DNA from: Frankiales bacterium
GTDB lineage: Bacteria > Actinomycetota > Actinomycetes > Mycobacteriales > SCTD01
DNA: 64,000 bases
Direction of reading: 5' to 3'
NCBI GenBank assembly: GCA_025464695.1
Contig: JAODNQ010000152.1
Span: 4,386 to 68,385, forward strand
Shown here: positions 1-64,000 of the stretch, piece after piece
Layout of the letters: every line of letters begins with the position of its first letter
How positions within the stretch are numbered: the first letter of the stretch is position 1
Notes under the pieces: model-generated
What the model was told of the DNA's origin: nothing
The model's database searches: none
What the model saw: only the letters and a program-made list of their open reading frames with translations
Program-made: the position numbers and the translations under genes

Positions 1-310
1 AGTGCTCGACCCCCAGGCGCTCCAGCTCGGCCTTCGCCTCCTGCACGTCCGGGACGCCGAGCGCGATGTGGCGGGTGAAGGGGTCGCGGTCCGGCTGGCG
101 CGCGTACTGCGACACGCCCTCGACGCCGAACACGTGGACCTGCGCGTCGCCGGCGGTGTCCAGCCACACGCCCGGCACGCCGGGGATCTGCCGGGTCCCC
201 GGGTCGGGCGTGAGCCCCAGGACGTCGGTGTAGAAGGCGAGCGTCTCAGGGACGGCGTCGGGGTGCATGCGCACGGCCACGTGGTGCAGCTCCAGCCCGC
301 TCAGCGCCAC
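1..310 (-). CDS. VOC-family (glyoxalase-like) protein, C-terminus cut by the window edge
   Basis: The minus strand is open from a GTG at 310 to the window edge. The start of the product reads VALSGLELHHVAVRMHPD, followed by ETLAFYTDVLGLTPD and later RHIALGVPDVQEAKAELE. This is the usual vicinal oxygen chelate layout: first strand with a metal-ligand His, FYxxvLGL helix, and the second beta-alpha unit. About 103 residues are visible; the rest lies outside. It starts 1 base after the stop of the decarboxylase-like gene at 312, so the two are probably cotranscribed. Family members include dioxygenases, glyoxalases and resistance proteins; the specific reaction cannot be told. Confidence 0.75.
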   Translation of the reverse strand, partial: MALSGLELHHVAVRMHPDAVPETLAFYTDVLGLTPDPGTRQIPGVPGVWLDTAGDAQVHVFGVEGVSQYARQPDRDPFTRHIALGVPDVQEAKAELERLGVEH

Positions 311-311
311 G

Positions 312-929
312 TCAGGGACCCGCCGTCCGGGACGACGCCAGCGCACCGGCAGGGCCCTCGGGCAGCGGCACGGCCGGCACGCGCGCGTGGTGCGGCTCGA
401 GCGGGATGCGGAGGGCGAGGACGGTGCGGGCGACGCAGGCGTACCAGCCGACGGTGACGACGACCTCCACCGCCTCCCGGTCCCCCAGGTGCTGCTCCAC
501 GGCGGCCCAGGTCGCGTCGGTGGCGTCGCCGTCCACGGTGACCTCGTCGACGAGCTGCAGCACCGCCCGCTCCGCGTCGTCGAACTCCTTGCTCGCGCGC
601 CAGTCGGCCAGCGCCTCGACCTGCTCCGGCCGAGCGCCGGCGCGCAGCGCCATCCGGTGGTGGCTGCGCCAGACGTAGTCGCACCGGCACAGCTGGGCGA
701 CGCGGAGCACGGCGAGCTCGCCCAGCCCGCGGTCGGCCGCCACCTCCTTGCGCAGGGTCCAGCCGATGCCGATCCAGGCGTCGAGGACCGCGGGCGCGTT
801 GCCGAGCGCCCGGTAGAGGACGGGCACGCCGCCGGCCTCGGCCCGCACCCGGGCGAAGGTCGCCGCCACGGGCCCGTCGTCGGCGTCGTCGAGCAGGGCG
901 ACCCGGGCGGGAGAGGGGTCGGGGGGCAT
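312..929 (-). CDS. carboxymuconolactone decarboxylase / AhpD-like protein
   Basis: A protein of 205 residues starting MPPDPSPARVALLDD. The central part carries the CMD/AhpD helix signature: LAVLRVAQLCRCDYVWRSHH followed by RMALRAGARPEQVEAL. The two cysteines are spaced CxC rather than the CxxC of AhpD proper, so peroxidase activity should not be assumed. Family roles are decarboxylation of gamma-carboxymuconolactone or alkylhydroperoxide reduction. The ATG at 929 is preceded by a CAGG six bases upstream; an in-frame GTG at 935 is possible. It is divergent from the SDR at 1015 and followed directly by the VOC gene, which suits an aromatic or cyclic-acid catabolic context. Confidence 0.75.
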   Translation of the reverse strand: MPPDPSPARVALLDDADDGPVAATFARVRAEAGGVPVLYRALGNAPAVLDAWIGIGWTLRKEVAADRGLGELAVLRVAQLCRCDYVWRSHHRMALRAGARPEQVEALADWRASKEFDDAERAVLQLVDEVTVDGDATDATWAAVEQHLGDREAVEVVVTVGWYACVARTVLALRIPLEPHHARVPAVPLPEGPAGALASSRTAGP

Positions 930-974
930 GCGCACCTGCCAGGGCTCGTCGGACGGAAGAGACAAAGTCTGGCT

Positions 975-990
975 GGACTGTAACGTCCGG
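975..990. promoter_or_regulatory. candidate TetR-type operator, copy A
   Basis: The sequence GGACTGTAACGTCCGG lies in the 85-bp divergent gap between the decarboxylase-like gene and the SDR. It has GGAC/GTCC half-sites and matches the site at 14818-14833 at 14 of 16 positions, differing only at the two central bases. That it is an operator is inferred from its symmetry, position and recurrence; the TetR gene at 12737-13312 is the nearest candidate regulator. Confidence 0.45.
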
Positions 991-1014
991 GTCCACCGTC
1001 CTGGAGGAGCTCCG

Positions 1015-1821
1015 ATGACCCGCTCGACCACCGACCTGACCGGACGTGTGGCTGTGCTGACCGGAGCCGCCGGCGGGCTCGGGGCGGTCACCGCGCGCGT
1101 GCTGGCCGAGGCCGGCGCCACCGTGGTGCTGGCCGACGTGTCCGCCGACCGCCTGCAGGTGGTCGCCGACCGGCTGCACGCCGACGGGTTCGCCGTGCGG
1201 CCGCACGTGGTCGACCTGGTCGACGAGCGGCAGGTCGTCGAGCTGGTCGCGGCCACCGTGCGCGAGCACGGGCGGCTCGACGTGCTGGTGAACATGGCGG
1301 CGGCGACGCACCTGGCGCTGCAGGACCCGGCGCTCGGCGAGCTCTCGGCGGAGCTGTGGGACGCGACGCTGGCGGTCAACGCCCGAGGCCCGATGCTGCT
1401 GACCCGGCACGCCCTCCCCCACCTGCTGGCGAGCGACAGCGGCTCCGTCGTGAACATCTCGTCCGGGCTGTCGCTGGCGGGAGAGGTCGCCCAGACCGCC
1501 TACTCCGCGTCCAAGGCGGCGCTGAACTCGCTCACCCGGGACACCGCGGCCCAGTACGGCGACCGCGGTCTGCGCTGCAACGCGATCGCTGTGGGGATGG
1601 TGGCCACCGAGGTCAACACGATGTCGTCCGCGGTGAAGGACCTCGTCGCCTCGCACACCCTGCTGGGCCGGCTCGGCCGCGCCGAGGAGGTCGCGCAGGT
1701 GGTCCTGTTCCTGGCCAGCGACCAGAGCTCGTACGTGACGGGCCAGGTCCTGTGCGTGGACGGCGGCATCCTCGCGGCGCTGCCCACGGTCCGCGACCTC
1801 AAGGCGCTGCTGCGCGGCTGA
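1015..1821 (+). CDS. SDR-family NAD(P)-dependent oxidoreductase
   Basis: A classical short-chain dehydrogenase/reductase of 268 residues. The cofactor glycine motif TGAAGGLG is near residue 16, Asp follows the second strand (LADVS), the catalytic Ser is in NISSG, and Tyr/Lys are in YSASK. The C-terminus has the usual SSYVTGQVLCVDGG. The Asp after beta-2 favours NAD over NADP. The ATG at 1015 follows a GGAGGAG at about 1003-1009. It lacks the insertion seen in mycofactocin-dependent SDRs. It ends 3 bases before the convergent aldo/keto reductase, with no room for a terminator. Probable job: an alcohol/ketone step in the local catabolic set; substrate unknown. Confidence 0.88.
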   Translation: MTRSTTDLTGRVAVLTGAAGGLGAVTARVLAEAGATVVLADVSADRLQVVADRLHADGFAVRPHVVDLVDERQVVELVAATVREHGRLDVLVNMAAATHLALQDPALGELSAELWDATLAVNARGPMLLTRHALPHLLASDSGSVVNISSGLSLAGEVAQTAYSASKAALNSLTRDTAAQYGDRGLRCNAIAVGMVATEVNTMSSAVKDLVASHTLLGRLGRAEEVAQVVLFLASDQSSYVTGQVLCVDGGILAALPTVRDLKALLRG

Positions 1822-1824
1822 CGG

Positions 1825-2922
1825 TCAGCGGCGGTCGCGGTCGTAGTAGCCGTCGACCTTGTCGACGGTCCCTCCGCCGATGCGTGCCTGGATCGAGCGC
1901 AGGAACCCGTAGGGGACGACGCGCGGCGGGGCGCTGGCCTCGTCGAGACGCGCCAGCAGCTCCGGTGGCAGCACGAGCTCCAGCGCCCCGAGCGTGTCCT
2001 GCAGCTGGTCGGCGCGGCGGGCGCCCAGGAGCACCGTGCCGACGGCCGGCCGCTGCAGCACCCACTGGACCGCCACCTGCGCCGACGACGCACCGACCTC
2101 CCGGGCGACCTCCTCCAGCGCGGCGATCACGCGCCACGTCCGCTCGTTCCGCTTGTCGGTGGCGGGGTTGGCGTGCGCCGCCGTGGCGCGGAGCCGCCCC
2201 TCGGGCAGCTCCGTCCCGGTCGGGTCGGCCGCCACCGCGGCGTACCGGCCCGACAGCAGCCCGTTGGCGAGCGGCCCCCACGTCATGAGGCCCATGCCCA
2301 GCTCCTGGCACAGCGCCGGGAACTCGAGCTCGATCCCGCGCTCGGCCAGCGAGTACTCCAGCTGCAGGGCGACCAGCGGCTCCCAGCCGCGCCACTCGGC
2401 CAGCGTCTGCGCGCGGGCGGCGTACCAGGCGGGGACGTCGGAGAAGGCGACGTGGCGGACCTTCCCGGCGGTCACGAGGTCGTCCAGCCCGCGCATCACC
2501 TCCTCCACGGGGGTGAGGCCGTCCCACGCGTGCAGCAGGTACAGGTCGACGTGGTCGCGGCCGAGCCGCCGCAGCGAGCCCTCGAGCGCCCGGAGCATCG
2601 CCTTGCGGCCGTTGCCCCCGGCGTTGGGGTCGCCGGGGCGGGCGCCCAGCGTGAACTTCGTCGACAGCACGACGTCGTCGGCGACCCCGCGCTCGGCGAG
2701 CAGGCGCCCGACCAGCCGCTCGCTCTCCCCGCCGGCGTAGACGTCGGCGGTGTCGACCAGGTTGCCCCCGGCCGCCAGGTAGGCGTCGAGGACGCGCCCG
2801 GCCTCCTGCTCGTCGCAGCCCCAGCCGGGCTGGCCGAAGGTCATCGTGCCGAGCCCGAGCCGGGACACCCGCAGACCCGACCGCCCCAGGGTGTGGAAGC
2901 GGGGGGAGGCCGCAGCGGTCAC
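1825..2922 (-). CDS. aldo/keto reductase
   Basis: A 365-residue AKR with the full (beta/alpha)8 signature set: GLGTMTFG early on, DTADVYAGGESE with the catalytic Asp and Tyr, VLSTKF with the catalytic Lys, and LLHAWD with the active-site His. The DVYAGG and LGxRxxxQL-like C-terminal segment (VLLGARRADQLQDTLGAL) place it with the YajO/Tas-like AKR group, which reduces aldehydes and ketones with NADPH. The GTG start at 2922 overlaps the stop of the upstream membrane protein (GTGA), so it is translationally coupled to it. Physiological substrate unknown. Confidence 0.87.
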   Translation of the reverse strand: MTAAASPRFHTLGRSGLRVSRLGLGTMTFGQPGWGCDEQEAGRVLDAYLAAGGNLVDTADVYAGGESERLVGRLLAERGVADDVVLSTKFTLGARPGDPNAGGNGRKAMLRALEGSLRRLGRDHVDLYLLHAWDGLTPVEEVMRGLDDLVTAGKVRHVAFSDVPAWYAARAQTLAEWRGWEPLVALQLEYSLAERGIELEFPALCQELGMGLMTWGPLANGLLSGRYAAVAADPTGTELPEGRLRATAAHANPATDKRNERTWRVIAALEEVAREVGASSAQVAVQWVLQRPAVGTVLLGARRADQLQDTLGALELVLPPELLARLDEASAPPRVVPYGFLRSIQARIGGGTVDKVDGYYDRDRR

Positions 2923-3200
2923 GGCAGGGGGCGCTCTCCGGCGCCGCCCGCCGCCGCCCGGATGGCCTCGACCTCGGCCGCGGACGCGGCGGCCGACGCG
3001 GCGTCGCCCTGGCCCGGGCGGCCGGCGTCGTAGGGGCCGGCGTCCGGGCGGGAGGCGGCACGGCGCGACGAGGTGGCCCGCCAGGCAAGCAGGCCGGCGA
3101 GACCGGCGAGCAGGAGCAGCCAGACGGGACGGACCTCGACGACGGTGCGCCGGCGGACGGTCAGGGGCAGTCCGGCGGAGGTGCTGTGGAGCTCGGGCAC
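2919..3200 (-). CDS. small single-span membrane protein, unknown function
   Basis: A 93-residue protein with a hydrophobic segment VRPVWLLLLAGLAGLLAW at about residues 23-40, followed by an Arg-rich stop-transfer stretch (RATSSRRAASR) and an Ala/Gly/Asp-rich tail. The topology suggests N-out, C-in, with the low-complexity tail in the cytoplasm. I recognise no domain. The GTG at 3200 has GGAGGA about 7 bases upstream, and the gene is coupled to the aldo/keto reductase by a GTGA overlap, so it is very likely translated. Confidence 0.6.
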   Translation of the reverse strand: MPELHSTSAGLPLTVRRRTVVEVRPVWLLLLAGLAGLLAWRATSSRRAASRPDAGPYDAGRPGQGDAASAAASAAEVEAIRAAAGGAGERPLP

Positions 3201-3239
3201 GGGGGTCCTCCAGGAGGTGGGGGGTGGGAGTGGGGGCGG

Positions 3240-3710
3240 TCAGGGGTGCGCGAGCAGGACCTCGCCGGCCTTGGCGACGACCGGCATCGACTCGACAGGT
3301 ACCCCGATCTGGAGGGCCACTGCTGCGTGGTCCCAGTACTCGCGCCAGGCGACGACGCGGTCATGCTCGTCGAGCTCGAAGACCCCGACGACGTGCACCT
3401 CGACCTGGCGCAGGTCCGACAGCATGGTCACGGTGTCGGTGCGCTCGGTGAAGACGGTGCGGCCGACGGAGGCGACCGCGTGCACGACGCAGCGGCACTC
3501 CTTGTAGCGGCCCGCCTGGCCCCGCAGCTCCTCGAGGACGGCGTCGCGGCCCCGGTGCACCGTCGCGAGCGGCACCACCGGCTGGTAGGTGGCCTCGGGC
3601 GCGAGCAGGCCGCCCACCCGGTCGAGCACGTCCGCGATCTGCTCGGCGTGGAACAGCGCGAGCAGCTCGCGCACCACCTGCTCCTGGCTGGTCTCCTGCG
3701 TCGTGGTCAT
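3240..3710 (-). CDS. SnoaL/NTF2-like protein (limonene-epoxide-hydrolase or ketosteroid-isomerase fold)
   Basis: 156 residues, the usual length for one NTF2-like cone. Features are an N-terminal helix pair (VVRELLALFHAEQIADVLDRV), YQPVVPLATVHRGRDAVLEE, then FTERTDTVTM and EVHVVGVFELDEHDRVVAWREYWD. The ERTD...V...FEL...I..WREYWD pattern is typical of the limonene-1,2-epoxide hydrolase/SnoaL group, whose members hydrate epoxides, isomerise ketosteroids or act as small-ligand binding proteins. The ATG overlaps the stop of the KstD-like flavoprotein (ATGA), so the two probably act on the same ligand. The reaction is not assignable from sequence alone. Confidence 0.78.
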   Translation of the reverse strand: MTTTQETSQEQVVRELLALFHAEQIADVLDRVGGLLAPEATYQPVVPLATVHRGRDAVLEELRGQAGRYKECRCVVHAVASVGRTVFTERTDTVTMLSDLRQVEVHVVGVFELDEHDRVVAWREYWDHAAVALQIGVPVESMPVVAKAGEVLLAHP

Positions 3711-5464
3711 GTGCTGCTCCCTCGTCCTGCGACCGGCACGGTGCCGGGCGCTGCTGCTGCGGGGTGACCCGGACCGGCCGCGACCAGGTCCCGGCCGGCC
3801 AGGTGCCCGAACGTCATGCCGAGCGCGATGTAGGAGCCGTGCGCCGGCTCCCGTCCGCGCCACAGCGCGTTCATGTCGAGCCCGCACGCGTACAGCCCGG
3901 GGACCGGGCGTCCGGTGTCCTTGTCGAGCACCCGGGCGGCGGCGTCGGTCTTGAGCCCGAGCATCGTCGACGAGCCGCCGGGGAAGACCTGGACGGCGTA
4001 GAACGGCGCGGTGCTGATCGGGCCGAGGCAGGGGTTCGGCCGGTGAGTGGGGTCGCCGAGCGCCCGGTCGACCTCGGTCGCGCCCTTGCCGAACTCCGGG
4101 TCGACGCCCTCGGCCGCGTAGCGGTCGTTCGCCGCCACCGTCTCCGCGAGCGCGGCCGGCGGGACCCCGATCTTGCCCGCCAGCTCCTCCAGCGTGTCGG
4201 CCTGCAGCACGTAGCCGTCGCGGACCATGGCCTTGAGCCGCAGGCCGCCGGGCAGCACCAGCCCGAGCCCGTGCTTCTTGATCGCCACGGCGTCACAGAC
4301 CAGGTGGGCCGGCACTGCGCCGGTGTCGTGCATGGCCTTGACCAGGGACCCGGACGCCTCGTTGCCGAAGCGGCGCCCCTGCGCGTCGACCGCGATGTAG
4401 CCGGGCTTGGGGCGGTCGAGGAAGACGTGCGGGTACTTGCCGAGGGTCCCGTCCCGCTTGTGCAGCACCGACATGACGGCGTACGAGGCGTTGGCGTGGT
4501 TGCCCAGCTCGAGCTCTCCCCCGACGTCGAGAGCGGCCCGCATCCCGTCGCCCGTGTTGCTGTCCGGCATCAGCGACACGTGGTGCTCGGGGTAGGGCAG
4601 GAACTGCCGGCGCATCTCGAGGCTGCCGGAGAACCCGCCGCTCGCCAGCACGACCCCCCGGCGTGCCCGGACCGTCTGCGTGCGGCCCCCCACCTGGACC
4701 TCGACACCGGTGACGCGACCGTCCTCCACGAGCAGGCGCTGGACCGGCGCGGAGCGGCGGACGTCGATGCCCGCGGCGAGGGCGGACTCGTACAGGCGGG
4801 CGGCCAGGGCGTTGCCCATCGTGAGGCGGGTCCCGCGGGGGTGCCGCAGCCGGTCGCGGCCGTACCGCAGGACCATCGCCGCCACGTGCCGCGCCGAGGT
4901 CAGCGACGACCGGACGCGCAGCAGGTGCGGGACGTCGTCGAAGCTGACCATGAAGCCGAAGGGGGCGTTGAACTCCTTCAGCGGCCGCCGCAGGTGGGCC
5001 AGGCGCTCGCCCATCGTGCGCCCGTCGAAGGGCACGGGGCTGAGGAGCCGGCCGTCGAGCACCGCGCCGTCGAGGTCCTGGCGGTAGTCCGCCTCACCCG
5101 CGTGCAGGGCGAAGCGGACGTACGGGGTGCGGCTGTGCAGGAAGTCGACCATCTCGCGGGCGCCGTGCACGAACGCCTCGAGCACGTCCTCCCGCACGAT
5201 GTCCCCGACCAGTGCCCGCACGTAGCGGGCCCCCGCCTCGGGGCTGTCCTGGAAGCCTGCCGCAGCAGCCGGGCTGTTGCCCGGGACCCAGATGCCTCCC
5301 CCGGCCCAGGCCGTCGTGCCGCCGACGACGTCGCTCTTCTCGAGCACCAGGACGTCCAGCCCGCCGTCCGCGGCGGTGAGCGCCGCGGTGAGCCCCGCGC
5401 ACCCGCTGCCGACCACCACGACGTCGACCTCGACCGGGAGGGGAGCGGGCACGGCAGACGGCAC
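3707..5464 (-). CDS. FAD-dependent oxidoreductase, KstD / fumarate-reductase flavoprotein family
   Basis: About 585 residues with an N-terminal dinucleotide fold VDVVVVGSGCAGLTAAL and LEKSDVVGGTTAWAGGG. The C-terminal FAD closure is GLYACGLDMNALW followed by GSYIALGMTFGHLAGRDL. The GTTAWAGGGIWVPGN and GSYIALGMTFG blocks match 3-ketosteroid-delta1-dehydrogenase-like proteins rather than true fumarate reductases; it has no haem domain or signal peptide. It would dehydrogenate a cyclic ketone next to the carbonyl. I prefer the GTG at 5464 (GAGG six bases upstream); another GTG at 5518 would add 18 residues without a good ribosome site. It is coupled to the SnoaL-like gene. Confidence 0.82.
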   Translation of the reverse strand: MPSAVPAPLPVEVDVVVVGSGCAGLTAALTAADGGLDVLVLEKSDVVGGTTAWAGGGIWVPGNSPAAAAGFQDSPEAGARYVRALVGDIVREDVLEAFVHGAREMVDFLHSRTPYVRFALHAGEADYRQDLDGAVLDGRLLSPVPFDGRTMGERLAHLRRPLKEFNAPFGFMVSFDDVPHLLRVRSSLTSARHVAAMVLRYGRDRLRHPRGTRLTMGNALAARLYESALAAGIDVRRSAPVQRLLVEDGRVTGVEVQVGGRTQTVRARRGVVLASGGFSGSLEMRRQFLPYPEHHVSLMPDSNTGDGMRAALDVGGELELGNHANASYAVMSVLHKRDGTLGKYPHVFLDRPKPGYIAVDAQGRRFGNEASGSLVKAMHDTGAVPAHLVCDAVAIKKHGLGLVLPGGLRLKAMVRDGYVLQADTLEELAGKIGVPPAALAETVAANDRYAAEGVDPEFGKGATEVDRALGDPTHRPNPCLGPISTAPFYAVQVFPGGSSTMLGLKTDAAARVLDKDTGRPVPGLYACGLDMNALWRGREPAHGSYIALGMTFGHLAGRDLVAAGPGHPAAAAPGTVPVAGRGSST

Positions 5465-5540
5465 GGAGGACCTCGCGCTCGGGGGACGGTGCAGGACAGG
5501 TTGCCCTGAAGATGTCACACCCGTCCAGCGGCGTCCCCGG

Positions 5541-6338
5541 TCAGGCAGCCCGCAGGTTCCGCGCGAGGAGGTCGAGCAGGGCGTCCCAGTGCCGCTGCTC
5601 GGCGGCCGCGTCGTGCACCGCCATGTCGGTCATGGTGAAGCCGTGGGTGGCGCCCTCGTAGACCTCGGTGCGGTGACGCACCCCGGCCCCGGTGAGCGCC
5701 GCCTCCAGCCGCTCCACCTGCTCCGGCGGCATCGAGGCGTCGTGGTCCGCGTGGCCGGCGTAGACCTCGCCGCGCACGGCGCCGACGAGGGTGTGCAGGC
5801 CGGCGGCGTCGTCGGGCGCGAGGTTCCCGCCGTGGAAGCTCGCCGCGGCCACGACGCGGTCGGGCAGCTGGACGGCGGCACGCAGCGCCAGGCCGCCGCC
5901 CAGGCAGTAGCCCGTGGTGCCGATCCGGCCGGCGTCGACACCGTCCTGCGCGTCGAGGAAGTCGACGTAGGCCTGGGTGTCGCGCGCGACCACCTCGGGC
6001 GGCAGCGACTGCATCAGCGGCCCCAGCTCGACCATCACGCTGGCGCGGTCCTCGGACTGCAGCCGCTGCACGAGGTCCGGCACGACCGGGGCGCGGCCCG
6101 CGCGGTAGAAGAGGTTGGGCACGAGGACGGCGTAGCCCTGGTCGGCGATCCGGTCGGCCATCTCCTCCAGCCGGGGCCGCAGCCCGATCGCGTCCATGAA
6201 GAGCAGGACGGCGGGGAACGGCCCGTCCCCCTCGGGCCGGACGAGGTAGGCGTCGGCCGTGCCGTCGGGGGTCGGGACGTCGGGGGTGCTGCGGTGCAGG
6301 GAGGCGGCCATGTCACGGACCGTACGTGGGCCGCTCAC
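5541..6338 (-). CDS. dienelactone hydrolase family protein
   Basis: A 265-residue alpha/beta hydrolase with the dienelactone-hydrolase Cys nucleophile in GTTGYCLGGGLALR, the acid in GHADHDASMP, and the His in EGATHGFT. Early motifs are FPAVLLFMDAIGL and DQGYAVLVPNLFYR. The family opens enol lactones in chlorocatechol routes, but many actinobacterial members are general carboxylester hydrolases. The GTG at 6338 overlaps the stop of the CoA-transferase gene (GTGA); an internal ATG at 6311 would trim nine residues and still keep all motifs. It is followed after 76 bases by the KstD-like gene. Confidence 0.85.
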   Translation of the reverse strand: MSGPRTVRDMAASLHRSTPDVPTPDGTADAYLVRPEGDGPFPAVLLFMDAIGLRPRLEEMADRIADQGYAVLVPNLFYRAGRAPVVPDLVQRLQSEDRASVMVELGPLMQSLPPEVVARDTQAYVDFLDAQDGVDAGRIGTTGYCLGGGLALRAAVQLPDRVVAAASFHGGNLAPDDAAGLHTLVGAVRGEVYAGHADHDASMPPEQVERLEAALTGAGVRHRTEVYEGATHGFTMTDMAVHDAAAEQRHWDALLDLLARNLRAA

Positions 6339-7552
6339 AGCACCGCCCCGCTGTCCTTGAGCGCCGCGATCCGCTCCCAGTCCAGGCCGGCCTCGAGCAG
6401 CACCTCCTCGGTGTGCTGACCGTGCTCCGGCGCGCCGCCGGTCGACGGGGGCACGCCGTCGAACTGGACCGGGTTGGTCGCCACCCGGAGCGGGAGGCCG
6501 CTGTTGGTGTCGACGTCGCGCAGCACCCCGTTCGCGAGCACCGCGGGGTCGTCGTGCAGCTCGAGCGGGGTGCGCAGCGGCGACCACACGCCCTCGAACC
6601 CCTCGAGCGCCTCGACCCAGTGCGCGAGCGGCCGGCGAGCGAAGGCCGCCTTCAGCTCCTGCGTGCACGCGCGCGAGCTCTCGCCCCGGGCCGCGTGGTC
6701 GACGAAGCGCGGGTCGTCGGCGAGCTCGGGCCGGCCGAGCCGGCGGACGAGGTCGGCCCAGTGCCGGTCCGACTGCAGCAGCGTGAGGTTCAGGTGCCGT
6801 CCGTCCGCGGTGCCGTAGATGCCCACGGTCGGGTTCACGAGGTCCTCGGGGTCGTACCGGAACACGTCCTGCCCCGGCCGCAACGGCGCGGACGCGACGT
6901 CGACCGACAGCTGCCAGGCCGCCACCCCGAGCAGGGACACGTCGACGACCGACGGCTCCCCCGTGCGCTCGCGCCGGAACAGCGCAGCGGCGACGCCGCC
7001 GGCCAGCGACAGGCCGCCCGTGACGTCGCCGAACCCGGACCGCATGCGCACCGGGTGCTCGTACTCGGGCGCGGTGAGGCTGTGCCCGATGCCGCCGCGC
7101 GCCCAGTAGGTGGAGGAGTCGAACCCGCCCTTCTCGGCGTCGGGCCCGCGCTGCCCGTTGCCCGAGCCGCGCGCGTAGACGATCTGAGGGTTGTGTGCCC
7201 GGACGTCGTCGACCTCGATCCCGAGCAGCCGGCGCGTGCGGGGCAGCAGGCTGGTGAGGAACACGTCGGCGGTCGCCACGAGCTCGTACAGCACCGCGCG
7301 CCCGTCCGGGGTCGACAGGTCCAGACCCAGGCTGCGCTTGCCCCGGTTCGGCACCTCGACCATGTAGTCGACGCCGCCCGCCGCCGGGAGGAAGCCGCTG
7401 TTGACGAGCGCCCGCTGCGGGTCGCCCTTGACCGGGTGCTCGACCTTGACGACGTCCGCGCCCCACTCGGCCAGCACCGCGCCGGCCGCCGGCACGAAGG
7501 TCCACATGGCGACCTCGAGCACGCGGACGCCGTCGAGCACCCCGCCGCTCAC
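6335..7552 (-). CDS. class III (CaiB/BaiF) CoA-transferase
   Basis: A 405-residue protein with the family III layout: LDGVRVLEVAMWTFVPAAG at the N-terminus, then LAEWGADVVKVEHPVKGDP, and NRGKRSLGLDLSTPDGR. The residue equivalent to the catalytic Asp of FRC-type enzymes lies within the FGDVTGGLSLAGG segment, although the usual GD or GTxxAD context is altered, so the nucleophile needs an alignment. Such enzymes move CoA between an acyl-CoA donor and a carboxylic acid. It overlaps the SDR upstream and the dienelactone hydrolase downstream by 4 bases each, so the three form a tight unit for activating a carboxylic acid and processing it. Confidence 0.86.
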   Translation of the reverse strand: MSGGVLDGVRVLEVAMWTFVPAAGAVLAEWGADVVKVEHPVKGDPQRALVNSGFLPAAGGVDYMVEVPNRGKRSLGLDLSTPDGRAVLYELVATADVFLTSLLPRTRRLLGIEVDDVRAHNPQIVYARGSGNGQRGPDAEKGGFDSSTYWARGGIGHSLTAPEYEHPVRMRSGFGDVTGGLSLAGGVAAALFRRERTGEPSVVDVSLLGVAAWQLSVDVASAPLRPGQDVFRYDPEDLVNPTVGIYGTADGRHLNLTLLQSDRHWADLVRRLGRPELADDPRFVDHAARGESSRACTQELKAAFARRPLAHWVEALEGFEGVWSPLRTPLELHDDPAVLANGVLRDVDTNSGLPLRVATNPVQFDGVPPSTGGAPEHGQHTEEVLLEAGLDWERIAALKDSGAVL

Positions 7553-8388
7553 GCGCCCGCCGGCTCCGTCTCGGCGCGCAGGGCGGCCAGCGCCTCCGCC
7601 GGGAACATCCGCGCGACGCCCAGGCCGCCGGTCACGTCGATGGACGCGCGGGTCAGGTAGGAGGCCGCGTCGCTGGCGAGGAACAGCACGACGCCCGCGA
7701 CGTCCTCGGGCTGCGCCATCCGGCCGAGGGGGATGGAGCTCGCGTAGGCCGCCTGGACCTGCTCGACGGTCGCGTGCGGCGCCTGGTGGTCGCGGTGCCG
7801 GATCCACTGCCCGGTGTCGACGAACCCGAGGTTCACGCTGTTGACGAGGATGCCGTCCGGACCCAGGGCGCTGGCCAGCGAGTCCGAGAGCGCCATGGCG
7901 GCCGCCCGGTTCACCGACGACGGGATGCCGTTGGGCTGCGGGAACTTCCCGGCGACGGCGTTGATGTTGATGATCCGCCCGCCCCCGGCCTCCCGCAGGT
8001 GCGGCACCACGGCGCCGGCCAGGCGCAGGTGGGCGCCCTGGATGAGGTTCGCGTGCTCGAGCAGCTGCTCGGCCGTGAGGGTGTCCACCGTGCCGGACCG
8101 GCCCTGGCCGGCGTTGTTCACCAGCACGTCGAGGCCACCGAACGCAGCCGCCGCCTCGGCGACGAAGGTCTGCACGTCCGGCGTGCTCCCGACGTCGGTG
8201 ACGCGGGCCAGCACGTCCTTCGCGCCGCGGGCGCGCAGGTCCTCGGCGACCTCGTCGAGCGCCTCCTTGCCGCGGGCGCAGATCGCGATGCGGCAGCCCT
8301 CGTCGGCGAAGGCCCGGGCGATGGCGCGACCGATCCCCCGCGAGGCTCCGGTGACGATGACGCGGCGGTCGGACAGGTCGAGCAGCAC
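7549..8388 (-). CDS. SDR-family oxidoreductase
   Basis: 279 residues with TGASRGIG near residue 14, CARGK after the second strand, NNAGQG, and RIININAVAGKF where the catalytic Ser is expected. The expected YxxxK is replaced: the segment reads NGIPSSVNRAAAMALS. So the standard Tyr-x-x-x-Lys catalytic pair is missing, with SVNRA at the place of YxxSK. The cofactor site looks intact. It may be catalytically unusual, act on a different residue, or have a structural role. It overlaps the CoA-transferase by 4 bases and begins 21 bases after the thioesterase. Confidence 0.8.
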   Translation of the reverse strand: MLLDLSDRRVIVTGASRGIGRAIARAFADEGCRIAICARGKEALDEVAEDLRARGAKDVLARVTDVGSTPDVQTFVAEAAAAFGGLDVLVNNAGQGRSGTVDTLTAEQLLEHANLIQGAHLRLAGAVVPHLREAGGGRIININAVAGKFPQPNGIPSSVNRAAAMALSDSLASALGPDGILVNSVNLGFVDTGQWIRHRDHQAPHATVEQVQAAYASSIPLGRMAQPEDVAGVVLFLASDAASYLTRASIDVTGGLGVARMFPAEALAALRAETEPAGA

Positions 8389-8409
8389 GAGGATCTCCAG
8401 AGGGTGGGA

Positions 8410-8934
8410 CTACAGCTGCCAGTCGTCCAGCAGCCCGGCGTACGGGTCAGGTCCAGCAGCCTCGGGCCGCGGGGGCGCGGCCGGGCGGGGTCGGACGGGT
8501 CGCTCGTCCTGCTCCGAGAGCCAGGTGCGGTGACGGGGGACGTGGCCGTCGTCGACCACCGCCATCTCGGCCTCGCCGGTGGCGAGCAGCGCGCCGGTGG
8601 ACTCGAGCCGCATCTCGCCCAGCACGTGGAGGCGGCTGCCCTCGCGGCGGACGAGCCGACCCGCGACGACCACAGGCCGGTCCGCGGGGACGGGCAGCAG
8701 GTAGCGGACGGTCAGCACCGCTGTCACGGCAGTGAGCCCGAGCCCGCGCGGCAGGCGGCCGAGGACGTCGTCGAACACGGCGCTGGTCCAGCCGCCGTGG
8801 GCGATGTCGGGCCCGCCCGTGGCGTCCTGCGGGCAGACCGCCCGCGCGGTCACGGTCTCGCCCCCCAGCTCCCACCCCTCGACACCCAGCCGGCAGGTAC
8901 CGGCGGGACGGCAGCCGCCGCACAGGAGCGTCAC
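8410..8934 (-). CDS. PaaI-type hotdog-fold thioesterase
   Basis: 174 residues beginning VTLLCGGCRPAGTCRLG. The core has the hotdog signature DIAHGGWTSAVFDDVLG, with the HGG and the following Asp at the catalytic helix, then LTVRYLLPVPADRPVVVAG and a Glu-rich strand. This is the PaaI/4HBT group that hydrolyses acyl-CoA thioesters. The N-terminal C-GGC-x(5)-C cluster is common in actinobacterial members and may bind a metal. The C-terminal tail after about residue 145 is Pro/Arg-rich. It is coupled to the MDR gene by GTGA, so it probably releases a CoA intermediate of the same pathway. Confidence 0.78.
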   Translation of the reverse strand: MTLLCGGCRPAGTCRLGVEGWELGGETVTARAVCPQDATGGPDIAHGGWTSAVFDDVLGRLPRGLGLTAVTAVLTVRYLLPVPADRPVVVAGRLVRREGSRLHVLGEMRLESTGALLATGEAEMAVVDDGHVPRHRTWLSEQDERPVRPRPAAPPRPEAAGPDPYAGLLDDWQL

Positions 8935-9863
8935 GAGGCACCGGCGACGTCGAGGAAGACCTTGCCGTGCGGCCCGGCCACCTGGGCCGCCCACGCCTGC
9001 CCGCCCTGCTCGAGCGGGTACGTCACGCCCGGGACGTGCACGGTGCCGGAGCGGGACAGGTCGAGCAGCCGCAGCCACGCCTCCCGGCGCTCGTCGGGCG
9101 TCCGCTGGCCGGTGCCCTGGACGGTGTGGGTGCGGAACAGCAGGTCGCCGGCGGGCACGAGGGCGGTGGGGCCGGCCAGCGTCCCGACGGTGACGACGCG
9201 CGCGCCCGGCCGGGTCGCCCGCAGCGCCGCCGAGAACGGCTCCCCGTACACGCCGTCGAGCACGACGTCGAAACCGCCGCCCGACGCCTCGCGCAGGGCC
9301 TCGGTGTCGCCGTCGCCGCGCAGCACGACCCCGGCGTCCGCCGTGCCCTCCGCGACGAGGGCGTCCAGCGGTCCGCTGCGCCGGGCCGCCGCGACGACGC
9401 GCGCGGCCCCCGCGTGCCGGGCCAGCTGCAGGGCGATCCGGCCGAGGGCGCCGGTGCCGCCGAGCACGAGCACGTTCTCGCCGGGCTGCACCGCGGCGTG
9501 CTCCATCGGCAGCAGCGCCCCCGTGCCGGCGATGCCCAGCGTGATGGCGGTGCGGTCGTCCACGTCGTCGGGGACGTCCCAGACCTCCTCGGCGGGCACG
9601 AGGGTCTGCTCGGCGCACCCGCCGTGCGGCCGGACCGAGCGCTCTCCGAAGTACACCCGGCGACCGTCCTGCGTCCGGCCCACGCCCTCGGCGCGCACGA
9701 CGCACGGGAAGCCGATCGGCATGCGGTAGGCCCCGACGACGTCCCAGGCGCCGAGACCGGCGGTGGTCACGTCGATGAGCACGCAGCCGTCTGCCGGCTC
9801 CGGGGCGGCGGTGTCGCGCACGTGCGCGGCGCCGCCCTGCTCCTCCAGGACGAGAGCGCGCAC
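8931..9863 (-). CDS. zinc-free MDR / quinone-oxidoreductase-like dehydrogenase
   Basis: 310 residues of the medium-chain dehydrogenase/reductase superfamily. Features are the GroES-like N-terminal half, then NVLVLGGTGALGRIALQLAR as the Rossmann motif, ARVVAAARR, and GFDVVLDGVYG. The cysteine ligands of the structural zinc lobe are absent, which places it with quinone reductase/enoyl reductase-like members that use NADPH. It starts with GTG at 9863, only 1 base after the stop of the exported beta-propeller gene, and overlaps the thioesterase. A second, unrelated copy of the family is at 14909. Confidence 0.84.
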   Translation of the reverse strand: MRALVLEEQGGAAHVRDTAAPEPADGCVLIDVTTAGLGAWDVVGAYRMPIGFPCVVRAEGVGRTQDGRRVYFGERSVRPHGGCAEQTLVPAEEVWDVPDDVDDRTAITLGIAGTGALLPMEHAAVQPGENVLVLGGTGALGRIALQLARHAGAARVVAAARRSGPLDALVAEGTADAGVVLRGDGDTEALREASGGGFDVVLDGVYGEPFSAALRATRPGARVVTVGTLAGPTALVPAGDLLFRTHTVQGTGQRTPDERREAWLRLLDLSRSGTVHVPGVTYPLEQGGQAWAAQVAGPHGKVFLDVAGAS

Positions 9864-9864
9864 G

Positions 9865-11472
9865 TCAGGCGGTCGCGGTGCGACGGCGCACCACGAGGGC
9901 GAGGCCGGCGAGCAGGACGCCGAGGCCGAGCGGAAGGGCGGGGCCGGTGGCCGCGAGGGTCCCGGCCGCCGTGGCCGGGCGGGCAGGCGCGGGTGAGGTG
10001 CGAGGAGCCGTGGAGGGCGAGGCAGCAGGGGCCGCTGCCGGGGCGGCGGCGGGCCGGACCGGCGCTGCTGCTCCGCGGGCGGTCGGCCAGGCGGCGGCCG
10101 TGAGGCGCACGACCCGGAAGCCGCCGGTCCCGTCGGTGTACCAGACCTCGCGCCGTGCCGGGACGAAGGCGGGCGCGGACACCGAGGCGGCGGTGGTGGT
10201 CCCGGGCTGCGGCGGGCTCTCGTACGCCACCTCCTTCGGGTGCAGCGGGTCCCGGACGTCGAAGACGCGCATCCCAGACAGGATGAAGCTGCAGGCGACG
10301 ATGCCGGGGTCGGTGCGGGACGGTGCCGCGCAGTAGTGCGCCGCGTACCCGCCGAGCGTCGCGTCCGCGCCGGGGTCGTCCTGCTGCTCCGCGTTGTGGG
10401 TGCTGCGGTTCGCCTCGAGCCGGATGTCGGAGACCACCTTCGGCGCACCGGCGACGTCGAGGATGCGGACCGCGCCGGCGACCCGGCTGGTGAAGTCGGA
10501 GAACTCGTCGAACTCCAGCAGGTACGGGTGGCCGCCGACGGTCAGCGGGACGCTGTTCTGGGGGAAGCTCACGGTCGGCCAGGTGGTGGTGCTCAGCTCG
10601 GGCGCCTGCGGCACCGGCGCCCGGTCGCGGATCTGCCGGATGTCGAGCACGCGCAGCCCGGCGGGAGGCAGCAGGTCGCGCGGCGCGCCCCGCGGCGCGA
10701 GCACGCCCGGCGGGAACAGCGAGAGGTAGGCGCGGCTGCCGTCGTCGCTGACCGAGACCCCGTGCACGAACTGGGCCCCGACGTAGACCGGCTTCGGCGC
10801 CTTCGGGTCGTCCAGGTCGATCGCGACGAGGGTGCTGGTCAGCGCGGAGGTGGCGAAGAAGGTGCGGCCGTCGGGCGACATCCCGCCCTCGTGCCCCGCG
10901 ATGCCGGTCGGGGTGCTCGACAGCAGGACCGGGTGCCGGCAGTCCTTCTTCACGTCGTACACGTCGAAGATGCCCGGCGCCGTCGCGGCGGTGCCCATGA
11001 CGGCGACGAGCAGGCCGCGGCGCTGGTTGAGGTCGAGCGACTCGTGCGGGCTCAGCATGGCCGGGGTGGTCAGGCGGGCGGTCAGCCGCGGCCGGGTCGG
11101 CTGCGCCATGTCCAGCACCCGGACACCGGGCTGCGCGCTCGTGTAGGGCACGTCGAAGTAGGCGCACTCGTGGCCGGCCGCGTCGACGTAGCGCAGCGTC
11201 TTGAAGCCGCCTTCGCTGCCGTACCGGCCGATCGGCGTGGCGTTGCAGCGGTAGCCCTTGGCGGCCCGCCCGTCCTTGCGGTCGGCCGGCTCGACCCGGC
11301 CCTGCCGGCCGGTCTCGGGGAGCGAGCCGGCGGCGCAGACCGCGCGGGGCACGGCCGCCGGCTCGACGACGGCCGCGCTGCTGCCGGTCGCGAAGGGCAC
11401 GAGCGCGCCCGCGCCGCCGAGGAGGGCGACCGACAGGGCGACGCGTCGCAGGGTGCCAGGGGCAGACGTCAT
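9865..11472 (-). CDS. exported LVIVD-type beta-propeller protein with LAxTG sortase signal
   Basis: 535 residues. An N-terminal signal peptide (RRVALSVALLGGAGALVPFATG) is followed by propeller repeats such as GVRVLDMAQPTRPRLTARL and SGMRVFDVRDPLHPKEVAYE, typical of LVIVD repeats. Some segments read DGRTFFATSALTSTLVAIDL. A Pro/Ala-rich spacer leads to LAATGPALPLGLGVLLAGLA and a terminal RRR cluster. This is the LAxTG form recognised by class E sortases of actinomycetes, so the protein is probably fixed to peptidoglycan. I use the ATG at 11472; an ATG at 11535 would add 21 residues ahead of the signal peptide. Ligand or enzyme activity unknown. Confidence 0.8.
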   Translation of the reverse strand: MTSAPGTLRRVALSVALLGGAGALVPFATGSSAAVVEPAAVPRAVCAAGSLPETGRQGRVEPADRKDGRAAKGYRCNATPIGRYGSEGGFKTLRYVDAAGHECAYFDVPYTSAQPGVRVLDMAQPTRPRLTARLTTPAMLSPHESLDLNQRRGLLVAVMGTAATAPGIFDVYDVKKDCRHPVLLSSTPTGIAGHEGGMSPDGRTFFATSALTSTLVAIDLDDPKAPKPVYVGAQFVHGVSVSDDGSRAYLSLFPPGVLAPRGAPRDLLPPAGLRVLDIRQIRDRAPVPQAPELSTTTWPTVSFPQNSVPLTVGGHPYLLEFDEFSDFTSRVAGAVRILDVAGAPKVVSDIRLEANRSTHNAEQQDDPGADATLGGYAAHYCAAPSRTDPGIVACSFILSGMRVFDVRDPLHPKEVAYESPPQPGTTTAASVSAPAFVPARREVWYTDGTGGFRVVRLTAAAWPTARGAAAPVRPAAAPAAAPAASPSTAPRTSPAPARPATAAGTLAATGPALPLGLGVLLAGLALVVRRRTATA

Positions 11473-11544
11473 CGTCCCTCGGGGATCCGGAGCAGCGGTG
11501 TGGATGAGACAGAACCTGCCACAGGTGTCTTGCATCGTCCAGGT

Positions 11545-12699
11545 CTACCGGCGCGCCGGCCGGTCGACGACCTCCAGCACGAAGGAGATGCCCGGCATCC
11601 GCATGGGAGGCGTCGCCACCCTCCGGTAGGTCCGCGTGTCGAACACGTGGATCTCCCCCGGCGGGTCCAGGACAGGACGGTGCGTCCTGGACGGCACGCC
11701 CAGCGCTGCTCCCGGGGCGACGCCGAGGTAGCTGAACGCCAGCGCCGTCTGCTTGACCGGCGCGAACGGCTGCGGGCTCACGGCGACGTAGGCGCGGCCG
11801 TCCCGGCTGAAGTCGATGCCGCCCCCGTACGCCCCGAGCGGGATGCGCTTCACCACCCTGCTCGTGCGCGTGTCGACGACGCTGATCTGCCCGTCGTCCT
11901 GCCCGGGGACCCAGTACTGGCCGCCGTCCGGCGTGAGCTGCCCGACCCACCCGGCGCTGCCGACCGGGATGGTGCGCAGGACGCGCATGTGGGCGGGGTC
12001 GGAGACGTCGAGCACGTCGACGTCGTCCCCCTGCACGTACAGGGTCCGGTCGTCCCGCAGCATCATGAGCGTCGACCCGCCGGAGGGTGTCGTCACCCTG
12101 CCGAGCTCGGCCCCGGTGCTCGTCGACCAGGAGGTCAGCGTCGAGCTGTCGGCGCCGACCGGCTGCACGGAGAACAGCGTGCGCCCGTCCCGGGACACGA
12201 AGAAGTGGCCCAGCTGCGGGTACGTCTTCGTCACCTTGCCGCTGGCGATGTCGATCCGGTACACGTTCCCGAGCGGCAGGTCGTTCGCGTAGAAGGTGCC
12301 GTCGCCGCGCTGGATGTCGCTGCCGATGTCGCCGATGGTGCTGCCGATCGTGGTGACCCGACGGACGCTGAGGCTCGGCACGTCGACGGTCGTCACGTGC
12401 GGGCTGAAGCCGTCGACGACCATGACGGTGCGGCCGTCGCTGGTGGCGTGCGCGCAGCACGGGCCCTTCGCCTGGACCTCCAGCGTCTTCACCAGCCGGT
12501 TCGTGGTGAGGTCGAAGACGGACACCACGTTGGCGCTGAAGTCAGGGGCGAACAGCAGGGGGTGCGGGGCCGGCGCGGGGCGCGTCGGGGCGGCGAGGGC
12601 GGAGCCGCCCAGGGCGGCGGCCGCCACCAGAGCGGACAGGGCGACGCGTCGGGCAGTGCGGACGGCGGGCACGGGCATCTCCTCGAGAACGGTGTTCAC
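11545..12699 (-). CDS. exported YncE-like (YVTN) beta-propeller protein
   Basis: 384 residues with a signal peptide (ARRVALSALVAAAALGGSALA) and YVTN-family repeats such as VVSVFDLTTNRLVKTLEV and GQISVVDTRTSRVVKRIPLG. There is no wall anchor, so it should be secreted. The GTG at 12699 has GGAGGA about seven bases upstream; the ATG at 12678 has no spacing for a ribosome site. It lies between the TetR gene and the anchored LVIVD propeller and is likely cotranscribed with both. YncE-like proteins bind DNA in E. coli, but most actinobacterial ones have no known role. Confidence 0.8.
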   Translation of the reverse strand: MNTVLEEMPVPAVRTARRVALSALVAAAALGGSALAAPTRPAPAPHPLLFAPDFSANVVSVFDLTTNRLVKTLEVQAKGPCCAHATSDGRTVMVVDGFSPHVTTVDVPSLSVRRVTTIGSTIGDIGSDIQRGDGTFYANDLPLGNVYRIDIASGKVTKTYPQLGHFFVSRDGRTLFSVQPVGADSSTLTSWSTSTGAELGRVTTPSGGSTLMMLRDDRTLYVQGDDVDVLDVSDPAHMRVLRTIPVGSAGWVGQLTPDGGQYWVPGQDDGQISVVDTRTSRVVKRIPLGAYGGGIDFSRDGRAYVAVSPQPFAPVKQTALAFSYLGVAPGAALGVPSRTHRPVLDPPGEIHVFDTRTYRRVATPPMRMPGISFVLEVVDRPARR

Positions 12700-12736
12700 G
12701 CACCGTCCTCCTCGGCGCGCGTCACCGCAAGGGAGG

Positions 12737-13312
12737 TCAGGCGCGGACGGCGTTGGCGATGAGGTCCGCCGCGTGCCGCCAGCGGGCCTCGCCGAGGTCG
12801 CCCGTGCGCACCAGCACCGAGGCCACGCCGGACACCAGGACCCGGAGGTCGTCGGGGGTGACGTCCTGCCGCACCCGCCCCTCGTCCTTGCCCCGCTGCA
12901 GCAGCCGTCCCACGAGGCCGTCGAGCTCGTCGGCTCCTCCTCGCGCCGAGCCGGCCGCGGTACTCGCCAGGGCGTCGCCGAGCGCCCGGTCGGTCATCGC
13001 ATGACCGAGGGCGTCGGCGAGCAGGCCGGCCAGCCCGGCCCAGGCGTCGTCGCCCTCGAGCGCCGCGACCGCGCGGCCGCGGAGCCAGGCCAGCCGGTGC
13101 TCGGCCACCGCCGCCACGAGGTCGGCCTTGGTGGGGTAGCTGCGGTAGACCGTCGCCTTGCCGACGCCGGCGCGGGCGGCGATCTCCGGCACCGTGGCGG
13201 CCGCACCACGTTCCGCGAACACCTCGAGGGCGGCGCGCAGGACCTTGCCCGCGTTGCGCTCGGCGTCGCACCGCCGTGCCCGCCCCGGAGCGGGCGCGCC
13301 GGCCGTGCTCAT
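12737..13312 (-). CDS. TetR-family transcriptional regulator
   Basis: 191 residues. The N-terminal helix-turn-helix reads KVLRAALEVFAERGAAATVP, then EIAARAGVGKATVYRSYPTK at about residues 35-60, a textbook TetR domain. The C-terminal half has the VRQDVTPDDLRVLVSGVASV pattern typical of a TetR_C ligand pocket. The ATG overlaps the stop of the MFS transporter gene (ATGA), so regulator and transporter are made together, which is usual for a local repressor. Likely targets are the near-palindromes at 14818-14833 and 975-990. Ligand unknown. Confidence 0.88.
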   Translation of the reverse strand: MSTAGAPAPGRARRCDAERNAGKVLRAALEVFAERGAAATVPEIAARAGVGKATVYRSYPTKADLVAAVAEHRLAWLRGRAVAALEGDDAWAGLAGLLADALGHAMTDRALGDALASTAAGSARGGADELDGLVGRLLQRGKDEGRVRQDVTPDDLRVLVSGVASVLVRTGDLGEARWRHAADLIANAVRA

Positions 13313-14763
13313 CCCTGGACGGCGAGGGCCGGCTCGGCGAGCGGACCGGCGGAGCCGGCCTCGGCGAGGAGGTCGGGATGCGCGTGCGGCTCCCGCTTCG
13401 GCACGAGCAGCGCGGCGACCGCGGCGACCGCGGTGAGGGCCGCGCTGACGAGCATGGCGTGCGTGAAGCCGGCGTCGGTGGGCAGCCGCCCGCCCGCCGG
13501 GATGCTGGCCGACAGCACGCTGGCGGTGACCTGCGTGCCGACGGAGCTGCCCAGGGAGCGGACGAGGACGTTGACCCCGGTCGCCTGCCCCGTCTGCTCC
13601 CCGGGCACCGACTCGATGACCAGGTTGGGCATCGCGGCGAACGCGGTGCCGACACCCGTGAACAGCACCAGCCCCAGCCCGAGCACCTGGCCCTGGCTGC
13701 CGTGGAAGGCGGCGAGCAGGGTGAGCCCGACCGCCGCGACGCCGGCGCCCAGCGCCAGCGGCACCTTGGCGCCGAACCGCTGGGCGAGCAGTCCGGAGAG
13801 CGGCCCGGCCGCCAGCATCGCGAGGGACCCCGGTGCCATCAGCAGGCCCGCACGGGTGGCGTCCACCCCGAAGCCGTAGCCGGTTGACGTCGGCGCCTCG
13901 GCCAGGGCCGGGATGAGCAGGAACGCCCCGAACATGCCGAAGCCCACCAGCACCGTGGCGACGTTGATCATCAGCACGCGTGGCAGGACCAGGGTCGGCA
14001 CGTGGACGAGGGGCTCCGCCGTGCGCAGCTCGACGACCAGCCAGACGGCGAGCAGGACGGCGCCGAGCACGAGCGCGCCGACCGTCCGCGGGTCGCTCCA
14101 GCCCCAGACGCCTGCGCGGCTGACGCCGACGAGCGGGACCGACACCGCGACGGCCAGCAGGAGCACACCCGGCACGTCGAAGCGGCCCGGCGTGCGCTCC
14201 TGCGACTCCTCCAGGCACAGCCGGGCGGCGACCGCCGCGACGACGCCGAACGCGGCCGAGACCCAGAAGATGGAGCGGAACCCGCCGGAGTCCACCAGCA
14301 CGCCGCCCAGCGGGAGGCCGATGCCGGCACCGATGCCACCGATCGCGCTGAGCAGGCCGACGGCGCCCGCGACCTTCTCGCGCGGCAGCTCCTCGCGGGC
14401 GATCGCGAAGCAGAGCGGGAAGACGCCGCCGCCACCGCCGGACAGCGCCCGTCCGGCGACGACCACCCAGAGGTTGGTGCCCAGGGCCGAGACGACCGAC
14501 CCGACGACGAACAGCCCGAGCACCACGACGAGGGCGCGACGCTTGCCGAACATGTCGCCGAGGCGCCCCGCGACGGGGGTCGAGACGGCGGCGGCGATCA
14601 GGTAGGCGCTCAGCAGCCAGGCGACGTCGGTGGGGTGCGCGTGCAGGCTCGCCCCGATGTCGGACACGGCCGGCACCACGGCCGTCTGCCCGAGCGAGAA
14701 GGCGAGGGCGGCCACGGACAGCACCAGCAGGGTGCGGCCGGGACGGGGAGCGACGACGGGCAC
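13309..14763 (-). CDS. MFS transporter, DHA2 (14-TM drug:H+ antiporter) type
   Basis: 484 residues with about 14 hydrophobic segments. The loop 2-3 motif A is GRLGDMFGKRRAL, and the motif C region has GLPLGGVLVDSGGFRSIFWV. Length, the W..SAYLI signature (DVAWLLSAYLIAAAVSTPV) and the spacing of segments fit the EmrB/QacA DHA2 branch. It exports small lipophilic compounds in exchange for protons. The GTG at 14763 follows a GGAGG seven bases upstream. It forms an operon with the TetR gene and is divergent from the quinone oxidoreductase; it may relieve toxicity of a pathway substrate. Confidence 0.87.
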   Translation of the reverse strand: MPVVAPRPGRTLLVLSVAALAFSLGQTAVVPAVSDIGASLHAHPTDVAWLLSAYLIAAAVSTPVAGRLGDMFGKRRALVVVLGLFVVGSVVSALGTNLWVVVAGRALSGGGGGVFPLCFAIAREELPREKVAGAVGLLSAIGGIGAGIGLPLGGVLVDSGGFRSIFWVSAAFGVVAAVAARLCLEESQERTPGRFDVPGVLLLAVAVSVPLVGVSRAGVWGWSDPRTVGALVLGAVLLAVWLVVELRTAEPLVHVPTLVLPRVLMINVATVLVGFGMFGAFLLIPALAEAPTSTGYGFGVDATRAGLLMAPGSLAMLAAGPLSGLLAQRFGAKVPLALGAGVAAVGLTLLAAFHGSQGQVLGLGLVLFTGVGTAFAAMPNLVIESVPGEQTGQATGVNVLVRSLGSSVGTQVTASVLSASIPAGGRLPTDAGFTHAMLVSAALTAVAAVAALLVPKREPHAHPDLLAEAGSAGPLAEPALAVQG

Positions 14764-14782
14764 GCGGGCCTCCTGGAGCGGA

Positions 14783-14802
14783 TCCGGACTCGGGGGTCCG
14801 GA
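14783..14802. promoter_or_regulatory. inverted repeat in the MFS leader
   Basis: TCCGGAC and GTCCGGA form a perfect 7-bp inverted repeat around a 6-base spacer, 20 to 40 bases upstream of the MFS start. Its half-sites resemble the GGAC/GTCC arms of the operator-like site just beyond, so it could be a secondary regulator site or a leader hairpin. Confidence 0.3.
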
Positions 14803-14817
14803 ACGTAGCACCGAAGC

Positions 14818-14833
14818 GGACTGTACGGTCCGG
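14818..14833. promoter_or_regulatory. candidate TetR-type operator, copy B
   Basis: The sequence GGACTGTACGGTCCGG lies between the divergent MFS and quinone-oxidoreductase genes. Its first 14 bases are palindromic at 12 of 14 positions. It matches the site at 975-990 at 14 of 16 positions. Position in the autoregulatory region of a TetR operon supports an operator; binding has not been shown. Confidence 0.5.
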
Positions 14834-14908
14834 TTCGTGCGAGGGCGGAGGCCCTCCCCGGACCGAGAGCGAGCCCGCCCATGACCCCCTCCCCGCAGGA
14901 CCGCTGAC

Positions 14909-15901
14909 GTGCGCGCCGCCGTCGCTCGCACCCTCGGTCGCCCCGACGTCGTCCGCGTGGAGGAGGTGCCCGAGCCGCCGCTGGTGCCGGGGAGCGCACG
15001 CGTGGCGGTCGCGTCCGCGGCGGTCAACTTCCCCGACCTGCTCGTGCTCGCGGGGACCTACCAGGCGCCGGTCGCCCCGCCGTTCACGCCCGGCTGCGAG
15101 TTCGCGGGCAGGGTCCTGGAGGTGGCGGACGGCGTGACCTCCGTCGTCCCCGGTGACCTCGTTCTCGGCCTCGCGACGCACGGCGCCTTCGCCGAGCAGG
15201 TCGTCCTGGACGCCCGGCGGCTGACCCCTGTGCCGCCGGCCGCGGTCGACCTGGGGCTGGACGTGCTGGCCGCCTTCGGCGTCACCTACACGACGGCGTA
15301 CCACGCGCTGCGGACCTTCGCCGACGTGCAGCCGGGCGAGCACGTCGCGGTCCTCGGCGCCTCCGGCGGCGTGGGGCTGGCCGCCGTCGACGTCGCCCGG
15401 GCCCTGGGCGCCCGCCCGGTCGCGGTCGGGGGCGACCCGGGCAAGCTGCAGGCCTGCCGGGAACTGGGCGCCGTCGCGACGATCGACTACCTGCACGAGG
15501 ACCTGAAGCTGCGGCTGCGCGAGGTGTCGGGCGGCGGGGTCGACGTCGTCGTGGACCCCGTCGGCGGCCCCTTCGCCGAACAGGCCCTGCGGGCGGTGCG
15601 CTGGGGCGGGCGCTACGTGGTCGTGGGCTTCGCCTCGGGGACGATCCCGCGCATCCCCCTGAACCTCGTGCTGCTCAAGGGCGTGCACCTCACCGGCTTC
15701 GAGAACCGCACCATCCTCACCGACCTGCCCGACGTCGCGCCGGCGCACCGCGCCGAGGTCCTCGACCTGCTGCTCACCGGGCAGCTGCACCCGCACGTGG
15801 GCAGCACGCACCGCCTCGACGACGTCGTCGAGGCCCTGCGCGAGGTCGAGGAGCGGCGCGCCGTCGGCAAGGTGGTGGTGCGGGTCGCCGACGGCGTGTG
15901 A
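14909..15901 (+). CDS. NADPH:quinone oxidoreductase-like MDR protein
   Basis: 330 residues starting VRAAVARTLGRPDVVRVEEV. N-terminal MDR features are AAVNFPDLLVLAGTYQ and TPGCEFAGRVLEV; the Rossmann motif is AVLGASGGVGLAAVDVARAL, and GVDVVVDPVGG follows. No zinc-ligand cysteines are present. The GYVGFASGxIPxIPLNLxLLK form (GFASGTIPRIPLNLVLLKG) is typical of the NADPH:quinone oxidoreductase family 2 group. An 8-codon ORF (14881-14907) ends 1 base before the GTG start; I cannot tell whether it is translated. Position opposite the TetR/MFS operon makes it a likely TetR target. Confidence 0.86.
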   Translation: MRAAVARTLGRPDVVRVEEVPEPPLVPGSARVAVASAAVNFPDLLVLAGTYQAPVAPPFTPGCEFAGRVLEVADGVTSVVPGDLVLGLATHGAFAEQVVLDARRLTPVPPAAVDLGLDVLAAFGVTYTTAYHALRTFADVQPGEHVAVLGASGGVGLAAVDVARALGARPVAVGGDPGKLQACRELGAVATIDYLHEDLKLRLREVSGGGVDVVVDPVGGPFAEQALRAVRWGGRYVVVGFASGTIPRIPLNLVLLKGVHLTGFENRTILTDLPDVAPAHRAEVLDLLLTGQLHPHVGSTHRLDDVVEALREVEERRAVGKVVVRVADGV

Positions 15902-15907
15902 GCCCCG

Positions 15908-18028
15908 TCAGACCACGACCACCCGAGCCTGTCCCAGCGTCTCGCTGCGGCAGTCCTGCGCGTCCACGTCCCCGTCACGGTGCGACTCCACCAGGGCCGT
16001 GACGAAGTAGGTGCCGGGGGCGTCGTAGGTGTGCGTGGTGGTCAGCGTCAGCTCGGACTGCGTGCCGTCGACGCCCTCCTGCCGCAGCGGGTAGCTGCCC
16101 GAGCCGTCGAGGTCCCACGTGACCGCGATGAGCCGACCGGCGTCCGGGTGCACCTCGGCGTGCACCTGCAGCGTGACCGGGTCGCCGACCTTGACCTCGG
16201 TGCGCAGCGCACCGTCGACCGTCACGTTCGCGATCGGCTGCACACCGCCGCGCTCCGCGACGGTCGGCGGCAGGGTCACCTGCCCGTCCACGAAGGAGTA
16301 CGTCGTGCCCAGCGGCTCGACGCCGTCCTCCACCCAGGCCACGAGGTCCTTCAGCGCCTGGGTCGGGGTGCCGCCGTTGAGGAAGCGCGTGTTCGAGGCA
16401 CGGTGCGGCTCGGGCGGGACCATGGCGTGCGACGCGTGCTCGGCGTACTCGGTCCACCGGATCCGGAAGTTCTCCGCGGCCCCCGCCGGGCCCTGGCCCT
16501 GCAGGACGGCCCGGTGGTACTGCGTGCCCCAGGCCGGCCACACCGACGAGTCGTGGGTGCTGTGCAGCCACATGACCTTGCCCTCGTAGACGCCGGAGTA
16601 GCAGACGCCCATGAACGGCGACCAGTCGGCCACCTCGTGGGACGGGTACACGGGCACGCCGTCGACGCGCAGGGACGCGAACTGCGGGTCGTCGTCGAGC
16701 AGGTGCGACCGGGCGTAGTAGCAGAAGGCGAGGAACCGGCGGTTGTCCAGGTGCACGCGGTCGCCCGGCTCCACCCCGGCGAAGCGCAGGACGTTGGCGT
16801 CACCCGTGCCGTCGCAGGAGAAGACGCTGCCCGCGACCCCGGTGGCGTACAGCTGGCGCCCGGCCGCCGAGCCCGACAGCACCTGCACGCCCGTGCCCAG
16901 GCCGTAGCCGCCCTCGAGCCCCTCGACCTCGATGGCGAAGGGGAGGTCGTCGGAGCTCGCGCCGGCCATCATGATGGCCGACAGCGTGCGCATCGTGTGG
17001 TGCTCGGGACCGGCGAACTGCGGCAGCGTGTTGAGGTCCTTCGCCGTGTAGGTCCGCACGACCGTGCACGTCTGGTCGAGCAGGTCGTCGCGCACCAGCT
17101 CCGGGCAGTCGTGACCGACGTACCCCGGCTCGGTCCAGAAGCGGTCGAAGTACGTGGGGTCGTCGGCGTACAGCTGGTCGGCGAGCGAGGCCCACAGCCA
17201 GATCTGGCCCATGGGCTGACTGATCATGAACTCGTTGGTGCGGGGGAAGCCCTGCCGGTACAGCAGCGCGAGCTCCTCGCGCTGGTGCGTGGTCAGCCCC
17301 TCGAAGGGGTTGCCGCTCCCGCCGGGCGCCATCCGGTCGGCGAGCGCCACCACCTGCTCGTGGCCGAGCAGCCGCTGCACGTTGAACAGCGTCCCGAAGC
17401 CCATGGTGCTGCCGGTCTTGATGCGCTTGGTGTTGCCGGGCGGCCCGATCTCGCCGCCGCTCACGGACGGCAGGCACCCGTCCCAGACGCCCGGCGCGTT
17501 CTCCAGGCACAGCGGGGAGCGCCGCCCGCCCCCGCTGCCGCCGTAGACGTAGGAGTGGTGCGGCGCGTGTCCGTACACCTGCTCCGCGAGGTGCTTGGAC
17601 AGCCGCGCCACCTCGGCGCTGGCCCGGTGCCCGTAGAGGGTCGGGTCGTCGCCGGCGCGGGGGTCGAGCTCGTCGCCGATGTGGCCCTGGTTCGACTCGA
17701 CGAGGTAGCCGCCCAGCTGCGCGGTGGTGCGGATGGTCTGGAACGCCTCCCCCAGGTACCCGCCCCCGAAGGTCACGACGTGGCCGCCGTTGCCGCCCTC
17801 GAGCGGCTGGAACATGCGGCCGCGGTAGTCCTCCTGCGGGGGGTAGTAGAACGCGAAGCGGGTGCTGGTGTCGGCGAAGCCGCCCTGCACGAAGCGGTGC
17901 GGGTACGGCGCGTCCCGCTGCTCGTCCACCTCGAGGAACGGGGGGCCGAAGAACGGGTCGGTGACGACGTAGGCGGTGGGATCGAGCACGGGGGTGACCT
18001 CCAGACCGGGGCCGGCCTCTGCCGGCAC
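15908..18028 (-). CDS. tannase/feruloyl-esterase-like alpha/beta hydrolase with C-terminal PKD-like domain
   Basis: 706 residues with no signal peptide. The nucleophile elbow is HSYVYGGSGGGRRSPLCLEN at about residue 165, a GxSxG serine in tannase-like surroundings. Later CYSGVYEGKVMWLHSTHDSSVWP supplies an acid candidate and EYAEHASHAMVPPEPHRASN the His candidates. The last 110 residues (VKVGDPVTLQVHAEVHPDAG, then THTYDAPGTYFVTALVESHR) form a PKD/Ig-like domain. Such domains are usually extracellular, so the lack of a signal is odd; a start upstream of 18028 is prevented by the gpgS gene. Substrate unknown. It follows gpgS after 21 bases. Confidence 0.65.
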   Translation of the reverse strand: MPAEAGPGLEVTPVLDPTAYVVTDPFFGPPFLEVDEQRDAPYPHRFVQGGFADTSTRFAFYYPPQEDYRGRMFQPLEGGNGGHVVTFGGGYLGEAFQTIRTTAQLGGYLVESNQGHIGDELDPRAGDDPTLYGHRASAEVARLSKHLAEQVYGHAPHHSYVYGGSGGGRRSPLCLENAPGVWDGCLPSVSGGEIGPPGNTKRIKTGSTMGFGTLFNVQRLLGHEQVVALADRMAPGGSGNPFEGLTTHQREELALLYRQGFPRTNEFMISQPMGQIWLWASLADQLYADDPTYFDRFWTEPGYVGHDCPELVRDDLLDQTCTVVRTYTAKDLNTLPQFAGPEHHTMRTLSAIMMAGASSDDLPFAIEVEGLEGGYGLGTGVQVLSGSAAGRQLYATGVAGSVFSCDGTGDANVLRFAGVEPGDRVHLDNRRFLAFCYYARSHLLDDDPQFASLRVDGVPVYPSHEVADWSPFMGVCYSGVYEGKVMWLHSTHDSSVWPAWGTQYHRAVLQGQGPAGAAENFRIRWTEYAEHASHAMVPPEPHRASNTRFLNGGTPTQALKDLVAWVEDGVEPLGTTYSFVDGQVTLPPTVAERGGVQPIANVTVDGALRTEVKVGDPVTLQVHAEVHPDAGRLIAVTWDLDGSGSYPLRQEGVDGTQSELTLTTTHTYDAPGTYFVTALVESHRDGDVDAQDCRSETLGQARVVVV

Positions 18029-18049
18029 GGCCTCACCGTAGGCCTGGTG

Positions 18050-18973
18050 TCAACACCGTTCACCCGCACTGCCCGCAGGCGGGAGCTGTCCCACGGGGAC
18101 CCGGACCGACCTCGGCACCAGCTGTCCCGCGGTGCGGCTGAACTGCTCCAGCTCCTCCGACCGGCGCTCGACGCCGAGCCGGGCCAGGGCGACGGCGAGC
18201 ACCCCCGCCGACATCACCCCGACGGCGGCGTCGCTGTGGTGGCGGTGCACCCGCTCGCCGATGTCGACCTGGGCCATGCCCTCCGGCCCGACGCGGTCCA
18301 GGACGTCGAGCAGCATCCCCAGCTCGAGCCCGTACCCGACCGAGAAGGGCAGCGACGCGCAGAGCGCCCGGCGCAGCGCGACCTCGCCACCGAGCGGCTG
18401 GACGAAGCCCGCGAGCTCGGGCCACAGCGCGTTCAGCAGCGGGCGGGCCAGCAGCTCGGTCACGCGTCCGCCGCTGCCCGCGTGCACCAGACCGTCGACG
18501 GTGAGCGGGCGGTCGAAGGCCGCCTTGACGAAGCTCACCGACGGCTCGAGCAGCAGCGGCGCCAGCAGCTGCACCACGGTGTCGGGCCGCGACGGCGACA
18601 CGTCCGCGTCGAGGAACACGAGCAGGTCCGCGTCGGTCTGCAGCTGCGCCCACCACAGGGCCCCGCCCTTGCCGGGGAGCGGGTGCCCGTGCGCCGTCTC
18701 CGGGAGGGAGAGCACGCGCGCTCCCGCCTGCCGCGCCACCTCCGCCGTCGCGTCCTCGGACCGGCCGTCGACCACGAGCACCTCGTCGACGAGACCGGCG
18801 TCGTGCACGAGGCCCGTCACCACTCCCCCGACGACGCCGGCGACGGTGCGCTCCTCGTCCTTGGCCGGCACGACGACCGCCACCCGCTGCCCCTGCTTGT
18901 GTGCCGCCAGCGCCGCCGCGCCCCGGGTCCAGCCGGGTCGGAGCGGCCAGGGCCCGGTCAGCGGCTCGACCAC
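18050..18973 (-). CDS. gpgS: glucosyl-3-phosphoglycerate synthase
   Basis: 307 residues of glycosyltransferase family 81 type. Key blocks are VAVVVPAKDEERTVAGVV, LVDEVLVVDGRSEDATAEVA, LPGKGGALWWAQLQTDADLL with VFLDADV (the DxD), GFVQPLGGEVALRRALCASL, and VGYGLELGMLLDVLDRVG. It transfers glucose from an NDP-glucose to 3-phosphoglycerate, the first step of methylglucose lipopolysaccharide or glucosylglycerate synthesis, in the cytoplasm. The GTG at 18973 overlaps the LigB-like gene by 16 bases. In Mycobacterium tuberculosis gpgS (Rv1208) also follows folP2 (Rv1207), matching the order here. Confidence 0.9.
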   Translation of the reverse strand: MVEPLTGPWPLRPGWTRGAAALAAHKQGQRVAVVVPAKDEERTVAGVVGGVVTGLVHDAGLVDEVLVVDGRSEDATAEVARQAGARVLSLPETAHGHPLPGKGGALWWAQLQTDADLLVFLDADVSPSRPDTVVQLLAPLLLEPSVSFVKAAFDRPLTVDGLVHAGSGGRVTELLARPLLNALWPELAGFVQPLGGEVALRRALCASLPFSVGYGLELGMLLDVLDRVGPEGMAQVDIGERVHRHHSDAAVGVMSAGVLAVALARLGVERRSEELEQFSRTAGQLVPRSVRVPVGQLPPAGSAGERC

Positions 18974-19632
18974 GACGCCACGAGGTAGCCCACGCCGTAG
19001 GGCGCGTCGTCGTGGAGCAGCGCGGAGCGCCCCGGTCCGGTGCCCGCCGCTCCGGCGAGGACCTGCCACGCGGCCCGCCCCGAGGCGAGCAGCTCCCGCC
19101 CGAGCCCGGCGGGCAGTCCCAGCAGCCGCCCGGGATCGCCGTCGGCGAGGGCCGCCGCGGCCTCGGCGTCGTAGGCCTCGGCCCGGGGGTCGAGGTGCCC
19201 GGGGGCCTTCTCCGTGCGTCGAGCGGTCCCGTCCCCGACGACCAGCAGGCGCACCGGGGACGACGCGACCTGGCGACCGAGGGCCGCGCACGCCTCGGGC
19301 TCCTCGTCAGCACCGACGCCCAGGAAGCTGCGCTCGCGGTCGGGCGCGACGCCGTCGAGCAGCCAGGCGCCGACCGCCAGGGCCAGCGGCAGCGCGGGGC
19401 CCTCTCCCCCGCGCAGGCGCAGGCCGAAGCCGCTCCAGTCCCACGTCCCGGTGCACGGTCCGGTGACCGGCGCAGCGCCGACGACGACGACCGGCTCGTC
19501 CCCCCGGAGCAGCTCGGCGACCGCGTCGAGGACCCTCGTCCGCAGCACGGCGTCGACCGGTGCGCTGCCGCCCGCGAGCTCGGGCACGAGCAGCGGGGCG
19601 GACGGGACCACCGCGGCGGCGACCAGGCTCAC
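18958..19632 (-). CDS. LigB/Memo-like class III extradiol dioxygenase homologue, probably non-catalytic
   Basis: 224 residues. The start LVAAAVVPSAPLLVPELAGG matches the N-terminal strand of class III extradiol dioxygenase-like proteins, where this PHxPLLxPE region normally carries an iron-ligand His. Here it is PSAPLL, without the His. Later blocks (SSPVRLLVVGDGTARRTEKA, DPRAEAYDAEAAAAL) match small actinobacterial members often found near housekeeping genes. Loss of the metal ligand suggests a structural or binding role. It overlaps folP2 by 4 bases (GTGA) and gpgS by 16, so it is firmly in this operon. Confidence 0.6.
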   Translation of the reverse strand: MSLVAAAVVPSAPLLVPELAGGSAPVDAVLRTRVLDAVAELLRGDEPVVVVGAAPVTGPCTGTWDWSGFGLRLRGGEGPALPLALAVGAWLLDGVAPDRERSFLGVGADEEPEACAALGRQVASSPVRLLVVGDGTARRTEKAPGHLDPRAEAYDAEAAAALADGDPGRLLGLPAGLGRELLASGRAAWQVLAGAAGTGPGRSALLHDDAPYGVGYLVASWSSR

Positions 19633-20501
19633 GCCAGCGCCCGGCGCCCGAGCGCGAGACCGGCCCGGCCCGTCACGGCCGCCACCGTGCGGACGGTGCG
19701 GACCGTCGCGGCGACGTCGTGCGCCCGGAAGACCCGGGCACCCAGGAACGCGCTGACGGAGGTCGCGGCGAGCGTCCCCTCCAGCCGGTCGTCGGGCGGC
19801 AGGTCGAGGGCCTCGCCGACGAAGTCCTTGCGCGACAGCGCCACGAGCACGGGCCAGCCGGTGTCGACCAGCTCGCCGAGCCGCCGCGTGACCTCGAGCG
19901 AGTGCCGGCTGTTCTTGCCGAAGTCGTGACCGGGGTCGATGAGCACGGCGTCGGGCCTGACCCCCAGCGACACCGCCCGCTCCGCCAGGCCGACCACCGT
20001 GCGCACGACGTCCTCGACGACGTCGTCGTACTGCACGCGGTGCGGGCGCGTCCGCGGCGGCAGTCCTCCGGCGTGGGTGCACACCAGCCCGACGTCGTGG
20101 CGGGCGGCGACCTCCGCGAGCTCCGGCTCCCACCCGCCCCACGCGTCGTTGAGCAGGTCCGCCCCCGCCTGGCACACGAGCTCCCCGACGGACGCCCGGT
20201 AGGTGTCGACCGACAGCACGACGTCGGGGTGGCGGGCGCGCACCAGCTCGACCAGCTCGACGACGCGCCGGGCCTCCTCCTCCGCGCTGACGTGCTCGCC
20301 GGGGGCGGCCTTGACCCCGCCGATGTCGACGATCGCGGCGCCCTCGTCGACCACCTGGTCGACCCGGTCGAGCGCGGCCTGCAGCCCGTAGGTGCGACCG
20401 CGGTCGAAGAACGAGTCGGGCGTCCGGTTCACGATCCCCATGACGACCGGCTCGTCCACGGGGAACGTGCGGCGCCCCAGGCGCAGCGGCTGAGCTCTCA
20501 C
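19629..20501 (-). CDS. folP2: dihydropteroate-synthase homologue of the FolP2 type
   Basis: 290 residues of the DHPS TIM-barrel family: VMGIVNRTPDSFFDRGRTYG, VLSVDTYRASV, DLLNDAWGG, VLIDPGHDFGKNSRHSLEV and VALSRKDFVGEAL. Two family-1 hallmarks differ. True FolP has N-T-D/PDSFSDGG and D-x-GGESTRPG; here they are NRTPDSFFDRG and VDIGGVKAAPG. The same changes are typical of mycobacterial FolP2, which does not supply folate on its own. Gene order with gpgS also matches M. tuberculosis Rv1207-Rv1208. I infer a role outside folate synthesis, perhaps linked to glucosylglycerate. Confidence 0.82.
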   Translation of the reverse strand: MRAQPLRLGRRTFPVDEPVVMGIVNRTPDSFFDRGRTYGLQAALDRVDQVVDEGAAIVDIGGVKAAPGEHVSAEEEARRVVELVELVRARHPDVVLSVDTYRASVGELVCQAGADLLNDAWGGWEPELAEVAARHDVGLVCTHAGGLPPRTRPHRVQYDDVVEDVVRTVVGLAERAVSLGVRPDAVLIDPGHDFGKNSRHSLEVTRRLGELVDTGWPVLVALSRKDFVGEALDLPPDDRLEGTLAATSVSAFLGARVFRAHDVAATVRTVRTVAAVTGRAGLALGRRALA

Positions 20502-20516
20502 CGGAGCGACCGTACG

Positions 20517-22160
20517 TCAGGCCCGGGAGCTGACCGCCGGCTGCGTGGGGACGCGGTCGACGACGTAGGAGCCGGGGGCCGCCTCCAGCACGGGGAAGCG
20601 CTCCGCCGGGTCGACGGCGTCCTGCAGCGGACCCGAGCGGTCCACCGCCCAGGCGGCCCACGGCGTCCACCAGGAGCCCGTCTCCTTGGTCGCGCCGGCC
20701 CGCCACGCCTCGGCGTCCGGGCCGGGGGTGCCGCCGACCTGGTAGCTCGCCTTCGGGTTGCCGGGCGGGTTGACCAGGCTGGCGATGTGGCCGCTGTTGC
20801 TGAGCACGAAGGTGCTGTCGCCGCCCAGCAGCTGCGTGGTGCGGTAGCAGCCCTGCCACGGCGTCAGGTGGTCGGTGAGCGCGCCGGTCACGAAGGTGGG
20901 CACGGTGATCTGCGCGAGGTCGACCGGGGTGCCCAGCACCTTCGTCCCGTGCGGCTGGCACAGGGCGTTGTCCTGGAAGACCTCCAGGAACTGCCGGTGC
21001 AGCCCCGCGGGGAGGTTGGTGCCGTCGACGCTCCACGCCAGGATGTCGAAGGCGGGCGGCTGCTTGCCGAGCAGCCACCCGTCCACCAGGTAGTTGAAGA
21101 CGAGGTCGTCCGGGCGCATGGTGGAGAAGACGAGGCCGAGCGCGGCGGCCGTGAGGATGCCCTTGCGGCGCGAGCTGCCGCGGGCCATCGCCAGCAGGGG
21201 CGCGAACGAGAAGGCGCCGAGCGGCGCGGGGACGTCGAAGTCGAGCAGCGTGACGCCGTAGGAGGCGCTGGCGATGCTCTCGTCGCCCTGCGCGGCCAGG
21301 TGGTTGAGCACGAGCGTCTGCAGGATGCCGCCGGCGCAGAAGCCCAGCGTGTTGACGTCGGGCGACCCGGTCAGCCCCTTCACCAGCTCGATCACCGAGA
21401 GGATGCGGGCGCAGTAGGTGTCGAGGTCCCAGTCGGCCTGGTCCGGGCCCGGGTTCCGCCAGCTGATCATGAAGACCTGCAGGCCCTGCGCGACGGCGTG
21501 CTCGACGAAGCTCCGGCCCGGACGCAGGTCCAGGAAGTAGTAGCGGCCGATGGGAGGCGGCACGACGACGAGGGGCCGGCCGTGCACCTGCGGCGTGCTG
21601 GGCGAGTAGGCGATCACCTCGGCGACCTCGTCGCGGTGCACCACCACGCCCGGCGTGACCGCCAGCTCCTCCCCGACCGTGAAGGCCGAGCGGTCGGTCT
21701 GGGAGGGCATCCCGCCGTTGTGCCGGAGGTCGCCCACCAGGTTCGACACCCCGCGCACCACGCTCGCGCCGCCGGTGTCGAACGCCGTCTTCAGCGCGAC
21801 CGGGTTGGTGAGCGGGTTGTTCGTGGGGGACAGCGCGCTCGTGGCCAGCGCGGCTGCGTAGCGGACCCGCTCGAGGTCGCGCCAGTCCAGGCCGCCGTCC
21901 TCCAGCGCGTCGACGCCGCGCGCCACGCTCTGCCCGACCGCGACGTAGCCCTGGGCGAGGCGCCGGTACAACGGGTTCTCGCTCCACGCCGGGTCGGCGA
22001 ACCGGCGGTCGCGCGCCGCGGGGGTGAGGCCGTCGGTGCCCACGACGACGCGTCCGAGGTCTCCGGCCAGGCGGGCAGCGCCCTTCGCCAGCGGCACAGC
22101 GTGAGTGGCGGCCCCCGCTGCGGCGCGACCGAGGACGGGAAGGAACGCGGGCTGCGGCAC
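20517..22160 (-). CDS. phaC: poly(3-hydroxyalkanoate) synthase family protein (PhaC-like)
   Basis: 547 residues. The lipase-like box has Cys for Ser (TLGFCAGGIL, Cys275), as in PHA synthases; Asp430 (LTDHLTPW) and His458 (SNSGHIASLV) complete the triad. Other family blocks are PLVVVPPPIGRYYFLDLRPG, MISWRNPGP and WVDG-type DILAWSVDGTNLP. Length fits class I/II PhaC. It joins 3-hydroxyacyl groups from CoA thioesters into polyester; no phaA/phaB or phasin is adjacent, although a thiolase is at 30513. GTG start at 22160 follows GGAGCAG. It heads the operon that continues to folP2 and gpgS. Confidence 0.86.
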   Translation of the reverse strand: MPQPAFLPVLGRAAAGAATHAVPLAKGAARLAGDLGRVVVGTDGLTPAARDRRFADPAWSENPLYRRLAQGYVAVGQSVARGVDALEDGGLDWRDLERVRYAAALATSALSPTNNPLTNPVALKTAFDTGGASVVRGVSNLVGDLRHNGGMPSQTDRSAFTVGEELAVTPGVVVHRDEVAEVIAYSPSTPQVHGRPLVVVPPPIGRYYFLDLRPGRSFVEHAVAQGLQVFMISWRNPGPDQADWDLDTYCARILSVIELVKGLTGSPDVNTLGFCAGGILQTLVLNHLAAQGDESIASASYGVTLLDFDVPAPLGAFSFAPLLAMARGSSRRKGILTAAALGLVFSTMRPDDLVFNYLVDGWLLGKQPPAFDILAWSVDGTNLPAGLHRQFLEVFQDNALCQPHGTKVLGTPVDLAQITVPTFVTGALTDHLTPWQGCYRTTQLLGGDSTFVLSNSGHIASLVNPPGNPKASYQVGGTPGPDAEAWRAGATKETGSWWTPWAAWAVDRSGPLQDAVDPAERFPVLEAAPGSYVVDRVPTQPAVSSRA

Positions 22161-22256
22161 AGGCTGCTCCAGGAGGCTCGTGGGGTGGTCCCTGGAGGGT
22201 GAGCGTTACTGGACAGTATGGACAGGGACTGTGACCAGCGTCCCCTAGCACAGGGC

Positions 22257-23633
22257 TCAGGGGCGGACCGAGCCGAGCAGGCCGCGGGGACGGAGCGCCG
22301 CAGTGGACCGCACCCTCCAGCAGCCCCGCCAGACGCCGGAGGCGTACGCCGCCTCGTCGAGCAGGCGCAGGGCGCTCCACCGGACGACGTCGAGGTCGGG
22401 CCGGCGCTGCCACGCCTCCACCAGCGGGGGCGTCAGGAGCAGCGCCGCGGCGGGCCGGCTTGTGCGGGCCGGCAGCAGCAGGCCGGCGAGCACAGGCAGC
22501 GCCACGACCGAGCCGCCACTCCCCAGGCTGCCCAGCACGGACAGCAGGCCGCGGCCGACCGTGCCGACCGAGGCTGCGGCCGCCGGCAGGTGCGGCACCC
22601 CGGCCTGCACCAGGCGCCGGTGCAGCCGGGCGACGGGGACCGTGGCGGCGGCAGCGGCACCGCCGGGACGTCCCGCCAGGAGCAGGACCAGCCCGGCCGC
22701 GACCCACGGGGACAGCACCAGCGGTGCCAGCCGGTCCGGGTGCCGCACGGCCAGCGGAGCCGCGGACGTGCCGTACTGGTGGCGGCGCCGCAGCCACGCG
22801 CCCCAGCGGTCCGGGTCCTCGTGCTCCACCACGACGTCGGGGTCGTACCGGACGGTCCCCCCTGCGTCGTGCAGGCGCCAGACGAGGTCCACGTCCTCCC
22901 CGTACCGGAGCGCGGGGTCGAAGGCGGGCCCGTCGGGGAGTGCGCTGCGGCGCACCACGAGGGCCGCGGTCGGCACGTAGGAGACCCGGCTGCCCGGTCG
23001 CACCCGGGCCGGTCGGGGCCCGAGGTCGAGCGGCCCCCGGGCGTGCGCGTACCGGCCCAGGACGCTGCCGTGCAGCCGGCTGCGCACCCGGGGCGCCACC
23101 GCGACGACGGCCGGGTCCGCGAAGTGAGCCAGCAGGCGCGGCAGCCAGTCAGCAGCAGGGACGCAGTCGCTGTCGAGCAGGGCGACGAACCGGGTCGACG
23201 TCGCCGCGAGGCCGGCGTCCCGGGCGCCGCCGGGCCCGAGGCTCGTGTCCAGGCGGAGCAGCCGGGCGTCGTGCACCCGGCACACCTCCGCCACGGCCCC
23301 GGGGTCGAGCGAGCCGTCGTCGACCACGAGCACCGGGGTCCGGCCGCCGAGGGCCTCGAGGAGGCGGGCGAGCGCCCCGGTCCGGTCCCTGACGGGCACG
23401 ACGACGGTCACGGGTGCGTCGCCCGGGGCGGGGTCGGGGTGGACCAGACCCTCGTCGAGGAGCCGCCGGACCAGCTGCCGCTCGGCAGGGGTGCGTCGCG
23501 GGCTGCTCCAGACCGCCGACGCCGTCCGCAGCCGCAGCAGCCGCACCGGGTCGCCGCCGAGCAGCACGCGTCCTCCTGCGAGCAGGCGCACCTGGGCGTC
23601 CAGGACGAGCGGGAGCGCGTCGGGGACGGTCAC
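22257..23633 (-). CDS. mftF: mycofactocin system glycosyltransferase MftF
   Basis: 458 residues. The GT2 core is VTVVVPVRDRTGALARLLEA, VLVVDDGSLDPGAVAEV, and FVALLDSDCVPAADWL with the DxD-like acid pair. GEDVDLVWRLHDAGGTVRYD supplies the ED acceptor-site motif. A 50-residue N-terminal region precedes the GT domain and hydrophobic segments at the C-terminus (LVLSPWVAAGLVLLLAG and later) anchor it to the membrane. MftF adds a beta-1,4-glucan chain to the mycofactocin core. The GTG overlaps the SDR stop (GTGA). It ends the mft operon; 96 bases separate it from phaC. Confidence 0.9.
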   Translation of the reverse strand: MTVPDALPLVLDAQVRLLAGGRVLLGGDPVRLLRLRTASAVWSSPRRTPAERQLVRRLLDEGLVHPDPAPGDAPVTVVVPVRDRTGALARLLEALGGRTPVLVVDDGSLDPGAVAEVCRVHDARLLRLDTSLGPGGARDAGLAATSTRFVALLDSDCVPAADWLPRLLAHFADPAVVAVAPRVRSRLHGSVLGRYAHARGPLDLGPRPARVRPGSRVSYVPTAALVVRRSALPDGPAFDPALRYGEDVDLVWRLHDAGGTVRYDPDVVVEHEDPDRWGAWLRRRHQYGTSAAPLAVRHPDRLAPLVLSPWVAAGLVLLLAGRPGGAAAAATVPVARLHRRLVQAGVPHLPAAAASVGTVGRGLLSVLGSLGSGGSVVALPVLAGLLLPARTSRPAAALLLTPPLVEAWQRRPDLDVVRWSALRLLDEAAYASGVWRGCWRVRSTAALRPRGLLGSVRP

Positions 23634-24403
23634 AGCGCCAGGCCGCCGTCGACGGCGAGGTCCAGGCCGGTGACGCCTCCGCTCCCCTCCCCCGCCAGCC
23701 AGACCAGCGCGCGGGCCACCTCCTCCGGACCGAGCAGCCGCCCGAGCGGCTGCTGCGGGGCGAAGTCCTGGGCAGCGCCCAGCCCGTAGAGGCGGGCGCT
23801 CTCGGCGAGGATCCGTGTGTCGGTGGACCCCGGGCTGACGGCGTTCGCGGTGACGCCGAGCGGCCCGAGCTCGACGGCGAGCGCGCGCACCAGTCCGACG
23901 ACGCCGGCCTTGGCCGCGCAGTAGGCGGCGAGCAGGGGCAGGCCGCGGGTCGCGGCGGCGCTGGCGACGGCGAGGAAGCGGCCGCTGCGCGGGGCGGGTC
24001 GGCGCAGCAGCGCGGGGACGGCGACCCGGGCCAGCGCGACGACCGCGTGCAGGTCGACCTCGAGCACCGCCTCGACCTGCTCCGCGGGCTGCTCCCACAG
24101 CGGGACGCCGCCGGCCACGACCCCGGCCGCGGCCACCGCGACGTCGAGCCCGCCCAGCTCCTGCTCGGCCACCCGCACGGCCTCGCCCAGCACGGCCGCG
24201 TCGCAGGCGTCCCCCACGACCACGCGCACGTGCTCGCCGGCCAGCGCCTCCAGCTCCGCGCGGGTGCCCAGCGCGTAGGGCAGGCGAGGGTCGTCGGTCC
24301 CGCGGTCGAGCGCGACGACGTCGTACCCGTCGGCGACCAGCGCCCGGACGGTGGCCGCGCCGATCCCGCGTGCCGCACCGGTGACGAGCGCCGTGCGCCT
24401 CAC
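23630..24403 (-). CDS. mycofactocin-associated SDR-family oxidoreductase
   Basis: 257 residues. The NAD site is ALVTGAARGIGAATVRALVA; catalytic residues are Ser in VASAAATRG and Tyr/Lys in YCAAK. Between the second strand (VVALDRG) and the next (HVRVVVGDA) it carries the extra segment DDPRLPYALGTRAELEALAG, the hallmark insertion of mycofactocin-dependent SDRs, which hold NAD(H) tightly and hand electrons to mycofactocin. The other two SDRs in the window lack it. I take the GTG at 24403, which forms GTGA with the mftE stop; GTG 24412 would add three residues. Alcohol substrate unknown. Confidence 0.88.
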   Translation of the reverse strand: MRRTALVTGAARGIGAATVRALVADGYDVVALDRGTDDPRLPYALGTRAELEALAGEHVRVVVGDACDAAVLGEAVRVAEQELGGLDVAVAAAGVVAGGVPLWEQPAEQVEAVLEVDLHAVVALARVAVPALLRRPAPRSGRFLAVASAAATRGLPLLAAYCAAKAGVVGLVRALAVELGPLGVTANAVSPGSTDTRILAESARLYGLGAAQDFAPQQPLGRLLGPEEVARALVWLAGEGSGGVTGLDLAVDGGLAL

Positions 24404-25059
24404 CCGAGCCACCGGTCGAGCGCCTCGACGGCCTCGTCGAGCAGGCGGCGCCCCTCCTCGGCGGAGGCACCGGCAGGGTCACCGAGCACGCCGTTGGGGC
24501 TCACCGCGCGGACACCCCCGGCGCGCAGCGCGGGCAGGAGCTCCCGCACTGGGGCGGTCACCCCTGCCACGGGCGTCCCGACCCGCGACGGGTCGAGGGC
24601 CAGCTGCAGGGAGGTCTCGGTCCGTCCCGCGTGCGCGTCCCCGCCCGGACCCCACGAGGGTGACCAGGCGCGGACGTCGCGCGAGTCCGCGCGGAGCAGC
24701 GCCACGGCGGCGCGGATCGCGTCCGCGTTGCCGCCGTGCGCCGACAGCAGGAGCACCCGCGACCAGGTCGCCGTCGCGGACCGGCACAGCTCCACGAGCA
24801 GCAGCTCGAGCGCCGCGGTGCCGAGCGACAGCGTCCCGGGAAAGCCGGCGTGCTCCCCGCTGGCGCCGTAGGGCACCGCGGGAGCGACGTCGACGTCCGG
24901 ACGGCGCGCAGCGGTCCGCTCGGCCAGGGCGAGGGCGAGGTCGGTGTCGGTGGACAGCGGCAGGTGCGGGCCGTGCTGCTCGGTCGCGCCGAGCGGCACG
25001 ACCAGCAGCCGGTCGAGCCGACCCTCCGCCTGCGGCCAGGTGAGGTCGGCGACGCTCAG
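24400..25059 (-). CDS. mftE: mycofactocin biosynthesis creatininase-family peptidase MftE
   Basis: About 219 residues. Creatininase metal ligands are visible: Glu/His in GATEQHGPHLPLSTDTDLAL, Asp in the same block, His in LLSAHGGN, and Glu in GRTETSLQLALD. MftE removes the N-terminal part of the modified MftA to leave the Val-Tyr core. The start is unusual. The reading frame has no ATG, GTG or TTG between the end of mftD and the conserved core, but CTG at 25059 forms a CTGA overlap with the mftD stop. The next normal start, GTG 24999, falls inside the first core strand and would remove it. Confidence 0.86.
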   Translation of the reverse strand: MSVADLTWPQAEGRLDRLLVVPLGATEQHGPHLPLSTDTDLALALAERTAARRPDVDVAPAVPYGASGEHAGFPGTLSLGTAALELLLVELCRSATATWSRVLLLSAHGGNADAIRAAVALLRADSRDVRAWSPSWGPGGDAHAGRTETSLQLALDPSRVGTPVAGVTAPVRELLPALRAGGVRAVSPNGVLGDPAGASAEEGRRLLDEAVEALDRWLG

Positions 25060-26270
25060 ACCACGACTCCCTGCAGCGGCACCGCCGTCGCGCGGGCGTG
25101 GTCGCCGAGGCGGCGGGTGAAGCCGTCGGGCACGAGCAGGTCGTCGGCGTCGAGGTCGCGGATGCGGCTCTTGCCGATCCCGAGCAGGCCGCTGTCGATG
25201 CCGCTGCGCAGGATGTCGAAGACGTTCTCGACACCGCCCTGGCCGTTCGCGGCGAGGCCCCACAGGTACGCCCGGCCGATCATCACGGCCTTGGCGCCGA
25301 GGGCGACGGCCTTGACGACGTCGCTCCCGCGCCGGATCCCGCCGTCGAGCAGGACGTCGACCTCGTGCCCGACCGCCTCGGCGACCGCGGGCAGCGCCCG
25401 GATGCTCGCGGGCGTGCCGTCGAGGTTGTTGCCACCGTGGTTGCTCACGCTGATCGCGTCGAAGCCGACGTCGACGGCGTTCTTCGCGTCGTCCAGGCGC
25501 ATCACGCCCTTCAGCATCAGCTTGCCGTCGTACTGCGACCGCAGCCAGCGCAGGTCCTCCCACGTCGGGAGCGGGGTCTGCATCCACTCGTAGTACGCGC
25601 CGAAGAACCCGGGCGCGGGCTCACCGGGCAGCGCCATGTTCGGCGCCGTGAGGTCCGGGAGCGCACCGCTCCTGGCCCACTGCAGCGCCCACCGCGGCCG
25701 CAGCGCGACCTCGGGAGCGAACTTCACCATCGTCCGGAAGTCGATCTGCTGCGGGATCGAGGGGCTGCCCCAGTCGCGGCCGTTCGAGAACGACCAGTCG
25801 AGCGTCACGATGATCCCCGCGACCCCGGCGGCCTTCGCGCGCTCGATCCGGGCCGCGATCTGGTCGCGCGTGCCGGACCAGTAGAGCTGGAAGAACACCT
25901 TGTCGTTGACGGCGACGACGTCCTCGACAGCCTTGCTCGCGAAGCTGCTCAGCCCCATCGCGGTGCCCCGCGCCTGCGCAGCCCGGCCGATCGCGACCTC
26001 GCCGTCGGGGTGGACCGCCTGCACGCCCGTCGGGCTGATCATCACCGGGAGCGCGAGCTCCTGACCCATGACCGTCACCGACAGGTCCCGCTCGGTCGCG
26101 AGGTTCGCGACGTGCGGCGCGAACCCGAGCTCGCTGTAGGCGTCGACGTTGTCCTCGAGCGTCTTGCCCCGCTCACTGCCGGCCACCAGCGCCATGTAGA
26201 CGCTCTTGGGCAGCTTCTTCTTCGCGCGGCGCTGGGCCTCCGCGACGGTCTCGAACCAGGCTTCAGCCAT
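25056..26270 (-). CDS. mftD: mycofactocin biosynthesis FMN-dependent deaminase MftD
   Basis: 404 residues of the FMN alpha-hydroxyacid dehydrogenase fold: PVMISPTGVQAVHPDGEVAI, KVFFQLYWSGTRDQIAARIE, GIIVTLDWSFSNGRDW, the active-site His in DAISVSNHGGNNLDGTPASI, and VLLDGGIRRGSDVVKAVALG with the phosphate-binding GRAYLWGLAANGQGGV. MftD deaminates and oxidises the released 3-amino-5-(4-hydroxybenzyl)-4,4-dimethylpyrrolidin-2-one to pre-mycofactocin. It starts with ATG 4 bases after mftC and is coupled to mftE. Length and motifs are normal for the family. Confidence 0.93.
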   Translation of the reverse strand: MAEAWFETVAEAQRRAKKKLPKSVYMALVAGSERGKTLEDNVDAYSELGFAPHVANLATERDLSVTVMGQELALPVMISPTGVQAVHPDGEVAIGRAAQARGTAMGLSSFASKAVEDVVAVNDKVFFQLYWSGTRDQIAARIERAKAAGVAGIIVTLDWSFSNGRDWGSPSIPQQIDFRTMVKFAPEVALRPRWALQWARSGALPDLTAPNMALPGEPAPGFFGAYYEWMQTPLPTWEDLRWLRSQYDGKLMLKGVMRLDDAKNAVDVGFDAISVSNHGGNNLDGTPASIRALPAVAEAVGHEVDVLLDGGIRRGSDVVKAVALGAKAVMIGRAYLWGLAANGQGGVENVFDILRSGIDSGLLGIGKSRIRDLDADDLLVPDGFTRRLGDHARATAVPLQGVVV

Positions 26271-26274
26271 GTGC

Positions 26275-27489
26275 TCAGTCTCTCGAGAGGGTGAGGCCGG
26301 CGAGAGGACTCTCGTCGCAGCCCTTGCTGGGGACGGGGGTGTCGGGGCGGCGGACGCTCAGCGTCAGCGGGACGGGTCCGCCACGGACCCCGCCCTTGTG
26401 GGAGTGGTCGAGCGACGGCTTCGGGGCCTGGCCCGGCACGACCTTGCTCAGCCCGAGCTCGCCGTAGCCCTTGACGCACTCGGGGTCGGGACCGTCCAGG
26501 GGCAGGCCCGTGAAGAACTTGGCCGCCATGCAGCCGCCGCGGCAGGCGTCGTAGGCGTCGCAGCCCGCGCAGGCACCGCCGGACTGCGGCTCGCGCAGCT
26601 CCAGGAACAGCGCGCTCTCGCGCCACACCTTCGCGAACCCGCCCTCGCTGCGGACGTTGCCCGCCAGGAACTGGTCGTGGATCGCGAACGGGCAGGCGTA
26701 GACGTCGCCGACCGGGTCGATGAGGCAGACGACGCGGCCGGCCCCGCACAGGTTGAGCCCCGGCAGCGCCTCGCCGTAGGCCGCCAGGTGGAAGAAGGAG
26801 TCCCCGGTCAGGACACCCTCGCCGTGCGCGACGAGCCAGTCGTAGAGCTCGCGCTGCTGCGCCTGCGTGGGGTGCAGCTCGTCCCAGACGTCCGCGCCAC
26901 GACCGCTCGGCCGCAGCCGGGTGAGCCGCAGCTGGGCGCCGTAGGTGTCGGCGATCGACTTGAACAGGTCGAGCTGCGGGATGTTCTGCCGGGTGCAGAC
27001 GACGCTCAGCTTCGGGCTGACGCCGGCGGCGTGCAGGTGCGCCAGCGCCTTCACCGCGGTGTCGAACGAGCCCTGTCCGCGGACGGCGTCGTTGACGTCG
27101 GCGGTCGCGCCGTCGATCGAGATCTGCACGTCCACGTAGGAGTTCGCGGCGATCCGCCGGGCGGCCTCGGCGTCGAGCTTGATGCCGTTCGTCGAGAACT
27201 TCACGCCGACGTCGTGCGCCGTCGCGTAGTCGAGCAGCTCCCAGAAGTCGCTGCGCACGGTCGGCTCACCGCCGCCGATGTTCACGTAGAAGACCTGCAT
27301 GCGCTGCAGCTCGTCGATCACGGCCTTGCACTCGGCCGTGCTGAGCTCGCGCGGGTCGCGCCGGCCGCTGCTGCTCAGGCAGTGCGAGCACGCCAGGTTG
27401 CAGGCGTAGGTCAGCTCCCACGTCAGGCAGATCGGCGCGTCGAGGCCGAGAGCGAAGTGCTCCACGAGGGGGACGGCGGTGGTCGTCAT
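26275..27489 (-). CDS. mftC: mycofactocin radical SAM maturase MftC
   Basis: 404 residues. The radical SAM cluster is C30-x3-C34-x2-C37 in TYACNLACSHC. SAM-binding GGEP lies in NIGGGEPTVRSDFWELLDYA. The C-terminal SPASM domain has the cysteines of NLCGAGRVVCLID, DVYACPFAIHDQFLAGN, and GACAGCDAYDACRGGCMAAK for auxiliary Fe-S clusters. MftC oxidatively decarboxylates the C-terminal Tyr of MftA and then forms the Val-Tyr crosslink. The ATG overlaps the mftB stop (ATGA). No anomaly apart from a somewhat long C-terminal tail after the SPASM domain. Confidence 0.95.
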   Translation of the reverse strand: MTTTAVPLVEHFALGLDAPICLTWELTYACNLACSHCLSSSGRRDPRELSTAECKAVIDELQRMQVFYVNIGGGEPTVRSDFWELLDYATAHDVGVKFSTNGIKLDAEAARRIAANSYVDVQISIDGATADVNDAVRGQGSFDTAVKALAHLHAAGVSPKLSVVCTRQNIPQLDLFKSIADTYGAQLRLTRLRPSGRGADVWDELHPTQAQQRELYDWLVAHGEGVLTGDSFFHLAAYGEALPGLNLCGAGRVVCLIDPVGDVYACPFAIHDQFLAGNVRSEGGFAKVWRESALFLELREPQSGGACAGCDAYDACRGGCMAAKFFTGLPLDGPDPECVKGYGELGLSKVVPGQAPKPSLDHSHKGGVRGGPVPLTLSVRRPDTPVPSKGCDESPLAGLTLSRD

Positions 27490-27761
27490 GCGCGCTCCTG
27501 GATCATGTCGGTGGACGCCAGCGTGAACAGCGAGCGCGCGTACTGCGGCAGGTCCTCCGGCGCGAGGCCCGCCTCGACGCAGGCCTCGCGCGCCGACGGT
27601 GCGCCGTCGAGCCGCTCGACCACCGCGAGCAGCTGCCGGTCCTTCAAGAACGACAGCCGGCGGGTGCCGAAGTGGTAGAGCAGGGCGCCGAACGGCTCCG
27701 GCCGCACGCTCACTCCCGGGCTCACCCGCCACGCGCGGTCGAGCAGCTCAGAGGCGGTCAC
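27486..27761 (-). CDS. mftB: mycofactocin precursor chaperone MftB (RRE protein)
   Basis: About 91 residues starting VTASELLDRAWRVSPGVSVR. The conserved core PEPFGALLYHFGTRRLSFLK is the hallmark of MftB, followed by helices ending in STDMIQERA. MftB is a RiPP recognition element that binds the MftA leader and brings it to MftC. I use GTG 27761, 8 bases after mftA; GTG 27785 would add eight residues and overlap mftA. Coupled to mftC by ATGA. Confidence 0.92.
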   Translation of the reverse strand: MTASELLDRAWRVSPGVSVRPEPFGALLYHFGTRRLSFLKDRQLLAVVERLDGAPSAREACVEAGLAPEDLPQYARSLFTLASTDMIQERA

Positions 27762-27769
27762 GGGGGCGG

Positions 27770-27907
27770 CTAGTAGACGCCGCACATGCCGTCGATGGAC
27801 ACGTCCTCGACGAGCAGGTCCTGCTCCACCAGCTCCTGCTGCACGACCGGCTGAGCGGTCTCGACAGTGGTGTCGGTCGTGGTCTCGACGGTCGCGGTGC
27901 TGTCCAC
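27770..27907 (-). CDS. mftA: mycofactocin precursor peptide MftA
   Basis: A 45-residue peptide starting with GTG (VDSTATVETTT). The leader is Thr/Glu/Gln-rich, and the C-terminus reads VEDVSIDGMCGVY. The terminal IDGMCGVY is the invariant MftA signature, in which the last Val-Tyr pair becomes the redox core. GGAGGA lies 4 to 9 bases upstream of the GTG. It is the first gene of the operon mftA-B-C-D-E-SDR-F, all on the minus strand. The Thr-rich leader (TTTDTTVET) is longer in Thr than the mycobacterial form as I recall it; the leader is known to be variable. Confidence 0.95.
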   Translation of the reverse strand: MDSTATVETTTDTTVETAQPVVQQELVEQDLLVEDVSIDGMCGVY

Positions 27908-27964
27908 AGGGTCCTCCAAGGCAGTGTGAGCGGGGTCACGGCACAGTAGCGGCACCCAGTGCCA

Positions 27965-27993
27965 CAGGTCCAGCCCCTGGCAGGCTGGACCTG
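27965..27993. promoter_or_regulatory. candidate MftR operator in the mftA/mftR divergent promoter
   Basis: CAGGTCCAGCC and GGCTGGACCTG form a perfect 11-bp inverted repeat around a 7-base spacer, between the mftA start (27907) and the mftR start (28010). A dyad this long between divergent genes, one of which is a TetR repressor, is the expected form of an autoregulatory operator. In Mycobacterium smegmatis MftR represses mft and responds to long-chain acyl-CoA; that this site is bound here is inferred. Confidence 0.6.
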
Positions 27994-28009
27994 CTCGAGA
28001 GGAGAGCCC

Positions 28010-28651
28010 GTGCCGATGCCCGACGACCCGCGCCCCACCGCCCGGCCCGGGCGGCCCGCCGTGACCAGCCGCAGCGAGCTGGAGCAGGTGGCCCTGGGGC
28101 TCTTCCGCGAGCGCGGCTTCGAGGCCACCACCGTCGACGACCTCGCCGAGGCCGCCGGCATCGGGCGCCGCACCTTCTTCCGCTACTACGCGAGCAAGAA
28201 CGACGTCGTCTGGGGCGACTTCGAGACGGGCCTCGCCGAGCTGCGGCGGCACCTCGACGAGGACGAGGGACGGCCCCTGCTCGAGGCGCTGCGGCGGGGC
28301 GTCCTGGCCTTCAACACCGTGCCGGTCGAGCACCTCGAGGACCACCGCCAGCGGATGGCCCTGATCCTGCACGTGCCGGCCCTGCAGGCCCACAGCACGT
28401 TGCGCTACGCCGCGTGGCGGGCCGTCGTCGCGGACTACGCTGCCCGTCGGCTGGCACAGCCGGCGTCCTCGCTGCTGCCGCAGCTGGTCGGCCACACCTG
28501 CCTCGGCGCCGCTCTCACCGCGTACGAGCAGTGGCTCGCCGACCGCGAGAGCGACCTGACCGCGCTGCTCGACGAGGCGCTGTCCGCCCTCGACGGCCGG
28601 TGGGCCGACGCACCGGTCACCCCGTCGCGACGACGGACAGGAGCTTCGTGA
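28010..28651 (+). CDS. mftR: mycofactocin system TetR-family regulator MftR
   Basis: About 213 residues. The DNA-binding domain is LEQVALGLFRERGFEATTVD followed by DLAEAAGIGRRTFFRYYASK, closely matching MftR, including FFRYYxSK. The ligand domain is helical. The GTG at 28010 follows GAGGAGAG by five bases; an ATG at 28016 is the alternative. It is divergent from mftA across an 11-bp-arm dyad, and its last 35 bases overlap the 3' end of the convergent methyltransferase gene. Confidence 0.92.
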   Translation: MPMPDDPRPTARPGRPAVTSRSELEQVALGLFRERGFEATTVDDLAEAAGIGRRTFFRYYASKNDVVWGDFETGLAELRRHLDEDEGRPLLEALRRGVLAFNTVPVEHLEDHRQRMALILHVPALQAHSTLRYAAWRAVVADYAARRLAQPASSLLPQLVGHTCLGAALTAYEQWLADRESDLTALLDEALSALDGRWADAPVTPSRRRTGAS

Positions 28652-29399
28652 CGACGTGCCCCTCGCCCAGCAGCCGGCCCATGAGACGGCCCTGACGCTC
28701 GGCGTCCTGCCACGCCTCGCTGGACCGGTGGCGCCGCTCGACCACCTCGTCGACGCGGTCGACCCGGGCCTGCCACGCCAGCGGGGCGGGCGGGACCTGC
28801 GACGCCTCGACCTGCTCCACCAGCACGAAGCCCGCCTCGTCCAGCAGCGCCGCCAGCGACGCGTCCGTGGGGAAGTCGTTGCCGTCCGGCTGCTCCGGCA
28901 GCTGCTCGCTGACCTGGACCAGGACGAGCAGCCCGAGCCGTCCCTGCGGACCGAGGACGCGACGCAGCTCGGCCAGCAGGGCCGCCTTCTCGGTGGTCGT
29001 GCACAGGACGCCCAGGCACCAGGCGGCGTCGAAGGAGGCGTCGGCGAAGGGGAGCTGCTGCCCCCACGCGGCCACCGTGGGGAAGCCGAACAGCGACCGG
29101 GCCGCCTCGCAGGCGCCCACCATCGGCTCGGTGAGGAACGGCTGCGCGCCGTAGTGCTCGGCCGCGTACGCCGCCGGGCCGCCCACGCCCGCCCCGGCGT
29201 CGAGGAGCCGCGTGCCGGGCTCGAGCCGGAGCGACTCGCACAGCCAGGCGAGCCCCGCCGGGCTCCCGCTGCCCCGGCAGCCGGCGACCACCGCGAAGTC
29301 CTGCCCGAGCTCGGCCACGGCCTCCGACGTCCAGGCCGCGACCGTGTCGAACTCCGTCCGCATCGCGTCGGGGACGTCGTCCCCCGGGGCACCCGTCAT
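28617..29399 (-). CDS. class I SAM-dependent methyltransferase
   Basis: 260 residues. Motif I is TRLLDAGAGVGGPAAYAAEH at about residue 65-85, post-I has FLTEPMVGACEAA, motif II-like DASFDAAWCLGVLC, and motif III RVLGPQGRLGLLVLV. This is the ubiquinone/sterol-type Methyltransf_11 fold. It is coupled to the MTHFR-like gene by ATGA and convergent with mftR, overlapping it by 35 bases. Mycofactocin oligosaccharides are 2-O-methylated in mycobacteria by MftM, which is encoded elsewhere; a similar role here is only a hypothesis. The MTHFR partner suggests one-carbon chemistry instead. Confidence 0.78.
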   Translation of the reverse strand: MTGAPGDDVPDAMRTEFDTVAAWTSEAVAELGQDFAVVAGCRGSGSPAGLAWLCESLRLEPGTRLLDAGAGVGGPAAYAAEHYGAQPFLTEPMVGACEAARSLFGFPTVAAWGQQLPFADASFDAAWCLGVLCTTTEKAALLAELRRVLGPQGRLGLLVLVQVSEQLPEQPDGNDFPTDASLAALLDEAGFVLVEQVEASQVPPAPLAWQARVDRVDEVVERRHRSSEAWQDAERQGRLMGRLLGEGHVVTKLLSVVATG

Positions 29400-30406
29400 G
29401 CTGCGACCTCCTGCAGTGCTCGTCCGACCTCGGCCTTGACCTCCGCGGCGTAGCGCTCCCCGCGGTCGGACGCCAGGCCGCTGAGGTTCACGCCCTCGAC
29501 GCCGTCGACCTCCAGCAGGGCCCGCGCCTCGGCGACGGCGGCCGCGATGCCGGCCGTCACGGGGTCGGGCGCGTCGAGGACCCGCTGGACCTGCACGCCG
29601 TCCAGGTGCAGGCCGGGGAACGCCTGCAGGACCCGGGCGGACCGCTCGTCGGTGTAGACCGCCACCCCCGCGACGAACGGGATCGTCACCCCGACCGCCC
29701 GGCAGGCCGCGACGAAGGCGGCCACCCCCGCGGGCGAGCCGACGTGGTTGAGCAGGCACAGCGAGGCTCCGGCCCGCTGCTTGGCGAGCACGCGGTGCGG
29801 GCGCAGCTCCTGCGGCGGGGCGGACGGCGCCTCCGCGACGGCGAGGGGCAGGCCGGAGGCCGACAGCAGGGAGGTGAGCCGGGTGCTGTCGACGTCGAAG
29901 ACCTGCGTCACGCCGGGACGGGTGCCGTGGGCCCGCCCGTCGCCGGTCACGCACAGCACGCCGGCCGCGTCGGCGACCCGCAGGCCGTGGGCCTCCTGCT
30001 CGAGCACGACGCGGTTGCGGTCGCGGCAGGTCAGCGTGATCCAGGCCCGGCCGCCGCTGTCGCCGACCAGGGCCGCCATGAGGCTGGGCGGGAAGTCCGG
30101 CCGGTTCTGGTGCTCGCCCACGAGCACGGCGTCGCAGGACCCCGCGAGGGCGCCGACGACGTCCCGGACGCTGTCGACGTCGTACGGCCGCACGGTCAGG
30201 TCGGTGAGCACGCGGGGCGGCGCGGGCACGTGCGCCTCGGCCGCGGGCGGCAGGTCCCACGCGACGGCAGGCTCGTCCACGAACACGCACGGGTGGGGGG
30301 CCATCTCGCAGGTCAGGTCCTCCCGGACGCCACCGCACGGGCCGAAGACCATGCGCTTGGGGCAGCCGGGGACGCCGCCCTGCCCGAGCCCGTCCTGGGT
30401 CTCCAC
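29396..30406 (-). CDS. atypical methylenetetrahydrofolate-reductase family protein with N-terminal MTHFR_C-type Cys motif
   Basis: About 336 residues. Near the N-terminus, GCPKRMVFGPCGGVREDLTC matches the CPKxxxxGPCGG motif of the MTHFR C-terminal-like domain (metV type), here placed first. A MTHFR-like barrel follows: DAVLVGEHQNRPDF, AWITLTCRDRNRVVLEQEAH, AAGVLCVTGDGR. The FExFPP start and the ITQ Gln of classical MTHFR are not seen; the equivalent strand reads SLCLLNHVG. So it may bind a folate but work differently. I use GTG 30406; a TTG at 30469 is the only longer option. Coupled to the methyltransferase. Confidence 0.7.
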   Translation of the reverse strand: METQDGLGQGGVPGCPKRMVFGPCGGVREDLTCEMAPHPCVFVDEPAVAWDLPPAAEAHVPAPPRVLTDLTVRPYDVDSVRDVVGALAGSCDAVLVGEHQNRPDFPPSLMAALVGDSGGRAWITLTCRDRNRVVLEQEAHGLRVADAAGVLCVTGDGRAHGTRPGVTQVFDVDSTRLTSLLSASGLPLAVAEAPSAPPQELRPHRVLAKQRAGASLCLLNHVGSPAGVAAFVAACRAVGVTIPFVAGVAVYTDERSARVLQAFPGLHLDGVQVQRVLDAPDPVTAGIAAAVAEARALLEVDGVEGVNLSGLASDRGERYAAEVKAEVGRALQEVAA

Positions 30407-30512
30407 GCACGCCCTCCCGGTGCGACAGCCGTCGCTCGCCCCGCACCTACCCCGCCGCCGGGTGTCCAACGGCAGCGATGACGAACGGCACGCGGCGGCC
30501 GCAGCGACAGGG

Positions 30513-31739
30513 TCAGGCGTCGACGTTCTCGAACAGGGCCGCGAGGCCCTGGCCGCCGCCGATGCACATCGTCTCGAGGCCGTAGCGCGCGCCGCGGCGG
30601 GCCATCTCGCGGGTCAGGGTCGCCAGGATGCGGCCGCCGGTGGCCCCGACCGGGTGACCGAGCGAGATGCCGGAGCCGTTGACGTTCAGCCGGTCGAAGT
30701 CGCGCTCGCCGAAGCCCCACTCCCGGGTGCAGGCGAGGACCTGCGACGCGAAGGCCTCGTTGAGCTCGATGAGGTCGACGTCGGCGAGGGAGACGTCGGC
30801 GGCGGCCAGGGTGCGCGCGACGGCGGGCACGGGGCCGAGGCCCATGACCTCGGGGCCGACCCCCGCTCCTGACCAGGCGACGAGGCGCACCAGGGGACGC
30901 AGCCCCAGCTCGGCGGCCTTCTCCGGGTGCGTGACGACGCAGATCGACGCGCCGTCGTTCTGCCCGCTGGCGTTGCCCGCGGTGACGGTGGCCTCGGGGT
31001 CCACGCCGAGCCGCAGGGGCTTCAGCTGGGCCAGGCCCTCGACCGTCGTCCCGCGGCGGACGTGCTCGTCGACGGACACGGTCGTGTCACCCTTCCGGCT
31101 CTTCACCACGACCGGGACGATCTCCTCGTCGAACAGCCCGCCGTCGATCGCCGCGATCGCCCGCTCGTGGCTCCGGACCGCGTACTCGTCCTGCTCGGCC
31201 CGGCCGATCGCGTACTGGCGCCGCAGGTTCTCGGCGGTCTCGATCATGCCGCCCGGCACCGGGTGGTCCTTGCCGCCGGCGGTCACGCGTCCGCGCACGA
31301 GCGCGTCCTGCAGCAGCAGCCCCTGGCCCTTCACGCCCCAGCGCATCTCGCTCGAGTAGAAGGGCGCGTTGCTCATGGACTCCGCTCCCCCGGCGAGGAC
31401 CAGGTCGGAGGCGCCGCTCGAGACCTGCATCGCCGCGTAGACCACCGCCTGCAGCCCGCTCCCGCAGCGCCGGTCGATCTGCAGGCCCCCCGTGCCGATG
31501 TCGAGGCCGGCGTCGAGGGCGGCCACCCGGCCCAGCGCCGGCGCCTCCATCGTCGGGTAGCAGTGGCCGAGCAGGACGTCGTCGACCTGGTCTGCGGGGA
31601 TCCCCGTGCGCTCCAGGACCCCGCGGAGCACGGCGGAGGCGAGCTGGGCTGCGTGCAGGTCGCGCAGCCCACCGCCGAAGGCGCCGACGGGCGTGCGGAC
31701 GGGTTCACAGATGACGGCTTCGCGATGCATGGCAACCAT
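30513..31739 (-). CDS. acetyl-CoA C-acetyltransferase / thiolase
   Basis: 408 residues of the thiolase family. The acyl-enzyme Cys is C92 in IDRRCGSGLQAVVYAAMQV; NEAF is present in DLIELNEAFASQVLA; His is in GISLGHPVGATGGRIL; and the second Cys is in ETMCIGGGQGLAALFE. These are the full catalytic residues of the biosynthetic or degradative thiolase. The start ICEPVRTPVGAFGG is normal. ATG 31739 and 31730 are both possible. It can condense acetyl-CoA units or cleave 3-ketoacyl-CoA and so might feed the PhaC in the window or the acyl-CoA catabolism upstream. Divergent from the MBL gene. Confidence 0.92.
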   Translation of the reverse strand: MVAMHREAVICEPVRTPVGAFGGGLRDLHAAQLASAVLRGVLERTGIPADQVDDVLLGHCYPTMEAPALGRVAALDAGLDIGTGGLQIDRRCGSGLQAVVYAAMQVSSGASDLVLAGGAESMSNAPFYSSEMRWGVKGQGLLLQDALVRGRVTAGGKDHPVPGGMIETAENLRRQYAIGRAEQDEYAVRSHERAIAAIDGGLFDEEIVPVVVKSRKGDTTVSVDEHVRRGTTVEGLAQLKPLRLGVDPEATVTAGNASGQNDGASICVVTHPEKAAELGLRPLVRLVAWSGAGVGPEVMGLGPVPAVARTLAAADVSLADVDLIELNEAFASQVLACTREWGFGERDFDRLNVNGSGISLGHPVGATGGRILATLTREMARRGARYGLETMCIGGGQGLAALFENVDA

Positions 31740-31826
31740 TGTGGGCCCCGCCGAGTCCGGCGGGGCAGGTGCCGGTCACGGCCCGCCGCGAGGGACGTGG
31801 TCGCATGACCCGGTGACGAGAGACGC

Positions 31827-32876
31827 ATGACCATCACCGGGACGCGGCAGCGCGAGGCCTGGCTGGCGAGACGCATGCCCCCGGTGGAGGAGCTGCGGCC
31901 GGGCCTCTGGTCGGTGCCGGTGCCCATCCCCGACAACCCGCTGCGCTACGTCTCGGTCTACGTCCTGGCCCTCGCCGACGGCGGCCTCGGCCTGGTCGAC
32001 GCCGGGTGGGACAGCGACGAGGGCTGGCAGGCACTGACGGCGGGCCTGGCGGGCATCGGCGCCAGCACGAGCGACGTGCGCGGCGTCCTCGTCACCCACC
32101 TGCACCCCGACCACCTGGGGCTCGCCGCGCGCGTGCGGGCAGCCTCCGGCGCGTGGCTGGCCATGCACCCCGCCGACGCGGCCGTCGTCGGTCGATGGAA
32201 CAGCGAGGGCACCGAGGCCACCCGGGCGAGGCAGGTGGACGCGCTGGTACGGCTGGGCGCTGCCCGGTCGGACGCGGAGAGCGACGTCGCCAGCCTCGAG
32301 CAGCTCTCGCTGCTGACCCGCCTCGCCCTGCCCGACCGGCTGCTGGAGGACGGCGACCTCGCCGACCTCAGCGGGTGGCAGCTGCGGGCCGTGCACACGC
32401 CTGGGCACACCGCGGGCCACCTGTGCTTCAGCGAGGAGCGCACCGGGCTGTTCTTCTCGGGCGACCACGTGCTGCCCCGCATCACGCCCCACATCTCCAG
32501 CGACCCCGACGTCGACCCGGACCCGCTGCGCTCGTACCTGTCCTCCCTGGCGGCCGTCCGCGGCCGGCCGGCCACCGAGGTGCTCCCGGCGCACGAGTGG
32601 CGCTTCACCGGCCTCGCCGAGCGGGTGGACCAGCTGACCGAGCACCACGAGCAGCGGCTCCTCGAGCTGGTGGACGCCCTGCAGGCGCACCCGGGGAGCA
32701 CCGCGTGGGACCTCGCTGCCCACGTGTCCTGGTCACGACCGTGGGAGGCGTACGAGCGCCACATGCGCATCGTCGCGGTCTCCGAGACCGACGCGCACCT
32801 GCGGCTGCTGGAGAGCCGCGGCCTGGTGTCGGGCGCGGACACGGGAGCGGTCGCCTGGACCGCCGTGGGGCGGTGA
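31827..32876 (+). CDS. MBL-fold metallo-hydrolase
   Basis: 349 residues. The metal motif HxHxDH is in GVLVTHLHPDHLGLAARV; further ligands are His in VHTPGHTAGHLCF, Asp in FFSGDHVLPRITPH, and His in LPAHEWRF. The C-terminal 90 residues form a helical winged-helix-like cap (VDQLTEHHEQRLLELVDALQ), the layout of the glyoxalase II-like/LACTB2-like group with a C-terminal wHTH. Likely hydrolyses a thioester or ester. Convergent with the cupin gene, 19 bases apart. Confidence 0.85.
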   Translation: MTITGTRQREAWLARRMPPVEELRPGLWSVPVPIPDNPLRYVSVYVLALADGGLGLVDAGWDSDEGWQALTAGLAGIGASTSDVRGVLVTHLHPDHLGLAARVRAASGAWLAMHPADAAVVGRWNSEGTEATRARQVDALVRLGAARSDAESDVASLEQLSLLTRLALPDRLLEDGDLADLSGWQLRAVHTPGHTAGHLCFSEERTGLFFSGDHVLPRITPHISSDPDVDPDPLRSYLSSLAAVRGRPATEVLPAHEWRFTGLAERVDQLTEHHEQRLLELVDALQAHPGSTAWDLAAHVSWSRPWEAYERHMRIVAVSETDAHLRLLESRGLVSGADTGAVAWTAVGR

Positions 32877-32895
32877 GCCGGCAGCCGCGCACAGC

Positions 32896-33411
32896 TCAGG
32901 ACAGGTCGACCTCGCTCCAGTCGAGCGCGTCGAGGTTGACGACCACGGCCTCCTGCGTCGTGCGCGCGATGACGACGACTGCCTCGACGTCCGGGTCGGG
33001 GTTCTCCTCCCGGTGCGGCACGAACGGCGGCACGAAGACGTAGTCGCCGGGCGCCGTCTGCAGGCGCGTCTCGACCGGCTCCTCGCCCTCGAGGTCCACG
33101 AAGACGAACACCGGACTGCCGGACACGACGTAGATGGCCGTCTCCGACCCGCCGTGGTGGTGGTTGCCGGACGCCGTGGCGGCGGGCACGTGGGTCTGCC
33201 CCATCCACAGGCTCTGCGCTCCGACGGTCTTGCCGCTGATGGCCTCGAGGCGCTGCATGCCGGCGGTCTGCGTGGTCTGCCCCACCAGCCCGGAGGGCGC
33301 GACCCGGTGCAGGCGCCGGTGGAACGGGTCGATGTCGGCGGGCAGCAGGACGCCGCTCGGGGTGCGGACGCCGTCAGGCGTCGAGCCGGCAGGGACGTGG
33401 AGAGCGGGCAT
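32896..33411 (-). CDS. cupin-domain protein
   Basis: 171 residues. Cupin motif 1 is GNHHHGGSETAIYVVSGSPV (HHHG...E), and motif 2 is APGDYVFVPPFVPHREENPD (PG...P..H). These give a 3-His/Glu metal site in a small single barrel. It could be a dioxygenase, isomerase or ligand sensor. Its ATG overlaps the stop of the LysR gene by one base (TGATG), so the regulator and cupin are coupled and probably sense or process the same compound. Confidence 0.85.
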   Translation of the reverse strand: MPALHVPAGSTPDGVRTPSGVLLPADIDPFHRRLHRVAPSGLVGQTTQTAGMQRLEAISGKTVGAQSLWMGQTHVPAATASGNHHHGGSETAIYVVSGSPVFVFVDLEGEEPVETRLQTAPGDYVFVPPFVPHREENPDPDVEAVVVIARTTQEAVVVNLDALDWSEVDLS

Positions 33412-34325
33412 CAGGGACCTTCGACGGGGACGGGGACGGGGTGCGGGAGGTCGTGCCGGACAGCCTGCACCGGGACGCGGACCGGCCCGGGGAGCAGCTG
33501 CCGCAGGGCGTCGGCGACGGTGCGGGTGAGGTCGTCGGGCAGACCGCGCCGCGCCCACACCGCCAGCGGCAGCGGGCGGGGCCGGGGCAGGTCTGCACAG
33601 AGGGTCAGCCCGGAGGGCGTGTGCCCGAGCGTGGCCATCAGCGCGACGCCCTGGCCGGAGGCGACCACGGCGTGGACGCCGGCGAGCTGAGGGGCCTCCG
33701 CACTGAGCGTGGAGGCGATCCCGTGAGCGGCGAGGGTCTCGAGCGCCCGGCTGCGCAGCGCGCAGGGGTCGTCGAAGGCGACGAGCGGCAGCGGTCCGGA
33801 GGGAGGCGACCAGGAGGGAGCGGCGTACCAGGCCAGCTCGAGCTCACCGACGGGGACGGCGCGGGGGTCGTCGGTCGCGCCGAGCAGCAGTGCCAGGTCC
33901 AGCCGTCCGGCGGCCAGGCCCTCGCGCAGCGGCGTGCCCCGGTCGATGCGGAACCGCACGCGGTGGTCGGGGAGCTCGTGCTCCAGCAGCCGGGCGAGGC
34001 CGGGGAGCAGCTGGGCGGCGGCGTGCTCCGTCGAGCCGATGACGAGGGCCAGCTCGGACTCGACCCCGAACGCGAGCAGGCTCTCGTCGTGCAGGGCGAG
34101 CAGGCGGCGGGCCCGGGCGAGCAGCAGCTCGCCGTCCGGGGTGAAGCGCGAGCCGCGGCCCTGCCGGACCAGCAGGGGGCGGCCGACCGCCGCCTCCAGC
34201 CGTCGCACGTGCTGACTGACCGCGCCCTGGCTCAGGTGCAGGGACGTGGCGGCGCGCGAGAAGCCGCCGCAGTCCGCCACGGCCACCAGGCTGCGCAGGG
34301 GCCCGATGTCGAGGGTGCGTGTCAC
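33411..34325 (-). CDS. LysR-family transcriptional regulator
   Basis: 304 residues. The N-terminal winged helix is LRSLVAVADCGGFSRAATSL followed by HLSQGAVSQHVRRLEAAVGR, and PLLVRQGRGSRFTPDGELLL, all typical LTTR. The effector domain runs from about residue 90 (SELALVIGSTEHAAAQLLPG). It is divergent from the leader peptide and monooxygenase operon, the classic arrangement of an LTTR and its target, and is translationally coupled to the cupin. Confidence 0.9.
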   Translation of the reverse strand: MTRTLDIGPLRSLVAVADCGGFSRAATSLHLSQGAVSQHVRRLEAAVGRPLLVRQGRGSRFTPDGELLLARARRLLALHDESLLAFGVESELALVIGSTEHAAAQLLPGLARLLEHELPDHRVRFRIDRGTPLREGLAAGRLDLALLLGATDDPRAVPVGELELAWYAAPSWSPPSGPLPLVAFDDPCALRSRALETLAAHGIASTLSAEAPQLAGVHAVVASGQGVALMATLGHTPSGLTLCADLPRPRPLPLAVWARRGLPDDLTRTVADALRQLLPGPVRVPVQAVRHDLPHPVPVPVEGP

Positions 34326-34398
34326 GGCTGCGGCCGTCCCGGCAGCGCCGGTACGGGACCGATCAGCGGACGTGATGGGTCACCTCCGCGGGATGTGG

Positions 34399-34429
34399 TT
34401 GGACTTTCCTGAGTCACTCGGTCAAGATA
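34399..34429 (+). promoter_or_regulatory. promoter-like sequence with a palindrome in the spacer
   Basis: TTGGAC (34399-34404) and CAAGAT (34423-34428) are plausible -35 and -10 hexamers 18 bases apart. The palindrome GAGTCACTC (34411-34419) lies between them. Transcription would begin about 7 bases after the -10, at or next to the leader-peptide ATG at 34436, giving a leaderless message. Operator function of the palindrome is inferred. Confidence 0.45.
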
Positions 34430-34435
34430 CTGCCC

Positions 34436-34516
34436 ATGAGCCGCTCGAGCCACGGAACGCTGACGTGCCGCCGGTGGCTCGACTACGGCCGCTACGACGC
34501 AGCGCTGTGTCGCTGA
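34436..34516 (+). CDS. putative cysteine-containing regulatory leader peptide (26 aa)
   Basis: A 26-codon ORF begins MSRSSHGT and continues LTCRRWLDYGRYDAALCR. It fits the small actinobacterial leader-peptide pattern Lxx-RR-h-x-D-h-x-R-x-x-x-A-h-C, known upstream of sulfur-assimilation and organosulfur genes. It has Cys at codons 11 and 25, the latter two codons before the stop. It has no ribosome site because the likely transcription start is at its ATG. Known role of such peptides: stalling at Cys codons when cysteine is short changes expression of downstream sulfur genes. About 300 bases follow before the monooxygenase. The assignment rests on pattern and position. Confidence 0.6.
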   Translation: MSRSSHGTLTCRRWLDYGRYDAALCR

Positions 34517-34813
34517 CCCAGGCCTGACCAAGCCTGACCCTGCCTGACGCCGCCTGGCCCTGGCGGACGCCGCCTGGCCCTGGCGGACCTCGCCCGACCC
34601 TGGCCGACGGACCTGCCGCACCCGGCTGACCCGGACCTCTCCTGGCCGGACCGGTCGTGTCTGCGCGCCGGCCTCGCCGCCTGCCGCCCGCTCGCGGTCC
34701 GCCAGCACCCCGCTCTTCCGCGGTGCGTCGGCGCGCGCACCTCTCTGCCCCGCCGTCGCCCTCCCGGGACGGCCAGCCCCCCACGTCCACCCTGAGCTCG
34801 AAAGGCAACACCC
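34517..34813. other. 297-bp untranslated leader between the leader peptide and the monooxygenase
   Basis: No credible second ORF is seen. The first 90 bases hold CCTGAC-type repeats and the 20-bp tandem repeat described separately. The rest is C-rich (for example the 34700-34800 stretch), which would suit Rho loading on the transcript. A weak ribosome site AAAGG at 34801-34805 precedes the ATG at 34814. Confidence 0.5.
34546..34605. repeat. 20-bp tandem repeat in the operon leader
   Basis: GACGCCGCCTGGCCCTGGCG occurs twice in exact tandem (34546-34565 and 34566-34585), followed by a degenerate third copy (34586-34605). Each unit can fold on itself because CCGCC and GGCGG are complementary around TGGCCCT. 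It lies 30 bases after the leader-peptide stop, so it could form the attenuator structure. Confidence 0.7.
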
Positions 34814-36199
34814 ATGTCCCGCCGCACCCTCAAGCTCGGCGCCATCCTCCTCGGCTCCGGCGGCCCCGGCCAGCACCACGCCTGGCTCGCCCCCGACGTC
34901 GCCCCGGACAGCAGCGTCGACGTCCACTGGTACATCGCCCGGGCCCGTGAGGCCGAGGCCGCGAAGTTCGACCTCGTCTTCATCGTCGACAGCCAGTTCA
35001 TCACCCCGGACTCGCCGAACCACTACCTGAGCCGGCTCGAGCCGCTGACGCTGCTGTCCGCTCTCGCCGTCTCCACCCGCAACATCGGCCTGGTCGGCAC
35101 GCTCACGACGTCGTACAACGAGCCCTTCAACCTGGCGCGCCGCCTGTACTCGCTCGATCACATCAGTGGCGGCCGCGCGGGGTGGAACGTCGTCACCAGC
35201 GGCGACGCCGGCACCGCGGGCAACTACAGCCGTGACGAGCACTACGACTACGCCACCCGCTACGGCCGGGCGCACGAGAGCGTCGCCGTCGCCCGGGGCC
35301 TGTGGGACTCCTACGAGGAGGGCGCCTTCCCCCGTGACAAGGAGACGGGCGTCTTCTTCGACCGGAGCAAGCAGCACACCCTGGACCACAAGGGCGAGCA
35401 CTTCTCGGTCGTCGGGCCCCTCAACCTGGAGCGCTCCCCCCAGGGACAGCCGGTCATCTTCCAGGCCGGCGACTCGGACGAGGGCCGCGACCTCGGCGCC
35501 AGCATCGCGGACGCCGTCTTCACGCACGCCCCGACCCTCGAGCGGGCGCGTGCCTTCCGCGACGACCTGCGGGCCCGCGCCGCGGCGAAGGGCCGCGACC
35601 CGGAGGAGGTGCTGATCGTCCCGGGGATCTACCCGGTCATCGCCGACACCGACGAGCAGGCCCGCGCCGAGGAGGCCGCCATCCTGGGCGCGAAGAGCTT
35701 CGACAAGGGCCTCGCGGAGCTGGGCCGGCCCTTCGGCTGGCACGACTTAAGCCAGTACGACCTCGACGCCCCCTTCCCCGACGTCGCCCACCTCGGCGCC
35801 CGCAGCTTCCGCACGCAGGCCGACGCGATCACGCGCAACGCGCAGGAGGGCGGCCTGACGCTGCGCCAGGTGGTGCAGCAGCAGCTCGACGCCCGCCGGT
35901 CGCCGTTCGTCGGCTCGCCGCTGACGGTGGCGGACGAGATCCAGCGCTGGTTCGAGGGCGGCGGCTTCGACGGCATCAGCATCAGCGTCACCTCGCCCTC
36001 GGAGTTCGCCCGCTTCACCGACCAGGTGCTGCCGATCCTGCGCGAGCGGGGCGTCGTCCGCAGCGAGTACGAGTCCTCCACCCTCCGCGGGAACCTCGGC
36101 CTCCCGGTCCCGCAGAACCGGCACACGGCCGCCCGGACGGTCGAGCTCCCCACGGAGCGCGTCCCCGAGGACGAGCCGGTCCCGGTGCTCGTGCCCTGA
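34814..36199 (+). CDS. FMN-dependent monooxygenase, NtaA/SnaA/DszA/SfnG type
   Basis: 461 residues, normal for the NtaA/SnaA/DszA family of bacterial-luciferase-like enzymes. Blocks include LKLGAILLGSGGPGQHHAWL, VHWYIARAREAEAAKFDLVF, YNEPFNLARRLYSLDHISGG, RAGWNVVTSGDAGTAGNYSR and PVIFQAGDSDEGRDLGASIA. These enzymes use FMNH2 from a partner reductase to oxidise or cleave chelators, sulfones or thioethers. No flavin reductase is adjacent. With the cysteine leader peptide upstream and an ABC importer downstream, an organosulfur substrate is the best inference. Weak ribosome site. Confidence 0.88.
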   Translation: MSRRTLKLGAILLGSGGPGQHHAWLAPDVAPDSSVDVHWYIARAREAEAAKFDLVFIVDSQFITPDSPNHYLSRLEPLTLLSALAVSTRNIGLVGTLTTSYNEPFNLARRLYSLDHISGGRAGWNVVTSGDAGTAGNYSRDEHYDYATRYGRAHESVAVARGLWDSYEEGAFPRDKETGVFFDRSKQHTLDHKGEHFSVVGPLNLERSPQGQPVIFQAGDSDEGRDLGASIADAVFTHAPTLERARAFRDDLRARAAAKGRDPEEVLIVPGIYPVIADTDEQARAEEAAILGAKSFDKGLAELGRPFGWHDLSQYDLDAPFPDVAHLGARSFRTQADAITRNAQEGGLTLRQVVQQQLDARRSPFVGSPLTVADEIQRWFEGGGFDGISISVTSPSEFARFTDQVLPILRERGVVRSEYESSTLRGNLGLPVPQNRHTAARTVELPTERVPEDEPVPVLVP

Positions 36200-36317
36200 C
36201 CTCCCGCAGCAGCCGGACCGTCCGCAGCACCCGGACCTCCCGCAGCAGCCACCGCTCCCGCGCGCCCGACCACCCCGACAGCCCCGACAGCCCCGAACGC
36301 CCCGACCACCCCGACAG
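36198..36317. repeat. 36-bp-period imperfect repeat between the monooxygenase and the transporter genes
   Basis: A 17-bp word beginning GACCTCCCGCAGCAG occurs at 36198 and 36234, and a second 17-bp word, CCCGACCACCCCGACAG, at 36265 and 36301. Both pairs are spaced exactly 36 bases. The strand is C-rich and G-poor with almost no structure, which resembles Rho-loading (rut) sequence. It fills the 131-bp gap before the binding-protein gene. Confidence 0.6.
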
Positions 36318-36330
36318 AGAGACCCTCCCC

Positions 36331-37875
36331 ATGTCCGCACGACCCCCGCTCCTCGCCCGCCGCACCCGGCGCCGCGCCCTGGTCGCCGCCTCGCTGGCCG
36401 TGCCGGCGCTGCTCGCCAGCGGCTGCGCCGGCAGCAGCGCGGCCAGCAGCCCCGGCAAGGGACCGGCCACGCTGTCCTGGGCCTCGTCCTACTTCCCCGC
36501 GCACTGGGACCCGGTGGTCTCCGGCAGCGGCGCGCAGTTCCGCGAGCTGGCCCTGGTCTACGCCGCGCTGACCCGCACCGACGAGACGGGGGACGCCGTC
36601 CCCGACCTCGCCGCGAGCTGGGACTACAACAGCACCGGCGACGTCATCACCTTCCACCTGCGGCCCGGACTGACCTTCAGCGACGGCACCCCGGTCGACG
36701 CCGCTGCGGTCAAGGCCGCGATCGAGCGGGCCAAGACGCAGAAGACGTCCGCGGTCTTCGGCGACCTCACCTCCATCGGCTCGGTGACGACCGACGGCGC
36801 TCTCGACGTCGTCGTGCACCTGACGCAGACCGACTACCAGGTGCCCCTGCTGTTCGGCGAGCGCGTGCTCCAGATCGCCAGCCCCAAGGCCGCCGCCGAC
36901 CCGACCGCGCTGGACCAGCAGCCCGTCGGCGCCGGCCCGTTCGTCGTTGAGCAGCTGGTCCCGGGCACCAAGGCGGTCCTCAAGAAGAACCCGCGCTACT
37001 GGGACGCGGCGAACATCCACCTCGACGAGGTCGAGCTCGTCTCCGCCCCCGACGCCGCCACGGTCGTCGCCGGGCTGCAGACCGGGGTCTACGACTTCGC
37101 GGACATCCCCGCGAGCCAGCGGGCCGCGGCCACGGCAGCCGGCCTGGACACCTTCGTGCAGCCCGGGTTCAACGCCAACAACATCAGCATCAACGTGAAC
37201 AAGGCTCCCTTCACCGATCCCCGGGTGGTCGACGCCGTCCGGTACGCGATCGACCGCAAGGAGTTCGTCGACAAGCTGACGTTCGGCAGCGGCGAGGCGA
37301 CCACGCAGCCCTTCCCGCCCGGGTACGTCGCCTACGACCCCCGGTCCGCGGACCTCTACCCGCACGACCCGGCCAAGGCGAAGCAGCTGCTGGCCGCCGC
37401 CGGCTTGAAGCCCGGTCAGGTCAGGCTGACGCTCGACATCCCCAAGGCGCAGCCGGACGCCGAGATCGTGCAGTCCCAGCTGGCCGCCGTCGGCATCACG
37501 GTCGACATCAGGGTCGACAAGAACTGGGCGACCCCGTTCTTCGCCAAGGACCTGGCCTTCTCGCTGTACGGGACGACGGGCCGCGACTCCGCGGTCCAGA
37601 CGCTCACGGCGCACTTCGGCCCGAACGGTCCGCTGAACCTCAGCACGCCTTACGAGCCCGCCGGCTTCGAGGCAGCGGTCGCGACGGTGCGACGGACGCC
37701 GCTCGACGCGCCGGGCTACCCGGCGGCACTGCAGGCGGCCACGCGGGCCGGGCTGCAGAGCAGGGCGCTGGTGTTCACCTACGCGCCGCCGAACCTCTAC
37801 GCCAAGAGCAAGCGCGTGTCCGCGCTGCCGGCCAACCCCGGGCACCTCGACCTGACCGGCGTGACGGTCCGGTGA
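36331..37875 (+). CDS. ABC transporter substrate-binding lipoprotein, dipeptide/nickel family 5
   Basis: 514 residues. An Arg-rich n-region and hydrophobic core end in a lipobox, LLASGCAG, with the lipidated Cys at residue 32. The mature part has family 5 features: PDLAASWDYNSTGDVITFHL, RPGLTFSDGTPVDAAAVKAA, GAGPFVVEQLVPGTKAVLKK and RYAIDRKEFVDKL. It captures substrate outside the cell for the permeases that follow. Family members bind peptides, nickel, opines, glutathione and sulfonates; the operon context favours an organosulfur compound. Confidence 0.88.
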   Translation: MSARPPLLARRTRRRALVAASLAVPALLASGCAGSSAASSPGKGPATLSWASSYFPAHWDPVVSGSGAQFRELALVYAALTRTDETGDAVPDLAASWDYNSTGDVITFHLRPGLTFSDGTPVDAAAVKAAIERAKTQKTSAVFGDLTSIGSVTTDGALDVVVHLTQTDYQVPLLFGERVLQIASPKAAADPTALDQQPVGAGPFVVEQLVPGTKAVLKKNPRYWDAANIHLDEVELVSAPDAATVVAGLQTGVYDFADIPASQRAAATAAGLDTFVQPGFNANNISINVNKAPFTDPRVVDAVRYAIDRKEFVDKLTFGSGEATTQPFPPGYVAYDPRSADLYPHDPAKAKQLLAAAGLKPGQVRLTLDIPKAQPDAEIVQSQLAAVGITVDIRVDKNWATPFFAKDLAFSLYGTTGRDSAVQTLTAHFGPNGPLNLSTPYEPAGFEAAVATVRRTPLDAPGYPAALQAATRAGLQSRALVFTYAPPNLYAKSKRVSALPANPGHLDLTGVTVR

Positions 37876-37882
37876 CCGCGAC

Positions 37883-38911
37883 ATGACCACCGCCTCCGCA
37901 CCCCTCCTGCTCCCCGACCCCTGGATGCTCGGCGGCCCGCAGCTGCGACGGGCCGCCCGGCGCACCGCGCTGGTCGTCGCCCGCTCCGTCGCGGTCCTCG
38001 TGCCGGTGTTCCTGCTCGCCACCTTCGTCACCTTCGCGCTGCGGGACGTCAGCGGGCTGAGCCCCGCGACCCTGCAGCTCGGCGAGGCGGCGACGCCCGA
38101 GGCCGTGGACCGGGTCGAGCACGTGTGGGGCCTGGACCGGCCGTTCCTGGCGCAGTACGCGACCTGGTCCCGTGACGTCCTGCACGGCGACCTGGGCCGC
38201 AGCTGGTCCAACGGCGCCGACGTCTCGCGGCTCATCGCCGACGGGATCGTCGTCAGCCTGTCGGTCGCCACCCTCGCGCTGGTCGTCGGCGTCGTGTTCG
38301 GCTTCGGCCTCGGGACGCTGGCCGCCGTCCGCCGCACCACCTGGGTCGACCGGGCCATCACCGCGGTGCTCACGGTGTTCTCGGTGATGCCGCCGTTCGT
38401 GGTGGGGATCGTGCTCGTCGAGGTCTTCGCCGTCGGCCTGCAGTGGTTCCCGTCCGCCGGCTACGTGCCGTTCGCGGCCGGGGTCTCGCCGTGGTTCGCG
38501 CACCTGCTGCTGCCGGCGCTCGCCCTGAGCTTCGACACGGTGGCCGACGTCGCCCGGCAGCTGCGCGCCGGACTGATCGGGGCGTACCAGGAGAACTACG
38601 TGACGGGCGCCCTCGTGCGCGGGCTCAGCGACCGCCGCATCTTCTTCGGGCACGTCCTGCGCAACGGTGTGGGCCCCGCGCTCAGCGTCCTCGGGCTCAA
38701 GTTCCCCGCCCTGATCGGGGGCTCGGTCGTGACCGAGTGGATCTTCGGGCTGCAGGGCTTCGGCCGCTTCGCGAGCGAGGCGGCACAGGCCGGAGACGTG
38801 CCGTCGGTCCAGGGCGTCCTCGTGGTGTCGATCGTGCTGGTGGTCGCGTTCAACACGGTGGTCAACGTGGCGCTCGGCAAGGTCACACCGGCCAGTCAGC
38901 GGGGGGTCTGA
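37883..38911 (+). CDS. ABC transporter permease, DppB type
   Basis: 342 residues with six membrane segments. First is VARSVAVLVPVFLLATFVTF near residues 35-55. The DppB N-terminal periplasmic loop (LGEAATPEAVDRVEHVWGLD, RPFLAQYATW) is present. The EAA loop reads YVTGALVRGLSDRRIFFGHV with the downstream LRNGV. It pairs with the next permease. ATG 7 bases after the binding-protein stop. Confidence 0.9.
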   Translation: MTTASAPLLLPDPWMLGGPQLRRAARRTALVVARSVAVLVPVFLLATFVTFALRDVSGLSPATLQLGEAATPEAVDRVEHVWGLDRPFLAQYATWSRDVLHGDLGRSWSNGADVSRLIADGIVVSLSVATLALVVGVVFGFGLGTLAAVRRTTWVDRAITAVLTVFSVMPPFVVGIVLVEVFAVGLQWFPSAGYVPFAAGVSPWFAHLLLPALALSFDTVADVARQLRAGLIGAYQENYVTGALVRGLSDRRIFFGHVLRNGVGPALSVLGLKFPALIGGSVVTEWIFGLQGFGRFASEAAQAGDVPSVQGVLVVSIVLVVAFNTVVNVALGKVTPASQRGV

Positions 38912-38912
38912 C

Positions 38913-39800
38913 ATGGTCCGTCGCGTCCTCGCCCTCCGCACCGGGCGGCTGGCCGTCGCCCTGCTCGGCGTGATCGCGCTGCTGGCCGTCCTCGGGCCGC
39001 TCCTCGCCCCCGCCGACCCCCTGGCCAGCTCTCCCGACCTGCTCGCCGGCTTCTCCTGGCACCACCTGCTGGGCACCGACTACCTCGGCCGGGACGTGCT
39101 CAGCCGGCTCCTCGCCGGGTCGCGGACCAGCGTGCTCGGAGCCGTGGAGGTCGCCCTGGTAGCCCTCGTCGTCGGCGTGGTCCCGGGCCTGCTGTCGGTC
39201 TACCTCGGACGCGTCTTCGAGTGGACCAGCCTGCGCCTGGTCGACACCCTGATCTCGCTGCCGTTCCTCGTCTTCGCGGTCGCCGTCACCGCGCTGCTGG
39301 GCAACGGCATCACGCAGGCGATGCTCGTGGTCGGGGTGCTCGTGTCGCCGCTGTTCTACCGGGTCTCCCGCGCCGCCACCCTCTCGGTCGCGCGGTCGCA
39401 GTACGTCGAGGCCGCTCTCGTCTCCGGTGCCTCGCTCGGCTGGGTGCTCCGCCGGCACGTCTGGGGCAAGGTGCTGCCGGCCGTCGCCGTCGCGCTCGCG
39501 CACACCATCGGCGTCGGCTTCGTCGTCGTGTCCAGCCTGAGCTTCCTCGGCATCGGCGTGCAGCCTCCCGCCCCCACCTGGGGCGGGCTGCTGGCCTCCG
39601 ACCTGGGCTACCTGCACTTCCAGCCCTGGGCACCGGTCGCGCCGGCCGTCCTGATCATGGCGACCGTCTGGGGCTGCAACCTGCTCGCCGACGCGCTCCG
39701 CGACGTCTCGGGCGAGGCCGGCCGGGCCCTCGCCAACACCCAGAAGGCCCGGGCCAACGGCTCGGGCGCGCTCCCCGTCCCCACGAGAGGCAGGACCTGA
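38913..39800 (+). CDS. ABC transporter permease, DppC type
   Basis: 295 residues. It has the DppC signature HHLLGTDYLGRDVLSRLLAG and the EAA loop YVEAALVSGASLGWVLRRHV. The C-terminal block is SFLGIGVQPPAPTWGGLLAS, also typical. Six membrane segments are visible. It starts one base after the DppB-type gene and its stop overlaps the start of the ATPase gene (TGATG), so stoichiometric expression is expected. Confidence 0.9.
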   Translation: MVRRVLALRTGRLAVALLGVIALLAVLGPLLAPADPLASSPDLLAGFSWHHLLGTDYLGRDVLSRLLAGSRTSVLGAVEVALVALVVGVVPGLLSVYLGRVFEWTSLRLVDTLISLPFLVFAVAVTALLGNGITQAMLVVGVLVSPLFYRVSRAATLSVARSQYVEAALVSGASLGWVLRRHVWGKVLPAVAVALAHTIGVGFVVVSSLSFLGIGVQPPAPTWGGLLASDLGYLHFQPWAPVAPAVLIMATVWGCNLLADALRDVSGEAGRALANTQKARANGSGALPVPTRGRT

Positions 39801-40684
39801 TGTCCACGCTCGTCGAGCACCCGGCTCTGCACCCGCTGCCGGACCCTCCGGCTCCCGCCCCGGTCCTGGCCGTCCGGGACCTGCGCGTGCACGACCGCGT
39901 CAGCGACCGGGAGATCGTGCACGGGGTCTCGTTCACCCTGACCCCCGGCGGGGTCGTCGGGATCGTCGGGGAGTCCGGCAGCGGCAAGACGCTGACCTGC
40001 CGCGCGGCCCTGGGGATCCTCCCCGCGCACTTCGAGGTGTCAGGCGGCTCGATCTCCCTCGCCGGTCGTGACACCGCCGATCTCACGGCGGCGGAGTGGA
40101 CCGGCGTGCGGGGGTCGACCATCAGCGCGGTGTTCCAGGACCCCGCGTCCTACCTCAACCCCTCCATCCGGGTGGGCGCGCAGGTGGCCGAGGTGGTCCG
40201 CGTGAAGACCGGCGCCTCCCGACGGCAGGCCCGCCGACGCGCGCTCGAGCTGCTCGCCGCGGTCCACCTGCGCGACCCGGCGCTCGTCTACGAGCAGTAC
40301 GCCTTCGAGCTCTCGGGCGGGATGCTGCAGCGCGTCCTCATCGCGGCCGCGATCGCCGCCGACCCCGCGGTCCTCATCGCCGACGAGGCGACCACGGCGC
40401 TGGACGTCACGGTCCAGGCCGAGGTCCTCGACCTGCTGGCCGACCTGCAGGAGCAGACGGGCCTCGCCCTGCTCGTCGTCTCCCACGACCTCGCCGTCGT
40501 GGCCCAGCTCTGCGACGAGGTGCTGGTGATGCGGCAGGGCACCGTGGTCGAGCAGGGCCCGACCGCGCAGGTGCTGCACTCCCCGGTCCACGGCTACACG
40601 CGGATGCTCCTGGCCGAGCACGAGCAGTACGGCCTGGAGCGCTACCTGGACTCCTCCAGCACCGGGCTCACCCGTGTCGGCTGA
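39800..40684 (+). CDS. ABC transporter ATP-binding protein, DppD type
   Basis: 294 residues with Walker A GIVGESGSGKTLTCRAALGI, the Q-loop in SAVFQDPASYLNPSIRVGAQ, signature ELSGGMLQRVLIAAAIAADP, Walker B AVLIADEATTALDVTVQAEV and the H-loop in LALLVVSHDLAVVAQL. The signature Ser-Gly-Gly-Met-x-Gln is typical of DppD. It lacks the extended Fe-S C-terminus found in some DppD proteins. It overlaps the next ATPase gene by 11 bases. Confidence 0.93.
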   Translation: MSTLVEHPALHPLPDPPAPAPVLAVRDLRVHDRVSDREIVHGVSFTLTPGGVVGIVGESGSGKTLTCRAALGILPAHFEVSGGSISLAGRDTADLTAAEWTGVRGSTISAVFQDPASYLNPSIRVGAQVAEVVRVKTGASRRQARRRALELLAAVHLRDPALVYEQYAFELSGGMLQRVLIAAAIAADPAVLIADEATTALDVTVQAEVLDLLADLQEQTGLALLVVSHDLAVVAQLCDEVLVMRQGTVVEQGPTAQVLHSPVHGYTRMLLAEHEQYGLERYLDSSSTGLTRVG

Positions 40685-41516
40685 CCGCCCCGGCCCCGTC
40701 CTGGCGGTCCGCGACCTCGACGTGCACTACGGGCCCGCCCGGCACCGCCGCCAGGCGCTGACCGGCGTCGACCTCGAGGTGCACGCCGGGGAGACCGTGG
40801 GCCTCGTCGGCGAGACCGGGTCCGGCAAGTCGACCCTGGCCCGCACGGTGCTCGGGCTGGTGCGCTCCACCTCCGGGCAGGTCCTGGTCCAGGGCGTCGA
40901 CGTCGCCCGGCACTCGTCCCGGCAGTGGCGCGCCCTGCGGCGCCGGGGCGTCGTCCAGTACGTCTTCCAGGACCCGCTGCGCAGCCTCGACCCCGACGTC
41001 ACGGTCCGCGAGTCGCTGCTCGAACCGCTCCTCGTGCGGGGCGACGACCGCGCGTCGGCGCTCGAGCGGACGCACGCGCTGCTGGACCGCGTGCACCTGG
41101 ACCAGGACCTGCTCGACCGGCTGCCGGGCGAGCTCTCGGGAGGCCAGCGCCAGCGCGTGGCCGTGGCGCGAGCTCTCGTGACCGAGCCCTCCCTGGTCAT
41201 CCTCGACGAGCCGGTCAGCGCCCTGGACTCCGCCAACCGCGTCGAGGTGCTCGGGATCCTCAAGGAGCTGCGGAGCACCGGGGTGGCCCTGCTGTTCATC
41301 TCGCACGACCTCGGCTCGGTGGCCGGGGTCGCCGACCGCATGGCCGTCATGTACCGGGGCCGGCTCGTCGAGACCGGCGACACCCGCCAGGTCATCACCG
41401 CCCCCCAGCACCCCTACAGCCGCCTGCTCCTCGGCTCGGTGCCCACGCTGCGGTCCGGTGCCGCCGACCGCACCGAGCGCAGAGCCCTGCGCGCCGCCGT
41501 GCACGCCCTCGCCTGA
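40674..41516 (+). CDS. ABC transporter ATP-binding protein, DppF type
   Basis: 280 residues from a GTG inside the end of the preceding gene. Walker A is GLVGETGSGKSTLARTVLGL, the Q-loop QYVFQDPLRSLDPDVTVRES, the signature ELSGGQRQRVAVARALVTEP, Walker B LVILDEPVSALDSANRVEVL and H-loop LLFISHDLGSVAGVA. It completes a heterodimeric ATPase with the DppD-type protein. Confidence 0.93.
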   Translation: MSADRPGPVLAVRDLDVHYGPARHRRQALTGVDLEVHAGETVGLVGETGSGKSTLARTVLGLVRSTSGQVLVQGVDVARHSSRQWRALRRRGVVQYVFQDPLRSLDPDVTVRESLLEPLLVRGDDRASALERTHALLDRVHLDQDLLDRLPGELSGGQRQRVAVARALVTEPSLVILDEPVSALDSANRVEVLGILKELRSTGVALLFISHDLGSVAGVADRMAVMYRGRLVETGDTRQVITAPQHPYSRLLLGSVPTLRSGAADRTERRALRAAVHALA

Positions 41517-41537
41517 CCCCTCCCGGAGGAGCCTCCC

Positions 41538-42344
41538 GTGTCCCAGCACTCCCGCCCCACGTCGTCGTCGTCGACCGTGTCCACGTACGCGACGCCCGAG
41601 GGGCTCCGCGTCCGCGGCACCGTCGTCGTCGTCCCCGGACGGGGTGAGACGGCCGGCAGCTACGGGCGCCTCGGCCGCCGCCTCGCCGCGGACGCCTACG
41701 GGGTCCGGGTCCTCGACCCGCCCCGCTTCGACGACGACGACGTCGAGGGCCCGCTGCGCGACCTCGCCCGGCGGCTCGACGAGGCCCTCGGCGGACCGGT
41801 GCAGGCCGCTCCCCTGGTCCTGCTCGGTGCCGACACCGGCGCAGCCGCCCTGTCAGCGCTGGTGGCCCGGCAGCCGGCGGACGCCGCGTGGCAGCCGCAG
41901 GCCCTGGTGCTCGCCGGGCTGCCCGGCTACACGGCGCCCGCGCTGGACGGCTGGGACGAGGAGCTCGACGCCCGCACCCGCTGCCCGGTCCAGCGCGCCG
42001 TGCTCACCGAGGACGACGGCGTCCAGCGCGGCCGCCTGGGAGCGGCGGTCCCGGCCGCGCTGCTCGACGCCGCCTACGGCAGCACCGCGCCCGTCCCGCA
42101 CCTGCTGCTCGTCGGAGACGACGACGCGCACGCCGACCGGGAGGCCCTCGCCCGGCTGCTTCGGTCGCTGCCGCAGGCACGCCTGGGCGTGGTCCGCGGC
42201 GTCCGCCACGACGTCCTCAACGACCTGCAGCACCGCGCGGTCGCCGCGGAGGTCGTCGGGTTCCTGGAGGCCCTGCGGGAGGGGACGCCCCTGGTCCCGC
42301 TCGTCGCGGTGGCGGCGAGCGAGGCGCAGGCGGTGCTCGTCTGA
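41538..42344 (+). CDS. alpha/beta-hydrolase-like protein at the end of the transporter operon
   Basis: 268 residues. Early TVVVVPGRGETAGSYGRLGR resembles the oxyanion strand of alpha/beta hydrolases (G-R-G-E in place of HGxG). The expected nucleophile elbow is LVLLGADTGAAALSALVARQ, with GADTG in place of GxSxG, so the nucleophile would be Asp or absent. Candidate acid and His are in LLLVGDDDAHADREAL and VVRGVRHDVLNDLQ. The RHDVLND form is frequent in hydrolases found next to NtaA-type monooxygenases. It starts with GTG 21 bases after DppF, GGAGGAG upstream, so it belongs to this operon. Substrate unknown. Confidence 0.75.
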   Translation: MSQHSRPTSSSSTVSTYATPEGLRVRGTVVVVPGRGETAGSYGRLGRRLAADAYGVRVLDPPRFDDDDVEGPLRDLARRLDEALGGPVQAAPLVLLGADTGAAALSALVARQPADAAWQPQALVLAGLPGYTAPALDGWDEELDARTRCPVQRAVLTEDDGVQRGRLGAAVPAALLDAAYGSTAPVPHLLLVGDDDAHADREALARLLRSLPQARLGVVRGVRHDVLNDLQHRAVAAEVVGFLEALREGTPLVPLVAVAASEAQAVLV

Positions 42345-42403
42345 CGGCTCACCGGCTGTCCGCGTCCCGACGGCGTGGCGCGTGCGCGCCCTAGCCTGCC
42401 GGG

Positions 42404-43999
42404 GTGGAGCGCTCCGACTGGCTGCTGACCCCGGCGGAGCGCGACAACCCCGCCACGACGCTCGACCGTCGGCACGGGCCCGACGGGCCGGCCTGGACGG
42501 AGGGCAACGACGTCCGCGCCCTGGTCCACGGCAGCACCTACTTCGCCCGGCTCCACGACGTCGTTGCGCGTCTGGTGAAGGGCGACCTGCTGTGCTTCAC
42601 CGACTGGCGCGGCGACCCGGACGAGCGGCTGACCGGCGAGCCCGGCAGCGAGGTCGGGCAGGTGTTCAGCGCCGCCGCCGAGCGAGGCGTGGTGGTCAAG
42701 GGCCTGCTCTGGCGCTCGCACCTGGACGGTCTGGCGTACAGCTCCGACGAGAACCGGCACCTCGGGACCGACGTCAACGAGGCCGGCGGCGAGGTGCTGC
42801 TCGACCAGCGGGTCCGCCCGTTCGGCAGCCACCACCAGAAGCTCGTCGTCGTGCGCGGGGACGGCGTCGACGTCGCGTTCGCCGGCGGGATCGACCTGTG
42901 CCACAGCCGGCGCGACGACCGCGACCACCGGGGCGACCCGCAGGGGCTGAGGATGTCGGAGGAGTACGGCGACACCCCGCCCTGGCACGACGTGCAGCTC
43001 GAGGTCCGCGGCCCCGCGGTCGGTGACCTGGAGGCCGTGTTCCGGGAGCGGTGGGACGACCCCGCGCCGCTGGACAACCGCGTGCGCATGGCGGTGGAGC
43101 GGCGGCTCGTCAGAGGTGTCGACACCGACGCCAGCGCGCTGCCCCTGCAGACGCCCGACCCGGCCCCGGCCGGCACGTGCACCGTGCAGGTCCTGCGCAC
43201 CTATCCGGCACGCCGCACCCCGTACCCGTTCGCCCCGCGGGGTGAGCGCAGCGTCGCGGCGGCCTACCGCAAGGCGCTGCGGCGCGCCCGCCGCCTGGTC
43301 TACCTCGAGGACCAGTACCTGTGGTCCGCCGAGGTCGCGGAGCTGTTCGCCGAGGCGCTGACGCGCGAGCCCGACCTGCACCTGGTCGGTGTGGTCCCGC
43401 GCTTCCCCGACCAGGGCGGTCGGGTCGGTCGGCCGCCGAACCTCGTCGGCCGGCAGGACGCGCTCGACGTCGTGGTGCAGGCCGGAGGCGACCGGGTCCG
43501 CGTCTTCGACCTGGAGAACTGCGTCGGCACGCCGGTGTACGTCCACGCGAAGGTCTGCCTGATCGACGACGTCTGGTCCAGCGTCGGCAGCGACAACCTG
43601 AACATGCGCAGCTGGACCCACGACAGCGAGCTGTCCTGCGCGGTGCTCGACGACGCGCTCGACCCGCGCGAGCCGCGCGACCCCGCGGGCCTGGGGGACG
43701 GCGCCCGCCGCTTCGCGCGGGACCTGCGGCTGGAGCTGTGGCGGGAGCACCTCGACACCGACGACGACGCCGGGCTGGTCGACACGGTGGCCGGGCTCGC
43801 CCGGCTCAGCGCGTCCGCCGAGGCGCTCGACGCCTGGCACGACGGCGGCCGCCAGGGCCCGCGGCCGCCGGGCCGCCTGCGCACCCACCACTTCGACCGG
43901 CTGCCACCCTTCACCCGGACGTGGGCCCGGCCGCTCTACCACCTCGTGGTGGACCCCGACGGGCGCCCGCGCGACGGCGTGCGCCGCACCTGGCAGTAG
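42404..43999 (+). CDS. phospholipase D-family protein
   Basis: 531 residues with two HKD motifs. The first is GSHHQKLVVVRGDGVDVAFA followed by GGIDLCHSRRDD; the second is YVHAKVCLIDDVWSSVGSDN followed by LNMRSWTHDSELS. Both have the HxK and the trailing GG/GSxN needed for the phosphatidyl-enzyme intermediate. There is no signal peptide, so it is probably cytosolic or membrane-associated. The family hydrolyses phosphodiesters or makes cardiolipin; the layout resembles actinobacterial PLD/cardiolipin-synthase-like proteins. GTG start; ends 14 bases before a convergent gene. Confidence 0.9.
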   Translation: MERSDWLLTPAERDNPATTLDRRHGPDGPAWTEGNDVRALVHGSTYFARLHDVVARLVKGDLLCFTDWRGDPDERLTGEPGSEVGQVFSAAAERGVVVKGLLWRSHLDGLAYSSDENRHLGTDVNEAGGEVLLDQRVRPFGSHHQKLVVVRGDGVDVAFAGGIDLCHSRRDDRDHRGDPQGLRMSEEYGDTPPWHDVQLEVRGPAVGDLEAVFRERWDDPAPLDNRVRMAVERRLVRGVDTDASALPLQTPDPAPAGTCTVQVLRTYPARRTPYPFAPRGERSVAAAYRKALRRARRLVYLEDQYLWSAEVAELFAEALTREPDLHLVGVVPRFPDQGGRVGRPPNLVGRQDALDVVVQAGGDRVRVFDLENCVGTPVYVHAKVCLIDDVWSSVGSDNLNMRSWTHDSELSCAVLDDALDPREPRDPAGLGDGARRFARDLRLELWREHLDTDDDAGLVDTVAGLARLSASAEALDAWHDGGRQGPRPPGRLRTHHFDRLPPFTRTWARPLYHLVVDPDGRPRDGVRRTWQ

Positions 44000-44013
44000 C
44001 GGAGCGCTGAGCC

Positions 44014-44529
44014 CTACGGCTCGGGGTCCTCGGGCAGGTCGTCGGAGACGTCCTCGGGAGCGACGCCGACCAGGGCCACCGGCAGGGACCCGGGCCCGCT
44101 GCCGCGCAGCCGCACCGCGCGGTCGCCGACCTGCGCCGCGGCGCACCAGCGCTCCGGGCCGCCGATGACGAGGAACTCGTGGGGCGTCCCGTCGACGTCG
44201 ATGCTCGCGCTCCACCGGTCGGCCCGGACCTCGAACGGGAACGTGATCTCGTCCGGGGCGGACACGGCGCCGTGCAGCCAGTCGGTGAGCAGCCGCCAGG
44301 TGTCCATCTCGGCGGGCCAGCCCGTCTCGCCGTCGACCTCGACGTCGTAGCTGCGGCCGCCGTCGACGTGCCGGACGTGGGCGCTGTACGTGGACTCCTC
44401 GGGGGTGAGGCCGCCGCCGTGCCCGAAGCCCCCCTGGTAGGCGCGCCCCGCGCCCTGCACGGCGAACAGCCGTCCCAGCCTCCGGGCCGCGTCGATCCAC
44501 TCGACCTGGTCCTCGTCCCACTCCCGCAC
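44014..44529 (-). CDS. hypothetical protein, 171 aa
   Basis: An acidic protein starting MREWDEDQVEWIDAARRLGR. It has alternating strand-like segments (YSAHVRHVDGGRSYDVEVDG, DEITFPFEVRADRWSASIDV, EFLVIGGPERWCAAAQVGD) and ends in an acidic tail DDLPEDPEP. I recognise no family. Predicted mostly beta, cytosolic, no signal or membrane segment. GTG start. It shares codon bias with its neighbours, has no stop in 172 codons and is convergent with the phospholipase D gene. Confidence 0.6.
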   Translation of the reverse strand: MREWDEDQVEWIDAARRLGRLFAVQGAGRAYQGGFGHGGGLTPEESTYSAHVRHVDGGRSYDVEVDGETGWPAEMDTWRLLTDWLHGAVSAPDEITFPFEVRADRWSASIDVDGTPHEFLVIGGPERWCAAAQVGDRAVRLRGSGPGSLPVALVGVAPEDVSDDLPEDPEP

Positions 44530-44596
44530 GCGGGCAACGTACGTCCTCGCGGCCCGGCTCGTGCAGGGGCGGCTGCACCCGCGCGGAGCGCACCCG

Positions 44597-44767
44597 TCAG
44601 CGGCTCAGCGCCTCCAGCCCGCGGCGGACGGCGTCGTCCTCGGGCACGCCGGTGGCGACCAGGCGGGCGACGAAGCGCTCGAGCGCGTCCGAGGCGGCCG
44701 GCTGCTCCAGGCGGAGCTGCCGGGCGCGGTCCTCGAGGGCGGCCGGGACGGCGGCGTCGGAGGTCAT
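44597..44767 (-). CDS. small hypothetical protein, 56 aa
   Basis: ATG at 44767, stop at 44597. The product begins MTSDAAVPAALEDRARQLRL and continues EQPAASDALERFVARLVATG, ending RRGLEALSR. It is helical, charged and soluble. Helix spacing (LERFVARLVATGVPEDDAVR) resembles short hypothetical proteins of actinomycetes, but I know no function. It sits 67 bases upstream of the 171-aa protein on the same strand. Confidence 0.45.
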   Translation of the reverse strand: MTSDAAVPAALEDRARQLRLEQPAASDALERFVARLVATGVPEDDAVRRGLEALSR

Positions 44768-44954
44768 GGCGCGACGGTAGGCAGGGCGTGCGACGTCGGG
44801 AGGTCTGCCAGGTGAACGGCGGGTGCGGGGAGGGCGTCGCCGAGCTGGCGCGCGTGGCGGTGGCCGGCGGTGGACCCAGGGGCCGCCGCCGCTGACGGCA
44901 GGGGCACGGGCCTGCTCGCCCGCGTCGTGCGCGAGGAGCAGCGGCTCAGACGGG

Positions 44955-44984
44955 GACGGCCCGCCGGAGGTCCGGCGGGCCGTC
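44955..44984 (-). terminator. strong hairpin terminator after the YncE/phosphoesterase gene
   Basis: GACGGCCCGCCGGA and TCCGGCGGGCCGTC form a 14-bp perfect inverted repeat closed by GG, so about 13 pairs can form around a short loop. It starts 12 bases after the stop codon at 44997 on the minus strand. No U-tract is present, which is common in high-G+C actinomycetes. Confidence 0.7.
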
Positions 44985-44996
44985 GGTGGTGCGGGC

Positions 44997-47789
44997 CTAC
45001 TCGGTCTCGGACCCCGGGAGGTAGCCGCCGGGGACCTGCGCCGGCGCGTACAGGACGCTGTCGCCCGGGTAGGGAACCCGCCAGCCGTGCGTCTGGTACC
45101 AGGTGTACCGGTTCATGAGCTCCGGGTTCGCGGAGTCCGCGACGGCGCCGCGACCCGAGGCCTTCTGGGCCGCGGCCCAGGCCCTCCACTGACCCGCGAG
45201 GTCCTTGTCGGCGTCGGGGACCACAGCCACCCGCTGCTGCTGCGCCTGCAGCCGCTGTGCGGCGACGCCCGTGGTGCCGAGCGTGTCCGCACCGCACGCG
45301 GGAGCAGGCGTGACGCCCTCGGTCAGCGGCACCTGGTTGGGCAGCGCCGTGAAGGGGGTGAGGTCCGGCGTGTCCGTGAAGGCGCCGTACATGGGTGTGG
45401 CGGCGGCGACCTTCTGGTTGAGCGGCTGCGCGCCGAGGATCTGCTCGATCGTCCGCACCACCGTGATCTGGGAGTAGTAGGTGCTGTCGACGACGCCGCG
45501 CTGCGCCCAGGGACTGATGACCTGCGCCGGCGCGCGGTGGCCGTCGACGTGGTCCGCGCCGGCCTGGCTGTCGTCCTCGACCACGAAGATCGCGGAGTCC
45601 TTCCAGTACGGGCTGTGCGAGATCTCGTCGACGATCCGGCCCACAGCGAGGTCGTTGTCGGCGACCTGGGCCTGCGGGCTGGGCGGGCCGCCCGTGTGGT
45701 CGCTGGAGAGCCAGAACGTGTTCAGGCTCGCGGGACCGTTCGCTTCGAAGTCCTGCTTCCAGATCTGGTGGCGGTAGGTGTCGGGGATGTCGGTGTCGAA
45801 CTTCGGGTAGTCGTGGTTCGTGATCGCGTTGAGCGACGGGATCGGGCTCTGCGTGTCCTGCTTGATGGCCGGATCGGTGAGCGCCGCTGCGCTCCCTCCC
45901 TGCTCCACGCTCTTCGTGGCGCAGTAGTAGTCCTGCCAGTCCGCGCCCGCGGGCTTGGTCTCGAACTGCGCGAACTCGCCGAAGTTGCGCGCTGTCCCGC
46001 CGGCCGCCTGCACCGCTGTCCACAGGAAGCCCGAGCGCTGGTGGCCGAGGACGTCGTCCTCGGTGTCGTAGCTGCGCAGGTACTCACCGGCGCTGGACTC
46101 GGTGTACTCCGGGTCGTCGCCCTGCACGACCCAGTTGTGGCCCTCGGCGGAGTTCGTGCCGATGTCGTAGAGGTTGTCGTACAGGCCGAACTGCTTCGCC
46201 AGGGCGTGCTGGTTCGGGGTCACCTTTTCTCCGAACTGGGCCAGCGCGGGGTCGCCGTTGCCCCGCGCGTCGTCGCCGTAGACCTGGTCGTAGGTGCGGT
46301 TCTCCTTCACCAGCAGGAACACGTGCTTGATGGTCGACGGGTCGCCGACCCGCTTCGGCACGGCGACGGCGGACTGCCGCGCGCCCTTCGCCTGCTTGAC
46401 GTCCGTGTCGCTCGGGCCCCAGCCGTTCTGCGCGAAGACCGTCGCGGTCTGCTTGGCCACCTCCTGGTCGCTCGGCAGCGGGAACCGGGTCAGGGAGGCG
46501 GTCGTGCTGTGCGTGCCGTGGCCGGTCGCCGGCGTCGTGCCCGGCCCCTGGTCGAACGTCAGCGCCGGCCCGAGCGCGTCGGTCCCCCGGCTGTTGGTGA
46601 CGACCACCTTCCCGCCCGCGACGGCGACGTCGGTGGGGAAGTAGTCGGTGGGCAGCAGTCCGACGAGGCTCACCGGCTGCTGCGGTGCCGCCGCGCTGTA
46701 GCGGTAGACCGCGACGGCGTCGGCCCGTCCGAGGGTCACCAGCAGGTGCCCGTCGGGGGTCGTCGTGATGCCGTCGGGCTGGTAACCGACCGTCGAGCTC
46801 GCCCAGGGCTGCGTCGCGATCGTCTGGACCACCTGGTCGGTCGCGGTGTCCACGACCGACACCGTGTCGCTGCCCGTGTCCGCCACGAACAGGGCGCCGC
46901 CGGAGGTGTGGAGCGCCGTCGGGTGGAGCCCGACGGCGATCGACCGGACCGCCGCGGCGGGGACGGCGGTGTCGATCACGCTGAGCGTGCCCGTGGTCGA
47001 GGTGCCGAGCACCGGGTCCGCCGGCACCCGCGTGCCGTAGGAGTTCATGGTGTGATCGCCCGGCTGGGCGGGCCGCCCGCCCTCGTTGCTCACGTAGAGC
47101 CGGCTCCCGACGACGGCGACCTCCCGCGGCGCCGTGCCGACGGGCCAGCGCTCCCGGACCGCACCCGTCTGCGGGTCGACGGCGACGACGGCGTTCTGAC
47201 CGTTCAGCGGGACGTACAGCGTCGCGCCGTCGGCCGAGAAGACCGACCTGGCGGGCAGTGCGGAGGTGGCGCCGACCTTGGACAGGGCGAAGGTCTTCGA
47301 GGCGCCGAGCGTGCCGTCCGGGTGGACCGGGAAGCGCGTCACCCCGTTCGTCTGGGGCAGCCACAGCTGCGTGCCGTCGGGCGAGAACGTCGGGCCGGCC
47401 TGGCCCACGCTGCCGTCCGACAGCAGCTGGTCCGCGGTCTTGGCCTTGCCGACCGTCCACACCAGCGCGTAGGTCCGCAGGTCGAAGACCTGCAGCACGA
47501 TGCTCCTGTCGGTGCTCGTCGCGGCCAGGAAGCGGCCGTCGGCGCTGACGGTCGAGCCCATGAACTTCCCCAGCGGCGACAGCAGCCGGTCGCCGACCGG
47601 TGCCAGGAGCTGGTCGTCGGAGACCTGCAGGCCGTCCGGGTACTGCGTGCCGACCTGGTGGGAGCCGAAGACCTCCGTGGAGGCCCAGGCGGCCCCGGTG
47701 CCGGTGACGGCGAGGGCAGCCGTGGCGAGGGCGACGAGGCGGCGTCCCGGTCTGGGAGGGTTGTCCCGGCGCTGGCGCGTGACGTGCAT
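44997..47789 (-). CDS. secreted bifunctional YncE-like beta-propeller / phosphoesterase protein
   Basis: 930 residues. A signal peptide (RRLVALATAALAVTGTGAAWA) leads to a YVTN propeller to about residue 440 with repeats such as GTLSVIDTAVPAAAVRSIAV and DTVSVVDTATDQVVQTIATQ. From about residue 490 a phosphoesterase domain starts with IKHVFLLVKENRTYDQVYGD, the ENRxxD form of the phospholipase C/acid phosphatase family, then AIFVVEDDSQAGADHVDGHR. It should act outside the cell on a phosphate ester. It follows the ABC permease by 12 bases, so the ABC genes and this enzyme form one operon. Confidence 0.88.
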   Translation of the reverse strand: MHVTRQRRDNPPRPGRRLVALATAALAVTGTGAAWASTEVFGSHQVGTQYPDGLQVSDDQLLAPVGDRLLSPLGKFMGSTVSADGRFLAATSTDRSIVLQVFDLRTYALVWTVGKAKTADQLLSDGSVGQAGPTFSPDGTQLWLPQTNGVTRFPVHPDGTLGASKTFALSKVGATSALPARSVFSADGATLYVPLNGQNAVVAVDPQTGAVRERWPVGTAPREVAVVGSRLYVSNEGGRPAQPGDHTMNSYGTRVPADPVLGTSTTGTLSVIDTAVPAAAVRSIAVGLHPTALHTSGGALFVADTGSDTVSVVDTATDQVVQTIATQPWASSTVGYQPDGITTTPDGHLLVTLGRADAVAVYRYSAAAPQQPVSLVGLLPTDYFPTDVAVAGGKVVVTNSRGTDALGPALTFDQGPGTTPATGHGTHSTTASLTRFPLPSDQEVAKQTATVFAQNGWGPSDTDVKQAKGARQSAVAVPKRVGDPSTIKHVFLLVKENRTYDQVYGDDARGNGDPALAQFGEKVTPNQHALAKQFGLYDNLYDIGTNSAEGHNWVVQGDDPEYTESSAGEYLRSYDTEDDVLGHQRSGFLWTAVQAAGGTARNFGEFAQFETKPAGADWQDYYCATKSVEQGGSAAALTDPAIKQDTQSPIPSLNAITNHDYPKFDTDIPDTYRHQIWKQDFEANGPASLNTFWLSSDHTGGPPSPQAQVADNDLAVGRIVDEISHSPYWKDSAIFVVEDDSQAGADHVDGHRAPAQVISPWAQRGVVDSTYYSQITVVRTIEQILGAQPLNQKVAAATPMYGAFTDTPDLTPFTALPNQVPLTEGVTPAPACGADTLGTTGVAAQRLQAQQQRVAVVPDADKDLAGQWRAWAAAQKASGRGAVADSANPELMNRYTWYQTHGWRVPYPGDSVLYAPAQVPGGYLPGSETE

Positions 47790-47801
47790 GGAGGTGCTCC
47801 T

Positions 47802-49163
47802 TCAGGAGGGAGGTGCGAGCAGGTCGAGCGACCCGTCGAACTGCCAGAGGGGGTTCGGCCCGACGCCGTGCTGCCGGCGGACCTGGAAGGAGCCGTTGAC
47901 GGCCTGCGGCCCGTCGCCGTCGACGACGTAGCGGCCGTCGGCGGACAGCTCGAGCTGGTAGACGGCCGACCCGGTGGCCGTGGCCCCCGGCAGGTGCCAG
48001 GACACGACGCACCGCCAGTCGTTGCCGGGCCCCCGGTCCTCGACTCGCGAGCCGCCCTTGTCGCAGGAGGCGCTGCTGGCGAGCTGCGCCTCGGTCACGT
48101 CCGGGCGGGCGAGCTCGCGCGACTGCAGCCGGTAGAGGTGGCCGAAGGCGGTGGCGAGCGACCGCTCCAGCCGCGGCGCGTCGCTGGCCGGGGCGGAACG
48201 GACCGCCGGCAGGACAGCGGCGACGACTCCGGCGGTGGCCGCGCCGAGCAGCACGAGCGGCAGGGCGGCCTGCACGAGCACGCGGGGCCCGAGCCCGTCG
48301 GAGGCCTGGCCGGTGAAGTCCCGGCGGACGAACAGCGCGAAGGCCAGCGCGGCGGCGGCGACCGTCCAGACGAGGCCGACGACGACGCCGACGACGAGGG
48401 GGGTGACCTGCACGGGCTCGCCGAACAGCCCGCGCCAGGTGAGGAGCGCGTAGCCGGGCAGGCTGACGCGCACCGCGAGCGGCAGCGGCAGCAGCTGGGC
48501 GACCTGCAGCAGCAGGGCGAGCAGAGCCGGGACCAGCAGGCCCGTCGGCGAACGCCCCAGGGTGACGCTCCCGAGCAGCCCGACCGCGGCGAAGGCCAGG
48601 GTCGGGACGACGACCACGAGCCAGGCGAGTGCGACCAGCCGGGCGGCGCAGCCGGGGGCGAGCAGCTGCCCGTCCAGGCCGACCAGCGGGAGGTCGCCGG
48701 AGGCGGCGAGGCCTCCGACCACGCTCGACACCGCCAGTCCGGCCACCAGCGCGAGGACGACGGCCAGGCTGGCGAGCGCCTTGGCGACGAACACCCGACC
48801 CGCGGACCGGGTCGCGACCAGCAGGTGTCCCCAGGTGCCGAGGCGGTCCTCGACGGCGAACACGTCGCCGGCCACGAGGGACGTGAGCAGCGGCAGCACC
48901 CAGCTGCAGCAGAAGGCCAGGACCACGAGCGACCCCGCCCAGCCGCTCGTGGCCATCCAGCGGCCGAAGACCGTGTCGGTGGGCAGCGCGCTCTGCCGGC
49001 TGAGGACGCCGACCAGCAGGGCCGGCAGGAGCCAGCAGGTGAGGAGCAGGACCCGGACCCGCCACTGGGCGAGCTGCTTGACCAGCTCGAAGCGGACCGT
49101 CCTCGACAGCCGCGCCGGACGCGCCCGCGACAGGGGCGCCGGGGCGAGGACGGTCGACGTCAT
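47802..49163 (-). CDS. ABC-2-like permease with C-terminal extracytoplasmic domain
   Basis: 453 residues. Six or more hydrophobic segments lie between residues 38 and 330 (VLLLTCWLLPALLVGVL, LVVLAFCCSWVLPLLTSL, LVLLGAATAGVVAAVLPAV among others). After the last segment about 110 residues remain, containing SASCDKGG and DWRCVVSWHLPG, a Cys pair that could form a disulfide, and ending in QLELSADGRYVVDGDG. This tail should be outside the membrane. It is coupled to the ATPase by ATGA and followed by the secreted phosphoesterase. Confidence 0.8.
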   Translation of the reverse strand: MTSTVLAPAPLSRARPARLSRTVRFELVKQLAQWRVRVLLLTCWLLPALLVGVLSRQSALPTDTVFGRWMATSGWAGSLVVLAFCCSWVLPLLTSLVAGDVFAVEDRLGTWGHLLVATRSAGRVFVAKALASLAVVLALVAGLAVSSVVGGLAASGDLPLVGLDGQLLAPGCAARLVALAWLVVVVPTLAFAAVGLLGSVTLGRSPTGLLVPALLALLLQVAQLLPLPLAVRVSLPGYALLTWRGLFGEPVQVTPLVVGVVVGLVWTVAAAALAFALFVRRDFTGQASDGLGPRVLVQAALPLVLLGAATAGVVAAVLPAVRSAPASDAPRLERSLATAFGHLYRLQSRELARPDVTEAQLASSASCDKGGSRVEDRGPGNDWRCVVSWHLPGATATGSAVYQLELSADGRYVVDGDGPQAVNGSFQVRRQHGVGPNPLWQFDGSLDLLAPPS

Positions 49164-50110
49164 GCGCCCTGCCCCCGGGACGCTGCGGCCGCCTCGACCA
49201 GGGCCAGGAAGGCGGCCTCGAGGGGCGGCACGACCGGGGTGAGCTCGCGGACGCCGGTCCCGGCGCCGACCAGACGGGCGACGAGGTCGTCCAGGGCGGC
49301 AGCCGCGCCTCGGACCACCAGCGTGTCGTCGTCGGGGGCGACGACCCCGTCGAGGTCCAGCACCGTCAGGCCGGGCACCGCGGCGGCGGCGCGGCGGGCG
49401 GCCGCGGGGTCGGTGGTGCGCACCCGGTGGTCCAGCGGCCCGGAGTCCGCGGCGAGCTTGCTGACCGGTCCGGTGAAGACGACCCGGCCACCGACCAGCA
49501 GCGTGACCTCGGCGCAGACCGCCGCCAGGTCCTCCATCCGGTGGCTCGACAGCACGACGGCGGTGCCCTGCCTCGCGAGGTCCGCCAGCAGGCGGTGCAC
49601 CTGCCGGGCCGCGGCCGGGTCCAGGCCGTTCATCGGCTCGTCCAGCACGAGCAGCCGCGGCCGGCCCAGCAGCGCCGCGGCCAGGCCGAGCCGCTGCCGC
49701 ATCCCGAGCGAGAACCCGCGCACACGGTCGTCGGCGACGTCCTCGAGGCCGACCCGGGCGAGCACCTCGGGCACCTCGACCCGGGCGACGCCGCGCAGGG
49801 CCGCGAGCGCTGCGAGGTTCTGCCTGGCGGTCAGCGAGGGGTAGAGCCCAGGACCGTCGACGAAGCCCGCGACGCCCTCGGGCAGGGCGAGCGCGCGCCC
49901 GACCGTGCGGCCCAGGACCTGCAGGCTGCCGCGGTCGGCCACGGACAGGCCGAGCAGCAGGCTCAGGAGGGTCGTCTTGCCCGCCCCGTTGGGCCCGACC
50001 AGGCCGTGCACCTGGCCGGCGGGGACGTCGAGGTCGACGCTGTCGAGCGCGAGGACCTCCCCGAACGACGTCGAGAGGCCGCGCGCGCGCACCGTGGGCC
50101 CGTCCGACAC
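49160..50110 (-). CDS. ABC transporter ATP-binding protein, CcmA/DrrA type
   Basis: 316 residues. Walker A is GLVGPNGAGKTTLLSLLLGL, signature FSLGMRQRLGLAAALLGRPR, Walker B LLVLDEPMNGLDPAAARQVH, H-loop TAVVLSSHRMEDLAAVCA. The C-terminal 90 residues resemble the regulatory tail of exporter ATPases. With the ABC-2-like permease it forms an export-type transporter. GTG start with GGAGGCGGAC upstream. Confidence 0.92.
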   Translation of the reverse strand: MSDGPTVRARGLSTSFGEVLALDSVDLDVPAGQVHGLVGPNGAGKTTLLSLLLGLSVADRGSLQVLGRTVGRALALPEGVAGFVDGPGLYPSLTARQNLAALAALRGVARVEVPEVLARVGLEDVADDRVRGFSLGMRQRLGLAAALLGRPRLLVLDEPMNGLDPAAARQVHRLLADLARQGTAVVLSSHRMEDLAAVCAEVTLLVGGRVVFTGPVSKLAADSGPLDHRVRTTDPAAARRAAAAVPGLTVLDLDGVVAPDDDTLVVRGAAAALDDLVARLVGAGTGVRELTPVVPPLEAAFLALVEAAAASRGQGA

Positions 50111-50281
50111 GTCCGCCTCCTCTGCCTCCGGCTGGTCCTGCTCACACCCGCGAGAAGCTAGGGAGCGGCGCTGGACGGGAGACCACGGCGCGAGGAACGC
50201 GAGGTGAAGCCGAGCAGGCGGCGCCGCTCCGGCCCGACCGCTGGTCGACGCGCGACGGGAGGACGCCGTCGACCCGGGTCA

Positions 50282-50301
50282 CTGGGCCAGCAGTGGCCCA
50301 G
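50282..50301 (-). terminator. hairpin downstream of the NlpC/P60 operon
   Basis: CTGGGCCA and TGGCCCAG form an 8-bp perfect hairpin with loop GCAG, 15 bases past the stop of the zinc-ribbon peptide gene on the minus strand. The position and symmetry suit a terminator before the ABC operon; no U-tract. Confidence 0.5.
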
Positions 50302-50315
50302 GGGAGGCCGGTCGG

Positions 50316-50405
50316 CTAGCGGGGAGCGGCCGGAGCCGGGCCGCCGCAGCCGTCGCACACCTCGCGGGTCTGGTCCTTGCCGCACTGGCGGCAGAAGACG
50401 CCCAT
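50316..50405 (-). CDS. 29-aa zinc-ribbon micropeptide coupled to the NlpC/P60 gene
   Basis: ATG at 50405 overlaps the TGA of the NlpC/P60 gene by one base (TGATG), and TAG lies at 50316. The peptide begins MGVFCRQCGKDQTREVCDGC and ends GGPAPAAPR. It has two CxxCG-like knuckles (C5-x2-C8 and C17-x2-C20), enough for one zinc ion in a rubredoxin/zinc-ribbon fold. Stop-start overlap in the style of its neighbours, and the clean four-Cys pattern, favour translation. Similar zinc ribbons occur at the ends of larger membrane proteins; as a free peptide it is unusual. Function unknown. Confidence 0.6.
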   Translation of the reverse strand: MGVFCRQCGKDQTREVCDGCGGPAPAAPR

Positions 50406-51241
50406 CAGCTGAACCTGCCGACGTGGTACTGCGAGGTCCACATCTCCTGCTCGCGCACGACGTCACCGCTCTTGGTGGCTGCCCACATGGTGTTGCCGCC
50501 GGCGTAGACGCCGACGTGGAAGATGCCCTCGTCGCCGTAGGTGAAGATCAGGTCGCCCGGCTGCTTGTCGTCGTGCCCGACCTTGCTGCTCGCCGAGTAC
50601 TGGTCGCTGGCCGTGCGGGGCAGCTGCGTGCCCTGCTGCCCGAACAGGTACTGCGTGAAGCCGCTGCAGTCGAAGCTGTCGGGGCCGGTCGCCCCCCACG
50701 CGTAGGGCTTGCCCGCGTGGTCCGGTGCCTCCCCGAGCGCCCCGCGGCCGGCCGAGGACGAGTCCGGTGCGCTCGACGAGGCCCCGCCTGCGCGCAGCGT
50801 CGACGTGCCCCTCCGGAGCGACCTGCTCGCCCGGGTCCCCGCGGCGGCGCGGTCCTGCTCCGCCCGGGCCGTCTGCGCGTCGTCCTCGGCCTGAGCGACC
50901 ACCTGACGCTGCTCCTCGCGTGCAGCAGCCCGCGCTGCCCGTGCCCTCGCTGCCCGCGCGGCACCGAGCGCGGCCACCCGCTGCGCCGCGGCCGTGCGCG
51001 CTGCTGCCGCGTCGTGGACCTGTCGGCGGTGGAGGGCGCTGCCCGCTGCACGCGACCGGCTCGCCCGCCCGAGAGCGGTGTCGCTGCGGGTCATCGACGC
51101 CGAGTCCGCGAGGCTGACGGTCGTCGACGGCGACGTGACGTGGCGCTCCTCGCCCTGAGCGTGCTGCTGGACGACCAGGGCGGCGGCCGTGACCGTGGTG
51201 ATGCTGAGGGCCGCTGCGACGGCTGTGTGTCTGTCGAACAT
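50405..51241 (-). CDS. NlpC/P60-family peptidoglycan hydrolase
   Basis: 278 residues. The N-terminus (AVAAALSITTVTAAALVV) is a signal or signal-anchor. Residues 50-150 are an Ala/Arg/Glu-rich helix (AARTAAAQRVAALGAARAAR and more), likely coiled coil. The C-terminal NlpC/P60 domain has KPYAWGATGPDSFDCSGFTQ with the catalytic Cys, and the His in GIFHVGVYAGGNTMWAATKS; DLIFTYGD precedes. It would cut D-Glu-meso-DAP bonds in cell-wall peptides. The 5' leader can form mutually exclusive structures that may mask the ribosome site. Confidence 0.88.
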   Translation of the reverse strand: MFDRHTAVAAALSITTVTAAALVVQQHAQGEERHVTSPSTTVSLADSASMTRSDTALGRASRSRAAGSALHRRQVHDAAAARTAAAQRVAALGAARAARARAARAAAREEQRQVVAQAEDDAQTARAEQDRAAAGTRASRSLRRGTSTLRAGGASSSAPDSSSAGRGALGEAPDHAGKPYAWGATGPDSFDCSGFTQYLFGQQGTQLPRTASDQYSASSKVGHDDKQPGDLIFTYGDEGIFHVGVYAGGNTMWAATKSGDVVREQEMWTSQYHVGRFS

Positions 51242-51252
51242 CAGGAGTGCTC

Positions 51253-51408
51253 CCGGTTCGTACGCCTGCAGGCGAACCGGTCGGGATCTCCGTCCGGCTG
51301 GCCCTGTTCGGCGGTCCTGGTCGAGCTCGGACCCCGCTCCCACCCCGGCATCAGGTGCAGCGCCCTGGGACTTCACGGTCGGAGGATGGGATTCGACGTC
51401 CCGACCGG
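51253..51408 (-). promoter_or_regulatory. structured 5' leader with competing stems, riboswitch-like
   Basis: On the minus-strand transcript, CCGGTCGGGA (51399-51408) pairs perfectly with TCCCGACCGG (51277-51286), enclosing about 110 bases. That enclosed part has an 8-bp stem (TCCCATCC with GGGTGGGA), a CAGG...CCTG hairpin and a GTCC...GGAC hairpin. The 3' CCGG of the outer stem also belongs to a second hairpin, CCGGTTCG with CGAACCGG (51253-51280), directly beside the GGGAG ribosome site. The two cannot form together. NlpC/P60 genes of actinomycetes are often under ydaO-type c-di-AMP riboswitches, but the ydaO core words are not clearly present. Confidence 0.45.
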
Positions 51409-51517
51409 GCGCGTGCTGTGCCCGACTCGTACGGCAGACAGTGGTTCGACGATACACACGGACCGGACATCCGCAGGCTCGAGCAGCCGCTCCCGACGCC
51501 CCTGCGGCCTGCGGGGA

Positions 51518-53129
51518 CTACGGGTCGACGTCGTCCCAGGTGAAGGCGAGCGCGGCGATGACGTCGTCCGGACCCTCGTGCGCGAGCCGGGACAGCAGGC
51601 GGTCGAGCCACTCCCCCGTCGGCGTCCCGGCCTCGTGCCCCGCCGCCTCGACCAGGCGCTGCAGCCCGTCGTCGATGCTCTCGTGGCGTCGCTCGACCAG
51701 GCCGTCCGTGAACACCAGCAACCGCGAGCCGGCGGTCATCGGGACGGTGACCACCGGGTACTCGTCGTCCCCGATGCCGAGCGGCAGGCCGGGCGGCAGC
51801 GGGACGAAGCGGGTCCCCTCCCGTGCCGCGAGCAGCGGAGGCGGGTGGCCGGCGTTCGCGAGCACCAGGCAGCGGGTCGACAGTCGGCCAGCCCCACGAC
51901 CACGGTCGCGAAGTGGCCGTCCGCCGACAGGTCGATCTGTCGTGCGCACCGAGCCAGCACGACGTCGGGAGCATGACCTTCGAGGAGGTAGGCGCGCATC
52001 GTGAAGTGGAGCCTGGCCATGACGGCTGCTGCGCCGATGCCTCGGCCGGACACGTCACCCACCGCGAAGGCGAACCGGTCCTCGTCGACCTTGACCAGGC
52101 TGTACCAGTCGCCCCCGACGTCGACGCCGTCCGCTCCCGCGACGTACCGGCAGGCGACGTCCAGTCCCGGGAGGTCCACGTCGTGGGTGGGCAGCAGCGC
52201 GTGCTGCAGGGCCGTGGCGATGGAGCGCTGCTCGGCGTACAGCCCGTCGAGCCGCTCGTACAGCCCCCCGATCGTGGTCGCGGCGAGCTCCGCGGCCCGG
52301 TGACGGCGGACGAGGCCGGCGGCCACCAGGGCGGCCGCGATCGTGAGCACCGCGCCGCCGGTGAGGCTGATCCAGGGCAGCTGCCCGCCCAGGCCACCGC
52401 CGAGGTCCTGGCTGGCCGTCGTCACGAGCAGGATGCTCGAGTCGCCGAAGGGGACTGCGGGGTGGCGGTGTCGCCGCGCAAGGGCAGCCGTGACAGCGGC
52501 AGGTCCGTGGTGGCGAGGGCGTCCAGCCGCGCGGACGTCCCCAGGTAGGACGCGAAGTGCAGGTCGGCGAAGGCGCTGTCGCTCTCGACCGGCACCTGCC
52601 GGTCCGCAGGGACGGCCCGTTCCACGTAGACGACGAACCGACCGTCCCGGGGGTCCCCGTCGGCGTACGCGATGCGGGGAGCCGGTTCCGTGTCGACACG
52701 CGCGACCAGGAAGGTCTCGCTGCGCGCCGCGCGCTGCACGAGGGCCGCGACCGCCGGAGGTGCGTACGCCGGGGCCACCCCGACGGCCGCGACCTGCACC
52801 GCACCGCCGGCCGCGACGCGCCACAGCGAGGCGGCGACGAACGGCGCCCCGTCCCCCGTGTAGTCGGCGATGAAGGACCGGAACGCGGTCGGGCTCCCGT
52901 CCGTCGCGCCGGCGATCGTGACGGCGCTGTCGAGGGGACTGCTCAGCTGCACCACGGTCGCGCCGATGACGGCGGCGGCCTGCCGGGTCTGCGTCACGAG
53001 CAGCCGGTGCTCGGAGTGGTCGTGGACCTGAGCGGTGAGCACGGTCGCCACAGCCGTGAGCACAGCGCCGACGGCGACCACGGCGGCGGCCGTGCGCAGC
53101 CCGGCCGGCGTGCCGCCCGCACGCGCCAC
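51518..53129 (-). pseudogene. SpoIIE/PP2C-type serine phosphatase with sensor domain, two frameshifts
   Basis: The coding sequence runs through three frames. Frame 1 (53129 to about 52453) gives a membrane segment (AAAVVAVGAVLTAVATVLTA) and an extracytoplasmic sensor region. Frame 2 (about 52455 to 51885) gives the second membrane segment (LTGGAVLTIAAALVAAGLV) and the start of a SpoIIE domain (YVAGADGVDVGGDWYSLVKV, FAVGDVSGRGIGAAAVMARL). Frame 3 (to 51518) gives LVLANAGHPPPLLAAREGTR and LLVFTDGLVERRHES. One added base near 52454 (CAGTCC to CAGGTCC) and one near 51884 (GACTG to GACCTG) would restore one continuous reading frame. All catalytic Asp/Gly blocks are intact, so either a recent pseudogene or sequence errors. 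Confidence 0.8.
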
Positions 53130-53310
53130 AGGTCACGCCCCCGCCCCCGGTGCGGCCGTCCATCACGTCGATCCCGACCCCGACGGCAACCTGTCGAAGG
53201 TGCGCGGTGCCGTCGACGGCTGCGTGCCGACGGACGCTGTTCGCCTGCAGGCTCCGCTGACGCAACCTGGCTCCGCTGAGATCGGCCCTCCCGATCCTGA
53301 GGAGATCCTC

Positions 53311-54408
53311 GTGCGCGTCCGCGCCCTGCTCGCCGTCCCGCTCGCCACCGCCGCTCTCGCCGCCGCGGTCGTCCCCGCCCTGTCGACCGGCGCGTCCGCG
53401 AAGCAGGCCACGGCGTCGCCGCTGGTCTTCGGTCACCGCGGCGCCTCCGGCTACCGCCCCGAGCACACGCTCGCCTCCTACGACCTCGCCGTGCGGATGG
53501 GCGCCGACGTCATCGAGCCCGACCTCGTGTCGACGAAGGACCACGTGCTGGTGGCCCGGCACGAGAACGAGATCGGCGGCACGACGGACGTCGCGACCGT
53601 GTTCCCCTCCCGCTCCGCCACCAAGACCGTGGACGGCACTGTCATCAGGGGCGGGTACTTCACCGAGGACTTCACCCTGGCCGAGCTCAAGACGCTGCGG
53701 GCGAAGGAGCGCCTGCCGCTCGTCCGGCAGGAGAACACCGTCTTCGACGGCCGCTACCAGGTCCCCACCCTGCGCGAGGTGCTCGACTACGCGAAGGCGG
53801 CCAGCAAGCAGTACGGCCGCACGATCGGCGTCGCGCCGGAGACGAAGCACCCGACGTACTTCGACAGCATCGGCCTCAGCCTCGAGGAGCCCCTGCTGGA
53901 CGAGCTGCGCCAGGCCGGCCTCGACAAGACCACGAGCCGGGTCTACGTGCAGTCCTTCGAGGAGCGGAACCTGCGGGAGCTGCACGACGCCGGCGTGAAG
54001 GTGCCGCTGGTGCAGCTGACCAGCACCACGGGCCGCCCGTACGACCACGTCGCCGCGAACGACCCCGAGACGTACGCGCAGATGCAGACGCCCGCGGGCC
54101 TGCGCGAGGTCGCCACGTACGCCGACGTCCTGGGCCCGGACAAGGCGCAGGTCTTCCCGCGGGCGAGCGACGGGACGACGTCGTCGCCGTCCCGGGTCGT
54201 GAGCGACGCACACGCTGCCGGCCTGCAGGTCGTGCCCTACACGGTGCGCGCCGAGAACCAGTTCCTGCCCGCGCAGTACCGGCGCGGCACCGACCCGAAC
54301 GCCTTCGGCGACGTGCTGTCGGAGTTCCGCGACCTGTACGGCACCGGGATCGACGGCCTGTTCTCCGACCAGCCCGACCTCGCCCGCCAGGCGCGCGACG
54401 GCAGCTGA
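53311..54408 (+). CDS. glpQ: secreted glycerophosphodiester phosphodiesterase
   Basis: 365 residues. A signal peptide (VRVRALLAVPLATAALAAAV...) ends near GASAKQ. The GDPD barrel has LVFGHRGASGYRPEHTLASY with HR and E, GADVIEPDLVSTKDHVLVAR with E-x-D and RHE, TIGVAPETKHPTYF with the metal Glu and Lys, and VYVQSFEERNLREL. It releases glycerol-3-phosphate from deacylated phospholipids outside the cell. The GTG start has GAGGAGATCC upstream. Next to alkaline phosphatase, it suits a phosphate-starvation role. Confidence 0.9.
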   Translation: MRVRALLAVPLATAALAAAVVPALSTGASAKQATASPLVFGHRGASGYRPEHTLASYDLAVRMGADVIEPDLVSTKDHVLVARHENEIGGTTDVATVFPSRSATKTVDGTVIRGGYFTEDFTLAELKTLRAKERLPLVRQENTVFDGRYQVPTLREVLDYAKAASKQYGRTIGVAPETKHPTYFDSIGLSLEEPLLDELRQAGLDKTTSRVYVQSFEERNLRELHDAGVKVPLVQLTSTTGRPYDHVAANDPETYAQMQTPAGLREVATYADVLGPDKAQVFPRASDGTTSSPSRVVSDAHAAGLQVVPYTVRAENQFLPAQYRRGTDPNAFGDVLSEFRDLYGTGIDGLFSDQPDLARQARDGS

Positions 54409-54414
54409 CTCCGA

Positions 54415-54485
54415 CCTCCGGCCGTCGCCGGCAGGTGGTGGGCCAGCGTTGGCCGGCCGTTCACCTGCCCGACGACGGCCGGAGG
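54415..54485. promoter_or_regulatory. PHO-box-like direct repeats inside a 13-bp-arm dyad
   Basis: GTTGGCCGGCC (54448-54458) and GTTCACCTGCC (54459-54469) are two adjoining 11-base units; the second has the exact GTTCACC core of the PhoP box. They are enclosed by a perfect 13-bp inverted repeat, CCTCCGGCCGTCG (54415-54427) and CGACGGCCGGAGG (54473-54485). The repeat units would bind PhoP; the outer dyad may serve as terminator for the GDPD gene. Binding is inferred from pattern and the adjacent phosphatase. Confidence 0.45.
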
Positions 54486-54545
54486 GGCCTGCTCCCTACC
54501 GTCCGCCGGAGCCCGGGGGCACCCCGGGACGACCCGGAGGACGCT

Positions 54546-56393
54546 GTGAACCGCACTCCCCTGCGCGCGACGGTGATGACCGTCGCCTGCACCGCCCTCG
54601 TCGGCGCCGTCGCGCCCGCCGCACTGGCGCAGTCCGCGCCCGCCAGCCCCGTCACGAACGTGATCTACCTGCTGGGTGACGGCATGGGTGTGACCCACAT
54701 CAACGCCGCCCGCCAGCGCTACGCCGGCGCGGCCGGCCGCCTCGAGATGGAGAAGGCGGACGCGACGGGCAAGGTCTCGACCTACGCCGTCGAGGAGGGC
54801 ACGAGCACTCCGGCCCTCGTCACGGACTCCGCCTCCGCCGCCACCGCGTGGTCCTCCGGCGTGAAGACCTACAACGCCGCCCTCGGCGTCGACGCCCACG
54901 CGAAGCGCGTCGAGACCCTCATGGAGCAGGCCAAGAAGGCCGGCATGCGCACCGGCGACGTCTCCACCGCGGAGATCACCGACGCGACCCCGGCCGCCAT
55001 GGTCAGCCACGTCCTGCTCCGCGGCTGCCAGGGCCCCGTGTACTCCGACGCCGCCTGCCTCGGCACCACCGCCGACGGCAAGCCCCGCCCGGTGCCCGCC
55101 GACCCGACGCTGATCACTCCGGTGGCCGAGCAGATCGCCCGCAACGGCACCGCGGACGTGATCCTCGGCGGCGGGCTCGCCCGCTTCGAGCCCGACGACG
55201 CCAAGGCCCTCACCGACCAGGGCTACACCGTCCTCGGCGGCTACGGGGACCCGGCCCTCGCACCCGGGCAGCAGACCGCGCAGACGCAGCGCGTCGCGAC
55301 CCGCACCGACCTCCAGGGCGTCAGCTCGGACAAGGTCATCGGACTGTTCAACCGGGGCAACATGACCGTGGAGACGACGAAGGCCGCCACCAGCACCGCG
55401 GTGGCGCAGGAGCCCTCGCTCGCCGAGATGACCACCAAGGCGATCAGCCTGCTCGACGGCAAGACCCCGAAGGGCTTCCTGCTGCAGGTCGAGGGGGCCC
55501 TCATCGACAAGCGCTCCCACGCCAACGACGCCGCGCAGACGCTCGGCGAGATGAAGGCGTTCGACGACGCCGTCAAGGCCGCCACGGCCTTCGCGAAGAA
55601 GGACGGCCACACGCTCGTCCTCACGACGGCCGACCACGAGTGCGCCGGCTTCAACATCGTCGAGAAGGGCACGTTCACGAACGCCGAGGCCAAGAACTTC
55701 CCGGGCACCGGCAACACCGACGCCGGCAATCCCGCCAACAACAGCGCCACCGTCCGCAGCGGCAGCCAGACCAAGGACGCGGCACGCAGCACAGGCGCGA
55801 ACAACGCTCCCGGCGCGGCCGTCGGGAACTTCGCCCCGGCCTACTTCCGCACCGCCGACGACCCCGCGGACCTCCCCGACGGCGACCCGCGGGACAGCCT
55901 CTGGCTGACCTACCTCTCGGGCAACCACACCGGCGCGGACGTCAACGTGTTCGCGACCGGACCGGGCGCGCAGCGGTTCGCCGGCTCGCAGGACAACACC
56001 GACCTCTACCGCAAGATGTTCGACAGCCTGGCGTCGCTGGGCGACGTCCGGCCGTCCGCCTCGGCCTCGCCGACGCCGACCCAGGCTCCTGCGAAGAAGC
56101 CGCTCACCTTCCGCACGATCGTCCAGGGCCGCGGGAACGGCAGGGTGCTCGTCGCCCTGAACGACGTCGCCTCCGCGCAGCCGGGCGCGCGCGTCGACCT
56201 GTACTACGTGGACCGCGGCGTGCAGAGGTTCGCCCGCCGCCTCACGCTGACCGCCGCCGGTCGCACCACGACGACCCCCGCGACGTTCACGTTCCCCAGA
56301 GGCACTTCCCCGACCTTCGTCGTGCGCGTCCACCCGGTCGACGGCGTCAGCGCCGTCACCACCAGCTCGCCGTTCACCGGCTACGCCGGCTAG
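54546..56393 (+). CDS. phoA: secreted alkaline phosphatase, PhoA superfamily, with C-terminal extension
   Basis: 615 residues. A signal peptide ends near residue 28 (ALA-QSAP). The active-site blocks are VIYLLGDGMGVTHINAARQR, PALVTDSASAATAWSSGVKT with nucleophile Ser95, LLQVEGALIDKRSHANDAAQ, and LVLTTADHECAGF for metal ligands. At LLQVEGALIDKRSHA the usual Gly of E-G-x-x-D is kept. After residue 510 a Pro/Ala/Ser linker leads to a beta-rich C-terminal domain (LTFRTIVQGRGNGRVLVALN...). It frees phosphate from monoesters outside the cell. GTG start with GGAGGACGCT upstream. Confidence 0.92.
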   Translation: MNRTPLRATVMTVACTALVGAVAPAALAQSAPASPVTNVIYLLGDGMGVTHINAARQRYAGAAGRLEMEKADATGKVSTYAVEEGTSTPALVTDSASAATAWSSGVKTYNAALGVDAHAKRVETLMEQAKKAGMRTGDVSTAEITDATPAAMVSHVLLRGCQGPVYSDAACLGTTADGKPRPVPADPTLITPVAEQIARNGTADVILGGGLARFEPDDAKALTDQGYTVLGGYGDPALAPGQQTAQTQRVATRTDLQGVSSDKVIGLFNRGNMTVETTKAATSTAVAQEPSLAEMTTKAISLLDGKTPKGFLLQVEGALIDKRSHANDAAQTLGEMKAFDDAVKAATAFAKKDGHTLVLTTADHECAGFNIVEKGTFTNAEAKNFPGTGNTDAGNPANNSATVRSGSQTKDAARSTGANNAPGAAVGNFAPAYFRTADDPADLPDGDPRDSLWLTYLSGNHTGADVNVFATGPGAQRFAGSQDNTDLYRKMFDSLASLGDVRPSASASPTPTQAPAKKPLTFRTIVQGRGNGRVLVALNDVASAQPGARVDLYYVDRGVQRFARRLTLTAAGRTTTTPATFTFPRGTSPTFVVRVHPVDGVSAVTTSSPFTGYAG

Positions 56394-56406
56394 CCCCGCC
56401 GCGCAA

Positions 56407-56440
56407 GACGAGCCGCCCGAGGACCCTCGGGCGGCTCGTC
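56407..56440 (+). terminator. 15-bp hairpin terminator after phoA
   Basis: GACGAGCCGCCCGAG and CTCGGGCGGCTCGTC are perfect complements around the loop GACC, starting 14 bases after the phoA stop. This is the strongest hairpin I see in the window; it lacks a long U-tract. Confidence 0.85.
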
Positions 56441-56476
56441 CCGTCCCGACCCGCCCCTCCCCCGGAAGGCCTCTCC

Positions 56477-56953
56477 GTGCGCGCCGCCGCGCTGCTCCTG
56501 CTCCTGCTCCTGCCCCTGACCGCCTGCTCCGAGGACGCTGCTCAAGTCGCCGTCAGCGCGTCACCACTGGCCGCACCCACGACGACGCCGGGCCCCGGTC
56601 CCGCTGCCGCGCCGACCGTGCTGGCGACCCCCGTCCCCCGCGGCACCGTGTCCCGACGGCCCGGCCCCTTCGACGACCGCTTCGGGCTGACCGGCACGCG
56701 GCTCGGGCCGGACGGCGTCCACACGCGGGTCGACGTCACCAGCGACGTGAGCGACCTGCTCGCCCTCGAGGTCGTCGCCGACTTCTACGACGCCAGCGGT
56801 CGGCTGCTCGGGAGCGGCCGCGCCGAGCACAGCGACGAGCAGATGACCGGCACGCCGGGGCAGCCGGTCGACCTGGTCGTGCCGGCCGCGCCGGCCTGGT
56901 CAGGGCGCACCGCCAGCGCTGTCCTGTCGGTGCCCGTCCTGGTCAACGAGTAG
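56477..56953 (+). CDS. putative lipoprotein, 158 aa
   Basis: Begins with GTG (VRAAALLLLLLLPLTACSED), a short signal with lipobox LTAC, Cys about residue 17. A Pro/Thr/Ala linker (residues 25-50) leads to a beta-rich domain with GLTGTRLGPDGVHTRVDVTS and LEVVADFYDASGRLLGSGRA. The latter pattern (strand, then FYDxxGxxLgsg) resembles FxLYD-type domains that bind cell-surface ligands. It follows the phoA terminator after 36 bases, so it may be transcribed separately. Function unknown. Confidence 0.65.
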   Translation: MRAAALLLLLLLPLTACSEDAAQVAVSASPLAAPTTTPGPGPAAAPTVLATPVPRGTVSRRPGPFDDRFGLTGTRLGPDGVHTRVDVTSDVSDLLALEVVADFYDASGRLLGSGRAEHSDEQMTGTPGQPVDLVVPAAPAWSGRTASAVLSVPVLVNE

Positions 56954-57007
56954 CCCGCCTGCCGCCCGCGCTCCCACCCGCGGTGAGGACCGCCTACCGT
57001 CGCTGGC

Positions 57008-57820
57008 GTGAGACCGGTGGACCTGGACGCGGTCGGGGACCTCGTCCGGCAGGTGGCCGCGGAGGTGCACCTCCCGCTGTTCCGCCAGGGCGTGGCCGGT
57101 GAGGAGAAGTCCCCCGGCGAGCTGGTCAGCCAGGTCGACCGCGAGGCGGAGCGCCTCCTGGTCGCCGGGCTCCAGGCCATCACGCCGGGGCTGCCCGTCG
57201 TCGGCGAGGAGGCGGCCTCCGAGGACCCCCGGCTCCTGAAGGCGCTGCAGGGCGGACGTCCCGTGTGGCTCGTCGACCCGCTCGACGGCACGGCGCAGTT
57301 CCTCGCCGGCTCGCCGGACCACGCCGTCATGCTCGCGCTGGTCCAGGCCGGGCAGACCGTCTTCGCGCTCGTGCACCAGCCCCAGCACGGGCGCACCTAC
57401 ACGGCCGAGCGCGGCTGCGGTGCGTGGCGCGACGGCGTCCGCCTCCGGCGCGAGGCCGCCGACCCGCGCGGACTGGCGCAGCTGCGCGGCGGCGTCCTGC
57501 GGCGGTTCCTCGACCCGGCGGCGAGGCGGGCCGTCGAGGACAACGCGCACCGCTTCGGGGACCTCACGCCCGGGAGCACCTGCGCGGGGATCGAGTACCC
57601 CCGGCTCCTCGAGGGGCAGGCGGACTTCCTGCTGTTCTGGCGCACGCTCCCGTGGGACCACGCCCCCGGCGCGCTGCTGCTGTCCGAGGCGGGAGGCGCT
57701 GCGGTGCGTCCGGAGGGCAGCGCGTACCGCCCCGACGACGACAGGAGCGGGCTCCTCGCCGCCGCCGACCCCGCGACCGCCCAGGCCGTGCTGGAGGGCC
57801 TGGGACTGCGGGAGCTCTGA
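57008..57820 (+). CDS. inositol monophosphatase family protein
   Basis: 270 residues. Metal motifs: GEE in LPVVGEEAASEDP, DPLDGT in RPVWLVDPLDGTAQFLAGSP, and WDHAPG in LPWDHAPGALLLSEAGGAAV. The N-terminus has the KSPGELVSQVDREAERLL that normally reads T-D-x-D. It hydrolyses sugar or nucleotide phosphates (inositol-1-phosphate, histidinol-phosphate, PAP). The sub-family cannot be fixed. Start GTG or ATG at 57008; no partner genes nearby. Confidence 0.88.
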   Translation: MRPVDLDAVGDLVRQVAAEVHLPLFRQGVAGEEKSPGELVSQVDREAERLLVAGLQAITPGLPVVGEEAASEDPRLLKALQGGRPVWLVDPLDGTAQFLAGSPDHAVMLALVQAGQTVFALVHQPQHGRTYTAERGCGAWRDGVRLRREAADPRGLAQLRGGVLRRFLDPAARRAVEDNAHRFGDLTPGSTCAGIEYPRLLEGQADFLLFWRTLPWDHAPGALLLSEAGGAAVRPEGSAYRPDDDRSGLLAAADPATAQAVLEGLGLREL

Positions 57821-57874
57821 GCACCGGCGCGCACCGCGGTTGACCGCCGGCGGAGTGCGCCGGATGCTGCTCGC

Positions 57875-58201
57875 ATGAGCCCGCCGCTGTCCGCCCCCGG
57901 GGTGTGGGTCGCGGACCAGCGGGGCGGCGGCCGCGGGGTCCGGGTGTCCTCGCACGTGGAGGCAGGCTTCCTCGTGCTGAGCACGTGGAAGGAGGACACC
58001 GTCGTGGCCACCGTGCGGCTCCTGCCGGACGAGGCCGCCGCGCTCGCCGCGGGGATCGCGGAGGGCCTGGACCGGCTCGCCGAGCACGCCGGCGGCGGCC
58101 TGGCGCAGCGGCTGACCGCCGTCGAGGCGCGGCTGACGGCCCTCGAGGACGGCCGGCGGCCGGTCCCACCCGGGACGACGGCGGAGGCGGCACGCGGCTG
58201 A
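57875..58201 (+). CDS. hypothetical protein, 108 aa, with C-terminal helix
   Basis: Begins MSPPLSAPGVWVADQRGGGR. A short beta segment (GVRVSSHVEAGFLVLSTWKE, DTVVATVRLLPDEAAALAAG) is followed by a helix with heptad-like spacing (LAQRLTAVEARLTALEDGRR). The middle resembles small actinobacterial proteins with a strand-helix WK-x-D-x-V-x-T-x-R-L-x-P-x-E-A core, of unknown function. ATG start. Confidence 0.6.
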   Translation: MSPPLSAPGVWVADQRGGGRGVRVSSHVEAGFLVLSTWKEDTVVATVRLLPDEAAALAAGIAEGLDRLAEHAGGGLAQRLTAVEARLTALEDGRRPVPPGTTAEAARG

Positions 58202-58237
58202 GTCCGCACCGGCTCGACCGTCTGGCAGGCTGCCGCG

Positions 58238-58630
58238 ATGACCTCCGAGCGCTCAGACCTCGCCCGTGTCGGCACCCTGGCCTCGGTCTCCCTCGACTGC
58301 CCGGACCCGTCCCGACTCGCCGCGTTCTACGGCGCGCTGCTGGGGCTCCCCCGGGTGTACGAGGCACCTGACGGCAGCGTCGTCGCGCTGTCCGACGGCG
58401 GGGTCGCGGTGACGATGATGCGCGTCGCGGACCACCAGCCGCCCGCGTGGCCTGCCGGCCAGCAGCAGGTCCACCTCGACGTGTCCGTGTCGGAGCTGGA
58501 GCCGGCTGTCGCCGCAGCGGTCGCGCTCGGCGCCGTCCAGGCCGAGCACCAGGCGCAGCCGGACCTGTGGCGGGTCCTGCTCGACCCCGCGGGTCACCCG
58601 TTCTGCCTGACCACGGTCGGCGCCGACTAG
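58238..58630 (+). CDS. VOC-family protein
   Basis: 130 residues, single VOC module pair. LASVSLDCPDPSRLAAFYGA is the first metal strand-helix unit; VHLDVSVSELEPAVAAAVAL begins the second; WRVLLDPAGHPFCLTTV ends with the usual DPxGHPFCL. It lacks the first His, having SLDCPDP, as in many glyoxalase-like domains of the Glo_EDI_BRP type. Function unknown. Confidence 0.82.
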   Translation: MTSERSDLARVGTLASVSLDCPDPSRLAAFYGALLGLPRVYEAPDGSVVALSDGGVAVTMMRVADHQPPAWPAGQQQVHLDVSVSELEPAVAAAVALGAVQAEHQAQPDLWRVLLDPAGHPFCLTTVGAD

Positions 58631-58677
58631 GGACGTGCTCCCGGCTGCGCCGACGCCGCGGCGCCCCTGCCCGACGT

Positions 58678-59484
58678 CTAGGCAGCGACCGTCGCGGGCC
58701 GCACCCGCCCCGCGGTGGCCAGCACCAGCTCCACCAGCCGCTGCGGCCGGTCGCTCATGGGCGCGTGGCCGGCGAGGGCCAGGACCCGGAAGCGGGCTCC
58801 GGGGAGCAGCGGCAGGTAGCGCACCGTCTGACCGCTGGCGATCCAGTCGTTGCTGCCCTGCACGAGCAGCACGGGGCAGTCGGGCCGGAACGGCGACGGC
58901 ACGTCCAGCAGCGTCGACCAGACGAGCAGCCGCCACAGGTCCGGCGAGCCGAAGCCGTCCTCGAGCGACATCGCCTCGTCCGGGCTCGCCCGCCACGGCC
59001 GGAGCCGGAGGTTGACCAGCAGCCCCGCGCGGCCCGCGGCACTGCGCGACAGCCGCGGCAGCGCCGGTCGGAGCGCCCGTACGAGGCCGCCGGCGAGCAC
59101 GAACATGCCGCCCTGCAGGGCCCGCTCGGCCGGCAGGCCGGTGCCGGCAGGGGCGATGGCGACGACCGACAGGGCGCGGCCGCGCCGAGCGAGCTCGAGG
59201 GCGAGCCGTCCGCCGAGGCTGTCGCCGAGAAGGTGCACCCGTTCGAGCCCGCGCGCGTCGAGGTCCTGCTCGATGCGGTCGGCGAGCGCCGGGACCGTGG
59301 GCCGGACCGGCAGCGGCGGGGCCTCACCCTGACCGGGCAGGTCGACAGCGATCGTGCGGAACCGCTCGGCGAGGAGCGGCTGCAGCGTCGTCCAGTCCCG
59401 ACGGCTGGTCCCGAGACCGTGCAGCAGGAGCAGCGGCTCGCCGGCGCCGGACTCGGTGGCGGGCAGGGTCTGGGCGACGGTCAT
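58678..59484 (-). CDS. alpha/beta-fold hydrolase
   Basis: 268 residues. Oxyanion motif LLLLHGLGTSRRDWTTLQPL, nucleophile Ser in VHLLGDSLGGRLALELARRG (GDSLGG), acid in LLVQGSNDWIASGQTV, His in VLALAGHAPMSDRP. The cap region lies between about residues 130 and 195. It is a standard esterase/lipase-like hydrolase of unknown substrate. ATG at 59484. Confidence 0.88.
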   Translation of the reverse strand: MTVAQTLPATESGAGEPLLLLHGLGTSRRDWTTLQPLLAERFRTIAVDLPGQGEAPPLPVRPTVPALADRIEQDLDARGLERVHLLGDSLGGRLALELARRGRALSVVAIAPAGTGLPAERALQGGMFVLAGGLVRALRPALPRLSRSAAGRAGLLVNLRLRPWRASPDEAMSLEDGFGSPDLWRLLVWSTLLDVPSPFRPDCPVLLVQGSNDWIASGQTVRYLPLLPGARFRVLALAGHAPMSDRPQRLVELVLATAGRVRPATVAA

Positions 59485-59611
59485 GACGTGCTCGTGCCCA
59501 TGCCCCGAGCCCGCGCACGCGGAGCGAGCATGAGGTGTCCCACTGCGCGGTCGCGCCTCGAGCCGGACGCGGCCGGCCGGTCTCGGCAACGGACGGGTGC
59601 GCCGGTCCGCC

Positions 59612-60241
59612 CTAGCGCTTGCGGTTGAACAGGCCCCGCGGCTGCTCGAGGACGGCGAGGCGTCCCAGGACCTCGTCCAGGTGCCGGCGCAGGTCGGCGA
59701 CCTCACCGCGGACGACGTCGAGCTCGTGCCGGAGCTCCTGCGCGTCCGCGGGCTCGGCCGGTCGGGCCGGGGTCGGCTCTGCCGTCGGCGGCTCGGGCTC
59801 GAGCGGCGCCGCGGTCGCTGCGCGTCGAGGGCGGGCGGTCGTGCTGATCGGGGCCACGGGCCGCGACGCGGACCGGGCTGCGGAGGCCCTCGACGCCGCG
59901 ACGGGCTTCGACGTCGGCGCGGCCTCCGGCGCGGTCTCAGCCTTCGGCGTCGTCACGGGCTCCGGCGTCACCACGGGCTCGGGCGCCGCCACCGGCTCGG
60001 CCGAGGCCTTCGACGTCGCGCCGCGCCTCGTCGCCGCGGTGGTGGGCTTGACCGTCAGGGCGGTCTTGACAGGCTTGACGGCCGCCGCAGGCTTCGCCGC
60101 GCCGTTCTTCTCGGTCCCCTGCGGGTGCGCGGCGGCGTACTGCTCCATCACGGCTGCCGGCAGCCGGCCCCGGTCCCCCACCTGCAGCCCCTGCTCGCGC
60201 GCCCACACGCGCACGTCCGCCAGACTCGCCACCGTCGCCAT
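59612..60241 (-). CDS. Lsr2-type DNA-binding-domain protein with Ala/Pro linker and coiled-coil tail
   Basis: 209 residues. Residues 6-40 (LADVRVWAREQGLQVGDRGR, LPAAVMEQYAAAHP) match the C-terminal AT-hook-like domain of Lsr2, here with RGR at the DNA-binding loop. A 120-residue Ala/Pro/Thr/Lys linker follows, then a helix with heptads (LRHELDVVRGEVADLRRHLD, EVLGRLAVLE) ending FNRKR. Canonical Lsr2 has its DNA-binding module at the C-terminus after a dimerisation domain; here the order is reversed, with an oligomerising coil at the C-terminus. Probably a nucleoid-associated or silencing protein. Confidence 0.72.
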   Translation of the reverse strand: MATVASLADVRVWAREQGLQVGDRGRLPAAVMEQYAAAHPQGTEKNGAAKPAAAVKPVKTALTVKPTTAATRRGATSKASAEPVAAPEPVVTPEPVTTPKAETAPEAAPTSKPVAASRASAARSASRPVAPISTTARPRRAATAAPLEPEPPTAEPTPARPAEPADAQELRHELDVVRGEVADLRRHLDEVLGRLAVLEQPRGLFNRKR

Positions 60242-60616
60242 AGCGCATGGTCTACCGCACAGGAGCGTGTGGGCGCCGTCCGGGCGGGTGCTTCTCCGCC
60301 CCAGGTCCGTGGCCGTGGCGCCGTGCCGGTGGCCGGACGCGCCCTGCCCGGCCGGGCGCTCCCGACGCCGACGCGGCGCCGAGCAGCGCGTCGACGTGCC
60401 GAGACGGGCTCGCACCGGCTGCCGGCGTGGTGCACTCTGCGGGTCGCCGGGCGAGGCCCGCCTGGCGGGTCCGGGCTGAGCGCGCACATCTGCTGCCCCG
60501 GCGGTGTCTCGAACGGGCAATCTGGGTCTAACGTGCGAGGCGACCGGTTCCCCTGCGACGCCTCGAGCCCGCGTGCGGCGGACCGCGCCGGTCGCGGGCC
60601 TCCCGAGGAGGACGCC
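60242..60616. other. 375-bp divergent promoter region, no gene seen
   Basis: The gap separates the Lsr2-type gene (minus) and the BTAD regulator (plus). A TAGACC close to the Lsr2-type start suggests a -10 giving a nearly leaderless message. GTCTAAC at about 60525-60531 may be a -10 for the regulator. A GAGGAGGA at 60605-60612 is the ribosome site. No ORF with convincing codon use is seen between. Confidence 0.4.
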
Positions 60617-63178
60617 ATGGGCGGGTCCCTCGTGCCCGAGGCCTGGCTCGGCGACGGCGACCGCACCCCGGACGCGGACCCGGGCTGGTCGGAGGCGACC
60701 TGGACGAGCGCGGCGCCCGGTGCCCACGGGCTGGTCCGCCCCCGCGTCTCCGCACTGCTCGAGCAGGTCGTCGAGCACCGGCTGGCCCTGGTCGTGGCAC
60801 CCGCCGGCGCCGGCAAGACGACGGCCGTCGACCACTGGTCGTCGGGCCGCTCCTCCGTCACGGTCTGGCGTCGTGCTCCGCTGCTCGTCGGTCCACCGGG
60901 GACGTTGACGGCCGGACTGCGGCGGGCGGTGCGGGACGCGCACGGCACGGCTGGACGCTCGACCCAGCCCCTCGTCGTCGTCCTGGACGACGCGCACGTG
61001 CTGGCGCCGCGGGCACAGGAGGAGCTGTCGGACCTGCTGCAGACCGTCCCCGACCACATCGCGGTGCTGCTGCTGTCGCGCGCCCCGCTCGCGCTCGACC
61101 TCGCCCGGGCGGAGCTCCCGCGCCCCGTGCACGTCGGCGCCGGGGACCTGCGACTGCTGCCGCACGAGCTGCAGCAGGTGTACACCGCGACCAGCGGGGC
61201 GCCCCTGTCCGCGTCCTCGGCCGTCGACCTCAGCGCGCTGACCGGGGGATGGCCCGCCGGCGTGCGCCTGCTCGCGGGCGCGGTGGGCAGGTCCGGCCGC
61301 GGCGTGCCGCAGGCCCTGTCCGGAGCCGGTGGGACGCCGTGGGCCGCGGACTACCTCGAGCGCCACGTCCTGGCCGGGCTGTCCGACCAGGACCGCGACC
61401 TGCTCGTGCGGACGAGCGTCCTGCCGCTCCTGACCGAGCAGGCCTGCGACACGCTGCTCCGCATCGCGACCGGCAGCTCCCTGCGCGTGCTCGCGCGTGC
61501 CGGGGTCCTGGTCCGCGTCCCCGGGGCCATGCCGGCCTACCGCTGCCCCGACGTGCTGCGGCGGCACCTCCTGCACGAGCTCGCCGCACGGCTCGGACCG
61601 GACGGGCTGGGGACGCAGCAGGCGAGGGCGGACGCGCTGGTCGAGGAGGTCCCGCCGCCGGACCCCGCCAGCGCCGAGCGGGTCCTGCGCCTGCTCCGCC
61701 GCGGGGACCGGCGCGCGGCGCGGGAGCTGCTGCAGGGCCAGGACGGTGCGGAGCCCTCGGCTCCGGTGCGCCTCGCCGTCGCCGCCCTCGACGCGGTGCT
61801 CGACCGCGAGCCCGCCGCGGTCCTGGCCGTCGCGGACACCCAGCAGGCGCTGCACGAGGACGGCCGCAGGGACCTCGCCCGGCTGGCCGCGGGGCTCGCC
61901 GCGACGCTGGACGGCGCCGAGGGCTTCGCGCTGCAGCTGGCCGACGCCACGACCGGCCGCGACGCCGTGCTGCTGCGGGGAGTGGTCGCGCTGAGCCAGC
62001 TGCGCGACGGCCGCGCCGACCCCGGGCTGGTCGAGCAGGTCGCGCAAGACGCACGTGCCTGCGGCGACATCGACGTGGAGGTCTGGGCCCGCGTGCTCCA
62101 CGCCCTCGTCGCGGCCTCCGCGCAGCTGCCGGACGCGGAGGAGGCCGCCGTGACCGCCGAGGCGCTGGCTCGTCGCGCTGACCTCCCCGCCGCGTCCGCC
62201 GTCGCGTGCGCCGCGCTCGCCCTCGCCCGCCCCGGCCGAGGGGCCGCCGACCTGCTCGCGCTGGCCCGCAGCGAGAGCGCCCTCTCGGGCCTGGACTGCC
62301 TGCCCTGGACCTGGCTGGCTCCACCGGCGTCGCCGGTGACCACCCGTCCCTCGGGGGCGCGTCCGAGCGGGGTCGCGGTGGGGTGCTTCGGCGCGTTCCG
62401 CCTGAGCGTCGACGGTGTGCCCGTCGACACGACGTCGGTCCGCCCGCGCGTCCGCACGCTGCTGCGCCTGCTCGCACTGCACGCGGACGAGCCGGTGCAC
62501 CGCGACCGGCTCGTCGACACGCTGTGGGGGGAGCTCGAACCCTGCGCCGGCATGCACAACCTGCAGGTGGCGGTGTCGAGCCTCCGCGCTGTCCTCGAGC
62601 CGCACGTGCCGGGGCGCGACAGCCGCCTCCTCGTCCGGCAGGGCGAGGCGTACGTGCTGCGGCTCGGCCCCGGGGGCAGCAGCGACCTGCACGACTTCGA
62701 CGCCGCCCTGCGGCGCGCCGCAGGGACGCACGACGACGACGAGGTGGCCGCCGCGCTCGTCGACGCCCTCGCCCTGTACCGCGACGACCTCCTGCTCGAG
62801 GACGGCACGGCGGAGTGGGTGTCGGAGCACCGGGCCCGCTACCGGCTGCGTGCCGCCGAGGCCGCAGGCACGCTCGCCGAGGTGCACCTGCGGCAGGGCC
62901 GGGCGGCTGCCGCGGCCCAGGCTGCGGCCCGCAGCGTCGAGCTCGACCGGTACCGCGACAGCTCCTGGCGGTTGCTGCTGCGGGCCTGCACCGAAGCGGG
63001 CGACCCGGCGCGGGCCGAGCTGGCCCGACGCACCTACCGGACGGTCCTCGCCGACCTCGGGCTGCCGCACGTCCAGCTCGAGGTCCCGCACCAGCCCACC
63101 GGGTCGGCGGCCGATCAACCGCGGCCGAAGAACTCCACCTCTCCGAGGGCCACCGGCACCCCGGGTCGCACACCCTGA
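60617..63178 (+). CDS. STAND ATPase / SARP-BTAD transcriptional regulator
   Basis: 853 residues. The N-terminal ATPase has Walker A LALVVAPAGAGKTTAVDHWS (Lys67) and Walker B PLVVVLDDAHVL (about 122-130). A helical middle region with TPR-like repeats follows. Residues about 585-680 form an OmpR/SARP-type winged helix (GCFGAFRLSVDGVPVDTTSV, LLRLLALHADEPVHRDRLVD, TLWGELEP). The rest is BTAD (DLHDFDAALRRAAG ... RYRLRAAEAAGTLAEVHLRQ). The DNA-binding unit is at the C-terminus, opposite to AfsR. Its last 64 bases overlap the convergent gene at 63115. Target unknown. Confidence 0.85.
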   Translation: MGGSLVPEAWLGDGDRTPDADPGWSEATWTSAAPGAHGLVRPRVSALLEQVVEHRLALVVAPAGAGKTTAVDHWSSGRSSVTVWRRAPLLVGPPGTLTAGLRRAVRDAHGTAGRSTQPLVVVLDDAHVLAPRAQEELSDLLQTVPDHIAVLLLSRAPLALDLARAELPRPVHVGAGDLRLLPHELQQVYTATSGAPLSASSAVDLSALTGGWPAGVRLLAGAVGRSGRGVPQALSGAGGTPWAADYLERHVLAGLSDQDRDLLVRTSVLPLLTEQACDTLLRIATGSSLRVLARAGVLVRVPGAMPAYRCPDVLRRHLLHELAARLGPDGLGTQQARADALVEEVPPPDPASAERVLRLLRRGDRRAARELLQGQDGAEPSAPVRLAVAALDAVLDREPAAVLAVADTQQALHEDGRRDLARLAAGLAATLDGAEGFALQLADATTGRDAVLLRGVVALSQLRDGRADPGLVEQVAQDARACGDIDVEVWARVLHALVAASAQLPDAEEAAVTAEALARRADLPAASAVACAALALARPGRGAADLLALARSESALSGLDCLPWTWLAPPASPVTTRPSGARPSGVAVGCFGAFRLSVDGVPVDTTSVRPRVRTLLRLLALHADEPVHRDRLVDTLWGELEPCAGMHNLQVAVSSLRAVLEPHVPGRDSRLLVRQGEAYVLRLGPGGSSDLHDFDAALRRAAGTHDDDEVAAALVDALALYRDDLLLEDGTAEWVSEHRARYRLRAAEAAGTLAEVHLRQGRAAAAAQAAARSVELDRYRDSSWRLLLRACTEAGDPARAELARRTYRTVLADLGLPHVQLEVPHQPTGSAADQPRPKNSTSPRATGTPGRTP

Positions 63179-64000
63179 GCCTGCAGCACGGTCAGCCGCA
63201 CCACCCGCACGTCGTCGACGCCGAGGGAGACCTCCTGCTCGCCGGGCTGGTCCTTCACCGCGACCTCGCGGACCACGGGCGGACCTGACGTCGTCGACAG
63301 GGTGACCCGGAACCGGGTCGGCCGGCCGTTGGCCAGGAACGTCTTCGGGTCGGTGCTGGCGCCGGTGTGCACGACCATCCCGACGACGCGGTGCGGTGCG
63401 GCGAAGCGGGCCTCCACCCAGGCGCCACCCGGCTTTCCCGCGGGCGCCCAGGACTTGTTGGTCGCGCCGTCGCGCAGCTGGGAGGCCGGGTGCCCCTTGG
63501 CGGAGCTGGACGCGGCGAACGACTGCGGGTTCAGCAGCTCCTTGCCCTGCACCCGGTCCCGGACCGGGTCCAGGAGACCGAGCGCCGGCTGCCGCAGCGC
63601 GTAGAGCCCGCCGCTCCCCAGCACGAGGAGCATCAGCAGCGCGACCCCGCGGGGCACCCTGACGCGACGTCGCGGGCCCTTGCGGGCACCGGCCTCCACC
63701 GGTGGCTTGGGCGACCGGTGGCGCAGCCGGTACCAGAGCGAGGGCGGTGGCACCACGACCGCGTCGACGAGGTCGTTGCCGCACCGCCGGCAGAACCGGC
63801 GGCTGGCCACGTTGCCGGCGCCGCACTGACCGCACACCAGCTCCCCTGCAGCGGGCCGCTCGACCTCCCCGGTCGGCTCCCTCCGCGGCGGACGCGGGGC
63901 AGCCTGTCCGGGTCGGACCGCGGCAGTCCCGGGGCGGACGGCACCGGGCGCGGCCGGGGCGTCGCCGTCCGTCGCGGCGCGTGCTCCCGCCGCTCGGCCG
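63115..64000 (-). CDS. zinc-ribbon, membrane-anchored protein with discoidin-like C-terminal domain, start outside window
   Basis: The frame is open from the stop at 63115 to the window edge. A Pro/Ala-rich region comes first, then a double-knuckle zinc ribbon ELVCGQCGAGNVASRRFCRR-CG, a basic stretch, one membrane segment (VALLMLLVLGSGGLYAL), and a 140-residue extracytoplasmic domain. That domain has SQLRDGATNKSWAPAGKPGG, AWVEARFAAPHRVVGMVVHT, TRFRVTLSTTSG and VRVVRLTVLQ, the pattern of discoidin/NedA-like carbohydrate-binding folds. A GTG at 63837 could also be the start. The gene overlaps the convergent BTAD gene by 64 bases. Confidence 0.75.
   Translation of the reverse strand, partial: GRAAGARAATDGDAPAAPGAVRPGTAAVRPGQAAPRPPRREPTGEVERPAAGELVCGQCGAGNVASRRFCRRCGNDLVDAVVVPPPSLWYRLRHRSPKPPVEAGARKGPRRRVRVPRGVALLMLLVLGSGGLYALRQPALGLLDPVRDRVQGKELLNPQSFAASSSAKGHPASQLRDGATNKSWAPAGKPGGAWVEARFAAPHRVVGMVVHTGASTDPKTFLANGRPTRFRVTLSTTSGPPVVREVAVKDQPGEQEVSLGVDDVRVVRLTVLQAQGVRPGVPVALGEVEFFGRG

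Follow-up and report, generated by a model that had tools for sequence, protein, structure and literature searches.

An open reading frame (ORF) of 26 sense codons and a TGA stop at positions 34436 to 34516 (+) of a 64,000-nucleotide stretch of Frankiales DNA, hereafter the window, is proposed here as a probable cysteine sensor, acting in cis from the start of a predicted leaderless mRNA for a cysteine-salvage operon. Comparison of related loci indicates that this ORF is real and under selection, and that its product is a divergent relative of the actinobacterial Cys-leader family represented by the NCBIfam models Ms5788A, Ms4527A and cis_reg_atten. New in this family, judging by the alignments, is an invariant Asp nine residues before a Cys, together with a near-invariant TGT codon for that Cys.

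Leader peptide and its conservation

The product of the ORF, MSRSSHGTLTCRRWLDYGRYDAALCR, has two Cys codons, TGC at codon 11 and TGT at codon 25 (34508 to 34510, +), and lacks the contiguous Cys codons of mycobacterial Cys-responsive leaderless attenuators. Leaders were sought with a loose pattern and with profiles in the 900 nt upstream in the window and in 49 fetched loci, one of which (L021) offers only 115 nt. In 25 of the 49 a LysR relative is encoded upstream on the other strand, in L017 at a distance of 1.8 kb. Among the 26 LysR-linked monooxygenase loci, the window counted in, 20 possess an intact RWLD leader, L018 a canonical family version and L030 a diverged one, and TGT stands nine residues after the Asp (D+9) in all 22 of these leaders. 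The leader is damaged in L006 and L016 and missing from L013 and L044, so that the operon appears able to lose it; in the 24 loci without LysR the pattern found no leader within 900 nt upstream. It is kept before the monooxygenase gene in Frankia, Catellatospora, Phytohabitans, Hamadaea, Actinokineospora and Amycolatopsis as well as in MAG loci. The reading of the ORF as a Cys leader peptide in the initial annotation, which had proposed a comparison of leaders in related loci, is thereby supported.

Within the conserved nascent-peptide segment LTCRRWLDYGR (codons 9 to 19; 34460 to 34492, +), an alignment of 20 leaders shows no variation at L9, T10, R13, W14, L15, D16 and R19. Among 22 distinct RWLD leader DNAs, synonymous changes occur in Arg, Leu, Asp and Thr codons, whereas the codon of the invariant Cys25, nine residues past Asp16, is TGT in 22/22. 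Position 11 is occupied by Cys (15), Arg (5) or Ser (2) in the same DNAs. Since Cys11 is variable and Cys25 invariant, just one of the two Cys codons to which the initial annotation had pointed, the second, looks regulatory.

Promoter and leaderless start

Upstream of the ORF lie a -35 element, TTGGAC (34399 to 34404, +), and, after a spacer of 18 nt, a -10 element, CAAGAT (34423 to 34428, +), which is separated from the ATG by 7 nt. They were compared in 24 upstream regions, comprising the window, 20 loci (the damaged L006 and L016 included, L020 and L030 left out) and three further genomes. TTGGAC was present in 24/24, starting at -37 in 16 and at -38 in eight, and A(-12) and T(-8) were likewise found in 24/24; C occupied position -13 in 23/24 and position -9 also in 23/24, the window being the exception at -9, and the -10 element of the relatives is mostly CANNCT. 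An SD-like sequence was flagged upstream of the leader in only 2/24. A strict sigma-70 scan returned no promoter, and support for the promoter therefore comes from conservation, not from consensus. With the last base of CAAGAT lying 8 nt upstream of the leader start codon, the ATG itself or a base adjoining it is the probable site of transcription initiation, and the fixed promoter spacing points to a leaderless start, as had been claimed from the hexamers of the window.

The actinobacterial Cys-leader family

The family-wide motif is L-T-x-R-R-x-h-D-x-x-R, and of 197 Actinomycetes genomes 168 contain a hit of the family profile at E<=0.02. In a phylum-wide search, 14 of 296 genomes gave hits at E<=1e-4, each of these genomes having also been part of the class samples, and the loci of that search (L225-L249) were left out of the analysis; a restriction of the leader to Actinomycetes is only suggested, because the kinship of the non-matching genomes is not given. 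The window leader shows what defines profile A2 (LTxRRxhDxxR, Cys nine residues after Asp and TGT there), a membership that is partly by construction, its sequence being one row of that profile. Against NF042933 (leader_Ms5788A), NF042934 (cis_reg_atten) and NF042936 (leader_Ms4527A) it gave no match at E up to 10, and none at the curated cutoffs, and one of 20 RWLD leaders matched an NCBIfam leader model (E 0.028), whereas each of six sister peptides searched had a match at E<=10 to Ms4527A, Ms5788A or cis_reg_atten, mostly below cutoff, with one reaching it. Mycobacterial leaders that have been reported or proposed to respond to Cys apparently gave two of these models their names. Genes downstream of family leaders were mostly sulfur genes among those checked, and sister leaders precede sulfite/nitrite reductase, rhodanese, DUF4395, SDF symporter, NMT1-type binding protein and luciferase-like monooxygenase genes.

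After identical leaders had been merged, 158 distinct family leaders were counted, in which the Asp is invariant nine residues before the regulatory Cys, a spacing that is partly circular as evidence because both the search profile and the counting motif contain it. The counting pattern demands Cys nine after Asp and met no failures in two counts of 144 and 181 items, which did not comprise the damaged leaders of L006 and L016. TGT encodes the regulatory Cys in 154/158 distinct leaders, and in 120/122 after a 75% redundancy filter, against a background of 9-11% in ordinary genes (68/788 and 30/265). Left out of these codon counts were L059, L062-L064 and L067-L069 (E 0.3 to 2, some of them read on the wrong strand), L091 (which lacks the Asp and Cys, E 0.0015) and the short loci L080 and L193, whose match was missed by a fixed offset. 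Wobble information amounts to 2.32 bits at the regulatory Cys and to <=0.83 bits at the other peptide positions, and nucleotide conservation drops to background past the peptide end (122 leaders). We read this pattern as the mark of one decisive, presumably slowly decoded UGU codon.

Operon genes and substrate

The leader is followed on the + strand by seven genes, whose domain matches uphold the gene content described before, a monooxygenase, a five-gene importer and a hydrolase. The FMN-dependent, YtnJ/MoxC-like monooxygenase (34814 to 36199) scores 485.5 bits against a cutoff of 279.7 with TIGR03860 (NtaA/DmoA). The importer comprises an SBP_bac_5 solute-binding protein (36331 to 37875; E 1.1e-74), two BPD permeases (37883 to 38911 and 38913 to 39800) and two ABC ATPases (39800 to 40684, its ATG overlapping the stop of the second permease gene, and 40674 to 41516). 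An alpha/beta hydrolase of the Hydrolase_4 type (41538 to 42344; E 1e-11), with relatives in 10 of the 49 fetched loci, comes last. A divergent gene for a LysR-type regulator (33411 to 34325, -; HTH_1 E 2.4e-20, LysR_substrate E 1.8e-17), which the initial annotation did not mention, has its intergenic region in common with the leader.

Among solved structures the monooxygenase is closest to Bacillus subtilis YtnJ (1yw1; E 7.1e-126), with 198 of 429 positions identical (46%). YtnJ/MoxC is the enzyme which we take to be CmoJ, acting in S-alkylcysteine salvage; by homology, the reaction that characterises CmoJ, cleavage of N-acetyl-S-alkylcysteine sulfoxide, is a candidate activity here. The structure entries score 424 bits for YtnJ, 398 for 3sdo, a nitrilotriacetate monooxygenase entry, and 238 for DszA. 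Because YtnJ/MoxC is the nearest solved relative and DszA falls far below it, an S-substituted cysteine is the more likely target of salvage, and desulfurisation of the DszA type was rejected; with 3sdo so close behind YtnJ in score, the substrate is uncertain. The comparison supports a sulfur-type operon. No deacetylase or acetyltransferase was recognised among the seven operon proteins. Some related loci contain further luciferase-like enzymes and one a flavin reductase; this Parafrankia enzyme (L030) found no match in the window (tblastn, E<=1), in agreement with the earlier statement that none is present, though a divergent one may exist.

Spacer RNA and output step

Between leader and monooxygenase gene extends a C-rich spacer of 283 nt (34517 to 34799, +; C 0.49, G 0.30), a possible Rho entry region, which is followed by the Shine-Dalgarno-like GAAAGG of the monooxygenase gene (34800 to 34805, +). 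The RNA had been called repeat-rich, and a tandem repeat with a unit of ~20 nt in about four copies is indeed present at 34513-34609; by eye, no comparable array was seen in the spacers of relatives, for which reason the repeats were rejected as a functional element and seem to be peculiar to this locus. A search of 34300-34850 found no intrinsic terminator such as a classical attenuator has after its leader.

Folding around the SD was scored in 17 of the 19 loci selected, no SD having been recognised in L039 and L011. In this test of masking of the ribosome-binding site (base-pair probability model), simulated stalling changed SD accessibility by a mean of 0.011, compared with 0.017 in shuffles, so that the 17 loci gave no gain beyond the shuffled controls. 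The spacer C/G ratio, with a median of 1.52 (n=17), was barely above that of intra-operon controls (1.36, n=25; p 0.053). As the output step, Rho-dependent termination in the C-rich spacer seems a good candidate, if short of probable, unmasking of the ribosome-binding site, as reported for M. smegmatis, a possible one, and any other step rather unlikely.

Discussion

In the mechanism proposed, the operon would join an importer, a CmoJ-like C-S monooxygenase and a hydrolase for the salvage of cysteine. With ample Cys-tRNA the ribosome would read Cys25 and depart at once, and downstream expression would be attenuated; with scarce Cys-tRNA, we infer, it would halt at UGU25, two codons from the stop, and the operon would be expressed. 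UGU is read via G-U wobble by the one tRNA-Cys(GCA), and this decoding may make the halt sensitive. The halted ribosome would hold RRWLDYGR in its exit tunnel, where the nascent RRxhDxxR segment probably reinforces the halt. The divergent LysR regulator probably adds control by substrate or sulfur at the same promoter.

Classical attenuators require no peptide sequence, and it is a real possibility that the leader is a plain hungry-codon attenuator, in which the speed at the Cys codon alone matters and the peptide is conserved incidentally or for the sake of the RNA or of initiation; the preference for UGU fits slow decoding. Such a simple sensor predicts drift, yet LTxRRxhDxxR is kept with drifting codons before unrelated operons, and Cys stands nine after Asp in the 158 distinct leaders, a spacing partly built into profile and motif. 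An arrest peptide that responds to a free metabolite (cysteine or some other sulfur compound), in the manner of TnaC and tryptophan, and not to tRNA charging would suit the conservation of the Asp and of the residues before it, which keep a constant distance from the C-terminal codon; codon identity should then be irrelevant, and as UGU is almost invariant we consider this unlikely.

The near-invariant wobble T is a constraint at the nucleotide level and could also reflect a DNA or RNA element, a protein site or hairpin, that is open by chance. Compared with shuffles, the 120 nt that start just ahead of the Cys codon fold somewhat better (z -2.46 in the window; for 17 loci a mean of -0.83, with values from -3.66 to 1.27), but the other wobble positions carry little information, conservation is near zero past the peptide end, a GACA partner of TGTC was not enriched (13/122 compared with 11.1 shuffled) and Rfam gave no match, which makes such an element very improbable. 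Hardly more credible is control by the LysR regulator alone with a leader that is vestigial here: the regulator gene is adjacent and divergent, and among LysR-linked loci two have no leader ORF and two a broken one, yet 20 of the 26 retain an intact RWLD leader and two others another version, with TGT at D+9 in 22/22. The cis-acting cysteine sensor is the reading that we prefer.

Leaderless cysteine-rich attenuator sORFs of mycobacteria were reportedly treated by Canestrari in 2020. Those ahead of cysA2 (Msmeg_5788) and nirA (Msmeg_4527) are like the window leader short ORFs with a leaderless start (predicted in the window) and a C-terminal Cys before sulfur genes (Shell 2015, PMC4633059), whereas the window leader has one conserved Cys in place of a Cys tract, Trp-Leu before the Asp and a different operon. 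Family leaders of a Rhodococcus genome have the same RRxhDxxR frame. Polycysteine leaders of Mycobacterium, P. acnes and B. longum, for which the authors suggested Rho, share the Cys near the stop and the lack of a terminator; they differ in their runs of Cys codons and in their genes (Seliverstov 2005, PMC1262725). In the Rhodobacterales, the cysS attenuator uORFC-8-2 is likewise a short ORF with Cys codons ahead of a Cys-related gene, but these codons are tandem and mostly UGC and come with an intrinsic terminator (PMC8632094). The window leader further resembles TnaC in its conserved residues at a fixed C-terminal distance and in a possibly Rho-dependent output, but differs in the codon-specific UGU constraint and in not sensing Trp. 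TnaC of E. coli senses tryptophan and has conserved tunnel residues whose distance to the C-terminus is fixed. In B. subtilis, CmoJ acts in S-alkylcysteine salvage (PMC10863075); the 46% identity over 429 positions links the window to that system, from which it departs by a dipeptide-type importer and by the lack of a recognised deacetylase or acetyltransferase among the seven proteins.

As a plausible but tentative generalisation, Cys leaders of Actinomycetes may be nascent-chain-programmed single-codon sensors and not polycysteine counters: RRxhDxxR in the tunnel would make UGU at D+9 the decision point, synonymous UGC would disable control, and the polycysteine tract of mycobacteria would have grown out of this single codon. 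A so far uncharacterised salvage operon of Frankia-like bacteria is thus tied to a widespread set of Cys leaders, distinguished by a synonymous codon preference that is nearly absolute at a single position. One silent base change could test whether codon identity, beyond the amino acid, sets the sensitivity of a natural ribosome sensor, and RRxhD-8-UGU may offer a simple signature by which unlisted sulfur operons could be annotated.

Conservation of the leader at monooxygenase loci

In the window, the leader-peptide ORF (34436-34516, + strand; 26 codons, peptide MSRSSHGTLTCRRWLDYGRYDAALCR followed by the stop) contains TGC at Cys11 and TGT at Cys25, the latter nine codons after the Asp of the Arg13-Trp14-Leu15-Asp16 motif that names the RWLD leader (D+9; codons are numbered from this Asp). 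It is preceded on the same strand by a -35-like TTGGAC (34399) and a -10-like CAAGAT (34423), and followed by a C-rich spacer of 283 nt with a local 20-nt tandem repeat, after which genes for an NtaA/DmoA-family monooxygenase, a binding protein, two permeases, two ATPases and an alpha/beta hydrolase are arranged in this order (+ strand). A LysR gene diverges from leader and operon.

A single search of GTDB species genomes, for which the window monooxygenase served as query, yielded 49 loci, of which 25 possess a LysR relative upstream on the opposite strand (L040, with a 35% match 4.5 kb distant, was left out of this count). The 900 nt 5' of the monooxygenase were surveyed in all 49 loci and the window by a loose pattern and profiles (L021 offered only 115 nt). 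The initial annotation, which read the ORF as a cysteine leader peptide, is supported by this comparison of related loci, as 22 of the 50 upstreams carry a pattern-matched leader, all 22 with TGT at D+9. The RWLD leader accounts for the window and 19 loci; L018 displays a canonical leader (LLLTRRRAVDLGRTSTALC) and L030 (Parafrankia) a diverged one (CHLIDLACRGAAVC). Profiles recovered remnants in L006 and L016, truncated or without part of the motif, and within the surveyed 900 nt neither pattern nor profiles revealed a leader in L013 and L044, where the LysR gene is present. The 24 loci without LysR relative, among them Rhodococcus, Williamsia, Microbacterium, Gordonia, Sphingomonas, Pseudomonas and others, gave no pattern match within 900 nt, and a lone weak profile match (E 0.014) in L045.

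Across 20 aligned leaders M1, L9, T10, R13, W14, L15, D16 and R19 are invariant. The codons for R, L, D and T drift synonymously, and Cys25 is TGT in all 22 distinct RWLD leader DNAs (drawn from 19 named sequences, window included, and eight further loci).

Upstream of the ORF, TTGGAC starts at -37 in 16 and at -38 in eight of 24 sequences, A(-12), T(-8) and C(-1) occur in all 24, and C(-13) and C(-9) in 23 each. A strict consensus promoter scan of the window region gave no match. As the TTGGAC position and the three invariant bases are kept, the alignment supports a predicted transcription start at the leader ATG. Directly 5' of TTGGAC, a ATCACGAAGC-like stretch, of which the window retains little, is conserved by eye in relatives and may represent a LysR site.

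A fixed UGU codon in a wider leader family

Searched against 246 Actinomycetes genomes, the RWLD profile gave nine strong matches (E at most 1.2e-12; next E 1.2e-5). Most of the weaker matches read, L091 excepted, are sister leaders of the form LTxRRxVDxxR..SxLC ahead of other genes. All six sister peptides examined matched the NCBIfam models Ms4527A, Ms5788A or cis_reg_atten for actinobacterial Cys-leader peptides, one reaching the cutoff (27.5 vs 27 bits). By Pfam, one sister leader precedes a sulfite/nitrite reductase, and others precede rhodanese, DUF4395, a sodium:dicarboxylate symporter, an NMT1-type binding protein and a luciferase-like monooxygenase (family obtained for five of the six downstream proteins queried in that round). 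Crude clustering of 153 downstream ORFs gave 57, 23, 22, 13 and 5 members in the five largest groups, for which the family check rests on single members. A combined profile matched in 168 of 197 genomes of the class; in a sample of the family to which a Rhodococcus genome belongs, 53 of 61 genomes matched (per-genome E<=0.02; both partly read).

Among 158 distinct leaders (181 items read), which share descent and whose nine-residue Asp-Cys spacing was built into both profile and counting motif, 154 carry TGT at D+9 and four carry TGC; where the locus has a GC content of 60% or more the ratio is 149 to 2, and 120 of 122 remain TGT after a 75% redundancy filter. The loci of the Rhodococcus-family search, some duplicates included, gave 33 of 35, and their genomes probably include mycobacteria; in the Cys tracts of these loci D+9 is fixed, with TGC at D+8 in eight of ten. 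Codon choice was not selected by the search, because this scores protein. The remaining Cys codons of the 158 leaders are mixed (for example TGC:TGT 47:8 at D+2, 12:3 at D+8, 6:4 at D+7, 13:12 at D-5), TGT being elevated at some of these positions too, notably at D-4 (13 TGT vs 4 TGC). Ordinary genes use TGT for 68 of 788 and 30 of 265 Cys codons (two sets, crude ORF calls). Wobble-position information amounts to 2.32 bits at D+9 vs at most 0.83 in the rest of the peptide, and nucleotide conservation ends where the peptide ends.

The TGC-bearing leaders are L105, L188, L197 and L219, two of them in loci of 45-47% GC. C follows TGT in 108 of 122 non-redundant leaders, mostly since Arg or Pro comes next (104); a decoding-context effect is possible. 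The D-4 codons (Arg, some Cys) end in A/T in nearly half of GC-rich leaders (GC3 0.55), unlike most peptide codons.

In the parts of the literature searched, neither the fixed UGU nor a leader of the present monooxygenase operon was found described. Smith et al. (2022) describe GC skew reduced by Cys codons in six M. tuberculosis regulatory sORFs, and work on B. subtilis SinR offers a natural example of amino-acid sensing through synonymous codons.

Possible mechanism

The codon pattern fits a model in which a shortage of Cys-tRNA halts the ribosome at one slowly decoded codon near the stop. As the conserved peptide segment would then occupy the exit tunnel, its position suggests that it may aid the halt. 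Neither an intrinsic terminator in the window leader region nor a sign of Shine-Dalgarno unmasking on simulated stalling was found; C-richness of the spacer is slight and the structure signal after the leader modest. For M. smegmatis translational attenuation has been reported, and for mycobacterial cys leaders Rho was proposed, a prediction its authors rate as rather weak (Seliverstov et al., PMC1262725).

Operon function

Several accessory genes vary among the loci. A second monooxygenase of the same family, 55-58% identical to that of the window, lies 3' of the ATPases in 15 of 49 loci (L001, L003, L005, L006, L009-L014, L016, L019, L020, L035, L038), a place occupied by the hydrolase in the window. 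L012 has an additional luciferase-like enzyme and some relatives an added FAD enzyme (L001 checked). In L030 a flavin reductase gene (4485-4976) directly follows the hydrolase; no such partner was found in the window. The cupin gene adjoining LysR (32896-33558, - strand) is conserved with the module in ten of 49 loci (L001, L002, L008, L012, L014, L015, L017, L030, L035, L039), and the phospholipase D-like gene 3' of the operon (42404-43999, + strand) has no relative listed across the 49 at E<=1e-10.

Among solved structures, YtnJ/MoxC is the closest relative of the window monooxygenase (198 of 429 residues identical), with the nitrilotriacetate monooxygenase entry 3sdo a close second (398 vs 424 bits). 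YtnJ/MoxC is presumably the same enzyme as CmoJ. The cleavage of N-acetyl-S-alkylcysteine sulfoxide by CmoJ belongs to a pathway that returns cysteine (PMC10863075). Control of a cysteine-yielding pathway by a cysteine sensor would be coherent.
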